Shown here piece after piece: positions 1-55,388 of a stretch of 55,388 nucleotides of DNA. Within the stretch, counting starts at the first letter, position 1; the number at the start of each line of letters is the position of its first letter. The notes below the pieces were generated by a model. The model made no database searches. It was not told where the DNA came from and was given only the letters and a program-made list of their open reading frames with translations. The DNA comes from Methanoregula sp. GTDB lineage: Archaea > Halobacteriota > Methanomicrobia > Methanomicrobiales > Methanospirillaceae. Where the stretch lies: contig JAPKXX010000040.1 of NCBI GenBank assembly GCA_026394595.1, positions 1 to 55,388 of the forward strand. Reading direction: 5' to 3'. The position numbers and the translations under genes were made by a program.

Positions 1-92
1 CATAGCTTCTGATATGCTTATCATTATTTCTTCACGACACTGCAGCACACCGGGGCACCACCATCCGACCGGCACGAACCGATACCGGCCAT

Positions 93-441
93 CATCGTTC
101 ACACTACAGAACCATCGTAAACGGGTGCGGACGTTGTTTAACGGGAAAAATTCCCCTTCGACGCGTATTCACTTAAAAGATACATTGTCTCTAACGCACA
201 GTCACGCGTCGACCCCGTTGTGTGATACGGGGAACAAGGAGAACGGCGTTTTACGTCCCTTCTCTATCCAATAAAACAGTGCAATGCACACGATTGCCGC
301 AACGCCAGGGAACACTACGGGCATGTATTGAGATTGTGCGAAATAGTTTGATGATCTCAAGAACATCGTAGAACGGGGATCTTGGTATTTTATACGTATG
401 AGATTGTATACGGCTCAGCCCCGTTCTCGTTGTTCAAGTAT
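93..441. repeat. Direct repeat, copy 1 (left flank of the nuclease gene)
   Basis: This stretch matches a second copy at about 2124-2361 in the same orientation. Bases 93-211 match 2126-2243 at roughly 80 percent by eye, and 371-441 match 2291-2361 perfectly (71 bp). Between these blocks copy 1 has about 130 bp (241-370) that copy 2 lacks; this extra piece is bounded by GAACGGCG (241) and GAACGGGG (371). The perfect block carries inverted arms GAACGGGG (371-378) and CCCCGTTC (419-426) with an inner pair CGTAT/ATACG, so it could fold as a long hairpin. The two copies enclose a single AT-rich gene. No transposase is present. Confidence 0.85.
202..366 (-). CDS. Possible 54-aa membrane peptide or gene remnant inside repeat copy 1
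   Basis: An ATG-started frame of 54 codons lies mostly in the extra segment of repeat copy 1 that copy 2 lacks. It has one convincing hydrophobic segment (about residues 16-33, containing PGVAAIVCIALFYW) followed by a basic stretch EKGRK, as in a single membrane anchor with the positive side inside. Its last codons run into the shared repeat. No ribosome-binding site is evident. It could be the 3' end of a displaced membrane-protein gene carried in with the extra 130 bp, or chance. I do not recognise a family. Confidence 0.25.
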   Translation of the reverse strand: MFLRSSNYFAQSQYMPVVFPGVAAIVCIALFYWIEKGRKTPFSLFPVSHNGVDA

Positions 442-678
442 CAACCCGTTTGTTCTCATGATTTCTCTGTCATCGGTGCGGGCACAAGTGGACATACATG
501 GGGATTCGACTTGCAAGTCTCGCCAGATCTCACAGACCTGTGAAGGTACATTGCCCGAAGTGTCATGTGTATGTCAGGCGGATTGTGAGGAATGCGAAAT
601 AACTGGTTCTGCATCACCCCAGAATCCGGGCATATCCAAGCACATAGTTGTCAATGTGTTTCAAAAAGAGGAAAATTA
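442..678. other. Intergenic stretch with a possible zinc-ribbon fragment
   Basis: No convincing complete gene lies here. A short plus-strand frame at 498-602 (34 codons, ATG start) contains a CPKC pair followed by a basic tail, which looks like half of a zinc ribbon, but it has no partner cysteines and no clear ribosome-binding site. It may be a gene fragment. The stretch ends against the 3' end of the minus-strand nuclease gene. Confidence 0.3.
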
Positions 679-1869
679 TTAAAAATTGTGCTTTTTGTTG
701 ACCTCATCAAAACAAGTAATTATTAATTTATCCAACTTTTTTAGGTCATCAATCGAATTAATAATAATATTCGTCACACCCGAATTTGGGTATTTTTTAA
801 TTTCAAATCCTTTCGTTAGAGATTCAATATTTGGCGTATCAATGTGAACGTTGATAGATCTCATTGTCTCTTTTAAAAATAATCTTAAAAACCATCCATG
901 AGTATCTCGATTATTTATTGAGAAATAACTCATTGTATCCTTGGGTCGGAGCACGGATATATCTCGACCTGCCTTCTGAAGGATGGATTTTACCAATTCA
1001 AACGCTTTCATTTCCTCATCAGATATTTCGATTGGTTTCTCTACATAGGTTTGAACAGGTTTCACCTCACTTGGCTGTACCTGAGCAACTTTTTGCTTTT
1101 TTGTTTCTGGGATTTTTTGTTGCTGAATGTTTTGTGCCTCCTTCTGTTGATCCTCTATCCCTTGTCGTGTCATTTCCAAAATTGAATTCGAGATTGCTTG
1201 TTTAACGATGGGATTCATTTTTTCAAGAACATTGGTTGTGATTACCTTTTCTGGTATTGCGGCTTTAATTAAAAATCGAATAAACGGCTCTGTGGGATTT
1301 ATTAAAAGATTTTTGAATAATGTATTGATAGCTGTGAAGTTGTAGAGGTCTTCAGCGATGCTACATAGACTATCTTTATCATAATTTTCTTTTTTAAATT
1401 TCAATAAATTTTTATAATCTGATTCTTTCAAGTTTGAAAAATTTACGGTTAAGAAAGGTGTTTTATCCATCACGTTTGTTTTTTGGGTATCAGTAAAAAA
1501 TCGATATTCTTCACCATTCGTGACAATCCCGAATTTTGTATCGCTGTAAGCGTTAAAATATTGAGCCAATTGTGCATCATATTTCACTAAATTTTCATTC
1601 ACAGGCTTGGCTTCAGTAAATATAATGGGTTCTTTATCTTTTAAAATGGCAAAATCTACTCTTTGGTCTATCTTTTTCCCCCAAGCAGAAAGAAATTCTT
1701 GTTGAACTTCTAATGGATTAGAAGTATCATAACCAAGCACTTGTAGGAAGGGAATGATAAGAGCCTGTTTTGTTGTTTCTTCATTGGTGATATGAATTTT
1801 TCTTTCTTGGATTTTGAGAGATAATGTTTCTAAATCTTTTTGAAATTGCAAATCCTCCTTTAAGTCCAT
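679..1869 (-). CDS. Solitary restriction-endonuclease-like protein (HsdR N-terminal / type IV-like PD-(D/E)xK domain)
   Basis: The 396-aa protein has an N-terminal nuclease-like domain (about 1-160) resembling the HSDR_N domain of type I restriction subunits and predicted type IV restriction endonucleases. Asp72 in QRVDFAI and Glu86-Ala-Lys88 in FTEAK fit the PD-(D/E)xK catalytic set. A lysine/glutamine-rich linker (about 235-285) leads to a C-terminal domain (about 290-390) that I do not recognise. There is no helicase, methylase or specificity subunit beside it, so it is either a stand-alone methyl-dependent nuclease or an orphan. The gene is visibly richer in A+T than the rest of the window and sits between two direct repeats, which suggests acquisition by transfer. 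The start is well placed behind GAGGTG with a 5-nt spacer. Confidence 0.75.
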   Translation of the reverse strand: MDLKEDLQFQKDLETLSLKIQERKIHITNEETTKQALIIPFLQVLGYDTSNPLEVQQEFLSAWGKKIDQRVDFAILKDKEPIIFTEAKPVNENLVKYDAQLAQYFNAYSDTKFGIVTNGEEYRFFTDTQKTNVMDKTPFLTVNFSNLKESDYKNLLKFKKENYDKDSLCSIAEDLYNFTAINTLFKNLLINPTEPFIRFLIKAAIPEKVITTNVLEKMNPIVKQAISNSILEMTRQGIEDQQKEAQNIQQQKIPETKKQKVAQVQPSEVKPVQTYVEKPIEISDEEMKAFELVKSILQKAGRDISVLRPKDTMSYFSINNRDTHGWFLRLFLKETMRSINVHIDTPNIESLTKGFEIKKYPNSGVTNIIINSIDDLKKLDKLIITCFDEVNKKHNF

Positions 1870-2123
1870 ATTACACCTCAGTCATATGATATGAATCCTA
1901 TAGTATTTAGCTAATAAAAAACCTATTTGTAAATTGAGATTTGCATCATCCCCGACTTCCCCGTTCACGGCAGTTTTATCTGGAAACAAGAACACGCACC
2001 ATCCCGTGAACTAAACCCCCTGCGATATTATCGAGACTTCCGGCAGAACGTGCCTTTTTTACCAACTTGTCACATGACTGGGTGGAGTTATAATCGAGAA
2101 CGGCAAGGAACGGCGATCTTGAC
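1870..2123. other. Intergenic region upstream of the nuclease gene
   Basis: No gene is seen. This is the promoter side of the minus-strand nuclease gene. It contains an 8-bp inverted repeat, GTTCACGG (1963-1970) and CCGTGAAC (2004-2011), and near 2107-2130 a short GAACGG/CCGTTC inverted pair. The motif GAACGGCGATCTTG at about 2108 recurs as GAACGGGGATCTTG at 371 and 2291, so this block is built from variants of one small sequence module. Confidence 0.4.
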
Positions 2124-2361
2124 CCCCCGTTCACACTTCAGAACCATCGTATAACGTTCACAAACGTTGTTTAATGGGCAAAAGTACCCTTCGACGGGTA
2201 TTCACCCAAAGATACTTTGTTTCTAACGCACAATCACGCGTCGTTCTTGTAGTGTAAGATGAGAAGATCGATAACAATCGAGTACACGGAGAACGGGGAT
2301 CTTGGTATTTTATACGTATGAGATTGTATACGGCTCAGCCCCGTTCTCGTTGTTCAAGTAT
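2124..2361. repeat. Direct repeat, copy 2 (right flank of the nuclease gene)
   Basis: This is the second copy of the repeat at 93-441. It is identical to copy 1 over 2291-2361 and diverged over 2126-2243. The perfect block again carries GAACGGGG (2291-2298) and CCCCGTTC (2339-2346) arms that could form a hairpin. Its last base coincides with the stop codon of a decayed minus-strand frame (2361-2513), so the repeat may mark the boundary of an inserted or duplicated segment. Confidence 0.85.
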
Positions 2362-2513
2362 TAGGTTGGGAGCAGATCTTCCATAATCCCCTTCTTTTTC
2401 TTAACCGGATTATGCCTCATATCTACGGATAGAATTACCGAACGCTCATCACTCCCGAGGTAATTTTTTCAGGTAGCCGGAACTGATACCGGTGTGGTCA
2501 ACCGTTGAATCAT
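2361..2513 (-). pseudogene. Decayed small reading frame with an internal TGA, downstream of the 2510-2830 gene
   Basis: An ATG at 2513 overlaps the TGA of the upstream gene as ATGA, the usual sign of translational coupling. The frame then runs 14 codons, meets TGA at 2469-2471, and continues open for 35 more codons to TAA at 2361-2363. The second part reads like a real protein C-terminus (ERSVILSVDMRHNPV, then KKKKG and an acidic end). One stop or a nearby indel in the A6 run seems to have broken a small gene of about 50 residues. The final stop sits at the edge of repeat copy 2. Selenocysteine decoding is possible in principle but nothing supports it here. Confidence 0.4.
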
Positions 2514-2830
2514 TTGAGCTCAGCGATCTCATTGTCGATCCAGTCCTGGATGACCAGTTTCATCTGTTTTATTGTGATGCCGGGCGCGTTGCGCACACGG
2601 ATCTCCACCTCAAGGAGGTCAAGGATTGGTGTAACGGTGGTAAAATAATCATCGATGCAGTTCAGGCCCCCTCCTTTTTTGATGTGGAGCATGACGAACT
2701 CGTTGAGGTGCTCAAATTCACCGGTGACATCGACAATTGCCTCAAGGGTCATTGTACCAGGTTCACTGACCAAGCATTTGTCGTTGGCAAGAGCCTTGCC
2801 ATCATCGTTTACATCGGTTGGAGGCTGCAT
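2510..2830 (-). CDS. Hypothetical protein, about 106 aa
   Basis: The frame gives a well-composed acidic protein with a regular mixed alpha/beta pattern (TMTLEAIVDVTGEFEHLNEF, then ITIKQMKLVIQDWIDNEIAEL), unlike the opposing plus-strand frame, which is cysteine- and histidine-rich and looks like a shadow. The start is uncertain: ATG at 2830 has a weak GGGGACC upstream, and an internal ATG at residue 27 would give an 80-aa protein. Its stop overlaps the ATG of the decayed frame downstream, suggesting a former two-gene operon. I do not recognise a family. Confidence 0.5.
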   Translation of the reverse strand: MQPPTDVNDDGKALANDKCLVSEPGTMTLEAIVDVTGEFEHLNEFVMLHIKKGGGLNCIDDYFTTVTPILDLLEVEIRVRNAPGITIKQMKLVIQDWIDNEIAELK

Positions 2831-3016
2831 GGCATCAGCACTGGTTGTAAGGTCCCCGGCCTTTCATATGGCGTACAGTATCGTACAACTCCTGGCATAC
2901 ACACCGGAACTTATGGACACTTTAAAAAAACAGTCTGTTGGTGTGGCATAAATAGGTGATTACACCGCTGTTAGACCGGATTTATCGTATCGAAAAAAAA
3001 AAATTATGACAGGTCA

Positions 3017-3712
3017 TTATTTTCCCGATGTCTCTTTTGGCTTTGGTAAAAATGGAATAATCGAAGCGGCTATCTTTGCGATGTCCATGGACTGGAGCAC
3101 GACCTTACCCGGCCCGGTGAGCGTGGTCACAAAAAGACCTTCCCCGCCAAAGATAATCGAGCTGATCCCCCCGGCAAGTGCGATATCATAGCTAACCGTA
3201 CTCTCGAAACCTACTACAAGTCCGGTCTGCACCTTGACCATCTCACCTTCCTTCAGGGTGATCTCAACAATATCCCCGCAGCAGTGCAGAAACACGGTGC
3301 CAGCACCACTCATGTTCTGGAGGATGAAACCCTCACCGCCAAATAACCCGCTCCGGATCTTTTTGGTGAACGTGATATCCAATACTACACCCTCTTCGCA
3401 GCACAGGAATGAGTCTCGCTGGGTGACAAACTCGTTGCCGGCAGCAAGTCTTACCGGAAAAATTTTTCCCGGCACATTGCCCGCAAACGAGACGAAGCCG
3501 GGAGAAGCAGCCGGGGAAAATTTTGTTAAAAAAAGGCTCTCCCCGGTGAGGACTCGTTTTATCCCTGAGAGAATTCCGCCTTTGAGCTGGGACTCCATCT
3601 GCATATGCCCGCTCATGTTCACCATTGCTCCCGCTTCGGCAAGGAGCCCTTCACCGGTATCGAGCTCGACTTTCACCATCTGGAGGTTGTCACCTATGAT
3701 CTCATACTTCAT
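3017..3712 (-). CDS. AIM24 / TIGR00266 family protein
   Basis: The 231-aa protein begins MKYEIIGDNLQMVKVELDTG and continues with LLAEAGAMVNMSG, GGILSGIKRVLTGESLF and a glycine-rich repeat-like core, all typical of the TIGR00266/AIM24 (DUF124) family. These proteins fold as a beta-rich trimeric barrel; the mitochondrial member Aim24 helps organise the inner membrane, but the archaeal role is unknown. Length is normal. The start has GAGG six bases upstream. No operon partner is evident; the next minus-strand gene ends 52 bp upstream. Confidence 0.85.
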   Translation of the reverse strand: MKYEIIGDNLQMVKVELDTGEGLLAEAGAMVNMSGHMQMESQLKGGILSGIKRVLTGESLFLTKFSPAASPGFVSFAGNVPGKIFPVRLAAGNEFVTQRDSFLCCEEGVVLDITFTKKIRSGLFGGEGFILQNMSGAGTVFLHCCGDIVEITLKEGEMVKVQTGLVVGFESTVSYDIALAGGISSIIFGGEGLFVTTLTGPGKVVLQSMDIAKIAASIIPFLPKPKETSGK

Positions 3713-3764
3713 TATTGTCCTCGATCACAGGTGCGGCACACAACTACAAATGTATTGCGTGTAG

Positions 3765-5030
3765 TCAGGCGTTTGCATGCAGGAGGGGAGTATCCTGGTC
3801 ATATCTTTTCCTTATACTCCGTGCGGCAAGCATACCGGTAGAGAACGCAGCCTGGAGGTTATAACCCCCGGTGTCACCATCATAATCAAGAACCTCCCCA
3901 ACAAAAAACAGGTTTTTTACCTTACGGGATTCCATCGTTTTTGGGTTCACTTCATCAAGCGACACTCCGCCCTGCGTAACCATGGCGACAGAAAAGTCAC
4001 CGGGCGTATCGACAGTCAGGGGGAATTCTGTGAGATGCGTAATCAGCCGCAATCGCAGAGGTACAGAGAGGTGTGAGCAGGTAAGATAAGGTGAAGTGCC
4101 CGCCAAATCGAGAACTTTTCCGACAAGACGTTGGGGAATATTGTATGAAGATAGCACTGATTTTACCTGTCGGCTGCCGTTTGATTTCACCTGCTCAACA
4201 AAGCCGCGGGCAAATTCTTCCTGACGTAATGTGCCGACAAACGATAACCGGATGACATCGCCTGACCTGATAGTACGCGACATGTCGAGGATACCAGGTC
4301 CTGATAACCCTTTGTGGGTGAACAGCACGTCACCCCTGAAGGCAATCACATTTTTCCCTTTTCGCCAGACTGAACAGTGCATTGCTGAAAATGACATGCC
4401 CGCCAGATCGGCAAATGGAAAATCTTTGATATATAATGGTGTAAGCGCCGGTGCTATTTCCCTGACGGTATGTCCCATGCCGGCAGCAAAACGGTAACCA
4501 TCCCCCGATGATCCGGTTGCCGGGTATGATGCTCCTCCGGTGGCGATGACAACGAACTTCGCGTGGTATGTTGCCTGGCTTGTCACAATTTCAAAATCTT
4601 TTTGCTGACGATTGATTCGGGTCACGGCTTCATTGCAGCGTAGGATGACATTTTGGTTCCCGCACTCGCGGATAATTCCATCCAGTACATCAGCAGAACT
4701 CCGCGATACAGGAAACACCTTGCCCCCCGACTCGGTTTCGGTTGCCACACCATGGTCTTTGAAAAACGCAGTGAGATCCCTGTTTGAAAAGGAAAGAAGA
4801 GCCGGTCTTAAAAATTTCCCGTTACTCCCGTAATGGGAGAGAAAATTCAGGATATTGCCATCATGCGTGATATTGCACTGCCCTGTGCCGGAGATCAGGA
4901 GTTTTCTGCCAGGAGAATTCATCTTCTCCAGAACGAGAATCCGGTGATCCGGTGTGGCTGTATTGATTGCACAGAAGAGTCCGGCAGGTCCTGCACCGAC
5001 TACCGCAACATCGTAGTGCTCATTTGTCAT
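3765..5030 (-). CDS. BaiN/HI0933-type FAD-dependent oxidoreductase
   Basis: The 421-aa protein has an N-terminal Rossmann FAD site (VVGAGPAGLFCAI, residues about 10-22), the family motif PGRKLLISGTGQCNIT (about 40-55), the ATGGASYPATGSSGDGY stretch (about 163-180) and the C-terminal GGV and FVGEVLDYDGDTGGYNLQAA signature. These define the HI0933/YhiN/BaiN flavoprotein family. Bacterial BaiN is linked to reduction of bile-acid enones, but most members have no assigned substrate, so no reaction is claimed. It is cytoplasmic and full length. The MFS remnant lies divergently about 140 bp away. Confidence 0.88.
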   Translation of the reverse strand: MTNEHYDVAVVGAGPAGLFCAINTATPDHRILVLEKMNSPGRKLLISGTGQCNITHDGNILNFLSHYGSNGKFLRPALLSFSNRDLTAFFKDHGVATETESGGKVFPVSRSSADVLDGIIRECGNQNVILRCNEAVTRINRQQKDFEIVTSQATYHAKFVVIATGGASYPATGSSGDGYRFAAGMGHTVREIAPALTPLYIKDFPFADLAGMSFSAMHCSVWRKGKNVIAFRGDVLFTHKGLSGPGILDMSRTIRSGDVIRLSFVGTLRQEEFARGFVEQVKSNGSRQVKSVLSSYNIPQRLVGKVLDLAGTSPYLTCSHLSVPLRLRLITHLTEFPLTVDTPGDFSVAMVTQGGVSLDEVNPKTMESRKVKNLFFVGEVLDYDGDTGGYNLQAAFSTGMLAARSIRKRYDQDTPLLHANA

Positions 5031-5170
5031 CGCATCACCATGGTTTTAGACTGCATCTCTCATGAAGTACAGACCTGCTCCTGTGAACAGGAATTATCCA
5101 CTGAGAGATATGATCTCTCACAACCGTTTCCAAACGCTTATTCGTGCCATGAAACAGACAGTATTTTCCC

Positions 5171-6321
5171 ATGGATGACAACCGCGAAAAACAGGTCATC
5201 TTCATTGTCGCGTCGCTTGCATCGTTTCTCGTACCGTATACTGGCTCCTCGATTACCGTCGCATTGCCTGCAATCGGTGCGCAGTTCGGTCTCGATGCAG
5301 TGATGCTGGGGGGGATCACCTCTGCGTACATTATATCTGCAGCAGTTTTTATTGTCCCGTTTGGAAAATTTTCAGATATTATCGGGAGAAAAAAAATATT
5401 TGTATGGGGGTGTTGCAGTCTTTTCCATTGCATCATGCATCTCATCAATCGCCCCTTCTCACTAGGTCCTGTTTATCGCACGGTTTATTCAGGGAATTGG
5501 GGGGGCCATGCTCTTTGCAACCTCGACCGCGATTGTGACGCAGGTCTTTCCTCCCGGAGAACGGGGCAATGCTTTTTTCGGGGATGTATGGTCTGGTCAG
5601 TCTCACGGATCAGAGTGCTGTATCATGGCTGGTGTTGGGAATTGTTCTCCTTTTTGTCTTTCTCTGGTACGAGCGGCGGTGTGAAAGCCCGGTCCTTGAT
5701 ATACGAATATTCTGGCAGAACCGGACGTTTATATACTCCAACATTGCTGCAATGATCAACTACGGCGCCACGTACGCAGTTGCGTTCCTGCTTGCGCTTT
5801 ATCTCCAGTACGTGAGGGGTTTTTCTGCCGAAGGAGCCGGCGTAATCCTCGTCGCACAACCCCCGGTCCAGACATTTTTTTCACCGGTTGCTGGTCATCT
5901 CTCCGACCGGATAGAACCGAGAATAGTAGCGACTGTCGGAATGGGAATCATGACCCCGGGGCTGTCGGTCTTCATCTTCCCGACACCTGATACGCCGCTC
6001 CTGATCATCGTCTGCACCCTGCTCTGGCTCGGTCTCGGGTACGCGCTCTTCTCCTCCCCGAACACAAATGCAATCATGAGCTCAGTGGATATTCGACACC
6101 TCGGCATCGCATCAGGCATGGTAGCAACCATGCGCTCGATGGGGCAGGTTCTCTCTATGGCAATTGCCATGCTCTGCTTTTCTGTGTATCTTGGCACAGC
6201 TACGATCTCTTCACTGAATTATCCGCAATTCATGGATGCAGTTACAACAGCATTTCTGGTTTTTTCTGGTATCTGTATGGTGGGAATATTTGCCTCGTAT
6301 GCACGGGGTACTATCCGCTAA
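5171..6321 (+). pseudogene. Decayed DHA2-type MFS drug transporter
   Basis: The first 78 codons encode a good MFS start (VALPAIG, then GKFSDIIGRKKIF). An extra G in the G5 run at 5406-5410 shifts the frame; the continuation (AVFSIASCISSIAPS, then FIARFIQGIGGAMLF and VFPPGERGNAFFG) is interrupted by TAG at 5463-5465. Near 5578 the sequence jumps frame again and lands far downstream in the usual protein (YERRCESPVLDIRIF onwards to the normal C-terminus at 6321). About 80-90 residues, roughly TM5-7 of a 14-TM protein, are missing. At least three independent lesions make this a true pseudogene rather than one sequencing error. Confidence 0.85.
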
Positions 6322-6370
6322 AACCATACTTTCCGCAACACTTATTTCTCCCCGTTCACTACTACACCAT

Positions 6371-6520
6371 ATGCAGAAGCACAGCTGCGGATTTGAAGAG
6401 CACATCTTCTGCCGGCACTGCAAGATTCCTGTTGAATATAACGATTTTCGTGGACTCTATTGCCCGAAATGTCGCCGCCCAATCACCATGATATGCCCAC
6501 GGTGCGGTCAGCGGTGGTAA
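6371..6520 (+). CDS. Small double zinc-ribbon protein (49 aa)
   Basis: The 49-aa frame contains three CxxC pairs: FCRHC, YCPKC and ICPRC, with the C-terminus GQRW. This is the layout of small archaeal zinc-ribbon proteins that bind nucleic acid or a protein partner. There is no Shine-Dalgarno sequence before the ATG at 6371, so the transcript may be leaderless. It converges on another zinc-ribbon gene with only 13 bp between stops. The true function is unknown. Confidence 0.65.
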   Translation: MQKHSCGFEEHIFCRHCKIPVEYNDFRGLYCPKCRRPITMICPRCGQRW

Positions 6521-6533
6521 AAAAGTATCCGGA

Positions 6534-6800
6534 TCAGATCTTTTTTCGCACCCACATCGCATACTGCTTGCGCAGATCCTCCATCTCGTCCGGGGTCAGG
6601 TCTTTTCGTTTCATCGTGTGCAGGTATTGATCCAGCTGTCGTACGATATGCTCAGCCTCCAGATAATCCTCCACCTCCAGATAAACGGGCACACGGCTGA
6701 CTTCGTATGCCTGCCCGCATACCGGGCAGAGTTTCCAGCGCTGGTACCGATCCACATAGGCGAACGTCCGGCAGCCGGGGCACCGAACAATGACGTACAT
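6534..6800 (-). CDS. DUF1922-like zinc-ribbon protein
   Basis: The 88-aa protein starts MYVIVRCPGCRTFAYVDRYQRWKLCPVCG, a rubredoxin-like zinc knuckle with two CxxC pairs, and continues as a charged helical tail with YLEAEHIVRQLDQYLH. The N-terminus matches the DUF1922 family known from methanogens. A TTG two codons upstream is possible, but the ATG at 6800 aligns with the family start. Function is not established. Confidence 0.75.
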   Translation of the reverse strand: MYVIVRCPGCRTFAYVDRYQRWKLCPVCGQAYEVSRVPVYLEVEDYLEAEHIVRQLDQYLHTMKRKDLTPDEMEDLRKQYAMWVRKKI

Positions 6801-6942
6801 GGTCAAAGGGTAATCAGCAATCTCATGATAAAAATATATCGATTATTGGGAAACCGTCCATGGGTGGCCGTAGCCCGGTACGCGTTTCCGAAGATGCAGA
6901 GCGAAACGCCTTTATCGATAGTATATCTGATATGATGGTGCT

Positions 6943-7695
6943 ATGGATCATATCACCGTAATCGGCATCCGCGGACTGCCCATCATCCACGGGGGGGATG
7001 ATATTGCATCTCTTATCTGCAGACAGCAGCCTCTATTGGATCAGGATATCCTCTGCATCGCCTCAACCATTTATTCCAAATCGAAAGGGTACACAAAATC
7101 CCTTGGCTCTATTACACCAGGTGAACGGGCAGAACGCCTTGCCAGAATTAATGGCGAAGATCCGCGCTTTGTTCAGGCAGTGCTTGACGCTTCTGCCGAT
7201 GTCATCATGGAGCACCCCTTCATCCTTTCTGAGCTTTCATTCGGTCATATCGGTGTCAGGGCCGGGGTTGACCAGAGCAATATCGAGGACGGCATGGTCA
7301 TCTTTCTTCCGCCGGACCCGATGAAGGCAGCCGATGAGATGCGGTCACAGATAAAAAACATTTCCGGAAAGAATATCGGCGTGATCATCACCGACACCTG
7401 CGGGCGTTCCTTCCGGCGCGGGCAGACCGGAAATGCGATAGGGTGGAGCGGGATGCTGGCAATCCGTGACTTCCGTGGTGATGTCGACCTGTTTGGTCAT
7501 GTGCTCAAGATCACCGAGGAGGCAGTGGTGGATGAGATCGCGGGTTTTGCAAATTTTGTGATGGGCGAGAGCAATAACGGCGTACCTGCGGTTATCTTCC
7601 GGAACTGCCCGCAATGGAGCGGGCACGATAACCTCTATTTCTCAAAAGATGAGGATATCACACGGAAACTGTTGAAAAAGGAGCGGGGTCAATAG
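6943..7695 (+). CDS. cofE: Coenzyme F420-0:L-glutamate ligase CofE
   Basis: The 250-aa protein matches CofE/FbiB-N throughout: VIGIRGLPIIHGGDDIASLI at the N-terminus, ASTIYSKSKG, NGEDPRFVQAVLDASADVIM, the ADQ-like VRAGVDQSNIEDG, and VIITDTCGRSFRRGQTGNAIG. CofE adds L-glutamate residues to the lactyl phosphate of F420-0 using GTP, giving the gamma-linked tail of F420-2, the hydride carrier of methanogenesis. Length is normal. The plus-strand gene ends overlapping the tail of the convergent Sec61 beta gene by 7 bp. Confidence 0.95.
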   Translation: MDHITVIGIRGLPIIHGGDDIASLICRQQPLLDQDILCIASTIYSKSKGYTKSLGSITPGERAERLARINGEDPRFVQAVLDASADVIMEHPFILSELSFGHIGVRAGVDQSNIEDGMVIFLPPDPMKAADEMRSQIKNISGKNIGVIITDTCGRSFRRGQTGNAIGWSGMLAIRDFRGDVDLFGHVLKITEEAVVDEIAGFANFVMGESNNGVPAVIFRNCPQWSGHDNLYFSKDEDITRKLLKKERGQ

Positions 7696-7847
7696 ACCAT
7701 GTTAAGGATCAGAATGAATATACCGATAGCGGCAGAAACCGCCATTACAATAATGGGGCTGATGTGCACAGCGCGGCGGTCCTCGCTGTCATAATAATTC
7801 ACGAGACCAGCCGATGACATCAGCCGTCCACCCTGTTTCTTTGCCAT
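7689..7847 (-). CDS. Preprotein translocase subunit Sec61 beta (SecG-type)
   Basis: This 52-aa gene reads MAKKQGGRLMSSAGLVNYYD, then SEDRRAVHISPIIVM, one transmembrane helix and a short C-terminus. The cytosolic SAGLxxYYD motif followed by a single C-terminal anchor is diagnostic of archaeal Sec61 beta, the small nonessential subunit of the SecYE-beta channel. The initiator is ATG at 7847; the 3' end overlaps the convergent cofE stop. Confidence 0.93.
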   Translation of the reverse strand: MAKKQGGRLMSSAGLVNYYDSEDRRAVHISPIIVMAVSAAIGIFILILNMVY

Positions 7848-7895
7848 GCATATCTATTTCATTTTTCGATATATAAAAGAGTGTCAGGAGTGCAT

Positions 7896-8933
7896 ATGGG
7901 ACATCCCCTCGTGATTTCTGGAAAAGCGCTTGTGGGCGAGGATCTCGCGCTTCGTTCAGTTGATATCGTCATCGAGCAGGGGGTTATCACTGCTGTCGAG
8001 GAAACATCCAGCACACCGGATATCTGGATCTGCCCGGCATTATTTAACGCACACACGCACCTGGGTGACACGGTGGCTATGGACTGTGCGACCGGTGGCA
8101 ATCTTGCCGGACTTGTCACTCCGCCAAACGGGTTGAAGCACCGTCTTCTCGCTGCAGCATCCCATAAGGAACTTGTTTCCGGCATGAGGGCAACCATTGG
8201 TGGTATGATAACCCGCGGTACGGCTGGCTGTGTGGATTTCCGTGAAGGGGGTGCGGAAGGTGTCGCTGCATTGAAAGAGGCAGCATATCAGCAGCCTTTC
8301 CGGTGTATCATTTTCGGGAGGGATGGCGGAGAACTCGAAGGTGACGGGCTTGGTATAAGCAGCGCCCGCGATGTCCCGGATCTCGAAAGGGTTGTAGCCC
8401 GGGCAAAACAGCAGAAAAAACCTGTTGCGTTCCATGCCGGGGAAAGAGATGCTGATGATATTGATGCAGCCCTTGCATACGACCCCGATTTCATCATTCA
8501 CGGCACCCATGCAACCCGTACTCAGCTGAGGGAATGTGCGGAACGGCAAATCCCCGTCATTATCTGCCCGCGCTCAAACTGGACTCTTGGCGTTACCAGA
8601 ACTCCTGATCACCCCCCCGTTTCCCTCATGCTTGACCTTGGTTGCAGGGTATTTCTGGGAACTGACAATACAATGTTTGTCCAGCCTGACATGCTTGCTG
8701 AAATGGCGTTTCTCAACACGGTATACCATACTGAACCTGCAGATGCGGTGGGAATGGCTGTCGGGGGGTCATCTCTGTATGGCAGCCCGTTTTTTATCAG
8801 CGTAGGCGCGCAGGCTAATTTTTTTACTATTGATCCCCAGTACTCAAATATGCGCTTCAGTAAAAATCCGGTTGAAAGCATTGTAAAACGGGCGTTTTCC
8901 ATCGTAATCGGCACAAATGTTTTTAATTCATAA
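7896..8933 (+). CDS. Amidohydrolase-superfamily deaminase/hydrolase of unknown substrate
   Basis: The 345-aa protein has amidohydrolase metal motifs in order: FNAHTHLGD (HxH), FHAGE, HGTHATR and FLGTDN (Asp). It belongs to the chlorohydrolase/cytosine-deaminase-like branch; at about 345 aa it is shorter than the usual 400-450 aa for SAH/MTA deaminases, so a different substrate is likely. I chose ATG at 7896 because AGGAG lies five bases upstream; a GTG at 7881 is in frame but lacks such a signal. Neighbours (UspA and CBS proteins) do not reveal the substrate. Confidence 0.8.
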   Translation: MGHPLVISGKALVGEDLALRSVDIVIEQGVITAVEETSSTPDIWICPALFNAHTHLGDTVAMDCATGGNLAGLVTPPNGLKHRLLAAASHKELVSGMRATIGGMITRGTAGCVDFREGGAEGVAALKEAAYQQPFRCIIFGRDGGELEGDGLGISSARDVPDLERVVARAKQQKKPVAFHAGERDADDIDAALAYDPDFIIHGTHATRTQLRECAERQIPVIICPRSNWTLGVTRTPDHPPVSLMLDLGCRVFLGTDNTMFVQPDMLAEMAFLNTVYHTEPADAVGMAVGGSSLYGSPFFISVGAQANFFTIDPQYSNMRFSKNPVESIVKRAFSIVIGTNVFNS

Positions 8934-8971
8934 ATCTAACTAAACAGCCATGTTTGTTCTGGGTGAGACAG

Positions 8972-9400
8972 ATGGTCTCTAATATTCTTGTCGCAATTGA
9001 CGGCTCAAAGGCAAGCGAGAAGGCGTTTGACTTTGCTGTCGACGAGGCAGGACTCCATAATGCTACACTTCATGCTATTTACGTCGTTGAGACCGGCCTT
9101 TTTTCATCCCTTCCCACAGACAATAGCGTGGAAATTATGTATCGCGCTCTTGAAAAGGAGGGTGACGAGGTGTTCGCGAAGGCTAACAAGGCTGCCTCGG
9201 CACGTGGGATCCCGCTCACAACCCAAATGAAACAGGGGCATGCGGGAAACGAGATTATTACCCTTGCCGAACACCAGAAGGTGGATATGATCGTTGTCGG
9301 TTCACATGGCAAGAGCAATGCAGACCGCCTCCTTCTGGGGAGCGTTAGTAATTATGTGGTGACCCATGGAAAGATTACGACACTGGTGGTGAGATCATAA
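8972..9400 (+). CDS. Universal stress protein UspA family
   Basis: The 142-aa protein has the UspA fold: ILVAIDGSKASEKAFDFAVDEA at the start and the nucleotide-binding signature GSHGKSNADRLLLGSVSNYV near the end (G-x2-G-x9-GS), so ATP binding is expected. Start ATG 8972 follows GGTGA; a TTG at 8954 is rejected. It ends 5 bp before the CBS-domain gene, so the two are probably co-transcribed and may form an energy- or stress-sensing pair. Confidence 0.9.
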   Translation: MVSNILVAIDGSKASEKAFDFAVDEAGLHNATLHAIYVVETGLFSSLPTDNSVEIMYRALEKEGDEVFAKANKAASARGIPLTTQMKQGHAGNEIITLAEHQKVDMIVVGSHGKSNADRLLLGSVSNYVVTHGKITTLVVRS

Positions 9401-9405
9401 CGGAA

Positions 9406-10251
9406 ATGCTGGTACGCGACTACATGACATCCGACGTAGTTCACGTTGAGATCCCGGGCAACCGCGACGATGTCTTGAAAATTCTGAAACGCACAGGAAT
9501 TTCAGGTGTTCCTGTTATAAAGAACAAGAAGCTGGTGGGGATCATCACACGAAAGGATCTGCTCAGAAACCCCGAAGAGACCCAGCTGGGACTCCTGATG
9601 ACCACAAAACCGGTCACCGTTAATCCTGACGTAGACATCCGTGATGCTGCCCGTGCGATGGTAACCCAGAAGATCCGCCGGCTCCCGGTAGTTGAGAACA
9701 GCAAATTGGTAGGACTGCTCTCTGTTGCTGACCTGATCCATGCAATCGCCCAGATGAAGATCATGGATGAGATAAAGGATGTTTACCTGAGCCAGACGTT
9801 TGCACTCTGGGAGGAGACCCCGCTTCCGCTTGTCGGGCGTGTGATGGAAATCTCCGGTGTGGACGCAATCCCGATTCTTGATGCGGAAAGCCGGCTTCAG
9901 GGAATCATATCAGAAAGAGACCTGATCCGGAACTCCAGCATTGAGGACTCTGTCGGTGTGAGTGACTTTTCCAACGGCACGGACGATGATGAATGGACGT
10001 GGGAGAGCATCCGTGACATGCACACATTGAGTTACAGCATTTCTAAAGTGCAGTTACCTGATCGACCAGTCAAGACCGTGATGGTGAAAAACGTGGTTGC
10101 CGTGCCCCAGAATGCGGAAGTGAGCGAGTGTGCATTAAAGATGCGCCGGGCAAGGGTCGACCAGCTGCCGGTTATCAACGGTGATAAGCGCCTGGTTGCT
10201 ATGCTCTATGACCGTGAACTCATACGGGTCCTCTGCCAATCGGCAGAATAA
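9406..10251 (+). CDS. Protein of four CBS domains
   Basis: The 281-aa protein consists of four CBS motifs: about 1-58 (VRDYMTSDVVHVEI, then GVPVIKNKKLVGIITRKDLL), 60-118 (RRLPVVENSKLVGLLSVADLI), 140-180 (VDAIPILDAESRLQGIISERDLI) and 225-278 (VDQLPVINGDKRLVAMLYDREL). CBS pairs bind adenine nucleotides and act as energy sensors. No enzymatic domain is attached, so it probably regulates another protein in trans. It sits 5 bp after the UspA gene. Confidence 0.9.
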   Translation: MLVRDYMTSDVVHVEIPGNRDDVLKILKRTGISGVPVIKNKKLVGIITRKDLLRNPEETQLGLLMTTKPVTVNPDVDIRDAARAMVTQKIRRLPVVENSKLVGLLSVADLIHAIAQMKIMDEIKDVYLSQTFALWEETPLPLVGRVMEISGVDAIPILDAESRLQGIISERDLIRNSSIEDSVGVSDFSNGTDDDEWTWESIRDMHTLSYSISKVQLPDRPVKTVMVKNVVAVPQNAEVSECALKMRRARVDQLPVINGDKRLVAMLYDRELIRVLCQSAE

Positions 10252-10252
10252 C

Positions 10253-10270
10253 AACCTTTAAATTTCTTGA
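10253..10270 (+). promoter_or_regulatory. Candidate TATA/BRE promoter element for psmB-fttA
   Basis: CCTTTAAATTTC at 10255-10266 looks like an archaeal BRE/TATA element. A start site about 25 bp downstream would leave a leader of roughly 45 nt ending in the GGGGTG ribosome-binding site before psmB. A second AT-rich candidate, CTTTTAGATATTTT, lies at about 10292. The choice between them is inference. Confidence 0.4.
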
Positions 10271-10336
10271 TGTCGTGATATTGATAAAGCGCTTTTAGAT
10301 ATTTTTCAGCGTTTATTAACTTTTTGGGGTGTCAAC

Positions 10337-10978
10337 ATGCCTGAACAGTACCAGGAATCTATGAAGGGGACAACAACCATCGGTCTGGTCTTTTCTGATG
10401 GTGTCATTCTCTCTACTGAGAAGCGGGCGACCATGGGGTTCATGATTGCAAGCAAAAAAGCAAAGAAAGTCTACCAGGTCGCTGACCGGATCGGTATAAC
10501 GACAGCCGGTGGTGTGGGCGATGCGCAGCAGCTTGCCCGGATCCTCACCGTAGAATGCAGTCTCTATCAGATCCGGAGGTCACGCCCGATTACAGTAGGT
10601 GCTTCTGCAACATTGCTCTCCAATTACTTAAACCAAAACCGATATTTCCCGTACTATGTCCAGCTCCTTGTGGGTGGCGTGGACGAGCACGGGCCAAGTG
10701 TATATTCCGTTGATGCACTCGGTGGTTCGACAAAAGAGGAGGAGATCGTTGCCACAGGTTCCGGTTCTCCAATGGCGTACGGCGTGCTCGAAGACAGGTT
10801 CAAGTCAAAAATGACTGAACAAGAGGCCATCGATCTTTCAATTCGGGCTCTCAAAGCAGCGATGAAACGGGATGCCGGTTCCGGAGAAGGTGTCCATGTT
10901 GTGGTGATCACCAAAGACAAATACCAGGAGCTCAGTGAGGATATGCTTAAAAAATACCTTGCCAATAACCACGCATAA
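10337..10978 (+). CDS. psmB: Archaeal proteasome beta subunit
   Basis: This is the 213-aa precursor of the catalytic beta subunit of the 20S proteasome. The short propeptide ends MKG, and autocleavage would expose Thr12 as the N-terminal nucleophile (TTTIGLVF). The mature numbering shows the expected Glu17 (STEKRATMG) and Lys33 (SKKAKK). GGVGDAQ and [14 protein letters not shown] are standard. It assembles with alpha subunits, encoded elsewhere, into the ATP-dependent protein-degrading particle. GGGGTG precedes the ATG. It lies 20 bp before fttA. Confidence 0.96.
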
Positions 10979-10998
10979 CTTTTTTGGACGTTTACTTT

Positions 10999-12918
10999 AT
11001 GCTTATTGAAGAACGGTTAAAGGAACTCAAAGATAAGATTTACGAGAAGATCCCTCGTGGCATCACGGTTACTCAGGTGGAATTTGAGGGACCGGAGCTT
11101 GTGATCTACACCGATGATCCAAAGCGGTTTGCCGATGAAGCTGACCTGATCAGGATCCTTGCCCGTGACCTCCGCAAGCGGATTGTTGTCCGTCCCACGA
11201 TTCTTGAGGACCCTGAAAAGGCAGTCCAGGATATCAAAACCGTTGTGCCGGACACTGCCGGCATCACTGACATTTTTTTTGATCCAGATACCGGTGAAGT
11301 GCTTATCGAGGCAGAGAAACCGGGAGTTGTGATTGGTAAGAATGGTGCAACCCTGCGGGAGATCACCAAACACATCGGGTGGACACCAAAGGTTGTGCGG
11401 ACCCCCCCCATCGAGAGCACAACGGTGAAGCAGATCCGGCAATACCTCCGTTCCGTGAACGAGGAACGAAAGCAGTTCCTCCGCACTATCGGGCGGAGGA
11501 TACACCGGGACATTGCGATAAAAGATGAGGGTGGAAAGGATGCAACAAAAAAGGACCAGTGGGCAAGGGTGACCATGCTCGGCTGCTGTCGTGAAGTCGG
11601 GCGTGCAGCATTTCTGCTCACAACTCCTGACAGTCGCGTGCTGGTTGACTGTGGTGAAAAGCCGGACAACACCAACGGCACTCCCTATCTCTATCTTCCC
11701 GAGATCCACCCGCTTTCTTCATTAGATGCGGTGGTGCTCACCCATGCCCACCTCGATCACTGCGCCCTTATTCCGCTCCTCTATAAATACGGGTATGACG
11801 GCCCGGTATACTCCACACCGCCCACCCGGGATCTATCTGCAATGCTCCAGCTCGATTACCTCGACGTGATCCACAAGGAGGACCGTAAAATCCCCTACAG
11901 CTCAAACGAGGTAAAAGCATATATCCTGCATTCCATTACCCTCAACTACGGGAGTGTCACCGATATCGCTCCCGACATCAAACTAACGTTCCACAACGCC
12001 GGGCACATTCTCGGCTCTGCAATCGCCCACTTCCATATCGGAGATGGGCTGTACAATATTGCGTTCACCGGTGATTTTAACTACAGCAAGAGCCGGCTTT
12101 TCAACCCTGCAATCAACCAGTTCCCCCGGCTCGAAGCATTATTCATGGAGAGCACGTACGGCGGCTCCAATGATTTCCAGCCGGCGCGTTCGGAAGCCGA
12201 GAGCAAGCTGTTCGAAACAATCAATATTGTCCTTTCCCGTGGAGGGAAGGTTATTATTCCTGCATTTGCAGTCGGGCGTTCGCAGGAAGTTATGCTTGCC
12301 CTTGAAGAGGGAATGCGGCTTGAAAAGATACCGAAGGTGAAAATATATCTGGACGGCATGATCCGTGAAGCGACTGCAATCCATACCACCTATCCCGAGT
12401 ACCTTAACAACGACCTGCGGAACCAGATTTTCCGTGAAGGTATGAACCCGTTCCTTGCAGATTGCTTCCAGCAGGTCGATTCTCCTGAATTGCGCGAAAA
12501 AGTGATGGGGGGTGATCCGTGTGTCATCATCACAACAAGCGGGATGCTTAATGGTGGACCCGTAATGGACTATTTAACAAACCTAGCGCAGGATGCAAAA
12601 AACGCGCTTGTATTTGTGGGTTACCAAGCTGAGGGGACGCAGGGGCGCCGGATCCAAAAAGGCTGGCGCGAAGTTCCCATGGGGAGGAAGGGCACAATTA
12701 CCATTAACCTCGAGATCGTGACCGTTGACGGGTTCTCTGGTCATTCTGATCGCCGGCAGCTGATGAATTTTGTCGGGCAGGTTCAGCCAAAGCCGGAAAA
12801 GATCTTCTGCATCCATGGCGATGAGAATAACACGATCGACCTTGCCAGTTCCATCTACAAGCGCTACCATATCGAGACGCATTCTCCGATGAACCTCGAG
12901 ACCTACCGTATGGTCTGA
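10999..12918 (+). CDS. fttA: FttA / aCPSF1: KH-domain beta-CASP ribonuclease, transcription termination factor
   Basis: The 639-aa protein has an N-terminal KH region (GKNG at about 113-116), a metallo-beta-lactamase domain with HAHLDH (249-254) and a beta-CASP domain with [18 protein letters not shown], the TSGMLNGGP loop and the final [10 protein letters not shown] and FCIHGDENN motifs. This is the full architecture of archaeal CPSF1, shown in methanogens to cleave nascent RNA at U-rich sites and to terminate transcription. ATG 10999 gives the family N-terminus ([14 protein letters not shown]). Co-location with psmB suggests coordinated expression. Confidence 0.95.
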
Positions 12919-12928
12919 TCCTGATATC

Positions 12929-14032
12929 ATGAGGGAGCGCCTTTCGATCTGTCTGGGCATATTTTCGGTGATGGCGCTCTCCAATGCCATCGTCCCGGTG
13001 CTTCCCGCTTATGCGGAAGGTTCTGCATTGCAGAGTGCCATCTATTCCGCGTATTTTCTCGGCGCTTTCCTCATGACACTTCCTGCCGGGTTGTTGTCAG
13101 ACAGGTATGGGAGGGTGCCGGTGATGCGAACAGGACTTCTGGTCACTATGGTCAGCGGTTTTTTCCTCACGGTATTCACGGTACCCGCATTTGTCATTGC
13201 ATCTCGCTTTCTCGAGGGTATCGGGGCGGGGTTCTTTGTGGCAGCCTCGATGGCGTACGTGAACTCGCTGCCCGATCATGCGAAAATGAGCGGATATTTT
13301 ATGGCCACACTCAATCTCGGGCTCGTGCTTGGGCTTGTTGCTGGAGGTGTCCTTGCTGTTCAGTTCCACAACCCTTCAGCGGGAATCCTGTTCTTTGCAG
13401 CCATCACCATCACTCCTGCAGTTTTCAGTATGTACCTTACCAATTCCGTCCCGATTCCTCAACTGGATCCCCGCAGGGTGCTTTCCACACTTCTGTCTGA
13501 TTACAGATGGCTCTGGTTCTCCTCTCTTGTCCTTATCGGTAGTACAGGTGCAGTAACTGCTCTCTATCCGGCGTTTTCGGGATTATCTCCCGATATCGTC
13601 GGATTATGGATCTCGGGCATGAGCATTGCGACTGTTGTTGCAGTCCTTATTGTCTCACGGTTCAATCTGGATCCTGTCCCTGCCATCCGTAATGCTGCAA
13701 TCCTGATGGCATGTGGGGTCATGCTCTCCTTCTTCACTCCGCTCGGATTTCTGTTTATCGGGGCGCTGGCAGGGGTGGTTATGATCGCTCAGATGGCATT
13801 TCTTGCCAAGGCAAATGACCGCCAGGGAGCAGCCATGGGGCTCTTTTCCACCACAAGTTACCTCGGTATGAGCCTGCTCCCGTTCCTTGCAGGGGTCGTT
13901 GCCGAATCGACAAGTTTTTTTATTGCGTTCTGTGGTTTGGCATGCATAGCGTTCAGCGTTGTTCCCACTATTGGAAGATGTCGTTGCCGGAATGCAAACC
14001 CTGAGAGAACCAGTGCGACGGAGTATCAATAG
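12929..14032 (+). CDS. MFS transporter (12-TM type)
   Basis: The 367-aa membrane protein has the MFS loop signature between TM2 and TM3 (GLLSDRYGRVPVMRTG) and about 11-12 hydrophobic segments. The substrate is unknown; the compact size suggests a small-solute exporter. It starts 10 bp after the fttA stop, so it could be read from the same transcript. Unlike the MFS pseudogene at 5.2 kb it is intact. The C-terminal tail is short and polar. Confidence 0.85.
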   Translation: MRERLSICLGIFSVMALSNAIVPVLPAYAEGSALQSAIYSAYFLGAFLMTLPAGLLSDRYGRVPVMRTGLLVTMVSGFFLTVFTVPAFVIASRFLEGIGAGFFVAASMAYVNSLPDHAKMSGYFMATLNLGLVLGLVAGGVLAVQFHNPSAGILFFAAITITPAVFSMYLTNSVPIPQLDPRRVLSTLLSDYRWLWFSSLVLIGSTGAVTALYPAFSGLSPDIVGLWISGMSIATVVAVLIVSRFNLDPVPAIRNAAILMACGVMLSFFTPLGFLFIGALAGVVMIAQMAFLAKANDRQGAAMGLFSTTSYLGMSLLPFLAGVVAESTSFFIAFCGLACIAFSVVPTIGRCRCRNANPERTSATEYQ

Positions 14033-14062
14033 ATTCATGTCTGATTACGGTGAAATTCGTGC

Positions 14063-15058
14063 ATGCAAAAGCGGATCGCACCAAAATTCCTCCTTATTGC
14101 TCTTGCCATTATTCTCATTGTCCCTGTTGTACAGGCGGATGATGCACTTGACTGGTACATGCGGGGGGAGAATGCAGCCAGAGTCGGAAATTACATCGAT
14201 GCTATCACGTATTATAACAGCGCGATCGCAATTGACCAGAAGTATGCTTCGGCATTATCAGGTAAAGCATACGCTCTTATCCGGATAGGCAATTATTCTC
14301 AAGCGCTCTCTACCGCTGAACAGGCACTTGCCATCAAGCAGGATACCCGTGCATTGAATGCCAAAGCAGATGCGCTGTTCAAGCTCCAGCGTTACGATGA
14401 AGCGGTGACTGCCTATGATAAGCTCTTTGCGGTGCAGTCAAATCTCCCGGAATCCTTCTGCAACCAGGGTGTTGCATATGAACAGCTGAACAAGTCAGAA
14501 AACGCAATTGCTGCATTCGAAACATGCGCACGACTTGACCCATCAAACCTGTTCCCGTGGTACAGGAAAGGCCGGGCACTGCTGACCCTCGGGAAACCGC
14601 AGGACGCCCTGAATGCGTTTAACCATTGCACCCAGATTACTATCTCTGATGCCGAAGTCTGGAACTATAAAGGAGTCGCTTTCCTTCAACTGGGAAAATA
14701 CCAGGACGCGCTTGACTGTTTCAAAACCGCCCTGAGTATCGACCCAACCTATGCAGAGGCAAAGAAGAACAAGGAACTTGCGATGGGTCGGGCACAGGTG
14801 TACAATAACGCCGGCACACCACTGCCCACGACAAAACCCGTGGCAACAACAACCTCTGAATCAACCCCGATTGTGACAGAAACCACAATCCGGGCAACCG
14901 CTACTGTTGTAATCGAAGCAGGAATTGAGACACCAACTCTCAAACAAACCGAAACTTCAATTTCGGTAAAAACCACATACTCCCCACTTCCGGCATGGGC
15001 ACCGATAGCGGGAATCCTTGGTGCTTGTATTGTCCTGTTTGGAATATGGAAAAGATAA
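14063..15058 (+). CDS. Exported TPR-repeat protein with C-terminal anchor
   Basis: The 331-aa protein opens with a signal peptide or anchor (KRIAPKFLLIALAIILIVPVVQA) and continues with about six tetratricopeptide repeats (residues about 27-240; for example YDEAVTAYDKLFAV and YQDALDCFKTALSIDPTYAEA). A Thr-rich linker (about 250-305) and a final hydrophobic anchor with basic end (GILGACIVLFGIWKR) follow. It is probably displayed on the outer face of the membrane, where TPRs mediate protein binding. It is 30 bp downstream of the MFS gene. Confidence 0.85.
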   Translation: MQKRIAPKFLLIALAIILIVPVVQADDALDWYMRGENAARVGNYIDAITYYNSAIAIDQKYASALSGKAYALIRIGNYSQALSTAEQALAIKQDTRALNAKADALFKLQRYDEAVTAYDKLFAVQSNLPESFCNQGVAYEQLNKSENAIAAFETCARLDPSNLFPWYRKGRALLTLGKPQDALNAFNHCTQITISDAEVWNYKGVAFLQLGKYQDALDCFKTALSIDPTYAEAKKNKELAMGRAQVYNNAGTPLPTTKPVATTTSESTPIVTETTIRATATVVIEAGIETPTLKQTETSISVKTTYSPLPAWAPIAGILGACIVLFGIWKR

Positions 15059-15427
15059 GGTTTTCAACCAATTTTTTAAACATCCGGAAATTTTCAGCTC
15101 CATCGTTGTTCTAAGAAGGAATGTATAAAAAAATTTCATCATTATGTCATTGTTCATTCAAGATAATTTTTTTGGGTATAGTCCCATTCCAGCCACCAAC
15201 TTTTCTGTACGATTTATCAAAAATACCAGTTGATGATGCTCCTGGGGGCTTCGGCATTTGCCTCCGCCCCCACCACTGTGGCGACCCCCAAGGTGCGATA
15301 GAACCGATTAATCGTAATAAAATCCGAAAATCCATTCTTCAAAAAATGAAGCACTTTTTCTGTCTTGTATTGAGTAAATTATATTTTTCATTTTTTCACG
15401 TCTTAAATCAATTTTTATTTTAGTGGT
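15059..15427. other. Intergenic region with structured repeat and T-rich tail
   Basis: No convincing gene is seen. It holds the hairpin-forming sequence listed separately at 15238-15300. Toward 15355-15420 the plus strand is T-rich (TTTTTC, TTTTTTC, TTTTTATTTT), which would suit FttA-dependent termination of the upstream TPR gene and also serves as the AT-rich 3' flank of the convergent M20 gene. Short frames on both strands here have odd composition and no ribosome-binding sites. Confidence 0.4.
15238..15300 (-). ncRNA. Candidate structured RNA or mobile-element end, copy A
   Basis: Read on the minus strand, these 63 nt closely match 33409-33469 on the plus strand: both run TATCGCA, CTGGGGG or CTTGGGGG, GCCACAG, GGGGGCG, AGGC, GCCGAAGCC and end near GAGC. 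The central part folds as GGGGGC-GGA-GGC-AAAT-GCC-GAA-GCCCCC: two helices separated by a symmetric purine internal loop that could form sheared G-A pairs. A second short helix is possible around GCCACAGTGG. Both copies lie in intergenic DNA. It could be a small RNA family, or the palindromic end of a lost IS200/IS605-type element; strand choice rests on the purine loop only. Confidence 0.5.
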
Positions 15428-16639
15428 TTAATTGGGACTATACCCTTTATTATTATAAAGAGGGTCACGGGCTCTGCACAGAACCTGCAAAATATTCTGA
15501 TACACCATTGACGCCTTTTCAAGCGATTCGATGGTGACGTGCTCGTTTACCGCGTGCAGGTATTGCATCTCACCGGGCCCGTACTCGATTACATTGAACC
15601 CGGCAGCCCTGAGATGCCGTGCGTCACTTGCAGCCCACTGGATGATGGGAAAGACATCCCCGCCAAATACTGTTTTCACTGCATCACATGTAACCTCAAC
15701 AATCCGTGATCCTGGCGGGGTAATCGATGGATCATGCATTGTCTGAAATGTAATTATGCCATGGGGTGCATGGTCCCGGATATCAGCAAGAAGCTCAGGA
15801 ATCGAACATCCCCATGGCACACGGAGTTCCAGATCAAGATCGCACCGCTGTGCCACAATATTGGATTTCTCCCCCCCTCGTATAACACCGGGATTAAACA
15901 TCAGTTTTGTGAGCACATCCGATGCCTGATCGAGCCCGAATTCCTCGCCAAGCACACGCGAAGACTGTTCGGTGATCTCTTTGAGGTTATCCTGTAACGG
16001 GTACTGCCTTCCGTTCAATACTTTCACATATTCAAGCAGTGCGAGGGCTTCCATGATGGCGCTGACACCAACCACAGGGTAGAGCGAACCATGGGCGGGT
16101 GTACCAGAAAACTGCATATCAAGCCTGACAAGCCCTTTCTGCCCGATATTTGGATGGCGTACTGGTGTGGGTTCTGCAATCAGGCAGTCGCACGGAATGA
16201 TTGTATGCCTAGTGATGAGGTGCTGGATACCGGAAACCCCCCCTGTCTCCTCATCACAGACAAACGCGAGCTGAACAGGCAGATCCCTGCCGGACTCGAT
16301 CAGGGCGTTACAGGCGGCAAGAATGGATGCGCACCCCCCCTTCATATCGGTGGATCCTCTGCCCCAGACAGAACCACCAAGTACTGCACCGGAGAATGGT
16401 TCGATGCTCCATCCGTCATCAAGCGCTGGTACGACGTCCACATGACCGCAGAACAATATATTGGTCTCTTTCCTTTCTGTAACAAGGTTGCATCTGCCAG
16501 GTTCGTTCTCCGTGACACATGATCCGATACCCCATCCTTCAAGCAGCGATCGGATGTATCCAATCACATCCCGCGTATCTCCCGGCGGATTATCACTGCG
16601 GATCCTGATGAGGTCTGAACAGAGTCGGGCAACATCCAT
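15428..16639 (-). CDS. M20 family metallopeptidase / ArgE-DapE type deacylase
   Basis: The 403-aa protein shows M20 motifs: FCGHVDVVP (metal-binding His and the following Asp), GRGSTDMKGG (bridging Asp), DEETGG (catalytic and metal Glu) and a C-terminal ADARHLRAAGF region. The family cleaves N-acyl groups (acetylornithine, succinyl-diaminopimelate) or dipeptides with two zinc ions. The DapE role would fit the dapA-dapB-asd block in this window, but methanogens commonly use other routes to diaminopimelate, so this is inference. It starts 14 bp after the preceding minus-strand gene and is probably co-transcribed with it. Confidence 0.85.
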   Translation of the reverse strand: MDVARLCSDLIRIRSDNPPGDTRDVIGYIRSLLEGWGIGSCVTENEPGRCNLVTERKETNILFCGHVDVVPALDDGWSIEPFSGAVLGGSVWGRGSTDMKGGCASILAACNALIESGRDLPVQLAFVCDEETGGVSGIQHLITRHTIIPCDCLIAEPTPVRHPNIGQKGLVRLDMQFSGTPAHGSLYPVVGVSAIMEALALLEYVKVLNGRQYPLQDNLKEITEQSSRVLGEEFGLDQASDVLTKLMFNPGVIRGGEKSNIVAQRCDLDLELRVPWGCSIPELLADIRDHAPHGIITFQTMHDPSITPPGSRIVEVTCDAVKTVFGGDVFPIIQWAASDARHLRAAGFNVIEYGPGEMQYLHAVNEHVTIESLEKASMVYQNILQVLCRARDPLYNNKGYSPN

Positions 16640-16653
16640 GGCGAGGTACGCTC

Positions 16654-17166
16654 CTATGCGGAGGAGTTGCGGCTGATATAGGCATCAAACAGCGTCGCAA
16701 GTGAGGCATCCGTATATAGGCTCTTTAAAAAGTCAGGATTAAAAAATTCGTCGATCATGATATACAGCATATTGGAGGGGATTTCGCTCCTGCTGTCCGG
16801 GTCAAGAACGATCCGGAAACTACAGTACCCTGCCGGGTCCTCATCGTCGTAGATTAACTGCCAGAGGGAGGGGAGCTGTGCAAATTTTTCGGGATATTCC
16901 TTCTTAAGCCAGTTGATGAATTCCGGAAATTTTACACGGTTCCCTTTCTTCTCCTCATCAATGCGCCACCTCAGATATTCGGCACCCATAATGTTTTTTG
17001 GGGACTGATAGTTGTAAGTATAGATACTTGTTGTGTAATCGATGTGGGCCAACGAATCGATAAAATAAAAGGCAAGCACTTTGTGGAACTGCGACATGTC
17101 GTGCAGGATCAGCGATTTTTCATAAAGGTGAGTAAGGATGGCGGAGTATTCGTTGTCAGCGTGCAT
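16654..17166 (-). CDS. Hypothetical protein, 170 aa
   Basis: This is an acidic, tyrosine-rich soluble protein of 170 residues with good codon structure and no membrane segment. Features include YTYNYQSPKNIMGAEYLRW near residue 48 and a well-ordered helical C-terminus (FFNPDFLKSLYTDASLATLFDAYI). I do not recognise the family. Its stop lies 14 bp before the M20 deacylase start, so the two are likely one operon; moaA ends 73 bp upstream. Confidence 0.7.
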   Translation of the reverse strand: MHADNEYSAILTHLYEKSLILHDMSQFHKVLAFYFIDSLAHIDYTTSIYTYNYQSPKNIMGAEYLRWRIDEEKKGNRVKFPEFINWLKKEYPEKFAQLPSLWQLIYDDEDPAGYCSFRIVLDPDSRSEIPSNMLYIMIDEFFNPDFLKSLYTDASLATLFDAYISRNSSA

Positions 17167-17239
17167 GCCTCTTTATAGGGTAGAGCATTGTAAAAACATT
17201 GTCGTCATGGCAGGTTGTGACTGCTCCGGGCTGAACTGA

Positions 17240-18118
17240 TTACCGGTAAAATGGCTCGCGTCGCCTGATGGCCTCACGGAACAGCGCTTCGAGTTCCGCC
17301 CCCACTTTTCCCCTGATATCGACGTGGTTGTCCGTGCGCAGGAGGCAGGGTTTGAGTTTTCCGTCAGAGGTGACCCGCAACCGGTTGCAAAAGGCGCAGA
17401 ATTCGGTGTTGTGGAGGGGGCGGACAACCTCAACCTCTGCGCCGTCAAGGCAATATTTTTTCCGGTGATGCATCCGGCGCGTGAAAATGGTTTTTGAACG
17501 CTCTGCCAGATCGTGTTCGAGCCCCGTGAGATCGCCATGATAGGTGCAATCGTTGAACTGCATTAATTCGATCAGCTGGAGTATGAGGTTGCGGTTCCCT
17601 CTCACAAAGGCAAGAAAGTCATCCACTTCGGAATCGTTGATACCCCTGAGCACGACCATGTTCAGTTTGATGGGTGTTAGTCCGGCTTCGAGTGCGGCGG
17701 AGATACCGGAAAGGACCTCTCCGAGACGATCACTTCCAGAAATCCGTTTATACGTTAACGGATTCAGGCTGTCAAGGCTGACGTTTACCCGCGAAAGACC
17801 TGCCTCTTTGAGATCATCCGCCCGGTCTGCAAGCAGAATGCCGTTGGTTGTGAGAGATGCTTCCATGCTTTCTGGGACTGATGAGATAATATCTTCAAGA
17901 TCATCACGGAGGAGGGGCTCACCTCCGGTGAATTTCACATGTATTATGTTAAATTTCGATGCCACACGCAGTACTTCTGCTATCTCAGCAGCACTCATCG
18001 TATTGGCAGGAGTTCGTTCGCCTTCCGCATGGCAGTAAATACATGAAAGGTTACACTTTGGAGTAAGGCTGATGCGCAGGTTACTGACCGGCCGGTTATA
18101 TGGGTCTTTGAGGGTCAC
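17240..18118 (-). CDS. moaA: GTP 3',8-cyclase MoaA
   Basis: The 292-aa radical-SAM protein has the N-terminal cluster CNLSCIYC, FTGGEPLLRDDL and SLTTNG for SAM binding, and the C-terminal second cluster CAFCNRLRVTSDGKLKPC. MoaA converts GTP to 3',8-cH2GTP, the first step of molybdopterin; in methanogens the product is used as tungsten or molybdenum pterin of formylmethanofuran and formate dehydrogenases. The likely start is GTG at 18118. It is a little shorter than bacterial MoaA, as usual in archaea. It follows rlmE by 4 bp, forming an operon. Confidence 0.94.
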   Translation of the reverse strand: MTLKDPYNRPVSNLRISLTPKCNLSCIYCHAEGERTPANTMSAAEIAEVLRVASKFNIIHVKFTGGEPLLRDDLEDIISSVPESMEASLTTNGILLADRADDLKEAGLSRVNVSLDSLNPLTYKRISGSDRLGEVLSGISAALEAGLTPIKLNMVVLRGINDSEVDDFLAFVRGNRNLILQLIELMQFNDCTYHGDLTGLEHDLAERSKTIFTRRMHHRKKYCLDGAEVEVVRPLHNTEFCAFCNRLRVTSDGKLKPCLLRTDNHVDIRGKVGAELEALFREAIRRREPFYR

Positions 18119-18122
18119 GGGA

Positions 18123-18704
18123 TCAATCTACAAAATTTTTTGCGATGATATAGAGTTCGGTGCTTCCTCTCCGGGTTGCCTGTGTCACACAGGTTTTTAC
18201 AGAATGAAAATGTCGTTTTGTTTCGGTCAACAATTCGGGAAAATCCGTTCCCTGGAATGACTTTACCACAAAATTGCCCCCATGCTTCAGGACATTGCAG
18301 GCAAACCCAAGCGCTTCCTCTCCAAGAGCGATTGCCCGTGCCTGGTCATAGCTCCGCTGCCCGGAGAGTTTGGGAGAAGCATCGCTGATAATAACGTTCA
18401 CCATACCAAGTAGTGCCCTCGCCTGAACATACACATGAGGATCCGTCAGATCGCCTTCTATTGTCTCCACTCCTTCTATGGGCGGGATGGGTGAGAGATC
18501 GATACCGAGCACCCTGCCATCAGTCAGCGTCCGTACGACCTGCAGCCAGCTCCCTGGTGCGGCACCCAGATCAATGACATTATCTGACCGGTGGATCACA
18601 TCAAAGCGTTTCTGGATCTCGACAAGTTTGTACGCAGCCCGCGATCTATAGCCCTCGCTTTTTGCCTTCAGGTACACCTTATCGTGTCCCCACTGTGAGC
18701 CCAT
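18123..18704 (-). CDS. rlmE: 23S rRNA (uridine-2'-O)-methyltransferase RlmE (FtsJ/RrmJ)
   Basis: The 193-aa protein has the FtsJ features: SEGYRSRAAYKLVEIQKRF, the SAM motif VIDLGAAPGSWLQV, DLSPIPPIEGVETIEGD and SDASPKLSG, with the K-D-K-E catalytic tetrad (Lys in RAAYKL, Asp in SDASP, Lys in VVKSF and Glu in TELYII). RlmE methylates the ribose of U2552 in the A-loop of 23S rRNA. ATG 18704 is chosen because GAGGT lies eight bases upstream; a longer frame from 18743 lacks support. Confidence 0.93.
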   Translation of the reverse strand: MGSQWGHDKVYLKAKSEGYRSRAAYKLVEIQKRFDVIHRSDNVIDLGAAPGSWLQVVRTLTDGRVLGIDLSPIPPIEGVETIEGDLTDPHVYVQARALLGMVNVIISDASPKLSGQRSYDQARAIALGEEALGFACNVLKHGGNFVVKSFQGTDFPELLTETKRHFHSVKTCVTQATRRGSTELYIIAKNFVD

Positions 18705-18800
18705 TAAAGTTAACCTCGCAGGATTGCCGGGTTCAAACCCCAAAACTATAATTAAAGTATGATGATATATTGTATAAGACAGTATGTCAAGGGGTAAGCA

Positions 18801-19544
18801 ATGTTAAAAGCAACGATTGATGCAGATATTTTCAGGGAAGCCATAGATGCGATATCCGCACTTGTACCCGAGTGCCGGTTGCATACTGCGGATAGCGGTA
18901 TTTCCACCCGTGCCGTCGATACAGCGAATGTGGCAATGGTCTCGCTCGAGCTGAAAAAAGAGGCATTTGACTCATATAAAGCAACGAAGAGCCAGATTGG
19001 CGTTGACATCTCCAAGATGAAAAATATCTTCAACATGATGGGCAAGGGAGACCTTATCAGTCTTGAACTTCCTGAAAATGCCCAGAAAATACAGCTTAGC
19101 GTCCACGGGTACCATTATTCCATCACACTGCTCGATACAAATACGATAAGAAAAGATCCCAACCCCCCGTCTATCAACCTGCCGGGAAAACTCACTATCT
19201 CCGGAGATGATTTAAACAACGCAATCAAAGCAGCAGCGATCATCTCTGACAAGATTGCAATGGGAATAAATCCGAGTGACCAGACGTTCTTCATGATTGC
19301 TGAAGGCGATACGGATCACATCCGCCGTGAATTTGGAAAAGATGAATTGAAATCACTTTCCCCTGGCGAGGCACGGTCGCTCTTCTCCCTTGATTATTTA
19401 AAAGATATGGGAAGGGTGATGAGCAAGGCAGCCGAAGTTGAGGTATTTCTGGGTATCGATCATCCTGCACGTTTCTCGTTTGATATTGCAGGTGGCAAAG
19501 GGCATGTCGAATACCTGCTTGCCCCCCGTATCGAGGCTGATTGA
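18801..19544 (+). CDS. pcn: DNA polymerase sliding clamp (PCNA)
   Basis: The 247-aa protein is archaeal PCNA: MLKATIDADIFREAIDAISALV, the VSLELKKEAFDSY segment, the interdomain region near DPNPPSINLPGKLTI, and the C-terminal GKGHVEYLLAPRI. It forms a trimeric ring that holds DNA polymerase, FEN1, ligase and other partners on DNA. Its TGA overlaps the ATG of priL as TGATG, so the clamp and primase large subunit are translationally coupled. It starts divergently from rlmE with about 96 bp between. Confidence 0.96.
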   Translation: MLKATIDADIFREAIDAISALVPECRLHTADSGISTRAVDTANVAMVSLELKKEAFDSYKATKSQIGVDISKMKNIFNMMGKGDLISLELPENAQKIQLSVHGYHYSITLLDTNTIRKDPNPPSINLPGKLTISGDDLNNAIKAAAIISDKIAMGINPSDQTFFMIAEGDTDHIRREFGKDELKSLSPGEARSLFSLDYLKDMGRVMSKAAEVEVFLGIDHPARFSFDIAGGKGHVEYLLAPRIEAD

Positions 19545-20599
19545 TGGAGTATACTCCATCGATCAAGGAACTCTCCAATTTCCCGTTTTTAAAAAATTCA
19601 AAGGATTATATCCGGACCAGGTATTCTTCACTTGATTCCCTCCTTGCAGGAGAGCATGGTGAGAAGCTGATCCATCATGCCCTGAACCGGATCAGGGATG
19701 CACTATCCGCACAACGCACAACTGACAAAACAGAAGTGGGTAATCCCGAAGAGTTGCTTGCATCCTATGCGCTTGCCCGGGTGGTTATTTCTTGTCTCAA
19801 CGATAAACAGCTCATCGACCGGTTGACGCGGTACGAGGCGGAACGGGCGTACCGCGCCATGGTAAATGAGGAGCAGTGGAACGAGAATTTCCGGCTGGAA
19901 GATGCGGGATACAGCCGTCTCTGCGTCTCGGTGGCAACTGAGATGGGAATCGCCGTCGACCAGGATAGTATGTCGCTTGTCGATTATGTTGAACTCGTCG
20001 CTCCGATTCGCGAAGATCGGTTCAGGCTGGTAAACCGGGTTGTTACCAAAGGTCGGGTGAAGGTCAATAACGATGAAGTATACGAGCTCCTGCGTGAGCG
20101 GATCCGGGTGCTCCTGCGCCGTGACCTTCCGGTAAAGGTGCCTTCATCTGTCTGCGAGCAGCTTGCACCTCGCCTCGCTGAGCTCCAGAAAGTCTATCAG
20201 GAGCAGATGTTGCGTCAGTTCGGGGCAATTGAAGAGAGCGCGTTTCCTCCCTGCATCCAGGCCCTGATAAAGGCTATTACATCTGGTGCAAATATAACAC
20301 ATCCAGGGCGTTTTTCCCTCACGTCATTTCTTCACAATATCGGAATGGAAAAGACACAGATTTCCGGACTGTTTGCCCGTGCACCTGATTTCGATCCGGA
20401 AAAAACCATGTACCAGGTGGGGCACATCACAGGCAGCGGCGGAACGGAATACACTGCACCGGCGTGTGCAGCTATGCGCACCACAGGGTTATGTATCCGT
20501 CCGGATCTCCTCTGTGAAAAAATCAACCACCCGCTCAATTATTATAAAGTGAAAAAGAAGAAAATGGTTGGACCGGGACACGGGGAAACAGGTGAGTGA
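19544..20599 (+). CDS. priL: DNA primase large subunit PriL
   Basis: The 351-aa protein is the iron-sulfur, non-catalytic primase subunit. The C-terminal domain carries the expected cysteines: FPPCIQALI (about residue 237), PACAAMRTTGLCI and LLCEKINHPLNYY, which would hold one [4Fe-4S] cluster, and the basic ending KVKKKK. It works with PriS, encoded elsewhere, to start DNA synthesis. The start ATG overlaps the pcn stop. The N-terminal half is mostly helical, as in the family. Confidence 0.94.
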   Translation: MEYTPSIKELSNFPFLKNSKDYIRTRYSSLDSLLAGEHGEKLIHHALNRIRDALSAQRTTDKTEVGNPEELLASYALARVVISCLNDKQLIDRLTRYEAERAYRAMVNEEQWNENFRLEDAGYSRLCVSVATEMGIAVDQDSMSLVDYVELVAPIREDRFRLVNRVVTKGRVKVNNDEVYELLRERIRVLLRRDLPVKVPSSVCEQLAPRLAELQKVYQEQMLRQFGAIEESAFPPCIQALIKAITSGANITHPGRFSLTSFLHNIGMEKTQISGLFARAPDFDPEKTMYQVGHITGSGGTEYTAPACAAMRTTGLCIRPDLLCEKINHPLNYYKVKKKKMVGPGHGETGE

Positions 20600-20611
20600 T
20601 GATCACGGGGT

Positions 20612-20788
20612 CTACGCGATCTGCTTGTTGACCAGGTAACCCGCCCCTGAAAGGGAAATTATGAAAATGGTGACAGCAGTCAGGTATGCGATACCGGCAT
20701 CCATGACCATTGGGAGCAGGGCAAGAAGGATGACCAAAATAAAAAAATTGATCACGCTGATGATCACGTCGAGAAGTCGTGCATCCAT
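20612..20788 (-). CDS. Small two-helix membrane protein (58 aa)
   Basis: This short minus-strand gene encodes 58 residues with two transmembrane helices (about 8-27 and 33-51) joined by MVMDAGIAY, with the C-terminus LVNKQIA. Coding quality is good despite the small size. It converges on priL with 12 bp between stops and is divergent from the ThiN-family gene. The family is not known to me; small proteins of this shape are common in Methanomicrobiales. Confidence 0.65.
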   Translation of the reverse strand: MDARLLDVIISVINFFILVILLALLPMVMDAGIAYLTAVTIFIISLSGAGYLVNKQIA

Positions 20789-20909
20789 ATTCTATCATTT
20801 TTGCCTGTAACATTAAATCAGTATCCACATTATTATGTATTTCATATCTTTCAGTGTCCAGGATCACGGTGCCTGAAATGACAATGACCTCCTTCTTGCA
20901 TAAAACCAC

Positions 20910-21491
20910 ATGTTTATCTGGCGGCATGAGATACTCCTTGGTGACATGACTCCCCCGGCACAGGAGCGCCGTGACGTCATTCTGCGGCTCACTGAAGCGG
21001 CAACTCTTCTCGGGAGTTCCATGGATGTCCGGCTGATCCCCGGAGCGGGAACTAACCTCGTGTATGCAATCCGGGGTGCCCGGGACGGAAAAGATGTTGC
21101 TGGAATAGAAGGGGGAATTGTTACAAAAAGGGGGAAGGTCCAACTGGCAGGGTCCTGTCTATTCGATTCGGGCGGCGACGCTTCACCGATTGTGTTAACT
21201 GCCATGAAGTTTGATCCGGCGATGCGCAGCGCGTCAGCAATCCGGTTCAGCAGCGAAGCCCTTGGCATACTCGACGATATGTTCATCGAGTGCCGCGAAC
21301 TTGACCGTACAAACCAACCACCGGGTATCAGCACTATGGAATGGGGAATTGCATCCTGCTGTTCCGACGGTGTGCCGGAGGTAATCTTCGATCGCGGGAC
21401 AGCACACCATGAAGGGTTGATCCGTCTGATAGGTGAGAACCCGGTTGAAGTCGCCAACAACATTATTATCTTGTCGAATCGCATACAATAG
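20910..21491 (+). CDS. Stand-alone ThiN-domain protein (thiamine-phosphate synthase family)
   Basis: The 193-aa protein matches the ThiN domain: GAGTNLVYAIRGARDGKDVAGIEGGIV, then IVLTAMKFDPAMRSASAIRFS and the GISTMEWGI and PEVIFDRG motifs. In archaea ThiN is usually fused to ThiD (as ThiDN) or to a helix-turn-helix (ThiR regulator). Here no ThiD is present and only a short helical segment precedes the domain, so it is either a separate thiamine-phosphate synthase or a ligand-sensing module. The start could also be ATG 20946, which would shorten it by 12 residues. Confidence 0.8.
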   Translation: MFIWRHEILLGDMTPPAQERRDVILRLTEAATLLGSSMDVRLIPGAGTNLVYAIRGARDGKDVAGIEGGIVTKRGKVQLAGSCLFDSGGDASPIVLTAMKFDPAMRSASAIRFSSEALGILDDMFIECRELDRTNQPPGISTMEWGIASCCSDGVPEVIFDRGTAHHEGLIRLIGENPVEVANNIIILSNRIQ

Positions 21492-21512
21492 AGAGAAATC
21501 TGAGGAATACCC

Positions 21513-21704
21513 ATGGGCATCAAGCCGTCCTATATCAAGACGCTGGGTCTCGAATTGCTCGCAAAAAACCGCGAGAAATTCACCAGCAATTACGATGAGA
21601 ATAAACAGGCAATGACAGGTCTTGCCTTGATCGATAGCAAACGTGTACGGAACCGCGTTGCGGGTTTTATCACAAGAAAAATAAATACCAAGAGACACCA
21701 ATAA
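21513..21704 (+). CDS. rps17e: 30S ribosomal protein S17e
   Basis: The 63-aa protein starts MGIKPSYIKTLGLELLAKN and ends with the conserved SKRVRNRVAGFITRKI, as in archaeal and eukaryotic S17e. GAGGAATACCC precedes the ATG. It is followed 7 bp later by dapA, so ribosomal and lysine genes are in one transcript; a link of S17e with amino-acid genes is seen in several methanogens. Confidence 0.95.
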   Translation: MGIKPSYIKTLGLELLAKNREKFTSNYDENKQAMTGLALIDSKRVRNRVAGFITRKINTKRHQ

Positions 21705-21711
21705 AAGCTTT

Positions 21712-22683
21712 ATGTTTGCAGGTGTCCTTCCAGCAATCATTACCCCTTTTAAAAGAAACTCCAGAATGGACCTTGACACACAGGGTCTTGTACGCAATCT
21801 CGGGTTTCTTCTTTCTCAGGGCATACATGGGGTTGTGCCCTGCGGGTCGACCGGTGAATCAGCCACGCTTACGTTCGAAGAACATGAGCAGGTTATCGAG
21901 CTTACGGTTGACAAGGTAAATGGTAAGGTGCCCGTATTTGCCGGCACCGGTTCCAACAATACTGCTGAGGCAGTTCGGTTGACGAAGGCGGCAAAGGACA
22001 CCGGTGCGGACGGCGTACTTGTCATAAGTCCGTATTATAATAAACCCAACCGTTCAGGACTCATCAAGCATTACACGAAGCTTGCCGATCTTGATATCCC
22101 TGTGATCATGTACAATGTTCCGGGCAGGACCGGCCAAAACCTTGAGCCTGATCTTGTGGCAGAACTGGCCAAGCACCCCAACATCATCGGCATAAAGGAA
22201 GCGAGTGGGAATATCAGCCAGATCTCAAGGATTATTGAAGAGACGCAGGACGAGGATTTCGCCGTCATCTCCGGTGATGACAACATGACGCTGCCGATCA
22301 TGGCGCTGGGCGGAACCGGCGTCATCTCCGTTGCCGCAAATGTTGATCCAAAGCGCATGGTTGACATGTGCGAAGCGATGAAGAAAGGTGACCTGAAAAA
22401 GGCGCTCGCACTTCACTACGCTCTCTCGCCATTATTAAGGGCGATGTTTATTGACACGAATCCGATCCCGGTGAAGAAGGCAGTTGAGCTGATGGGTATG
22501 GCGGGAGGTCCTGTCCGGCTCCCGCTTGATGATCTTGACGAAAAGAAGACCGAGCAGCTGAAAAAAGTACTTGCCACTGTTCCGAAAAAGGGTACAGCCA
22601 TGCGTGCAATCCCAAAAAAACAGAACACGGAGGCAAGAATAATTAAGAAACCGAAAAAAGCAGTCAAGCGGCGGACCCGGTGA
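21712..22683 (+). CDS. dapA: 4-hydroxy-tetrahydrodipicolinate synthase DapA with basic C-terminal tail
   Basis: The 323-aa protein condenses pyruvate with aspartate semialdehyde, the first committed step to lysine. It shows PCGSTGES, the Tyr in MYNVPGRTGQN and the Schiff-base Lys in GIKEASGN. The barrel ends near residue 291, the usual family length. A further 30 residues rich in Lys and Arg (GTAMRAIPKK, then RIIKKPKKAVKRRTR) are appended and are not a normal part of the enzyme. The gene is 7 bp after rps17e and 8 bp before dapB. Confidence 0.95.
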   Translation: MFAGVLPAIITPFKRNSRMDLDTQGLVRNLGFLLSQGIHGVVPCGSTGESATLTFEEHEQVIELTVDKVNGKVPVFAGTGSNNTAEAVRLTKAAKDTGADGVLVISPYYNKPNRSGLIKHYTKLADLDIPVIMYNVPGRTGQNLEPDLVAELAKHPNIIGIKEASGNISQISRIIEETQDEDFAVISGDDNMTLPIMALGGTGVISVAANVDPKRMVDMCEAMKKGDLKKALALHYALSPLLRAMFIDTNPIPVKKAVELMGMAGGPVRLPLDDLDEKKTEQLKKVLATVPKKGTAMRAIPKKQNTEARIIKKPKKAVKRRTR

Positions 22684-22691
22684 CCTGACCC

Positions 22692-23459
22692 ATGATCAAG
22701 GTTGTTGTTTGTGGCGCCTCCGGCCGCATGGGCCAGACGGTTGGTCGGATGGTACATGAGTCATCGGACCTGAAGATCGTTGGCGGTGTGGATCTCAAAG
22801 GTGGGACCTTTTTTAACGAAGAACAGGTTGCCTCAAAGGATATCGACCAGTTACTGGAGAAAAAAAAACCCGATATCCTGATAGATTTCACGGTTGCAGG
22901 GGCGGCAGTTGAGAACGTAAAGGCAGCAGCGCGGCACAACGTTGCCCTTGTTGTCGGCACAACCGGCTTTACCATGGAACAACGCAAGGTCATGGCCGAT
23001 GCGGTTGCAGGGCACTCTCCGGCGGTCATCTCAAGCAACTTTTCTGTCGGGGTCAATATCTTCTGGCAGGTCCTGCGTGACGCGGCAAAGCTCCTGAAAG
23101 ACTATGACATCGAGGTAATTGAAGGACATCACCGGAACAAGAAGGATGCGCCAAGCGGTACCGCAAAGACCATTCTCCAGATCCTTGATGAGGAGACCGG
23201 CACACGGCAGAAGATGTATGGCAGGGAGGGAATAACGGAGCGCAAAAACGAGATCGGTGTCCATGTCATACGTGGCGGAGATATCGTCGGAGACCATGCA
23301 GTGCTCTTCTCCAAAAACTTCGAGACGATCACGCTCTCCCATCGCGCCTACGACCGTGCGGTTTTTGCAAGCGGTGCGTTGATCGCTACACGCTGGGTAG
23401 TGGGAAAGAAACCGGGGATTTACGGAATGAATGATGTTCTTAATCTGTCGAAGAAATAA
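22692..23459 (+). CDS. dapB: 4-hydroxy-tetrahydrodipicolinate reductase DapB
   Basis: The 255-aa protein has the N-terminal nucleotide motif VVVCGASGRMGQTVGRMV, the VVGTTGFT loop and the catalytic signature EGHHRNKKDAPSGTA. It reduces the DapA product with NAD(P)H. GGTGA lies eight bases before the start. It is the third gene of rps17e-dapA-dapB, and the ferredoxin pair follows after 65 bp. Length is normal. Confidence 0.96.
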   Translation: MIKVVVCGASGRMGQTVGRMVHESSDLKIVGGVDLKGGTFFNEEQVASKDIDQLLEKKKPDILIDFTVAGAAVENVKAAARHNVALVVGTTGFTMEQRKVMADAVAGHSPAVISSNFSVGVNIFWQVLRDAAKLLKDYDIEVIEGHHRNKKDAPSGTAKTILQILDEETGTRQKMYGREGITERKNEIGVHVIRGGDIVGDHAVLFSKNFETITLSHRAYDRAVFASGALIATRWVVGKKPGIYGMNDVLNLSKK

Positions 23460-23524
23460 TCGTCATGCAATATCGAAACCCTTTTTTTCTATTTTGTAAA
23501 ATATATATGCTGGAGTGAACATTT

Positions 23525-23698
23525 TTTGTTGCAGTCATTGACAGGGAGAAATGCACAGGTTGTGAAACCTGCGTCAATGAATGTCCGGCTTCGGCAATTT
23601 CCGTTGATAATGAAAAAGCAAAAGTTGACAATGACATGTGCGTAGATTGCCAGACCTGTGTCGATATCTGCCCATCAGAAGCTATTATCGTGGAGTGA
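23525..23698 (+). CDS. 2[4Fe-4S] ferredoxin, copy 1, with TTT at the start position
   Basis: The frame encodes a classic 56-57-residue ferredoxin with CTGCETCVNECP and CVDCQTCVDICP, each binding one [4Fe-4S] cluster. It is an exact 180-bp tandem duplicate partner of the next gene. GGAGTG (23512-23517) is followed seven bases later by TTT, where copy 2 has TTG; there is no ATG, GTG or TTG in frame before the first cysteine. Either the start was lost by one base change, translation begins at an unusual codon, or the base is an error. The AT-rich AAAATATATATG just upstream is a likely TATA box. Confidence 0.7.
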   Translation, partial: FVAVIDREKCTGCETCVNECPASAISVDNEKAKVDNDMCVDCQTCVDICPSEAIIVE

Positions 23699-23704
23699 AT
23701 AATT

Positions 23705-23878
23705 TTGGTCGCCGTTATTGACAAGGAGAAATGCACAGGTTGTGAAACCTGCGTTAATGAGTGTCCCGCATCCGCAATTTCAATTGAGAACGAGAAGGCA
23801 AAAGTTGACAATGACATGTGCGTAGATTGCCAGACCTGTGTCGATATCTGCCCGTCAGAAGCTATTCACATGGAATAA
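23705..23878 (+). CDS. 2[4Fe-4S] ferredoxin, copy 2
   Basis: The 57-aa protein (TTG start) has two CxxCxxCxxxCP motifs, CTGCETCVNECP and CVDCQTCVDICP. It is a soluble low-potential electron carrier for methanogen oxidoreductases. GGAGTG, which includes the last codons and stop of copy 1, lies seven bases before the TTG, so the two copies overlap in their translation signals. Protein identity with copy 1 is very high; differences cluster in the first residues, the middle (VDNEKAK versus IENEKAK) and the last few residues. Confidence 0.92.
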   Translation: MVAVIDKEKCTGCETCVNECPASAISIENEKAKVDNDMCVDCQTCVDICPSEAIHME

Positions 23879-24455
23879 AAAATACTGGTGATTAAAATCC
23901 TTTTTTTAAAAAAACATCCCAATCTTTTAAATCTCTTAAAAAAAGCTCTGTGTAAAACCTCATCTCTCTCGTCCTTTCCCCCAACGTGTCCCTGGAATAT
24001 TGCATTGTGGGGGACGCGGTATGGAATGCGGAGGTGAAGGAAGTCGAAGATATTCTTACAAATATCTTCTCAAGCCTGCACTTCACATCATGAACGGCAG
24101 ACAGGTCGAAACCTTTATTCAAAGGTCCCTCCAATCGCTCGTCGCCTTCAGCAACAATTGATCCCGCGAAGAGCGTTATGATTAATTTTACTGAGCATTT
24201 CAACATATCCAAAAAAGGATGATGCAAAGGCGATGCATTTCCGTGAATCGGTTGATATTGTATAATCGTTGCAAGTCGAGGGCGCGATTTTAAAATAACA
24301 TAGTTATGGTACAGGATTATTGGTGTTGGATCCTGCAATCAAAAAACAACGTTTTTATTATCAGAGGGGAAAAGGAAAGTTTGCATCTTAACCAAACTCA
24401 TTTGCAGTATGGAAACCATTGACAACAGCAACAGCAAGCAGGACTTGGAATATCT
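23879..24455. other. Long intergenic region with possible gene remnants
   Basis: No intact gene is supported. On the plus strand a short frame at about 23985-24091 reads like a real C-terminus (SLEYCIVGDAVWNAEVKEV, then EDILTNIFSSL), with a stop at TGA; a second frame beginning at the overlapping ATG (about 24090-24161) reads MNGRQVETFIQRSLQSLVAF. Together they may be the debris of one gene. The opposing minus-strand frame (23892-24338) has unlikely composition. The final 100 bp is AT-rich and probably holds the asd promoter. Confidence 0.35.
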
Positions 24456-25472
24456 ATGATTAATGTAGGTGTGCTCGGTGCGACGGGCGCGGTGGGTCAG
24501 CGTTTTGTTGAGATTTTGGCAGACCATCCTTGGTTCAATCTGGAGACGCTAGCAGCTTCCGATCGTAGTGCGGGAAAACCCTATGGGAATGTCGTGAACT
24601 GGCGCCTCGATTCACCCTTTCCGGAAAAAATCTCCAAAGTCAAAGTATGCCCAACATCTCCAAAAAGCATGAAGGACGTGGATCTTGTTTTCTCCGCACT
24701 GCCCGCGGAGATTGCCACAGATGTTGAGACTGAATTTGCCGACGCCGGTATTGCTGTCTGCAGTAATGCCAGTTCCCACAGGATGGAACCGGATATCCCA
24801 CTGGTGGTTCCGGAAGTAAATCCTGATCATCTCGGGCTGATCGATGTCCAGCGGGATAAGGGGCGCGATGGATTTATCGTCACTAACCCGAATTGTTCAA
24901 CCATCGTGATGGTGATGGCATTAGCCCCGCTGCGGTCGTTTCAGTTCTCCGATATCAGGGTGGCAACAATGCAGGCAATATCGGGAGCGGGGTTTGCCGG
25001 TGTCGCAGCGATGGCGATCTATGATAACGTGATTCCTTATATCGGCAAAGAAGAGGAAAAGATGGAGATCGAGTCCCTGAAAATTATGGGTACCCTGAAG
25101 GGAAAAAAAGTGGTCAATGCACCGTTTTCTGTCAGCGCCAGCTGCCACCGTGTTCCGGTTATTGATGGCCATACGATGGCAATCTGGGTTGATATCAAGA
25201 AGCCTGTGGAGGAGTTAAAAAAGGCATACCGTACCTACAAACCCCCGATCAAAGGTCTTCCTACCCAGCCTGAGAAATCCGTGCTCCTGATGGATGATAA
25301 TGACCGCCCGCAGCCCCGTCTTGATCGTATGCGTGGGAAAGGGATGACTGTGTCAGTCGGAAGGGTGCGTGAAGGTATCCGGTTTATCGCAATGGGGCAC
25401 AATACCATACGTGGCGCAGCCGGTGCGAGCGTCCTGAATGCTGAACTGATCCACAAGAAGAAGTATCTTTAA
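24456..25472 (+). CDS. asd: Aspartate-semialdehyde dehydrogenase
   Basis: The 338-aa protein has the NADP motif [18 protein letters not shown], the catalytic Cys147 in TNPNCSTIV, and the archaeal/fungal-type sequence [17 protein letters not shown] with [10 protein letters not shown] near the active site. It makes aspartate semialdehyde from aspartyl phosphate for lysine, threonine and methionine. It belongs with dapA and dapB but is separated by the ferredoxins and a 577-bp gap, so it probably has its own promoter. Aspartokinase is not in the window. Confidence 0.96.
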
Positions 25473-25495
25473 ACCAAATCGAGCGAGGTGAACCT

Positions 25496-25774
25496 ATGGA
25501 ACTAAAAGAAAATACAGTGTTCGTTGGAAACAAACCAGTCATGAACTATGTACTTGCAGTGGTGACACAGTTTAACAATGGTGCAGACCAGGTTGCGATC
25601 AAGGCACGGGGGAAGGCAATCTCGCGTGCAGTGGACACCGCAGAGATCGCATTGAACCGTTTTCTCGAGGGGGTAACGAAAAAGGAGATCCTGATTTCAA
25701 CCGAGATTATCGATACTGATTCCGGCAAGACCAATGTTTCAAGCATCGAGATCGTGCTTGCCAATACCAAATAA
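25496..25774 (+). CDS. alba: DNA/RNA-binding protein Alba
   Basis: The 92-aa protein shows [46 protein letters not shown], compared here only to the family pattern, with the usual conserved Lys-Pro and the basic beta-hairpin. Alba dimers coat DNA and RNA in archaea, affecting chromatin packing. GAGGTGAACCT lies directly before the ATG. It follows asd by 23 bp and may share its transcript. Confidence 0.95.
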
Positions 25775-25886
25775 TAGCCTTTTCCTCCCACCATCAGCCT
25801 TCGTTCTGTATTTTGGGTGTGGTACAGGCGTTTTTTTTAAAAAAAGCAGAAAGAGTTTATAGGTAACAACACAGATGCATTAGGAC

Positions 25887-26372
25887 ATGAGAGCACAGGC
25901 TATCGTATTGCTCAGCATTATACTGGTTGTGGGGTTTGCGACACCTGCGATGGCGGCAAGCGAGGAGCGCTATGGATATATCAAAGTCCAGGAAGTCACT
26001 GTGCGGCTCGACAATGACACGGCAATTATTCATGTTAATTTCACGGTGGATGAGGGGACACGCATCATCTTTTTTCTGCTCGGAAAGCAGGATTTAAAGA
26101 ACAAACTTTACCATATCCTGAATTATGACGGGGCACAGATGCGCCGAATCGATCTCGGTACCGCTGAGTTTTATGTCGACAATGCATCATATTCATATGG
26201 AAAGGGGATCTTCTGGTACCCCTCCCATGATTTTAAAGTGGTCATCCCTTTTCTGACCATTCAGTCTCCCCAGGTTACACGGACATTTACCATGACGAAT
26301 ACGTTCCCTGAGGGTATCGGGTATTTTGATACCAGGGCTGAACAATTCTCACCCTTGCAATCCACCGTATGA
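25887..26372 (+). CDS. Exported hypothetical protein, 161 aa
   Basis: The protein begins with a signal peptide (MRAQAIVLLSIILVVGFATP, then AMAASEE) and is otherwise beta-rich: RYGYIKVQEVTVRLDNDTA, a central FYVDNASYSYGKGIFWYPSHDF and TRTFTMTNTFPEGIGYFD. No C-terminal anchor is seen, so it is secreted or held by another protein. A TATA-like GTTTATAGG lies about 30 bp before the start, close to leaderless spacing. I do not know a family name. Confidence 0.75.
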   Translation: MRAQAIVLLSIILVVGFATPAMAASEERYGYIKVQEVTVRLDNDTAIIHVNFTVDEGTRIIFFLLGKQDLKNKLYHILNYDGAQMRRIDLGTAEFYVDNASYSYGKGIFWYPSHDFKVVIPFLTIQSPQVTRTFTMTNTFPEGIGYFDTRAEQFSPLQSTV

Positions 26373-26518
26373 TACAATAGTTACTACAAACGTAGTAAAG
26401 AGAGAAAATTTTAATTAAGGTGAGGAAGGTTTGGGGAGCTATTGATGTATCGATGCCATAGATATTGCAATCAAAATATCCTGTAATCTTCCGGTTTTAC
26501 CCGTTTTGGTTTCCAGCC

Positions 26519-27652
26519 CTAGAGCACCTCGATGATTTCCTGGCGGCGCTGTTCGGCAAGTTTTTTATTGACGTAATGTTGGATAACAACCCCGATGACC
26601 GCAGAGAAAAGCCCGGTAAGTGTGGAGTAGAGGATATAATTGCCCGCATCAGCCATTGTCAGGGGGAAATCAGGGACTCCGCTGACGATGAGGAGGTAGA
26701 CGCTTGCCCCGTACAGGATGAGCCCGAGTGCCGTCACAAAAAAGGGGAAGAAGATCACCTTGCCTATCAGTTCACGTTCGTTGAGATAGACATCAACGAT
26801 GATTCCTATCGACACGATGATGCCGGCAACGATCAGCCACTCGATAGCACCGTAGATAAAGGTCATGAGGTAGAGTAAAATCCCCAGACTCCCGTCCACT
26901 GAGTAAAATTTCAGGACATTGATAAACCCCATGACAAACCCGACAATAACCAGAAGGATTGTCGTGATGTACGTGACAAAGGAGAACCTCCCGCGGGAAA
27001 GGGATGCCCGCAGGGCTGCGAGGACGCCGTGAACGATCTCATCAACTCCAAAGCCCTTGTAAAGCAGGTAACTTCCAATAACGCCAACGACAATGATGGT
27101 GGCGGTACCAGGGTATCCAAGCAGGTACGCGGACGCATAGAGCAGCATCGCAAGCCCGAGAGGGACAAGTACCACTCTTGAAACCTTGGGGTCATCGAGA
27201 AGTTTTCTCAGGATATAGTAGGTCCCCTCAAGGTTGGGCATCTGGTTTACAATTACGCGACGGATACTGCTCACGGGAATCTTGGACTGGATGATCGGTA
27301 TAACGAATTCATCTTCTGCTCCGTCAGAGACAAGGATGCACTGGGTTGTCTGGGTCTCTTTTACCACCTGATCGAGCGTTGCGGCAATCTTGCGGTCTCC
27401 CTCGATCATATGCATGTGATTGCCAGAAATGACCACTACCTGTGCGTCTTCCCCTTTGGCGGTAAGATCATCAAAGATCTTGACTGCCTGGAAGATCGCA
27501 TTCACGTCTGAGTCCTCAGGATCGGCAAGGGCAAGCGTGTTCGCCGCCTTGAGGCATGCTGCGCGTCCGATGCACGGGCTTTCGACCTGTGCTTTGTACC
27601 CTATGTCATCATCACGATCAACACTGAGTACTAATGTGCGACCCTGTGCCAT
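26519..27652 (-). CDS. DUF373 family membrane protein
   Basis: The 377-aa protein matches archaeal DUF373: an N-terminal soluble part (about 1-155) with LVLSVDRDDDIGYKAQVESP, GRAACLKAANTLALADPEDSD and a Rossmann-like QCILVSDGAEDE, followed by six or seven transmembrane helices (about 160-365). The acidic RDDDIG motif suggests metal or nucleotide binding. Function is unknown; the family is nearly universal in euryarchaea. It is followed on the same strand by nothing close. The coiled-coil gene is 55 bp beyond its start. Confidence 0.9.
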   Translation of the reverse strand: MAQGRTLVLSVDRDDDIGYKAQVESPCIGRAACLKAANTLALADPEDSDVNAIFQAVKIFDDLTAKGEDAQVVVISGNHMHMIEGDRKIAATLDQVVKETQTTQCILVSDGAEDEFVIPIIQSKIPVSSIRRVIVNQMPNLEGTYYILRKLLDDPKVSRVVLVPLGLAMLLYASAYLLGYPGTATIIVVGVIGSYLLYKGFGVDEIVHGVLAALRASLSRGRFSFVTYITTILLVIVGFVMGFINVLKFYSVDGSLGILLYLMTFIYGAIEWLIVAGIIVSIGIIVDVYLNERELIGKVIFFPFFVTALGLILYGASVYLLIVSGVPDFPLTMADAGNYILYSTLTGLFSAVIGVVIQHYVNKKLAEQRRQEIIEVL

Positions 27653-27707
27653 TGTTACTATACTCTCGCCGTAAATCTATTAAATAATACCTGACGGGAA
27701 AAAGAGA

Positions 27708-28568
27708 TCAGATGAGTTTTGAGCGCTGAAGGAGGAGGATATCGTCGGTCGTGAGTTTCTCCCCCGCCCGGAAGTTCTTGAAAAGGTGTTCTGCCTCCTT
27801 CCTCACAGCTTTCTGCTCTTTTGAGACTTTTACTTTCTTCGTCTTCTTGCGCAACCCGCTGATTACCTTATCGTAATCCCGGAGCTCTTTCTGGCAGGCA
27901 ATGAAGAATTTATGCTCGGAGTCGGCCGCCTCCTGGGCTTCGACAAAACTCCTGTGCCCGGTGTCTGCTGATTCGCGGGATTTGTCGGCTTTGCGATATG
28001 AATCGACCATGATGTCATGATGTTTCTGGGCAAGTTCAGCAACCTCTGTCACCTTCGCATGGAGATCTGACGCCTGTTTGCGCAGGTCACGGGCAGCAGT
28101 CACCTTTGTGCGCATCTCCTTGTTCTGTTCGAGCTCTGCTTCCTGTTCCTTCACCTGCCCTTTCATCTGTTTGATCTTTTCGATCAGCTCACGTTCTTTT
28201 TCGGTGGAGAAGACCTGTGTCTGCTGCATCATGTCGAGGTGATCGATCTGCTTCTGGATCTCCTTTATGCCACGGTTTTTTGGGCTTCCGTGCTCCTTTT
28301 TGAATATCTCAATCTCTTCAAAAAGGGCATTTGCCTGGTCATTGAGCTCGTTACGCTGTACTTTGAGTTCGATTACTTCCTGGTTGTATTTGTCACGGAG
28401 ATCCTTGTTCTTCTGCGCCTCTTCTACAAACTCGCGGGTCTGGTTGTTGAGCGTGTTGCGCTCGCGGGCAAACTTGCTTGCCGAGGCGTTCAGTTCGTTC
28501 CGGCGGTTTTTATGCTGTTCAGATTCTGCGAGGATCTTCTTCCGTTTTTCGATAAGGTCGTTTATCAT
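27708..28568 (-). CDS. Archaeal coiled-coil protein (COG1340 type)
   Basis: The 286-aa protein is almost all charged helix: residues about 5-170 are heptad-like (NKRRNELNASASKFARERN-type segments and QKQIDHLDMMQQ), then a helical middle and a short globular end LTTDDILLLQRSKLI, typical of COG1340. Such proteins are often labelled phosphoserine phosphatase by mistake. The family is conserved in archaea and may act as a scaffold near chromosome or division structures, which is inference. No ribosome-binding site is evident before ATG 28568. Confidence 0.85.
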   Translation of the reverse strand: MINDLIEKRKKILAESEQHKNRRNELNASASKFARERNTLNNQTREFVEEAQKNKDLRDKYNQEVIELKVQRNELNDQANALFEEIEIFKKEHGSPKNRGIKEIQKQIDHLDMMQQTQVFSTEKERELIEKIKQMKGQVKEQEAELEQNKEMRTKVTAARDLRKQASDLHAKVTEVAELAQKHHDIMVDSYRKADKSRESADTGHRSFVEAQEAADSEHKFFIACQKELRDYDKVISGLRKKTKKVKVSKEQKAVRKEAEHLFKNFRAGEKLTTDDILLLQRSKLI

Positions 28569-29018
28569 GCGTCAGTGCTCCGAAATCCGCGAAGGGAGGG
28601 CGATAGGTATGTTGATGAGACACATCAGCCGAAAAAATGCTGACTGGTGTATGTTCCCGTGACAACAGTGCCTGCAGGTGGCAGGATGGAAAACATCAGA
28701 AAAAGATCGGATTGTTAAATGTAAGGAAGACTTCGGACCGAAGTCTTTGTTCAACACTCTGTTCATGATGTTCAACTCCCGGTACCGGGTTGCTCACACA
28801 GCAGGTTGCAACCCACATCCTCACAGCGAAGGATTGATCAAATGTACGGTTATTAAATGACTGGATTTTACTTAAGTATTTCGCAGACGTAATACTTTGC
28901 TTCCTGTATATGTCGAAAAAACTGCTTAAAAACTTCTTGTGTCGGTTATCATTAACAATAAAAAAAGACTCCATTTGAATCGTTATATTTATTGCTTTCC
29001 CACACATTCAGAATTTTT
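28569..29018. other. Divergent intergenic region with a run of palindromes
   Basis: About 450 bp without a convincing gene separates the coiled-coil gene and an exported-protein gene. It contains the palindromes listed at 28727-28813, with repeated GTTCA words between them (28749, 28761, 28770). The last 100 bp is AT-rich with TTATATTTA at about 28983, a likely TATA box for the gene at 29019, which would be nearly leaderless. Confidence 0.5.
28727..28813. repeat. Cluster of perfect palindromes
   Basis: Three perfect inverted repeats lie within 87 bp: arms AAGACTTCGG (28727-28736) and CCGAAGTCTT (28738-28747) around one base; CCCGGTACCGGG (28778-28789); and GGTTGCAACC (28804-28813). GGGTTGC (28787) and GCAACCC (28808) can also pair across. 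As RNA the first would make a 9-bp hairpin with a three-base loop. They could be operators of dimeric regulators or a structured transcript. Confidence 0.7.
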
Positions 29019-29717
29019 ATGAGTTCTTCAAACGATTTATGTCGGACGGTGCTTGTTTTTTTACTATTGCTTCTCTTAATGCAGGGGGTTTCAGCATGGG
29101 CTGTTCAGAATTTGTTAATAAATCCAGATAAAGAACCAATTTTACCCCAGACACCTGTAACGGTGACGTATTCTGTTCATTTTGATTCCTGGCTGACGGG
29201 ACTAACGTTTCCAAGCCAGAACACGCTGGATATGTATACAGATCTTTCCGACGCTCAGTGGGTTGTTACGAAAACCGAGATTATTACTGACCAGCCATCT
29301 GTGACAACACCCGTGGTTACAAAGCAGGGGTTGCGGGTTCGCCTGGATGGCTGGACCCTGAGTTATGCACGCAGACAAATTGACCTCAATGTCCAGTTAA
29401 AAGGGGTCGCACCCAACGTGACTCAGTCACAGGACAAAATTATCATAAAGGTTCAAGAATTCAACCCTGATGGCCAGGTTATAGCAAGCACGGTCATGAG
29501 TAAAAAATATCAAATATATGTTCCAACGCCAGTTCCTGCAACTTCACCTCCAACGCAGGTTCAGACGCCAACGGAGATCATCCGGACTCCGGATACCATG
29601 GTCACCTCTGTTACCCCGACACGAAAAGAGACCTATTCACCGGGACCTGAACCATGTACGATTGTCGGGATGCTTGCGGTTCTGGTCATTATCCTGGCAG
29701 GGAAAATGAAAAAATAA
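29019..29717 (+). CDS. Exported, C-terminally anchored surface protein
   Basis: The 232-aa protein has a signal peptide (LVFLLLLLLMQGVSAWA), a beta-rich ectodomain (about 35-165), a Thr/Pro-rich stalk (VPTPVPATSPPTQVQTPTE onwards) and a C-terminal hydrophobic anchor ending KMKK. This layout is shared with the proteins at 14.1, 35.9 and 50 kb and fits cell-envelope proteins of Methanomicrobiales. I chose ATG 29019 since it puts the signal peptide at the start; a longer version from 28992 is less likely. Function is unknown. Confidence 0.75.
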   Translation: MSSSNDLCRTVLVFLLLLLLMQGVSAWAVQNLLINPDKEPILPQTPVTVTYSVHFDSWLTGLTFPSQNTLDMYTDLSDAQWVVTKTEIITDQPSVTTPVVTKQGLRVRLDGWTLSYARRQIDLNVQLKGVAPNVTQSQDKIIIKVQEFNPDGQVIASTVMSKKYQIYVPTPVPATSPPTQVQTPTEIIRTPDTMVTSVTPTRKETYSPGPEPCTIVGMLAVLVIILAGKMKK

Positions 29718-29793
29718 TCAAACTTTATTTTGGATTTATTTTCAATTTTTTTCTGAATTACCCATATATTGGGCACTATCACCTGCCCTCGTT

Positions 29794-29973
29794 TCAATCA
29801 CTCACCAATAGCAGATATTTCGGGTAGTTCTTACCAACGAAATACCATCCCGGCCCCTCACTTACTCGTTCGGCAAGGAAATCCAACACGACGGTTCCGT
29901 AAATGGGGTGAGCGCACCTCATTGTTCCTGATTTCAAGCAAGGTAATAAAAATACACAAAAGTAAAATTCCAT
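29794..29973 (-). CDS. Possible small protein (59 aa)
   Basis: A minus-strand frame of 59 codons has a plausible protein pattern: a hydrophobic N-terminus (EFYFCVFLLPCL) and a well-formed end (GTVVLDFLAERVSEGPGWYF, then VGKNYPKYLLLVSD). An internal ATG at 29922 preceded by AGGAACA would give 42 residues without the hydrophobic part. It may be a real small gene or the 3' remnant of a larger one. No family is recognised. Confidence 0.35.
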   Translation of the reverse strand: MEFYFCVFLLPCLKSGTMRCAHPIYGTVVLDFLAERVSEGPGWYFVGKNYPKYLLLVSD

Positions 29974-30075
29974 CTCTAAAATAGAGAGTGATACCTGATT
30001 GGATCAGGCTTCTCTATAGGTATACGTGTTGATTTTGGTTATCCAGTAACCAACCTTTCCCCGGATTATTGGGGA
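29973..30075. other. Row of hairpins between ftsZ 3' end and a small frame
   Basis: Four short inverted repeats are lined up: TCTCT/AGAGA (29973-29987), CCTGAT/ATCAGG (29994-30008), TTGGTTA/TAACCAA (30035-30053) and TCCCC/GGGGA (30058-30075). They lie just downstream of the minus-strand ftsZ stop at 30124, so they could form a structured 3' end of the ftsZ mRNA. The rest of 29718-30123 holds only the small frame at 29794-29973. Confidence 0.4.
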
Positions 30076-30123
30076 GAATGCTATTTTGGATTTTTAGGTG
30101 AACGTGCTTGTGCGTGATGGTGT

Positions 30124-31284
30124 TTATCCTACCCATTCGAGCAGTCCGCCGCCACTTGGCTGGTCGCGGCTCTTCCTGGCCTGCGGCATCTCAACTGCTT
30201 TTGGGTTTGCCCTCTTGTTCTCAATATCTTGGATGACGGTCTTATACGACTGTCGGGTGCCGAGGATCTGGGCGCTCTTTACACCGGTCATGATTGCAAG
30301 GACGCGGATCTTGCCCTCCATATCGTTCCTGACACGTGCCCCCCAGATGACATCTGCATGCGGGTCGAGCTCGTAGGTGAGTGATGTCGCGACCTCTTCT
30401 GCATCCTGCAGGGTAAGATCGGTGCCACCCGTGATATGGATCAGGCTGCCGGTTGCACCACGGTAATCGATATCAAGCATCGGGTTACTCAGGCACTCAC
30501 GGACAACGCTTTCAGCCTTGTTCTGCTGCTTGCTCTCTCCCACGAGCATCACAGCGACGCCCCCCTTGCTCATAATCGCGCGGACATCTGCATAGTCAAT
30601 GTTGATCAGCGACGGTTCGGTGATCGTCTCAGAAATGCCCTTGACTGTCTCCCCGATAAGCTGGTCCATGACCGAGAATGCCTGCCCAAGCGGGAGGTTC
30701 GGGACAAAGTTCTTGAGCCGGTTGTTATCCAGGACAATCACGGAGTCTGCTGCGGAAGCGAGTGCCTCAAGACCCTCTTCTGCACGGATAAGGCGCGCCT
30801 TTTCAACCTGGAACGGGTAACTGACCATGCCCACAACAATTGCGCCCTGCTCTTTTGCGACCTGTGCAACAACCGGTGCCGCACCGGTACCGGTACCGCC
30901 ACCCATACCAGCGGTGATGAAACAGAGGTCAGCGGATTCGAGCAGCGCCTCAAGCGTGGGTCGTGCCATTTCGGCAGCCCGTTTCCCGACGTCGGGATAT
31001 CCTCCTGCACCCAGTCCTTTGGTGAGGGATTTTCCGATAAGAACACGTTTGTCAGCCTGCACCATGTCAAGGTGCTGCTTGTCCGTGTTGATCGCAATTG
31101 TCTCAGCACCGGCGACACCCATGTGGTGGATCCGGTTTACGGTGTTGTTACCGGCGCCGCCAACACCGATGATCACGATTCTCGGCTGTCCGACAAAATC
31201 GTCTTCCATTGCATTTGCACCGGGTTTGTTGCTCTCTCTCTCGAGTTCTGCGTTTTTTAGCGCATCGTTAATTATGCTCTGCAT
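30124..31284 (-). CDS. ftsZ: Cell division GTPase FtsZ (FtsZ1-like)
   Basis: The 386-aa protein is a complete archaeal Fts[15 protein letters not shown] (about 39-52), INTDKQHL, the tubulin signature GGGTGTG (128-134), VLDNNRL and the T7-loop [12 protein letters not shown] for GTP hydrolysis between monomers. The N-terminal extension and overall motifs look closest to the FtsZ1 group. It forms the division ring. The start ATG 31284 has GAGGG before it and lies 10 bp after the RHH gene, so the two form an operon. Confidence 0.96.
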
Positions 31285-31294
31285 GTCTACCCTC

Positions 31295-31474
31295 TCATAC
31301 CTTGAATGAAACCTGGTCACTGTCTTTCAAGACACGGTTGGCACGTTTTTCCACAAGCTCACGGACGGCAGCCCTTACTGCTTCAGATACATTGGGGTAT
31401 TCCCCCGCGTCCACCATGTGCTGGAGGAGGCTGATCTGTTGTTCCGGGAGCCGTAGTGTGATCCGTTGCATCAT
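31295..31474 (-). CDS. Ribbon-helix-helix regulator upstream of ftsZ (CdrS-like)
   Basis: This 59-aa gene reads [20 protein letters not shown] followed by the helical [21 protein letters not shown] beta strand (QRITLRLP) and two helices make the MetJ/CopG ribbon-helix-helix fold. In haloarchaea a small RHH protein, CdrS, is encoded with ftsZ and controls division genes; the position and size here suggest an equivalent role, which is inference. The stop lies 10 bp before ftsZ. Operator-like repeats lie directly upstream. Confidence 0.88.
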
Positions 31475-31488
31475 CGTATCTCACATTT

Positions 31489-31548
31489 CTGACATATGTC
31501 AGTCATCTGTCATTCATATGTCAGACAGAGAGAATCCTTGTGTCTGAC
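31489..31548. promoter_or_regulatory. Phased operator array before the RHH-ftsZ operon
   Basis: The word TGTC(A/T)G occurs at 31497, 31519 and 31541, exactly 22 bp apart (two helical turns). The first lies in a perfect palindrome CTGACATATGTCAG (31489-31502), the second repeats CATATGTCAG (31515-31524) with a CTGTCA half-site at 31507, and the third is TGTCTGAC. The array starts 15 bp upstream of the RHH start codon. Such spacing fits cooperative binding of an RHH protein on one face of DNA, probably autoregulation. Confidence 0.7.
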
Positions 31549-31671
31549 TTAACCAGATGAATCAAAATATCACATTAATGTATAAAAACTTTCTTCTTTG
31601 CAAACCCAGCTCCCACAAAACGCATTTATGGCTTCCCATGCAACAAACTGGGTAATTATAGGGTTTTGTTC

Positions 31672-32670
31672 ATGGCTGTTCCGTACAAAAAAAAGGTAAT
31701 CCATGGGGGGTGCGGAAAGCGGCAGCATGAAAAAACCCAAAATAATGTGCTGGATTTCAGCGCGAGTGTTAATCCCCTCCCGCCCGTTGTGTCATGGCAC
31801 TGCGATCCGTTCTTTCTAAAACATTACCCGGACGATACCTACACCCAGCTCAAAGAGACCATTGCGCGTACGTTCAACCGGAATACCGAAGAGATCTGTG
31901 TCGGCAACGGATCAATAGAACTCATCCGGGTTTTCTGCAATATTGTTTTCAAGGAGCGCCATACGTTTTATGTGGACACTCCCACCTTCGGTGAGTACGA
32001 GTTTTCCGCCAGGCTTGCCGGTGCAGAGAGAGTCACCAGTATGAAAGGGGCCGAAGCCAGTTTTATCTGCAACCCGAACAACCCCACAGGAACCCTGCGA
32101 ACACATGCGGATATGCTTGCCCTGCTTGACGAGACCGAATCGCTCAACGGGGTTCTCTGCGTAGATGAGGCGTTCATCGAACTATCAGATCCTTCCCAGA
32201 GCCTCATCGATCAACAAAGTGATCACTGTATCCTGCTGCGTTCCCTCACCAAATGCTACTCTGTTCCAGGCATCAGGTTCGGGTACGGTTTTTCCCATCC
32301 GGACCTTATTGAGGAGATGGAGGCGGTGCGTCCGCCATGGAGCGTGAATGCCTATGCTGAAGCCTTTGCACTCCAGGCATTCGCTCACTACGATGAACTG
32401 GAGCAGTCAAGAAGGCTGGTTGAACGGGAGCGGTTATGGCTTTCAGAACACCTTTCAGCGCTGGGCCTGCACGGTAGCCCCTCATCAGCAAACTTCCTGC
32501 TTGTTGATACAGGACGCCGTGCAGAAGACCTGTGCAGGGACCTTGAAAAGCTTGACATCCTGGTTCGGGACTGCACATCGTTTGGTCTCCCCACCTCAAT
32601 TCGTGTGGCGGTCAGGACGCGGGATGAGAACCGGGTGCTGGTGGAGGCACTGGCCGTATGCTTGCACTGA
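31672..32670 (+). CDS. cobD: Aminotransferase-fold PLP enzyme, probable threonine-phosphate decarboxylase CobD
   Basis: The 332-aa protein is a class I/II PLP enzyme: GNGSIELI, the CNPNNPTG motif, VDEAFIEL and the PLP lysine in LRSLTKCYSVPGIRFGYG. Its fold is shared by histidinol-phosphate aminotransferase and CobD. CobD is preferred because the next gene, overlapping by 13 bp, is cobY; CobD would make (R)-1-amino-2-propanol phosphate, the linker of cobamides. ATG 31672 is used; an upstream TTG adds two residues. The HisC alternative cannot be excluded from sequence alone. Confidence 0.8.
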   Translation: MAVPYKKKVIHGGCGKRQHEKTQNNVLDFSASVNPLPPVVSWHCDPFFLKHYPDDTYTQLKETIARTFNRNTEEICVGNGSIELIRVFCNIVFKERHTFYVDTPTFGEYEFSARLAGAERVTSMKGAEASFICNPNNPTGTLRTHADMLALLDETESLNGVLCVDEAFIELSDPSQSLIDQQSDHCILLRSLTKCYSVPGIRFGYGFSHPDLIEEMEAVRPPWSVNAYAEAFALQAFAHYDELEQSRRLVERERLWLSEHLSALGLHGSPSSANFLLVDTGRRAEDLCRDLEKLDILVRDCTSFGLPTSIRVAVRTRDENRVLVEALAVCLH

Positions 32671-33257
32671 TCATGGCAGGAGGGGAGGGGAGCAGGCTCA
32701 ACCTTGGTGAAAAACCGCTTGTCAGGGTCGGCGGGAAACCCATGATCGCCCACGTGATCCACGCCTTTAAAACATATGGGTGCGACGTGGTCGTGGTTGC
32801 ATCAGGCAGGACACCAATGACACAGAACTGGTGCCGGACTACTGGTATCGACCTTATTCCGGCCGCAGGCAGCGGGTACATTGAAGACATGGTCGAAGCG
32901 GTCATCACACTGGGTGAACAGCACCCTCTCTTTGTCTCGGTCTCTGATCTGCCCTGCCTGCAGCCGGATATTGTCGGAACTATTGAAACGTTGTACAGGC
33001 ATTCAGGGAAGGACGCCTGTTCCAGCTGGATACCTGTATCGCTCATAAAGAACATTCGTGAGGTGCCTTATATTGAAAAGGTTGAAGGTTCTGACGCATG
33101 CCCGTGCGGGATCAATATCCTCCGCGGTGATCTGATACAGGAACCTCAGGAAGAATTTCGCCTGCTGCTCAACGAGCCCAGGCTTGCCCATAATGTCAAC
33201 ACCAGAACAGACTTGGAATATGCAGATAGGGTCCTGAGGGAAGGATCTCACCAATAA
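32658..33257 (+). CDS. cobY: Adenosylcobinamide-phosphate guanylyltransferase CobY
   Basis: The 199-aa nucleotidyltransferase has the N-terminal MLALIMAGGEGSRL and EKPLVRVGGKPMI motifs and SVSDLPCLQPDI for metal binding. CobY is the archaeal replacement for CobU transferase, activating adenosylcobinamide phosphate with GTP for cobamide assembly. It overlaps the upstream cobD-like gene by 13 bp, so the two are coupled. Cobamides are needed by the methyl-H4MPT:coenzyme M methyltransferase. Confidence 0.9.
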   Translation: MLALIMAGGEGSRLNLGEKPLVRVGGKPMIAHVIHAFKTYGCDVVVVASGRTPMTQNWCRTTGIDLIPAAGSGYIEDMVEAVITLGEQHPLFVSVSDLPCLQPDIVGTIETLYRHSGKDACSSWIPVSLIKNIREVPYIEKVEGSDACPCGINILRGDLIQEPQEEFRLLLNEPRLAHNVNTRTDLEYADRVLREGSHQ

Positions 33258-33672
33258 AATAAAGGGTAAACTACTATTTTAACACCCTAATCACCACAAC
33301 ATTTTCGACGGATTCAATAGCGAAATGTTGTTCCTGAAAACGTAAGGAAAAAAGTGATGGCAGATATAGAGTAAAGTTTCACAGTTGAATGTCAACCTCC
33401 TGTCTTTATATCGCAACTGGGGGATGCCACAGCAGCGGGGGCGAAGGCCTAGCCGAAGCCTCCAAGAGCGACTGAGACGTACTGATTCAATCAAAGATCT
33501 AGGAAAATTTAAGTGCAAAGTTGGCACTTTACCCAAAATAAATTCTGCTCCGGTTTTTCTTCTTTTGTATCCGGGTTGGGAATCCCATTTCGCGCCCCAG
33601 TACGGAAAATACCCTCAAAATGTCAATATTTAACAGAATGCATATTAACCCGCATCCCCAATATTATCATAT
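33258..33672. other. Intergenic region with structured repeat and hairpin
   Basis: About 415 bp without a gene. It contains the repeat listed at 33409-33469 and a hairpin AAGTGC (33511-33516) with GCACTT (33524-33529) about 40 bp further on. The last 60 bp before the next gene is AT-rich. I found no convincing frame; the plus-strand frames through the repeat have low-complexity glycine and serine runs. Confidence 0.45.
33409..33469 (+). ncRNA. Candidate structured RNA or mobile-element end, copy B
   Basis: This is the partner of the minus-strand sequence at 15238-15300. Its core folds as GGC-GAA-GGC-CTA-GCC-GAA-GCC, again two helices with a symmetric GAA/GAA purine internal loop, within outer GGGG/CTCC pairing that carries one mismatch. 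Some differences from copy A preserve pairing: the side helix GTGG/CCAC of copy A becomes a version with a G-U pair in copy B. Only about 60 nt are shared; flanks are unrelated. It could be an RNA gene or the remaining palindromic end of a transposon. Confidence 0.5.
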
Positions 33673-34911
33673 ATGGCGGTATCGCAGGAGATCGAACTTT
33701 CCGGTCATATTATCGATTCCGGTATCATGACTCAGGTGTTTGACCGGGTCATGGATATGGGCGGCAACTTCGAGATCCTTGTCTTTGATGTCGGGAAGAA
33801 AAAGACCGACCCAAGCTATGCACGTCTGCGTATCATAGCGGCAAACCGCGAAAAACTTGGGTTCATTCTTTCCGAACTCCACCGTTTCGGCGCCCGCCCC
33901 CCAGAGGTTAAAGACGTATATGTTGTTCCGGCCGAAAGCGATCATGTCGGTCCCAAAGGGTTCTATCTGACGACAAATCATCCCACCGAAATTAAGTATA
34001 ACGGAGAATGGATCCCTGTCGAATTCATCGAGATGGACTGCCTGATTGTAAAGGATAAGCAGACGAAACGGGCAATCTGCACACCACTTTCGAAACTCAA
34101 AAAGGGTGACCTTGTTGCGGTTGGTGAGCAGGGTGTCAAGGTGCACTATCCGGAGCGCCCCCGGGAGCAGAGCAATTTCGAATTCATGCATGGCACTGTT
34201 TCCTCAGAGCGCCCCACTGTCACCCTGATAGCAAAAATTGCACGCGAGATCATCGACATGCAAAAAAAACACGGCAAGACCATCCTTGTTGGCGGTCCTG
34301 CGATTATCCATACCGGGGCGGCAAAGGTGGTTGCAGGAATGATACGGAAAGGGTATATCAATGCGCTCTTTGCCGGCAACGCACTTGCCACCCATGACAT
34401 CGAATATAACCTCTTCGGGACATCACTGGGCATGGATATCGCGACAGGAAAACCCGTGATGGGCGGGCATAAGCACCATATCTATGCCATCAACGAGGTT
34501 TTACGGGCAGGTTCAATCAAACAGGCTGTGGAGAAGGGCGTGATCAATGGCGGGATTATGTACGAGTGCGTGAAGAACAATGTCCCGTTTGTTCTCGCCG
34601 GTTCGATCCGCGATGACGGCCCTCTTCCGGATGTCATCACCGATGTCGTCGCTGCACAGGATGCGATGCGCCGCCACCTTGAGGGATGTGGCATGGTCCT
34701 GATGGTCGCCACGCTGCTGCACTCGGTCGCCGTCGGGAACTGTCTCCCGTCAAATGTCAAGACGATATGTGTCGATATCAACCCTGCATCGCTCACCAAG
34801 CTCATGGACAGGGGGACCATGCAGGCAATCGGGATAGTCAGCGATGCCGGTTCGTTTTTCCCCCTTCTTGCAGAACAGATAGAGATGCAGGAACCCGCGA
34901 AAAATAAATAA
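33673..34911 (+). CDS. TIGR00300 / LOR-SDH domain enzyme, probable ornithine cyclodeaminase
   Basis: The 412-aa protein starts with the LOR/SDH bifunctional-enzyme conserved region (ELSGHIIDSGIMTQVFDRV) and ends with a Rossmann-like part (TILVGGPAIIHTGAAKVVAG, FAGNALATHDIEYNLFGTSLG, GGHKHHIYAINEV). This is the TIGR00300 family; a Methanococcus member was reported as an ornithine cyclodeaminase making proline with NAD, and the cyanobacterial ArgZ/AgrE C-terminal half is related. It is cytosolic. There is no ribosome-binding site before ATG 33673, consistent with a leaderless mRNA. It converges with raSEA, 2 bp between stops. Confidence 0.85.
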   Translation: MAVSQEIELSGHIIDSGIMTQVFDRVMDMGGNFEILVFDVGKKKTDPSYARLRIIAANREKLGFILSELHRFGARPPEVKDVYVVPAESDHVGPKGFYLTTNHPTEIKYNGEWIPVEFIEMDCLIVKDKQTKRAICTPLSKLKKGDLVAVGEQGVKVHYPERPREQSNFEFMHGTVSSERPTVTLIAKIAREIIDMQKKHGKTILVGGPAIIHTGAAKVVAGMIRKGYINALFAGNALATHDIEYNLFGTSLGMDIATGKPVMGGHKHHIYAINEVLRAGSIKQAVEKGVINGGIMYECVKNNVPFVLAGSIRDDGPLPDVITDVVAAQDAMRRHLEGCGMVLMVATLLHSVAVGNCLPSNVKTICVDINPASLTKLMDRGTMQAIGIVSDAGSFFPLLAEQIEMQEPAKNK

Positions 34912-34913
34912 AT

Positions 34914-35906
34914 TTATCGCGTAAGCGGCATGCAGAACGGCATTTCCTGTTCCAGAATAAACTCCCACTCGTTCTTACACCCGCACTCCAGTTCCATAAG
35001 CGACAGGATCAGGTCATGGTCCGCCGTGAGGGAATAATCGCGGATTCCCTGCACGATTTCGTTATCGCAGGTCCCGCAGTTGTGCGGACCCCTTTTTCTT
35101 CCACCCCCGACAGGATCACAGGTGACATGAACCGGGGCATCTTTGAGAACTGACAGCACACTCCAGAGGTACGTGGGACGGTATGCACCCTGCCGCCAGA
35201 ACCATTCAAGATCCGTCCGTGCCTGCACGGTGCATGGGTTCATGGAGATCAGGTCGGCGTGGCGTGAGACATCGCGGATTGAGGACTTCATGTCTTTTAC
35301 CGCTTCACGTTCTGTCACAAAAAGCGGTTTCATTAACAGGTACGCCTTGACACCCGCCCCGCATTTCTTTGCACATTTTGCAGCATCAACAAAATCCGAA
35401 AATAAAAAGCCCTTCCGGATACATTTTTCCCGAATTGCGTCATTGGACGTCTCAACTCCCATTGCACAGAACAGGGGTGTACTCCGGTTTCCGCCTTCTT
35501 TGAGTTCTTCAAGGAACGGGACGATTGTATCACTGGTCACAAATTCCGGGCGGGTTTCAGCGATAATTAGTTTTCCTGTAAAGGCTGATGCAATCCTTTG
35601 CCTGACCGATGGAGGTATTTCCCTGGGATCGAAAAAACTGCCTGAAGTAAATATCTTGACCATCTCGTACTCATCGGGGGGATGGTGCTCCAGCACCCAC
35701 GAGAGCTGCGAGAGGAGATGCTGTTCCTGCGTGGTACCTGAACCTTGGGATGCAACCCGTTCATGGCGGTAGCTGCACATGAGGCACTTGTTCCATGCAC
35801 ATCCCAACGTGGAGAATATAATAGTCAGGCATTCAACTATTCTGTTCTCATGCCGCTCCTTTGCGCGCCAGCAGGAAAGCGGGCGTTCGTTTTGTGCAGA
35901 AATCAT
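34914..35906 (-). CDS. raSEA: Archaeosine biosynthesis radical SAM protein RaSEA
   Basis: The 330-aa protein has a cysteine cluster GCAWNKCLMCSYR, the RPEFVTSDTIVPFLEEL and CAMGVETSND segments and SMNPCTVQARTDLEWFWRQG, and a C-terminal CTCDN-like zinc or cluster region (HNCGTCDNEI). These fit RaSEA, which with ArcS converts lysine-modified preQ0 at tRNA position 15 into archaeosine. The start at 35906 is chosen for GGTG just upstream; the longer frame from 36008 overlaps the divergent gene and has poor composition. Only 28 bp separate it from the divergent start. Confidence 0.9.
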   Translation of the reverse strand: MISAQNERPLSCWRAKERHENRIVECLTIIFSTLGCAWNKCLMCSYRHERVASQGSGTTQEQHLLSQLSWVLEHHPPDEYEMVKIFTSGSFFDPREIPPSVRQRIASAFTGKLIIAETRPEFVTSDTIVPFLEELKEGGNRSTPLFCAMGVETSNDAIREKCIRKGFLFSDFVDAAKCAKKCGAGVKAYLLMKPLFVTEREAVKDMKSSIRDVSRHADLISMNPCTVQARTDLEWFWRQGAYRPTYLWSVLSVLKDAPVHVTCDPVGGGRKRGPHNCGTCDNEIVQGIRDYSLTADHDLILSLMELECGCKNEWEFILEQEMPFCMPLTR

Positions 35907-35934
35907 TAACACCATAGTAGTTAACCTGATTATA

Positions 35935-37023
35935 ATGAAAAAGCTCGTCCTTGCGGTGCTTGGACTCCTCTTTTTGTCAGGTATTGTATCAGCATACCAG
36001 ATCAACATCTATGCACCGGAGACGCTTCCTCTGGGAAAGCCTCTCATTGTTACCGGGACGACAACGTTTGGGATCGGTACTCCTATCGGTGTGGTGCTGT
36101 ATTACCAGCTCACGACTGCTACTGAGATTCAACGCAAGATCACCTATGTCCAGTCAGACAGGACGTTCCGTGTTGTTTTCGATACCACAACACTCAAAAA
36201 AGGCATGTACAAGGTTGAAGTGCCGGCGACCGGACAGGGAGATTCTGTCACCATGCGCCTTGTTGAGCTTATTGACCGGACTGATGAGATCCAGATCAGC
36301 TCCCCTATGGACCAGCTGTCTACCGGGACATTGAGCATTGCGGGTACACTGAAAGGGAACCAGAACTCCGGTGTCCAGATCGAAGTGACAGGACCCGATG
36401 GGCAGCGGGTCTTCGGCCCGCAATATATCAGCACGAATGTCTATGGATCCTTCTCAATCAGCGTGCCGGTTACCCAGCGGGGTGCCTATGAGGTAAGTTT
36501 CACTGATGCAAAGGGGTTTGTGGGCACAAAAATTTTTTCGGTTGTGGGAGGGCAGCAGGTGACATCACCCCCAACGCCGGTCGAAACAATTCAGACACAA
36601 GTTGAGGTGCTCTCCGCCCATGCAAAGGCATCCCGTGACAATCCTGCCTATTTTGAAGTCAAAACCGGGTCCTACAAGGTGAACATATACACGTCATCAA
36701 ATATTGACTGGATGATGGAATATATCGATGACCGGGGTTTGCTCCACACGGTACTGGACCGGAACCAAGCCAATCCTGAAGAAATTGTGGTTCAGGGAAA
36801 GGGAAGGATGATTTATGTTAAGCTATATCCCTTCAAGTACTCGGATAACAGTATCGTTTTTCTCTATGTGGAAAATGCCCAGTCGGTTCGCGTAAGCCCG
36901 ACTGTACCGGCTCCTTTTGCTGCCGGGCAGGTACCCGTTACTTCAGCGACACAGGAGTCCCCCCTCCCGGCTGCCCTCGGGATCGCCTCCCTGCTGGTCT
37001 TGGTATTAGGTATAAGGAAATAA
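35935..37023 (+). CDS. Exported beta-sandwich surface protein, Methanomicrobiales type
   Basis: The 362-aa protein has a signal peptide (KKLVLAVLGLLFLSGIVSA), at least two Ig-like beta domains (YAPETLPLGKPLIVTGTT at about 27; IQISSPMDQLSTGTLSIAG-type at about 122), a third module (about 225-320) and a C-terminal anchor (LGIASLLVLVLGIRK). Motifs such as GMYKVEVPA and YEVSFTDAKGFVGTK are familiar from repeated surface proteins in this order. It is probably held in the envelope. It is divergent from raSEA, with start codons 28 bp apart. Confidence 0.85.
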   Translation: MKKLVLAVLGLLFLSGIVSAYQINIYAPETLPLGKPLIVTGTTTFGIGTPIGVVLYYQLTTATEIQRKITYVQSDRTFRVVFDTTTLKKGMYKVEVPATGQGDSVTMRLVELIDRTDEIQISSPMDQLSTGTLSIAGTLKGNQNSGVQIEVTGPDGQRVFGPQYISTNVYGSFSISVPVTQRGAYEVSFTDAKGFVGTKIFSVVGGQQVTSPPTPVETIQTQVEVLSAHAKASRDNPAYFEVKTGSYKVNIYTSSNIDWMMEYIDDRGLLHTVLDRNQANPEEIVVQGKGRMIYVKLYPFKYSDNSIVFLYVENAQSVRVSPTVPAPFAAGQVPVTSATQESPLPAALGIASLLVLVLGIRK

Positions 37024-37125
37024 TCCCTCGGAATTGCATGAGAATATGATTATACGAATAGAGGAGTCAGCTGCTACCGATTAAGAAGTATTTTTACCCT
37101 TAACTACCAAATGGGTATTTCACAT

Positions 37126-37210
37126 GCCGGGGTAGTCTAGTCCGGGAAGGCGTTGGTCTTGAAAACCAATGGTGCCCTGCACCTCAAGAGTTCAAAGCTC
37201 GTCCCCGGCG
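37126..37210 (+). tRNA. tRNA-Ser (anticodon UGA)
   Basis: The 85-nt gene has acceptor arms GCCGGGG and CCCCGGC with discriminator G, an anticodon stem around CTTGAAA (anticodon TGA), a long class II variable arm near TGGTGCCCTGCACC, and the T-arm GAGTTCAAAGCTC. The long variable arm and UGA anticodon identify serine. CCA is not encoded. A TATA-like GTATTTTTACC lies about 35 bp upstream. Confidence 0.95.
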
Positions 37211-37243
37211 TTTCAGGCTTTTTTTGAAGGTAAAACCGTGGGA

Positions 37244-37658
37244 TTACACCTTCCAGATCATTGCATACAGGATACCAAGCAGCGGATAGCCGGCAATTGC
37301 CCAGATCAGGTTTCCTATATAGAAGCTGACCGGCCAGTCCATGGACGTGTACATTGCATAGTTGGACGGGAGTGCCACAAGGACAATAAGCAGGATACCG
37401 AACGCGACACCTTTCTCTCTTCCGGATCCCGTGACTGCACCGTTGATCCGGTCAAAAGCCCATGCAGCGGCAAACGACAGTACAAAGGGATAGGCATAAA
37501 AGAGCAGCATGATCGGATCATCCATCGGGCGCATGCCGCCAAATGCCAGGATATCATACGGGATGATCAGGTTCATGGCCATGTTCAGCCCGAAAAGAAG
37601 GACAAAGAGGAACGCTCCACCGGCAAATCCCCCGGTTACAATGTTTTTTTCCTTTCAT
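37244..37658 (-). CDS. Small membrane protein with a homopolymer frameshift near its start
   Basis: The open part (37244-37582 from an internal ATG, 112 aa) has three or four transmembrane helices. In the same frame upstream, coding continues as NIVTGGFAGGAFLFVLLFGLN, clearly a further helix, but reaches TGA with no start. One base fewer in the A7 run (T7 on the plus strand at about 37644-37650) would join this to ATG 37658 as MKGKNIVTGG. So either the assembly has one extra base or the gene is freshly broken. Full length would be about 138 aa. The family is not known to me. Confidence 0.65.
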
Positions 37659-37866
37659 ACATGTTCAGGTCAATGGGATGGATATTAATTATGAGGTAAA
37701 CGCGGCGCGAAAATGTCATATCCAGTCTCTTTTTTTACACCACTCTGTATTTTCCGGGGATGATACTTTTACGCAGGGATTTCCTCCACGACCTCCGGTG
37801 TCCCATCACTGTTATTATGTGGTTAAAACGCCTATAGTATGTGTCAGACAAGAGCGTGAATCATCG

Positions 37867-38091
37867 ATGTGTGTTGCAGTTCCCGCGGAAGTGCTGGAGA
37901 TCAGGGAGGGGAATATTGGTCTTGTGGACTATGGCGATCTCCGGCAGGAAGTCAGGCTCGATCTCGTGGATGTAAAAGTCGGTGAGTTTGTTTTAGTCCA
38001 TGTGGGTTTTGCTATCCAGCGGCTCTCCCGGGAAGAGGGACTGGAGACAAGGGATGTGTTTAAGCAGGTCTACGCCGCGATGGAGGAGTGA
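37867..38091 (+). CDS. hypC: Hydrogenase maturation chaperone HypC
   Basis: The 74-aa protein starts MCVAVPAEVLEI; the essential Cys2 binds the Fe(CN)2CO group while HypC escorts it from HypD to the hydrogenase large subunit. GLVDYGDLRQEVRLDLV and YVLVHVGFAI-type sequence complete the fold. Its stop overlaps the hypA start as TGATG. A TATA-like CCTATAGTA lies about 35 bp upstream. HypB, HypD and HypF are not in this window. Confidence 0.94.
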   Translation: MCVAVPAEVLEIREGNIGLVDYGDLRQEVRLDLVDVKVGEFVLVHVGFAIQRLSREEGLETRDVFKQVYAAMEE

Positions 38092-38432
38092 TGCACGAGT
38101 ACAGCATCGCGTATGACCTCTATGCTACTGCACGCAAGGCAGCGGTTGAACACCATGCTGACCGGGTCAAAAAGGTTTGCGTGGAAGTCGGAAAGATGGC
38201 AATGGTGAACCCGGAACAGGTAATTTTTCTTTTTGACACCATCAAAGAGGATGATCCCCTTTTTACAAAAGCCGTACTTGAATGCAATGAGATCTTACCC
38301 CATACAAAATGCACCTGCGGCTATGATGGCGAAGAGATATTTGTCTGCCCCCGGTGCGGGGCGCTGCCCGAACTGGTGAAAGGGCGGGAGATTGTTGTTA
38401 CCCATATTGAAATTGAGGTGGATGGCGCATGA
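38091..38432 (+). CDS. hypA: Hydrogenase nickel-insertion protein HypA
   Basis: The 113-aa protein begins MHEYSIAYDL; the N-terminal Met-His supplies nickel ligands. The zinc domain is seen as CTCGYDGEEIFVCPRCG. It delivers nickel to the NiFe-hydrogenase large subunit with HypB. The GTG one codon earlier is rejected because nickel binding needs His2. It overlaps hypC by one base and hypE by 4 bp, giving a tight operon. Confidence 0.94.
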   Translation: MHEYSIAYDLYATARKAAVEHHADRVKKVCVEVGKMAMVNPEQVIFLFDTIKEDDPLFTKAVLECNEILPHTKCTCGYDGEEIFVCPRCGALPELVKGREIVVTHIEIEVDGA

Positions 38433-39424
38433 AGGTCACGATGATGCACGGCGCCGGTGGCGAGATAATGGGGGAACTCCTGCAGACGCTTACGAAATTC
38501 ACCCACAACAACGCCGGTGGGATTGGACTTGAAGCGCTCGATGACGGGGCAGTAATACCGCTGAACGGGCAGAACCTTGTCTTCACCACCGATTCGCATA
38601 TCGTCCGCCCGATCTTCTTTCCCGGCGGTGATATCGGGAGGATCGCGGTCAGCGGGACGGTCAATGACCTTGCGGTGATGGGCGGACGCCCGATCGCGTT
38701 ATCATGCGGCATGATCATCGAAGAGGGATTTGATATTGCAGACCTTGCGCGGATTGTAGCGTCAATGGACGAAGCCCTTGGGGAAGTCGGTGCAAATCTT
38801 GTTACCGGAGATACAAAAGTGATGGAGAAAGGTGCACTCGATGGGATTGCGATCAATACTGCCGGGATTGGCATTGCAGAGAAAGTAATCCGGGATAACG
38901 GCCTGCAGCCCGGTGACTCCATTATTGTCTCCGGCACGCTAGGTGATCACGGCATAGCGATCATGGCGCACCGGGAGGGATTTGATCTCGGCGAGCAGAT
39001 AACATCTGATGTTGCCCCTCTCTGGGGCATGATGGAGAAGGCGCTTGCTGCAGGAACAATCCATGCAATGAAGGACCCGACACGGGGAGGGTTTGCAAGT
39101 GCGATCAACGAGATGGCAAAGAAGAGCGGTGTCTGTGTGCGGGTTAAGGAAGAGAAGATCCCAATCCGCAGGAATGTCAGGAGTGCTGCCGGCATGCTCG
39201 GCATCGACCCGCTTGAAGTCGCAAACGAGGGTAAAGTCGTGATGGGTGTCCCGCAGGGTGATGCAGATGCGATCCTTGCCGCTTTAAAGTCGCACAAATA
39301 CGGAAAGGATTCAGCAGTAATCGGCACTGTGACGAAAGGCACCCATGTAATTATGGAAACGGCGATCGGGGGGGAACGGTTCATCGAACCGCCAATGGGT
39401 GATCCGGTGCCACGGGTCTGTTAA
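38429..39424 (+). CDS. hypE: Hydrogenase maturation protein HypE
   Basis: The 331-aa PurM-like ATPase has GAGGEIMGELL, GDIGRIAVSGTVNDLAVMGG, LVTGDTKVMEKG and the terminal PRVC, whose cysteine receives carbamoyl from HypF and is dehydrated to thiocyanate, the cyanide source for the NiFe site. Length and ending are typical. It is the last gene of hypCAE. Confidence 0.96.
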   Translation: MKVTMMHGAGGEIMGELLQTLTKFTHNNAGGIGLEALDDGAVIPLNGQNLVFTTDSHIVRPIFFPGGDIGRIAVSGTVNDLAVMGGRPIALSCGMIIEEGFDIADLARIVASMDEALGEVGANLVTGDTKVMEKGALDGIAINTAGIGIAEKVIRDNGLQPGDSIIVSGTLGDHGIAIMAHREGFDLGEQITSDVAPLWGMMEKALAAGTIHAMKDPTRGGFASAINEMAKKSGVCVRVKEEKIPIRRNVRSAAGMLGIDPLEVANEGKVVMGVPQGDADAILAALKSHKYGKDSAVIGTVTKGTHVIMETAIGGERFIEPPMGDPVPRVC

Positions 39425-39557
39425 TTATTTCCCGGTTGTCCGGTTTTACCGTTCAGGCAGAAAGTATTCCACATACCTGCACTATTGAATTGCCTCTCAA
39501 AACACAACCCTTATCATCATTTTTACTGATTTGACTGAGAGTATACAGAGGGGCATC

Positions 39558-40589
39558 ATGGAACAACACGATCAGAAGCCGGCAGCAGGAAGTGAAAAAT
39601 CACGGCCACCGGCCTTGAGCAGAGGGATTGTCGCAGGGATTGTGGTAATTTTTTTTATTGCTGTAATTTTTGCCATCTTCATCGCAACAGGGGGTAATGG
39701 TACTGGCACACAGGTCCCGGCACAGGAATGCGGACAGAAGGTTATCACATACCTGAACAACAACCTTGTCCAGCCCGGGACCTCCGCACAACTGAAAACG
39801 ATCTCGGAAAAGAGCGGGGTGTACGAGGTCACGACACGATACCAAGAGCGTGACATCCTGCTGTATGCGACACGGGATTGCAGCCTCCTCTTTACAAATA
39901 CTATCCCGATGGGTGCTTCCGGGGTATGCGATGGTCAGGCAACCACCTGTTCCTCCGGCACGGTGCAACCAACCGTACCACCTGCAGCTCCGGTAAAATC
40001 CTCCCGCCCATCCGTTGATCTCTATGTGATGTCATTCTGCCCGTATGGTGTGCAGGCAGAGACTATGATGCAGCCGGTTGTTGACCTGCTGGGAAGAAAG
40101 GCCGACATTAACGTCAGGTACATTACTACTGTTCAGGGTACCAGTATCGACAGCGTTCAGTCCCTTCATGGGGTAACCGAAGCGAGGGAGGATGCACGAC
40201 AGCTCTGCATCGCACAGCATTACCCGGATAAATACTGGAAGTACCTTGCGATGTTTGATGAGCAGTGTTATCCGCTTGCAAATGATGCAGGGAAGCTTGA
40301 TGCCTGCCAGAAGAATGTCACTGTACTTACCGGCATTTCAGCCGCGACGATAGACCCGTGCGCAACCGGAAGCGAGGGAATTGCATTATTGAAAGCGGAT
40401 GAAGCAAAAGCAGGTACCAACCAGGTCTCCGGTTCTCCTACGCTTCTAATCAACGGGCAAGAGTACCAGGGTGCACGGAGCCCGGAAGCATATAAGAAAG
40501 CGATCTGCGACCATTTTGACATTTTGCCACCTGAATGCGCAACCACACTTTCCACTCAGGGTACGGGTGTTTCGGGCGGATGCGGATAA
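39558..40589 (+). CDS. Membrane-anchored thioredoxin-fold protein (DsbA/GILT-like)
   Basis: The 343-aa protein has one N-terminal membrane anchor (about 24-45, GIVAGIVVIFFIAVIFAIFI), a small first domain (about 55-115), a Pro/Thr linker and a thioredoxin-fold domain from about residue 145 with DLYVMSFCPYGVQAETMM. The active-site position reads CPYG rather than CxxC, so one thiol is missing; other cysteines (LCIAQHY, DEQCYPL, LDACQKN) may form structural or exchange disulfides. It probably acts outside the membrane in thiol or disulfide handling. GAGGGG lies before ATG 39558. Confidence 0.75.
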   Translation: MEQHDQKPAAGSEKSRPPALSRGIVAGIVVIFFIAVIFAIFIATGGNGTGTQVPAQECGQKVITYLNNNLVQPGTSAQLKTISEKSGVYEVTTRYQERDILLYATRDCSLLFTNTIPMGASGVCDGQATTCSSGTVQPTVPPAAPVKSSRPSVDLYVMSFCPYGVQAETMMQPVVDLLGRKADINVRYITTVQGTSIDSVQSLHGVTEAREDARQLCIAQHYPDKYWKYLAMFDEQCYPLANDAGKLDACQKNVTVLTGISAATIDPCATGSEGIALLKADEAKAGTNQVSGSPTLLINGQEYQGARSPEAYKKAICDHFDILPPECATTLSTQGTGVSGGCG

Positions 40590-40679
40590 CACCTTTACCC
40601 GTTATTTATCCCCATAACCATATCAGGCACCGCTGGATTTTCCCGTTTTAATGTTGACCGCAGGTAATCCGGGTCATCA

Positions 40680-41243
40680 TCAGTCCAATGCGTTTATCTT
40701 ATTATACAGGATATCGAGTGCCCTGAGTTCCCGTTCCCCGCCGCATTTTTTTACAATGCCCGCATGGTAATCGATCAACGCTCTGAGTGCCGGATCCCGG
40801 CTAATTACATACCGGGTGGCATGGACTGTGGCATCGATGATGCTGTTGAACCCCCGGTTGATCGGGGAGACAGAAGGTGAAACGACCTCCTCATGCAGGG
40901 GCATGAGCCGGATCGCCATCGATTCAGTCCTGCGGTGCTCGATCACAACAGTACATGCCAGCCACGCATCAGCCTGTGCCAGCCGGTGCATTTCAACCCC
41001 GTTCACCGTGATTGTAAAAAATTCATCATGTGAGAGATCAGAAAATGCAGTGGTGACATACAGGACGGGATCACGGACGAGGTTTGCCACAACCCAGCGG
41101 TCGCGTTCGATGTTTTGCGCCGTGTGGCTGCCGGTAAAAAGAACCATTCGTACATGCCCGCCACGGTAAATAATCCCCATAGGTGCGGCATTGAACCGCG
41201 TGGTCGCGATCACCTCGTTGATGCCCTCGCTCAGGAGTCCCAT
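40680..41243 (-). CDS. DUF447 family protein (FMN-binding split-barrel type)
   Basis: The 187-aa protein matches DUF447: MGLLSEGINEVIATTRFNAAPMGIIYRG, then RWVVANLVRDPVLYVTTAF and INRGFNSIIDATVHATRYV. Structures of this family show a flavin-reductase-like split barrel. Homologues sit beside tetrahydromethanopterin genes in methanogens and methylotrophs, so a cofactor role is likely. The ATG at 41243 overlaps the preceding citG-like stop by 13 bp; a longer frame reaching 41546 is the shadow of that gene. Confidence 0.85.
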   Translation of the reverse strand: MGLLSEGINEVIATTRFNAAPMGIIYRGGHVRMVLFTGSHTAQNIERDRWVVANLVRDPVLYVTTAFSDLSHDEFFTITVNGVEMHRLAQADAWLACTVVIEHRRTESMAIRLMPLHEEVVSPSVSPINRGFNSIIDATVHATRYVISRDPALRALIDYHAGIVKKCGGERELRALDILYNKINALD

Positions 41244-42040
41244 TCCCACCCCTCTCCAAGGGCAATATATATGGCAGCGATCATGATATCGGCGGTTGAA
41301 CCCGGGTTGATCCCCTGTTGGATACATTCCGCATCGAATTTTTCGAGAGAGGTCTTTCCATCGAGCACGTCCCTGGCCCTCATAACGGTGCGATGCGCGA
41401 CCTCGCTGCCGTGCTCTTTTATAATAAAGGTATCCGGTTCTGAAGCGAGCATCGTCAAGAAGGTCTCTACGATTGCTTCTCGCCCGTTGCCAAAGGATTT
41501 CAGGAGATCTGCCCCGCGCCTTGTCAGCGGGAAACCGGTTATCCACTCGCGTGCGACCATGTCATTTTTGGCTGAGTGCTGCATAACATCCAGCAGGGTT
41601 ATATCACGGTCGCGGAGCACCTCGAGAGACCGCGGATCGTGTACGTCGAGTTCATCATGTTCGTGCATCCGCACGTTTGTTGCGCTGAATGCTTTGTAAA
41701 ATGCCACTGCATCCGACACATCTGTTCTCTCGATAGCTTTCTGCGCACCGGCAATATCACCGCCATACACAAGGGGGATAAGCAGGATAAAGGCGCCGAA
41801 ATGAGTGTTGCCGCCGTTGTGGCAACTGGTTGCAGAAACGGCATGCCTGATGATCTCGCCGATCCTTCCGGTGGCACGTTCCGCTTCTTCAAGCGCCGGT
41901 CGGGAAAAGATCGTGGAAGCGAGGAAATGCTCAAGCCGGGTCTTTTCATAATCATGGCAGCGGTCGACGTTCCCGGGTTTGGGGAACGCACAGACCTCCA
42001 GCATCATCGCAAGCTGTGCCCGTTCAGCCCGCGTCATCAT
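41231..42040 (-). CDS. Triphosphoribosyl-dephospho-CoA synthase (CitG-like) family protein
   Basis: The 269-aa protein matches the CitG/MdcB family: VCAFPKPGNVDRCHDYEKTR, AFYKAFSATNVRMHEHDEL and the C-terminal QGINPGSTADIMIAAIYI. CitG makes the citrate-lyase prosthetic group, but methanogens have no such lyase; related genes in methylotrophs accompany tetrahydromethanopterin synthesis, where a phosphoribosyl-transfer-like step is plausible. This is inference. It overlaps mm9 upstream by 17 bp and DUF447 downstream by 13 bp. Start is 42040 or 42037. Confidence 0.85.
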   Translation of the reverse strand: MMTRAERAQLAMMLEVCAFPKPGNVDRCHDYEKTRLEHFLASTIFSRPALEEAERATGRIGEIIRHAVSATSCHNGGNTHFGAFILLIPLVYGGDIAGAQKAIERTDVSDAVAFYKAFSATNVRMHEHDELDVHDPRSLEVLRDRDITLLDVMQHSAKNDMVAREWITGFPLTRRGADLLKSFGNGREAIVETFLTMLASEPDTFIIKEHGSEVAHRTVMRARDVLDGKTSLEKFDAECIQQGINPGSTADIMIAAIYIALGEGWEWDS

Positions 42041-43163
42041 GTGGCACGTCATGGAACACACGGCTCATTATCGTATCAGAGAGCTCTCGTTTCAGGCGCA
42101 TATACTCTTTGCCGGTAAGACCCTCCTGCTGGATTGTCATGTCACGGAACATGCAGGGCGATGACATCTTGCAGCACCAGACAAGGCTCCCGAAACAGGT
42201 GTGCTGCCCGGCTTCAAGAGGAGTACCTTGTACAGCATCCATCTTCATTTTGAGAAACTCTTCTTTTGTAACCCCGATCCGTTTGAGGGTCGGGATGAGA
42301 GGGCAGTCCTTCACCGGCATACAGCAGAATGTCAGTGCGCGGATATCACCGCCACGGCACAGCTGCTTGGGGGAATTGTACCATCCCTGTTCATCTGTGT
42401 AACGGGTGATAGCGGCATCAAGCCCGGCAAGGGTCCGCTCGTCTGATCTCCGGGCGAGTGATACAAGATCCGCGCCATGGGAAAACATCTCCTTCATGGT
42501 ATCAAAAGAGTGAATAGAGTTGTTCGCGATGAGCATGAGCGGGCAGCTGTTCCGGATCTGCCGTAATTTTGCAATGCCAAAGTCCATCATGTCAATATGG
42601 AGGATATCTGCACCTGCATTCCAGAGTTTTTTTGCCAGTACCCTGTCATCGGACGCAACACCCGCACGCATCTTCACCGATACCGTACAGCCGGCTTTTT
42701 TGAGGGTTCTTACCACCGCTTCAAGTTCCTTTTGATGGTGAAGGTAATGTTCCCCGCATCCCGCATCAACCATCGGTTTCTGCCGGCAATGGGCATCGAT
42801 CTCATACACGACCGTATCCCCGAGTGTTTCTGCAATGGCACGATAGGAGTCAGGCGAACTGCCCCGGAGGTTCAGGCCAACTACCACCTCGCTTTTCTTC
42901 ATTTTTTGCATCTGGGTGCGGAGTTCTGCAACGGGATCGTCATACAAGAATTCTTTCCGTTCCCCGGTAGCAGCGACGGCCCGTGCTGCCGCCATTGTCT
43001 TTTCATCGATGGAATAGCCCCCGATGAATGCAGCGCCGATATGGGAGGCGCGGGCAAGAACATAATCGGCATCAACGATGCCTGCCATTGAGGCAAGGGC
43101 AATCGGTGTCCTGATGATCCGGTCATTCATGATCAGCCCGAACCGGTCGAAGGATTCCATCAT
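42024..43163 (-). CDS. Methanogenesis marker protein 9
   Basis: The 379-aa protein has a TIM-barrel part (about 1-250) resembling dihydrouridine synthase/dihydroorotate dehydrogenase enzymes (IALASMAGIVDADYVL, VSVKMRAGV, GADILHIDMMDFGIAKL) and the cysteine-rich marker-9 ending CCMPVKDCPLI, then GSLVWCCKMSSPCMFRD. The ten or so cysteines suggest Fe-S clusters. The family is confined to methanogens and related archaea and has no proven reaction. It heads the mm9-citG-DUF447 operon. Confidence 0.9.
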   Translation of the reverse strand: MMESFDRFGLIMNDRIIRTPIALASMAGIVDADYVLARASHIGAAFIGGYSIDEKTMAAARAVAATGERKEFLYDDPVAELRTQMQKMKKSEVVVGLNLRGSSPDSYRAIAETLGDTVVYEIDAHCRQKPMVDAGCGEHYLHHQKELEAVVRTLKKAGCTVSVKMRAGVASDDRVLAKKLWNAGADILHIDMMDFGIAKLRQIRNSCPLMLIANNSIHSFDTMKEMFSHGADLVSLARRSDERTLAGLDAAITRYTDEQGWYNSPKQLCRGGDIRALTFCCMPVKDCPLIPTLKRIGVTKEEFLKMKMDAVQGTPLEAGQHTCFGSLVWCCKMSSPCMFRDMTIQQEGLTGKEYMRLKRELSDTIMSRVFHDVPHDDAG

Positions 43164-43195
43164 GGATTCATATCATTTGATGCACTACAAAGAAA

Positions 43196-43657
43196 TTACT
43201 TTGCTTTCAGGGTTTCGAGGAAATAGCCTTCCCGCGTCCGGCTGAGCGCGATGCAGTTCCGGGCATCATCAAGGCTGATCCCGCGGTTGAGTTTGAAATG
43301 TTCGACGACGGTCGTCCACGGGATAAGGTATGCCTCGTTCGCCTTGCCGGGCCCGTACCGGAACTCGATGGCAAGAAAGCCGACCCGCCCGGTCTTTTTT
43401 AAAAATTCCGTGATTGCATCCACCTGGTGGGTGCCGTTTTTATCGGAATGGAAATGTTGTGAGAAGTAGATCTTTTTATCCAGGATCGACTTGCACTCGA
43501 TGGCAAGGTAATAGGCCGGGTTCAGCGAATCGACCAGTACATCCACGTACTGCGTCGAGAATTTGTGTTGTTTGAGCCGGTAGGCAAAACCCTGAAAATG
43601 GTGGGTTTTGAAAAACCGGTTGAGGCAGTGGACGATCTCCCGTTCGAAGTCGTTCAT
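43196..43657 (-). CDS. PD-(D/E)xK nuclease, Holliday-junction-resolvase-like
   Basis: The 153-aa protein has nuclease motifs in order: Glu in MNDFEREIV, Asp in QYVDVLVDS and the Glu-x-Lys pair in LAIECKS, followed by a helix and basic region. This is the PD-(D/E)xK set of Hjc/RecB-like enzymes. It lacks a clear Hjc sequence signature, so the substrate is not assigned. Its start region is 78 bp from the divergent cfbA gene. The ATG at 43657 is chosen over a TTG at 43684. Confidence 0.7.
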   Translation of the reverse strand: MNDFEREIVHCLNRFFKTHHFQGFAYRLKQHKFSTQYVDVLVDSLNPAYYLAIECKSILDKKIYFSQHFHSDKNGTHQVDAITEFLKKTGRVGFLAIEFRYGPGKANEAYLIPWTTVVEHFKLNRGISLDDARNCIALSRTREGYFLETLKAK

Positions 43658-43735
43658 TATCTGTCTATTTGGCGGCATCCGCAAAAAAATTATTTGGTAA
43701 GAATTTTTAAGGATCCGCGTAATACTATTTGTTAT

Positions 43736-44137
43736 ATGGGTATGAAGGGAATGTTACTCATAGGGCATGGAAGTTCAATGCCCTATAACAAGGACCTGGT
43801 AGAGACCACCGGAAAAATGATTGCATCGCAGGCACGGGATTTTGTCGTGAAATGTGGATTTATGAATATCAATTCCCCGTCTATTAAGGAAGCGCTCGAA
43901 TCATTCCGGCATGATCCAATTGATGTGCTCGTGGTTGTCCCCTTCTTTCTTGCGAAAGGTGTTCATATCGAAAAAGACATTCCCTCCGAGATCGGGTTTG
44001 CGGACGGGCAGAAGAAAGGTACGTTTACCCTTAATGGCAGGTCCATCCCGATCGTTTATGCAGATCCGATCGGGAGTGATCCGCTGCTTGCCGGCCTCAT
44101 GGTCAAAAATGCACAGAAAGCCTTAGAACTCCTCTAA
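43736..44137 (+). CDS. cfbA: Sirohydrochlorin nickelochelatase CfbA
   Basis: The 133-aa protein is the small CbiX type: MLLIGHGSSMPYNKDLVE with the catalytic His, and VVVPFFLAKGVHIEKDIPSEI with the second His. It inserts nickel into sirohydrochlorin, the first step to coenzyme F430, and may also insert cobalt for cobamides. There is no Shine-Dalgarno site; ATG 43742 is an alternative start. It heads cfbA-E-D-B with 7 bp before cfbE. Confidence 0.93.
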   Translation: MGMKGMLLIGHGSSMPYNKDLVETTGKMIASQARDFVVKCGFMNINSPSIKEALESFRHDPIDVLVVVPFFLAKGVHIEKDIPSEIGFADGQKKGTFTLNGRSIPIVYADPIGSDPLLAGLMVKNAQKALELL

Positions 44138-44144
44138 TCTTTTT

Positions 44145-45359
44145 ATGAACGTGCTTGTTCTCGATACCATACATGGTGCTGATGTGATCGGGAAGGAGTT
44201 TGCTGCCCGCGGCGATTGTGTTGATACGGTTGACGTATACAGGAACGGGAGTGCTGTCACTGTCGCGGATGCACTCGCCCGCTCCTATGACCTCGTGGTC
44301 GCCCCGGTCCACCTGGACCCCGATCATTCCCTCCTCCAATCCCGGCACGTCCCGGTGGTCTCGCACCACGAGGCAGTTGGCATGCTCTTAAAAAACCGTG
44401 TACCACAACCAATGGTCGAGATTACCGGGGCGAGAGGAAAGACAACCACTGCGTTTGCTCTTGCGCATATCATGCCGGGGAAAGGAATTCTCCTGACATC
44501 TGCCGGGACATATCAGTACCCGGGGCGGGAACTCCTCACTACAACGAGCATCACACCCGCATCAGTGCTTGCTGCCGCAAAAAAGGCACAGGAAATAAAC
44601 GGCTGGCTGGTTGCAGAAGAGTCACTGGGAGTCTCCGGAGCCGGAACACTTGCAATCGTCACATCGGCAGAGGATTACACCTGTGCTGCCCATAAAAAAA
44701 GTGCCCTCCAGGTAAAACTGGCGTCACTGCAACGCTGCCAGAACGTGCTCCTTGCTCCCCCGCTGGCAGCAACAGCATCTTCCATGATCGAGCTTGGCAG
44801 TATTGCACGGTGCCAGGGCACTACCTGTCACTTGGAATCCGGAGGAAAAAGTCAGGAGTTTACAAACCCGCTGCTCGGGCTTGATGCGTACCGCATCCCC
44901 CTGATGCTTGCAGGGGCAGCTGGCGTCCTGCTCGGCATCGATATAGGGCGTTTCTCCACGTTCCAGCCCATAGCCGGACGACTCTCTGTTGAGCGTGTCG
45001 GAAATGTCGTCATCGTTGACAATGCCAATAGCGGTACAAACCTCGCAACTACTCTCAATGCAGCGCACTATGCACGGACGATCACAGGGTTGAGGGATTT
45101 GACCCTTGTTATCGGTGTGCAGGACAAAGACGGGGCTGTCTGCGAGGGGTTCCCTGATGGAGAGGTTATCCGGGCGATACAGGCAATCTCGCCACAGCAT
45201 GTCGTCCTTGTCGGGGATGTCCTTAGTAACGATGCAGCACTTCATGGCACTGCGCTCGTCAACCCGGTTCGTTCGCCGTCGCTTGTGCAGGGACGGGAAT
45301 CCGCGCTGGGACTGACGGATCACGGGAGCATTGTCCTTGCCGTGAAAACATGGAGGTAA
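44145..45359 (+). CDS. cfbE: Coenzyme F430 synthase CfbE (Mur-ligase-like)
   Basis: The 404-aa protein has a P-loop ITGARGKTTTAFAL (about residues 92-106), AEESLGVSGAG and a C-terminal ligase part with VIVDNANSGTN and GVQDKDG. CfbE is the MurF-like ATP-dependent enzyme that closes the six-membered carbocyclic ring to give F430, the methyl-CoM reductase cofactor. The final codons contain the ribosome-binding site of cfbD. Confidence 0.93.
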   Translation: MNVLVLDTIHGADVIGKEFAARGDCVDTVDVYRNGSAVTVADALARSYDLVVAPVHLDPDHSLLQSRHVPVVSHHEAVGMLLKNRVPQPMVEITGARGKTTTAFALAHIMPGKGILLTSAGTYQYPGRELLTTTSITPASVLAAAKKAQEINGWLVAEESLGVSGAGTLAIVTSAEDYTCAAHKKSALQVKLASLQRCQNVLLAPPLAATASSMIELGSIARCQGTTCHLESGGKSQEFTNPLLGLDAYRIPLMLAGAAGVLLGIDIGRFSTFQPIAGRLSVERVGNVVIVDNANSGTNLATTLNAAHYARTITGLRDLTLVIGVQDKDGAVCEGFPDGEVIRAIQAISPQHVVLVGDVLSNDAALHGTALVNPVRSPSLVQGRESALGLTDHGSIVLAVKTWR

Positions 45360-45361
45360 CA

Positions 45362-46426
45362 ATGAAATACATGCATCCCCGCCCCAGTTCGATTGTCGCC
45401 GCGCTCTACACGGCACGGGATCTCGACGTGGACGTCTCAATCCTCCATGGTCCTTCCGGCTGCTCATTCAAGCATGCACGGCTGCTTGAGGAGGATGGGA
45501 TGCGGGTGCTAACCACATCACTTGCCGATAACGAGTTCATCTTCGGGGGGCAGAAACCCCTTGAGGATGTCCTGCGCTATGCCGAAGAGCACTTCTCTCC
45601 TCACCGTATGGCGGTGATCGGGACCTGTGTTGCAATGATCATCGGTGAGGATCTCACATCAGCCGTTGAGAATACCGGCATTGTGACACCAACCATCGCT
45701 GTCGATATCCATGCGGGATACTCGGAGAATATTGCCGGTGTCCTTGCGACGCTGGAGGCAGCACAGGTGGCAGGATGGATCAGTAATGAAGAACTTGTCC
45801 GTCAGCGGAATCTTATGGAGAAGGCCAATGAAGTGGAACGGTTACGCGGCGCGGCCAGTGCTGCCTATATCGAACCATCGCGTGGCGATCTGAAGCATCT
45901 CGCTGCCAGGCGCCTTATTGAATGTGCACGCAGCGGTCACACGGGTGTCGCGGTCCTGAATGCCAAAAAGGAGACGGCGTACATGTTCTCTGACGAACTG
46001 ATCGCGCTGCACGATGCGTGCCCTGATGCTGATATCACCTATATCGCCAACCTAGCCGATCGGGGGCTCCCCAAGGTTCGGGCGGACGCAAAGAGAATCC
46101 TTGACGAAATGACCGCCCGGAATGTCGATTGTGAAATCATCGGGGCGCTGGATGAATACGGGGCGAATGGCGAGACCCTCGGGCAGCGGATGAGGGAACT
46201 GTCACCATCATTTGCCCTTCTCTGCGGGGTACCTCATGCGATTCCCCCGGAATTTACGCAGGGGATCGAGTGTTTTTCTGTGACCAACGGGCCCCGGCAG
46301 GTGGAGCCGCTCCGTGCGATCGGGCACCGGCATGTGATTGTCGAGATTGACCTCCACCCCAAAACGCTCGGCGTCAGGGAAATTGTGGAGAGCGAGTTTG
46401 GTGCCGTCCTCCGGAGCCTTGCATGA
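45362..46426 (+). CDS. cfbD: Ni-sirohydrochlorin a,c-diamide reductive cyclase, catalytic subunit CfbD
   Basis: The 354-aa protein is NifD-like: HGPSGCSFKHARLL, FGGQKPLEDVL and VIGTCVAMIIGED, with cysteines for a [4Fe-4S] cluster. With the NifH-like CfbC it reduces and cyclises the nickel tetrapyrrole with ATP. GGAGGTAACA places the start at 45362; an ATG at 45350 would overlap cfbE. cfbC is not adjacent, so it must lie elsewhere. Confidence 0.93.
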   Translation: MKYMHPRPSSIVAALYTARDLDVDVSILHGPSGCSFKHARLLEEDGMRVLTTSLADNEFIFGGQKPLEDVLRYAEEHFSPHRMAVIGTCVAMIIGEDLTSAVENTGIVTPTIAVDIHAGYSENIAGVLATLEAAQVAGWISNEELVRQRNLMEKANEVERLRGAASAAYIEPSRGDLKHLAARRLIECARSGHTGVAVLNAKKETAYMFSDELIALHDACPDADITYIANLADRGLPKVRADAKRILDEMTARNVDCEIIGALDEYGANGETLGQRMRELSPSFALLCGVPHAIPPEFTQGIECFSVTNGPRQVEPLRAIGHRHVIVEIDLHPKTLGVREIVESEFGAVLRSLA

Positions 46427-47799
46427 AGGCGCTCCTCATCACCGGCGACCGTTCGGGAAGCGGAAAGACGAGTATCACCCTTGCCCTTGCTGCGCTCCTT
46501 TCAAAAAATAATTGTGTGCAGACCTTCAAGGTGGGAATGGACTATATTGACCCGTCCTACCTTGCGGCTGTGTCAGGGCGCCCGTGCCGGAATCTCGACA
46601 GTTTTACCATGAGCGACCACCAGATACGCCAAATCTTTGATTATGGATGCCGTGGCGCTGACATTGCGCTTGTGGAAGGGGTTCGGGGGCTTTTTGAGGG
46701 AGCAGAGGCTCTTACCGACGTCGGCAGTACCGCATCGATCGCAAAAACCCTTTCCCTCCCGGTTGTCCTTGTTGTGTCAGCCCAGAGCATCACCCGCAGT
46801 GCAGCGGCGATTGTCAGCGGGTTTGCGGCGTTTGATCCTGGTATCACTATTGCCGGCGTCATCCTCAATAATGTGAAAGGGGGTTCCCATACAAAAAAAG
46901 CCTCAACCGCAATCGAACACTACTGCAACGTCCCGGTGATCGGTGCCATACCCCGCATGGAGGGGATGCACCTGACCATGCGGCACCTCGGGCTTGTCCC
47001 GTACCGTGAAGGGTCAGCGCATGGCGACTTTGATGCACGGATTGCAGCGATCACGGACATTGTTGGCAACTATGTTGACCTTGACCGGTTGCAGTCACTG
47101 ATGAAGGATATCAAATCCCCGTCAGTGAAAAAAACTCCCTTTGACAAGAACCCCTCACGGGATGTGCGGGTTGGCGTTGCGCTTGATGAAGCATTCAACT
47201 TTTATTATGCGGATCTCTTTGATATTCTCCCAGCGCTGGGTGCAGATGTCGTCCCATTCAGCCCCATCCATGACCGGCTTCCGGAAACCGATGGCTATAT
47301 TTTTGGTGGCGGGTACCCGGAACTCTTTGTACAAGGCCTTGAATCAAATGAATCCATGAGGGAAGCGGTGCGGGATGTATCACGCAATGGCCTTCCGGTA
47401 TATGCGGAATGCGGGGGGCTCATGTACCTCACCGAGCGGATGACCCTGAAGAAAGGCTGGCAGGGATCAGAGCGCACTTTTTCGTTTGAGATGTGCGGGG
47501 TATTTTGTGGAGAGACGCAGATGCCGGCACAACGGGTGGTCAGTTATGTTAAGGGTACGAGCAGTGCAGGTTGCCCGATGGGTCCTGCCTCGTTTCGGGG
47601 GCACGAGTTCCATTATTCTGATGTTACGCTGGACCCATCCACAAGGTATGCCTACCGTCTCTCCCGAGGAATCGGGATACGGGACAACCTTGATGGTGCG
47701 GTGACGAACCGGACCCTCGGGAGCTATACCCATCTCCACCCGGTCGCAAGCCTTGGGATGATGAAGAATTTTATAGAGAACTGTCGGAAAAAGAATTGA
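46423..47799 (+). CDS. cfbB: Ni-sirohydrochlorin a,c-diamide synthase CfbB (CbiA family)
   Basis: The 458-aa protein has an N-terminal P-loop GDRSGSGKTSITLAL, VEGVRGLFEG and the C-terminal glutamine amidotransferase triad part YAECGGLMYLTE plus GHEFHYS. It amidates the a and c acetates of Ni-sirohydrochlorin (or cobyrinate) using glutamine and ATP. It overlaps cfbD by 4 bp. Length is typical. Confidence 0.93.
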   Translation: MKALLITGDRSGSGKTSITLALAALLSKNNCVQTFKVGMDYIDPSYLAAVSGRPCRNLDSFTMSDHQIRQIFDYGCRGADIALVEGVRGLFEGAEALTDVGSTASIAKTLSLPVVLVVSAQSITRSAAAIVSGFAAFDPGITIAGVILNNVKGGSHTKKASTAIEHYCNVPVIGAIPRMEGMHLTMRHLGLVPYREGSAHGDFDARIAAITDIVGNYVDLDRLQSLMKDIKSPSVKKTPFDKNPSRDVRVGVALDEAFNFYYADLFDILPALGADVVPFSPIHDRLPETDGYIFGGGYPELFVQGLESNESMREAVRDVSRNGLPVYAECGGLMYLTERMTLKKGWQGSERTFSFEMCGVFCGETQMPAQRVVSYVKGTSSAGCPMGPASFRGHEFHYSDVTLDPSTRYAYRLSRGIGIRDNLDGAVTNRTLGSYTHLHPVASLGMMKNFIENCRKKN

Positions 47800-47809
47800 A
47801 ACCCGCTGT

Positions 47810-47828
47810 ATTCCAATTAATGTGGAAT
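47810..47828 (+). terminator. Short hairpin after cfbB
   Basis: ATTCCA (47810-47815) and TGGAAT (47823-47828) form a 6-bp stem with a 7-base loop just after the cfbB stop. An AT-rich stretch with CTTTTTAATC follows at about 47864. It may help end the cfb transcript, but archaeal termination mainly depends on U-tracts and FttA, so this is weak. Confidence 0.3.
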
Positions 47829-47928
47829 TCGATCATCTCCAAATAAAAATATGATTGCGCTGACTTTTTAATCATAAAATTGTCAATCAAAGAAAACTAC
47901 AAAACAACAAACACCCCACTTGTAATCT

Positions 47929-48807
47929 ATGATAATATACATCGATGGGAAATACCTCCCCGCGGATCAGGCAAAGATCTCGGTGTTTGACCATGGGTTC
48001 CTGTACGGTGACGGGGTCTTTGAGGGGATCCGGGCTTACAACGGCAGGGTGTTCCGGTTAAAGGAGCACCTTGACCGGATGTATGATTCAGCAAAGACAA
48101 TCGATCTGCACCCGCCGCTTTCAAAGGAAGAGCTCACGGAAGTCATCTGTGAGCTGCTGCGAAAGAACAAGTTGGACAACGCCTACATCCGACCGATCAT
48201 CAGCAGGGGTGTCGGAGACCTCGGGCTCGACCCCCGCAAGTGCCCGAAACCCTCGGTGATCGTGATCGCGACCAGCTGGGACGCGATGTACGGCGACCTG
48301 TATGACAAGGGGCTCAAGGCAATCACGGTCTCAGTACGGCGGAACCCGGCAGAAGCGCTTCCCCCGAATGTAAAGAGCCTCAATTACCTCAACAACATCC
48401 TTGCGAAGATCGAGGCAAATTACAAGGGTGGCGACGAGGCGATCTTCTTTGATACCAACGGGTATGTTTCCGAAGGGTCCGGTGACAACCTGTATGTTGT
48501 GAAGAACGGCGAGATCCTCACCCCGCCAACGCTCAACAACCTGCGTGGCGTCACACGGATGGTGCTCATCGAGATTGCCCGGTCGCTGGGGATCACGGTA
48601 AAGGAGCAGAACCTCGGGTATTTCGACCTCTACGCGGCAGACGAAGTGATCTGCACCGGTACCGCTGCCGAGGTTGCACCCATCACGTGGATCGATGGCA
48701 GGGTCATTGGCAGTGGAAAGCCCGGGCCGGTCACCCGGCAGCTGATGGCGGCGTTCAAGACTGTCACGGAAAATGAAGGCACTCCCATCCATAAAAAATT
48801 AAAATAA
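47929..48807 (+). CDS. ilvE: Branched-chain amino acid aminotransferase
   Basis: The 292-aa PLP class IV enzyme shows [36 protein letters not shown], the PLP Lys in [17 protein letters not shown] and [10 protein letters not shown]. It transfers the amino group to the keto acids of valine, leucine and isoleucine. An AT-rich region with TTTTTAATCATAAA lies about 60 bp upstream, a probable promoter. Length and motifs are complete. Confidence 0.95.
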
Positions 48808-48842
48808 TTTTTTTTATCAAAGACCAGAGTTACCCTCTGGTC
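48808..48842 (+). terminator. T-tract and 8-bp hairpin after ilvE
   Basis: The ilvE stop is followed by ATTTTTTTTATC and then the inverted pair GACCAGAG (48822-48829) and CTCTGGTC (48835-48842) with a five-base loop. The T-tract comes before the hairpin, as suits FttA/U-tract termination better than a bacterial-type terminator. The rest of the stretch to the tRNA holds no gene. Confidence 0.5.
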
Positions 48843-48970
48843 TTCTCAATATTGCTTTACCCACTTCTTCCTGAGCTGACGTTTTGTCATGCCACAAGGT
48901 CAGCAATGCCGTTTAAGCAATATTCTCCCAAATCTTTTTATTCGGTGCAATGCAATTAGTTAAAACGTCT

Positions 48971-49045
48971 GCTGCTATAGTGTAGACCGGCCAATCATGC
49001 GGGCCTTTCACGCCCGCGACTGGGGTTCAAATCCCCATAGCAGCA
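48971..49045 (+). tRNA. tRNA-Glu (anticodon UUC)
   Basis: The 75-nt gene has acceptor arms GCTGCTA and TAGCAGC with discriminator A, anticodon stem-loop CGGGC-CTTTCAC-GCCCG (anticodon TTC), and T-arm TGGGG-TTCAAAT-CCCCA. CCA is not encoded. CTTTTTATTCGG about 35 bp upstream resembles a TATA element. Glutamate identity follows from the anticodon. Confidence 0.95.
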
Positions 49046-49239
49046 CTCTTATGGCTGGATGAAATTCCGGTATGGATTTTTTTACTATTCTCCCGTCCCC
49101 CTCCTGTTAAAAATTAGGCTGACCGTTCGTTTGGTTAATGGGGTCTTCTTAAAATATCCAAAAAATTTACCCTCTGCCTGAAATAACAAGAGAATACTAT
49201 TGATCAAATGCCATATATTTTCCAGCCATCAGGATTTTT

Positions 49240-49866
49240 ATGACCGATTCTCGCTCCGCCTGGGATCAGGACTATATATCACGCGGTCGCTTGTGGGGAG
49301 GAAACCCTGCCCTCCTGCCCGATGTAGTGGCAGGGGCTTCTGTCCTTGAGCTTGGGAGTGGCAGCGGCAAGACGCTTCATGCACTTATGAACCGCTCCTG
49401 TGATATTACTGCAATTGATTTTTCAAAAAAAGCAGCGGAGATGAGCTATCGGATCATCACCAAGTATCATGCAGGAGACGCCCTTGTTGCCGATGCACGC
49501 GGACTTCCCTTTGTCAACGATGCTTTTGGCGTTGTTGTTGCCAGTCATGTAATCGGCCATATGCAATACGACGATCGTGTGACAATAGTCTCCGAGGCTG
49601 CACGTGTCCTGCAACCGGACGGGCGCCTGTTTTTTGTGGAATTCTCCGTTGATGATATGCGCAACGGGACCGGAAGGGAGGTGGAAAATGCCACGTTCCA
49701 GCGGGGGAAGGGCATTATCACCCATTACTTTACTGAACCCGAGGTTGAGGCACTTTTTTCCATGCTCAGAAAAGAATCCGTCTTTTCCCGGCACTGGAAG
49801 ATGAGGGTGCGTGGCAGGGATCTCCTGCGTGCTGAAATTGGCGGTATATTCTCCAAATCCTGGTGA
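49240..49866 (+). CDS. SAM-dependent methyltransferase (class I)
   Basis: The 208-aa protein has motif I VLELGSGSGKTLHAL (about 32-46), ITAIDFSKKAAEMS, DARGLPFVNDAFGVVVASHV and RVLQPDGRLFFVEF, the standard Rossmann methyltransferase order. The N-terminal WDQDYISRGRLWGG is shared with small-molecule methyltransferases of archaea. Substrate unknown. It stands alone between tRNA-Glu and the PEGA gene. Confidence 0.88.
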   Translation: MTDSRSAWDQDYISRGRLWGGNPALLPDVVAGASVLELGSGSGKTLHALMNRSCDITAIDFSKKAAEMSYRIITKYHAGDALVADARGLPFVNDAFGVVVASHVIGHMQYDDRVTIVSEAARVLQPDGRLFFVEFSVDDMRNGTGREVENATFQRGKGIITHYFTEPEVEALFSMLRKESVFSRHWKMRVRGRDLLRAEIGGIFSKSW

Positions 49867-49952
49867 ATAAAAAGTAAGAAAGGTTACCTGTTGTTTTCCC
49901 GTTAATGGATTATACCGGATGTAACAGACACTACAGGATTTTTTCCGGCTGG

Positions 49953-50816
49953 TTATTGTCGCATCTTCCGCAGCACTGCAAACCCTGCCAGTGCACACCC
50001 GGTGATGACCGCCCCGAACCCCGGCAGCCCCATGGGCAGCATCCTTCCTGAAAGCGGTGTCGGGGTCGGGTACGACAGTGTGAAGGTAAGGTGTGTTGTT
50101 TCGCCGGAAATGACCGTCAGGTTTTGTGTTATTGGATAATAGCCGTCCCGTTCGAGAGTCAGGGTGTGCTGGCCGGGGGTAATGTCGGGAAAAAACCCGG
50201 GAGTTTCGCCGGCATAGTACGAATCGATAAACACCCGTGCCTTGTCCGGTGTTGAGTTCACCATGACAGCACCGTTCCTGGGAGTCTTGCCCTGCCCGGT
50301 CCCGTCACTCTCATTCATAACCGTATGGGAAAGCGACGGCAGGGTGGAGCTGTCGAGAAATTCACGGACATACCCGTCAGGAAATGTTACTCTTGAAACC
50401 TGCGGGGAAAAATCCGCTGATATCATATAATTGAGCGCGGAATTTTTTAACGCAATCTCGGCTTTTTTAAAGTCCAAAGATGCTGTCAGGTATTCTGTCC
50501 CATTCCCAGCGTCATTCACCTGGGCGAATTTTCGCAGGAGAAGGGTTGCGCCCGACCGGTCAAACGAGATCACATCCGGAGGCTCTGAGCTGGTTGAAAG
50601 ACCTTTCTTCAATTCACCCTCAAGCATCGGGAGGGGGATCGCATTCTCAATAACCCCTTCCAGTGAATACTGGAACACTGCAGTCGCGTCACCGTCCTTA
50701 TTGACCGTGATATCGAGTGACCGGGCGGTGAATGCAAGAACAGGCGGGATACACACCAGTACAACACATATGAATAAAATCCCGGTTTTTACCATTAGCC
50801 CGCTACAACACGACAT
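49953..50816 (-). CDS. Exported PEGA-domain protein with C-terminal anchor
   Basis: The 287-aa protein has a signal peptide (LMVKTGILFICVVLVCIP), a beta-rich domain (about 30-185), a PEGA domain (about 195-255; ARVFIDSYYAGETPG and GQHTLTLERDGYYP) and a C-terminal helix ending RKMRQ. PEGA domains occur in surface proteins of many archaea. ATG 50816 is well supported by AAGGAGAAAGGG; the longer frame from 50981 is rejected. Confidence 0.85.
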   Translation of the reverse strand: MSCCSGLMVKTGILFICVVLVCIPPVLAFTARSLDITVNKDGDATAVFQYSLEGVIENAIPLPMLEGELKKGLSTSSEPPDVISFDRSGATLLLRKFAQVNDAGNGTEYLTASLDFKKAEIALKNSALNYMISADFSPQVSRVTFPDGYVREFLDSSTLPSLSHTVMNESDGTGQGKTPRNGAVMVNSTPDKARVFIDSYYAGETPGFFPDITPGQHTLTLERDGYYPITQNLTVISGETTHLTFTLSYPTPTPLSGRMLPMGLPGFGAVITGCALAGFAVLRKMRQ

Positions 50817-50995
50817 CCCTTTCTCCTTATGAAAATTCTCCGGGCAATTCTCACCCGGCTGATCCGGATTGTCCTGATACAGGGTAAGGTAGAACCATTG
50901 AACATGTAAAAATATTCTTTTTATCACACGATGGAACGTTACACTCCTCTCATCCTCAGGTTCATATAGACATCCCTCCAACCTTGTTGGCAGAC

Positions 50996-51652
50996 ATGCT
51001 CATGGCAATCATCGACCTTTTTATTAATATTGATCAGCACCTTCCCACGATTATCCACCAATACGGGATCTGGACCTATCTCATCCTTTTCATCATCATT
51101 TTTTTAGAGACCGGGGCCGTCGTGACACCGTTCCTTCCCGGGGACTCTCTGCTTTTTGTAGCAGGTGTGGTTGCGGCAAGCGGCCTGCTGGACCTTCACT
51201 GGCTCTTTATCGCGTTCATCCTGGGTGCAGTCCTCGGTGATACGGTGAACTACTGGATCGGCAACTATGTCGGGTTGCGTGTCCTCCAGTGCAGGTTTCC
51301 CAATATCGTGAGAAAAGAGTATATTGACCGCACGTACGGGTTTTATGAACGGTATGGCGGGATGACGATCTTTGTCGCCCGTTTTGTGCCGCTCGTGCGG
51401 ACGTTTGCACCATTTCTCGCGGGAGTCGGCTCGATGGAGTACCGGAGGTTCCTTGCCTATAATGTGCTGGGGGGTGTTGTCTGGTCGATCGGGGTTGTCC
51501 TTGCCGGCTATTTCTTTGGAACCATCCCAATCGTCAGGCAGAACCTTAACCTCCTGATCTACCTCGTAATACTCGTCACAGCTGCGACTGTCATTGTCAT
51601 TATTGCAGGGCTTATCTCCTCATACCGGAACCGCCCGCCGAAATGCGAATGA
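50996..51652 (+). CDS. DedA-family membrane protein
   Basis: The 218-aa protein has the DedA signature: ETGAVVTPFLPGDSLLFVAG, FILGAVLGDTVNYWIGNYVG, RYGGMTIFVARFVPLVRTFAPFLAG and an N-terminal amphipathic helix plus 5-6 membrane segments. DedA proteins are thought to move lipids or couple to the proton gradient. ATG 50996 or 51002 is the start. The gene is divergent from the PEGA gene with about 180 bp between. Confidence 0.9.
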   Translation: MLMAIIDLFINIDQHLPTIIHQYGIWTYLILFIIIFLETGAVVTPFLPGDSLLFVAGVVAASGLLDLHWLFIAFILGAVLGDTVNYWIGNYVGLRVLQCRFPNIVRKEYIDRTYGFYERYGGMTIFVARFVPLVRTFAPFLAGVGSMEYRRFLAYNVLGGVVWSIGVVLAGYFFGTIPIVRQNLNLLIYLVILVTAATVIVIIAGLISSYRNRPPKCE

Positions 51653-51718
51653 GCAGGATACAGGATCAAAAGCATCCGGCACTCATAATGATCTTTTTAA
51701 AAAAGGGTGAAAAAGGGA

Positions 51719-52804
51719 TTATTTTCCTCTCTTGCGGGTGATGGTGAGGCCTTTATTGTCCACTTTTGTGCTGATTGCAACAGAGAGGCCCATGGGTTTG
51801 ATAAGTTTCTCGATAGATGCGCGATCTTTTTCCGTGACGACCGCAATGGATGGGCCTACCGAGCTCATGCCGACAAATTCGAGATGTGCTTCGCGCAGCA
51901 GGTTCATGTAGTGATAAATCCCGTAGCTGTGGTGCTCAACCTCCGCCCGTTTGGACCCGCGGAATTCGATCTCCCATATGACATCGCCGATTTTCAATAA
52001 GTCGTCACGTTCCAGCGCCGGCACCAAGTCCATGAGGAACATGTATGCCTTTAGTTCGCGGTCGCGGTAGTCGAGCGTGCGGGCTTTGTTCATCAGAAGG
52101 TCGAACTCTTTTGTGCCTGCGGACGAGATGTCGGTCGGCGGGATAATGATATGCACGTGTTTGCCCTCCGCAAAGGGGTGGTGGTAGACAAGCGAGAGTT
52201 CATCGCCCATCACCGCCATGCCACCGTGGGTGCTTACCGCAGGACCTACGCCGGTCTCAAACCCGAACGTGATGGTCCCGTCGGCTGTTTCCTCTACGTA
52301 ATTATGGCCAATCAGGGTGCGCAGCTGGTTGTTGGAGAGTGGTGCCCCGACCGCTTCGTTGAGTGCTGTGGCGACCGCGATCATGACGGTGCTTGTCGAT
52401 CCGAGCCCCACGTGCTTATGCTCGTGATCGGTCGCCCGTATCCGGAACCCGCCGCGGTATCCGGTCGTCTTTTTGAAGACCTCGACAAAATTGCGGATGA
52501 TCGGTTCACGGTTATAATCGATCTCAAGCCCGCTTTTGGTGCACTCAACTTCAGCCGTGCAATAACACTGGATTGCAAACCCGACCCCTCCCCCGCCCGG
52601 GTGGTCCGGGGCAAACCGGTTCATGTCAAGCACGGTCAGGTGAATGCGTGCCGGTGCTACAACCTTCACAGTCCCTTTGATTGGGGCAAGTTTATACTTC
52701 CGTTTCTCGTATCCCAGGGTCTTGATATTTGTTCCTGGCACAAAAGTCTTAAACTCGTACTCAACGAGGTCAAGATCACCGCCGCGTATCTTCATTATAG
52801 GCAT
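51719..52804 (-). CDS. GHMP-kinase-fold protein, beta-RFAP-synthase-like
   Basis: The 361-aa protein has the GHMP motifs ARIHLTVLDMNRFAP, GGGGVGFAI and HVGLGSTSTVMIAVATAL and a C-terminal GMSSVGPSIAVV glycine motif. The RIHLTVLDMN start resembles beta-ribofuranosylaminobenzene 5'-phosphate synthase, which condenses 4-hydroxybenzoate with PRPP in tetrahydromethanopterin synthesis. An extra N-terminal part of about 45 residues (MPIMKIRGGDLDLVEYEFKT) precedes the usual start. GAGGTACCT supports ATG 52804. The assignment is likely but other GHMP activities remain possible. Confidence 0.75.
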   Translation of the reverse strand: MPIMKIRGGDLDLVEYEFKTFVPGTNIKTLGYEKRKYKLAPIKGTVKVVAPARIHLTVLDMNRFAPDHPGGGGVGFAIQCYCTAEVECTKSGLEIDYNREPIIRNFVEVFKKTTGYRGGFRIRATDHEHKHVGLGSTSTVMIAVATALNEAVGAPLSNNQLRTLIGHNYVEETADGTITFGFETGVGPAVSTHGGMAVMGDELSLVYHHPFAEGKHVHIIIPPTDISSAGTKEFDLLMNKARTLDYRDRELKAYMFLMDLVPALERDDLLKIGDVIWEIEFRGSKRAEVEHHSYGIYHYMNLLREAHLEFVGMSSVGPSIAVVTEKDRASIEKLIKPMGLSVAISTKVDNKGLTITRKRGK

Positions 52805-52985
52805 AGGTACCTCATGGTATACTGGCTTGTTAAAGAATATGTTTTTACTAATTGCTAAAACCGGTATCACTTAAAAGTATTTGGAAACTCTATCAGGGAT
52901 CCGAGTGTTGGTTGAATGCAATAACGAGATGACATGGAATTGGAGATGCCATCATTATCCGGTTATCAGGCACAGACTGCGTTTC

Positions 52986-53393
52986 TTATGAGATCCTGAT
53001 TGCCACGCCATCAAATTCCGCCACGGGGCGTTCTCCTTCATACACCATGACGCGGTAGGTGGAATATCTCCCATGCTCACCGACCAGTTCCGCTGTCGCT
53101 GTAAGATCTCCCGATGCCGGCGCGATGTACTGGATATGAATTGAGACTGCCACGCGGGCGGTCCCCGCGGCATTTGCCGCCATTCCAAATGCCTGGTCCG
53201 CGAGGGAAAAGATTGCGCCGCCATGGATGACCCTGTTTGGGTTTTTCTTGCCGGAAGACGGCATCACCACGCGGGCAAACCCGTCCCGTGCTTCGATGAT
53301 CTTCATACCCAGCAGTCGGGCAAACTCGCTCTGGTCAAAGGAAGCGATCCTCTGCTGCACTGGTACCAGTAGGTGGTGGCGGCCGGATGGCAT
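52986..53393 (-). CDS. PaaI-type hotdog thioesterase
   Basis: The 135-aa protein has the hotdog-fold signature RVIHGGAIFSLADQAFGMAAN followed by AVSIHIQYIAPASGDLTATAEL. It probably hydrolyses acyl-CoA or aryl-CoA thioesters as a tetramer. The start is uncertain: ATG 53393 gives normal length; an upstream TTG at 53456 would add 21 residues of unlikely composition (proline- and cysteine-rich). Confidence 0.85.
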   Translation of the reverse strand: MPSGRHHLLVPVQQRIASFDQSEFARLLGMKIIEARDGFARVVMPSSGKKNPNRVIHGGAIFSLADQAFGMAANAAGTARVAVSIHIQYIAPASGDLTATAELVGEHGRYSTYRVMVYEGERPVAEFDGVAIRIS

Positions 53394-53486
53394 GGGTCTG
53401 TCAGAGGGAGGTGGAATGCCCAAGCATAAAAAGCATGAAGGTTCAATCGCCGCCAACGATAAAAAAGACCAGAATGGTGTGGGTTT

Positions 53487-54185
53487 TTACTTGTATTCTT
53501 TCTGTGAGTAGCTGAATTTTTGCACTTCGCCGCCATGTGCCACGATATAGATCCACTCGTATATTGACTTGAGCGACCCGTACTGCTGGTATCGTCGCAT
53601 TGAGAACCCGACCTTCATCGCACTGTCAAATTGCACCTTTCCATACTTTTTCATGCGCAGCGCAATCTCAAGGTCATCACCGGCATCGATGCAGAGGTAC
53701 ATCCCGGCCTTTACTACAGCATCTTTGCGAAACGCGGTATTGCACCCGAGCGTGTAGTAGAAGATCTTCGTGTAGTACCCGAGCTGTGAGAATGTGTTTG
53801 CAAAAAAAAGCGAGATCGAGTTTTTTATGCCCTCTTCAATAGGATAGACCGGGCCGTAGAGCTGGACGATATCCTTGTCCTCAAACCCCTTTTTGATCGT
53901 TTCAATCCACGTGGGAGGTATGATGCAGTCAGCATCCGTCGTTGCCACGACATCTCCCGTTGCCGCCATCATCCCGTCATTGCGGGCGCCCCCGATTTTC
54001 CTGCTGGTCTGGACAAAAACCCTGTCAGCGTACTTCTGTGCGATCTCGCAGGTCCTGTCCTTTGAACTACCGTCGACAACAATAATCTCGTACTCGCTGC
54101 GTGGTACGGTCTGGTGCCGGAGCGAGACGAGGCACTGGGCGATGTTCTCCTCCTCGTTGAATGTCGGAATGATCACTGAGATCAT
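53487..54185 (-). CDS. Family 2 glycosyltransferase
   Basis: The 232-aa protein is a GT-A fold transferase: ISVIIPTFNEEENIAQCLVSL, VVDGSSKDRTCEIA, GARNDGMMAATGDVVATTDADC with the DxD-like DAD for metal and nucleotide sugar, and GDDLEIALRMKK. No long membrane domain is present, only a C-terminal amphipathic part. It follows the broken FAD oxidoreductase by 61 bp on the same strand, so both may belong to an envelope-glycan or lipid locus. Confidence 0.88.
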   Translation of the reverse strand: MISVIIPTFNEEENIAQCLVSLRHQTVPRSEYEIIVVDGSSKDRTCEIAQKYADRVFVQTSRKIGGARNDGMMAATGDVVATTDADCIIPPTWIETIKKGFEDKDIVQLYGPVYPIEEGIKNSISLFFANTFSQLGYYTKIFYYTLGCNTAFRKDAVVKAGMYLCIDAGDDLEIALRMKKYGKVQFDSAMKVGFSMRRYQQYGSLKSIYEWIYIVAHGGEVQKFSYSQKEYK

Positions 54186-54246
54186 AAAAACTCCTGTATG
54201 GTTTTTGATAATATCGGGTATTAAGGGTGATGGCGGAAGGGAATGG

Positions 54247-55388
54247 TTATTTTGCAGGATATGTCTTTACAAAATCCATCACGCTGCGGATGCACCCGTC
54301 CATGTTCAGGTACTCGAACCGGGAAAATCTGCCTATAAGCGGGATGCGAAGGGAGGAACAGTAGTCCCGTACAATCCGGATGTTATCCTGGTACTCGAGG
54401 TCGTACACGACATAGGCAAACGGCTGGCGCATCACCCGCGAATAGAGGACCCGGTCCTTTGATGCAATTCCCATCGCTTCAAGTGTCCCCGTCACCTCCC
54501 GGACGATCTCATCGTCGCTCATGCGGGAGACTTCATCATCCGGCTGGTGGGTGATCTCCGCGAGGACCGACCCGCAGCCCGCGGGTGCCGCGTGAGGGCT
54601 GTAGGTAGATGGAAACGATATCCGGTTGGTCCTGCCAAGCTTTGGGTCAGGTACATAGAGCCACGAGATGTCCGGGACCTTTCCCGAGATTCCGAAGGCC
54701 ACGCAGACCAGTGAGTTGCAGACAAGCGAATCGCACGCCTGCTGCACAACGGTCGGGACATCTTCAAGAGAAGCGAGCAGGCGCTGCACCGGGATCGTCG
54801 AGATGACCTGATCTGCCTCTACCTCACTGCTTCCGTCGCTGATCCGGAACCGTGAGCCGCGTTTTTTGACAGAGCGGACAGAAAATCCGGTTCTGATGCG
54901 GTCCTGGATTGGGGCAGCAATCGCATGGACGAGCGCTTCGATACCGCCACGGAGCGGGTAGGAGAAGACTGCCTGGTGGGTATACCCCTCGGTGGGTATG
55001 CCGATCGCTGACTTGATCACGTCCTCAACCGGCGGGCGGGGGACCCTGCCATCCACCCAGTGCGCTGACATCCTGTCAGCGGGGTACTTCCAGATAACGC
55101 GATCTGCGCCTTGACAAACTCGTTGATGCAGAAGAACCGGTCTTCGGGTGGGAGATCAGAGAGGCCGTTCTCGAACGGGAACTTCACATATGCCCCTTTG
55201 TAGAAGATCTTCGTATTCCGGGTATTCCGCTGCTCGTTTCCCTCAATCATCCTGCGCATGAACGCCAGCACTTCGGTATCCCGGGAAAAGATGATGTGGG
55301 AACCGCCGATGTCAAATGTGAACCCGTTCTCGACGTTTGTCCGGCAGAGCCCTCCATACTCAGGCTCCGCTTCGAGCACGATGACGTC
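54247..55388 (-). pseudogene. Broken FAD-dependent amine-oxidase/UDP-galactopyranose-mutase-like oxidoreductase, truncated by window edge
   Basis: The N-terminal part (beyond 55388 to about 55100) shows VLEAEPEYGGLCRTNVENGF and FDIGGSHIIF, the FAD-binding half of protoporphyrinogen-oxidase-like proteins; the C-terminal part (54247 to about 55100) shows KYPADRMSAHWVDGRVP, SYPLRGGIEALV and PLIGRFSRFEYLNMDG. They are in different frames, and the roughly 45 residues that normally link them (the WIYHTFG...YNRKIW-type region) are missing. The break lies near 55090-55110. The start is outside the window. It looks like an internal deletion plus frameshift rather than a single miscall. Confidence 0.75.

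Follow-up and report, generated by a model that had tools for sequence, protein, structure and literature searches.

The stretch of DNA that was analysed, here called the window, is 55,388 nucleotides long and carries on its reverse strand a small ribbon-helix-helix (RHH) gene directly ahead of ftsZ. The RHH gene (31295 to 31474, 59 amino acids, Pfam RHH_1 with an E-value of 2.9e-8) has its conserved start at the second methionine, at 31471. The ftsZ gene (30124 to about 31284, Pfam Tubulin and FtsZ_C, TIGR00065 with 414 bits) probably starts at 31284 (MQSII...), some 10 nt past the RHH stop codon, and both proteins are probably made from one mRNA. By similarity this FtsZ is of the FtsZ2 type: compared with nine haloarchaeal genomes, it is 63-66% identical to the closer FtsZ (FtsZ2) and 43-46% identical to FtsZ1, and a separate FtsZ1 is encoded in its own genome. 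Divergent from the operon stands an aminotransferase class I/II gene (31675 to 32670, forward strand, Pfam Aminotran_1_2). The probable TATA box of the operon is a TTTATA within GTTTTTATACATT (31581 to 31586, reverse strand). A TATA-like box is found in the 110 promoters of the order that were compared, upstream of the first slot of the array described below by a median of 38 bp, and transcription in the window, judged by the TATA spacing only, would start at about 31558.

From a biochemical perspective, the product of the RHH gene is a single RHH domain scoring above the Pfam cut-off of RHH_1. Its AlphaFold model (pLDDT 83) has an extended N-terminal segment and then two helices, and with this model Foldseek returned solely the RHH folds of ParD and NikR, with weak E-values. 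The beta-strand residues R, T and R of the motif MxRITI/LRLP are invariant among the orthologues and are also present in the haloarchaeal CdrS homologues. Against NCBIfam NF058555, the equivalog of haloarchaeal CdrS, the protein reaches 68.3 bits (E 4.1e-19), below the cut-off of 100; since this model is specific to haloarchaea and its cut-off is not reached, the protein is called CdrS-like and not a member of the equivalog. The identity of CdrL, a larger haloarchaeal RHH protein with a double zinc ribbon, was also considered and ruled out, because the 59-residue window protein has RHH_1 alone. Its sequence features mark it as a CdrS-type RHH protein paired with an FtsZ2-type FtsZ, as in Haloferax volcanii and Halobacterium salinarum, where a small RHH gene likewise lies directly ahead of an FtsZ2-type ftsZ. 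The cdrS-ftsZ2 pair has already been reported across archaea, including Methanomicrobia, together with the presence of CdrL at the haloarchaeal promoter (PMC7439475). In the order Methanomicrobiales, 113 of the 121 genomes encode the RHH protein, and ftsZ follows it directly and in the same orientation at all 110 loci examined. In three genomes of one genus (L024, L026 and L027), RHH and ftsZ lie in one frame with a single TAG between them; read-through of this codon would yield an RHH-FtsZ fusion, and the arrangement is not kept in other members of the genus.

The region ahead of the RHH gene contains a lattice of six slots, from 31486 to 31549, whose unit is the 9-bp palindrome TGTCWGACA followed by two A/T-rich bases, 11 bp in all. 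Read on the operon (reverse) strand, slot S1 (AGTCAGACA, 31541 to 31549) has one mismatch to the palindrome, and the inferred transcription start is some 9 bp upstream of it; in the orthologous promoters the slot shows at most one mismatch in 62 of 110 and at most two in 97. Slot S3 (TGTCTGACA, 31519 to 31527) is a perfect site and the best conserved one, with at most one mismatch in 94 and at most two in 105 of the 110. In slot S4 (TGAATGACA, 31508 to 31516), which has two mismatches in the window, a half-site is conserved, and up to two mismatches are seen in 77/110 orthologues; the same threshold is reached by 83/110 for S5 (TGACTGACA, 31497 to 31505, one mismatch) and by 91/110 for S6 (TGTCAGAAA, 31486 to 31494, one mismatch), the operator site closest to the start codon, which begins 15-25 bp ahead of the RHH start in every promoter. 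The remaining slot, S2 (aggattctc, 31530 to 31538), is the sole degenerate one within the lattice: it matches TGTCWGACA in just two of the 110 promoters, yet its own columns are conserved, with the weaker consensus A-R-G-N-W-N-C-T-N. S2 could act as a weak site, or something else could bind there. Among orthologues, S2 reads about AAGCWNCTT or AGGNWNCTC. The original prediction had placed TGTCWG half-sites with inverted partners exactly at 31497, 31519 and 31541 of the forward strand, and there they are; its 22-bp steps also exist, linking slots 1, 3 and 5, but the true period is 11 bp, with further sites at 31486-31494 and 31508-31516 in the gaps. When the 130 bp upstream of the RHH gene in the window were shuffled 5000 times with dinucleotides preserved, no trial equalled the four sites with at most one mismatch found there.

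Conservation upstream of orthologues, on which the same prediction had staked itself, was examined in the upstream regions, and the lattice was found in all 110 promoters, from six families of the order. With at most one mismatch allowed, these regions hold 324 sites, against about 9 expected from shuffles (2.95 per promoter against 0.08); every promoter has at least one site, and 104 of them have two or more, against 0.3 expected. The distances between sites of this quality fall at 11 bp (n=86), 22 bp (n=108), 33 bp (n=79), 44 bp (n=37) and 55 bp (n=33), and any other distance occurs four times or fewer. The 110 loci are related and such counts are not independent events, so that it is the spread over six families that carries the argument. 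This histogram, with its multiples of 11 bp, spaces the palindromic sites evenly along a single face of the DNA, as looked for in an RHH operator filled by tandem dimers. The lattice is anchored to the start codon of the RHH gene and not to the divergent aminotransferase. It is very improbable, then, that the array serves as the operator of the aminotransferase gene and affects ftsZ incidentally: such a role would agree with the conservation of the divergent gene at 110/110 loci, but the distance of the array to the RHH start varies with an SD of 1.8 bp and that to the aminotransferase start with an SD of 27.6 bp, and, seen from the TATA box of the RHH operon, the array is on the side of the RHH gene.

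The same motif occurs in haloarchaea at orthologues of known CdrS targets. For H. volcanii, 18 ChIP-seq sites of CdrS have been mapped, among them ftsZ1, dacZ and threonine ammonia-lyase; its own promoter is not reported as a site, and the 10th nucleotide of the motif serves there as the reference point for its position (PMC8406309), which would suit a motif of 20 bp. Each of the nine haloarchaeal ftsZ1 promoters examined has the paired, 11-bp spaced motif YGTCWGACR-NN-YGTCWGACR, 36-67 bp ahead of the predicted start codon and with 0-3 mismatches (at most two in eight of them), and its scores are matched by shuffles in no more than 1 of 300. A scan of six haloarchaeal genomes gave 12-16 places per genome, against 0-5 with the reversed pattern, and the places with 0-1 mismatch include dacZ (NF041371), threonine ammonia-lyase (in two genomes, by TIGR01127 in one and by evident sequence similarity in the other) and cdrL. 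As judged by the identity of the targets, namely ftsZ1, dacZ and threonine ammonia-lyase, the methanogen array and the CdrS target promoters have a DNA motif in common, and the array motif appears to be the motif of haloarchaeal CdrS targets, a match that is based on common target genes and not on a published logo. FtsZ1 of methanogens was considered as a further target, and the motif was found at 0 of the 6 genes checked. In one haloarchaeal locus (L329, 1452-1520) the paired motif lies in the cdrL promoter, which suggests that CdrS may control CdrL. In three haloarchaeal genomes (L321, L335 and L336) it is found at a gene with a bactofilin domain, possibly halofilin-like, that in two of them is divergent from a DUF5800 gene.

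The sites are lost together with the protein. Among 11 FtsZ2 loci, from three families, in genomes with no or weak RHH matches, none has a clear array upstream, and two keep one degenerate 11-bp pair; in one further genome of the order (G074) both RHH and FtsZ2 are absent. In a genome with an RHH pseudogene (G130), 33% of the site positions and 27% of the flanking ones differ while the TATA region is unchanged, and in two relatives of its genus with an intact RHH gene the site positions differ by 6%; although this is one case and the counts are small, such a direction would be predicted if the RHH protein keeps the sites conserved. Another transcription factor, and not the RHH protein of the operon, could bind the array, just as the RHH protein CdrL binds the cdrS-ftsZ2 promoter in haloarchaea (PMC7439475). 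This is improbable, however, because array and RHH disappear together while FtsZ2 remains, the window's own genome has a single match to the window RHH, CdrL is absent outside haloarchaea according to the same report, and the motif recurs at orthologues of the genes targeted by CdrS in ChIP experiments. Taken with these findings, the prediction that an operator array immediately precedes a CdrS-like RHH gene and its coupled ftsZ is well supported: the array is conserved, it was not seen where ftsZ2 stands without RHH, and its motif occurs at orthologues of mapped CdrS targets.

A second candidate target was found in the window's own genome, where a three-slot 11-bp array (contig C120, locus L111, 2560-2589) lies upstream of a gene (2723-3040) for a protein of 106 amino acids. 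The protein is conserved and all-helical, and searches of Pfam, NCBIfam and PDB gave no usable match, as did Foldseek with a good model. The array is kept in Methanoregula-like genera only: in two genera (g1 and g5), TGTCWGACA is present about 140-161 bp upstream of the gene in 18/18 genomes (the paired motif at about 140-183 bp), with a phased second site in 17 of them, and no site was found in 12 other genomes of the order. Because its position relative to the promoter differs from that in the RHH operon, the regulator may act differently there. The distance also bears on whether the repeats could instead work as RNA, by folding in the 5' leader of the RHH-ftsZ transcript. Going by the TATA position, transcription probably includes the array, and its palindromes are able to form hairpins; nevertheless, a leader role is unlikely for a paired motif about 140-183 bp upstream of this second gene and at haloarchaeal ftsZ1, and strict 11-bp phasing suits one helical turn of DNA, so that an RNA function is the most remote of the readings weighed here.

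Outside the order, the comparison covered 20 RHH-ftsZ2 loci in further families belonging to the phylum. Most of the non-halophile loci have similar arrays, often with a period of 11 bp and sometimes of 10 or 12 bp, and in some families the variants TGTCCGACA or TGTCGGACA are found. Haloarchaeal loci, by contrast, carry GTAAGAC/GTCTTAC elements in place of the array at the RHH-ftsZ2 promoter, where H. volcanii CdrS is not reported; five families (f13, f17, f20, f22 and f26) were called haloarchaeal because the members examined have acidic proteins, CdrL and the DacZ equivalog typical of haloarchaea. In haloarchaea the circuit appears to be rewired, so that CdrL acts at cdrS-ftsZ2 while ftsZ1 is under CdrS, and the arrival of cdrL after the split from the methanogens has been proposed before (PMC7439475). 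There is an even chance that methanogens keep the ancestral circuit, in which a CdrS-type RHH acts on its own ftsZ2 through an 11-bp lattice, and that in haloarchaea the ftsZ2 promoter passed to CdrL and the CdrS code to ftsZ1, cdrL and other genes.

The reading preferred here, at a probability of roughly 0.8, is that the CdrS-like RHH protein encoded in the operon has its operator in this array, which it would bind cooperatively, with negative autoregulation of the ftsZ2 operon as the result. Cell division would probably come under its control as well. One RHH dimer would sit on each TGTCWGACA, with its beta-sheet (strand residues R, T and R) in the major groove; dimers 11 bp apart, that is one turn of DNA, would lie on the same face of the helix and could cooperate over the five good slots. 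A/T-rich linkers would separate neighbouring dimers as in AmrZ, a bacterial RHH protein that represses its own gene, activates elsewhere and reads the A/T-rich linker between half-sites (PMC3325190). Adjacent half-sites are likewise bound by RHH dimers in AmrZ, Arc and comparable repressors of bacteria or phages, although their sequences and targets are different, and a multi-slot lattice was not found for them in the literature searched. Occupancy of the lattice is expected to block initiation or escape, and the resulting feedback would hold the dosage of RHH and FtsZ2 steady, the protein measuring its own dose and that of FtsZ2. While autoregulation of the operon by its RHH protein is likely, its sign is probably negative, a proposal prompted by the extent of the lattice, which begins just past the inferred transcription start and ends some 10 bp short of the start codon.

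The negative sign is not given by homology, as haloarchaeal CdrS is mainly an activator (PMC7439475, PMC8406309). The protein might thus bind the array and activate its own operon in a positive feedback, in line with the 1.3- to 2.2-fold decrease of ftsZ2 upon deletion of CdrS in H. salinarum (PMC7439475) and with the decrease of ftsZ1 upon CdrS depletion in H. volcanii (PMC8406309). Such activation is unlikely here: upstream sites, as in haloarchaea, suit activation, and of the 18 mapped H. volcanii sites 15 are found 41-110 nt ahead of a start site (PMC8406309), whereas in the window both the TATA box and the inferred start are upstream of the sites. Outside FtsZ-based division, an archaeal RHH regulator of a cell-division gene is known in aCcr1 of Sulfolobales, which acts on cdvA of the ESCRT-type machinery (PMC7617429).

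The open-licence literature gave no operator motif for the RHH-ftsZ operons of methanogens, and neither the operator lattice, its phylum-wide conservation, the prediction of feedback in methanogens nor the comparison of motif positions between the two groups was met with in the literature searched. The array offers a concrete, phylum-wide candidate binding code for a CdrS-type division regulator and, with testable targets named, a prediction that FtsZ2 dosage in methanogens is under feedback control; genomes with ftsZ2 and without RHH are natural null backgrounds for testing it. If the ancestral circuit described above is real, it would amount to a documented case in which an archaeal cell-division network was rewired between methanogens and halophiles while its binding code hardly changed.

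In the genome-wide pattern search, paired sites were found in 89 of the 121 genomes of the order, and the reversed-pattern control was near zero. Matches confined to single genomes (for example L113 and L123 to L128) were taken as chance, being inside genes or not recurring. A sequence like GGTCAGGCARGTGTCTGACA recurs at several places in Methanoregula genomes (G001, G004 and G005) and is possibly a dispersed repeat. Finally, in one genome (G023) an array of two to three slots lies ahead of an archaeal histone gene (L120, 2510-2541).
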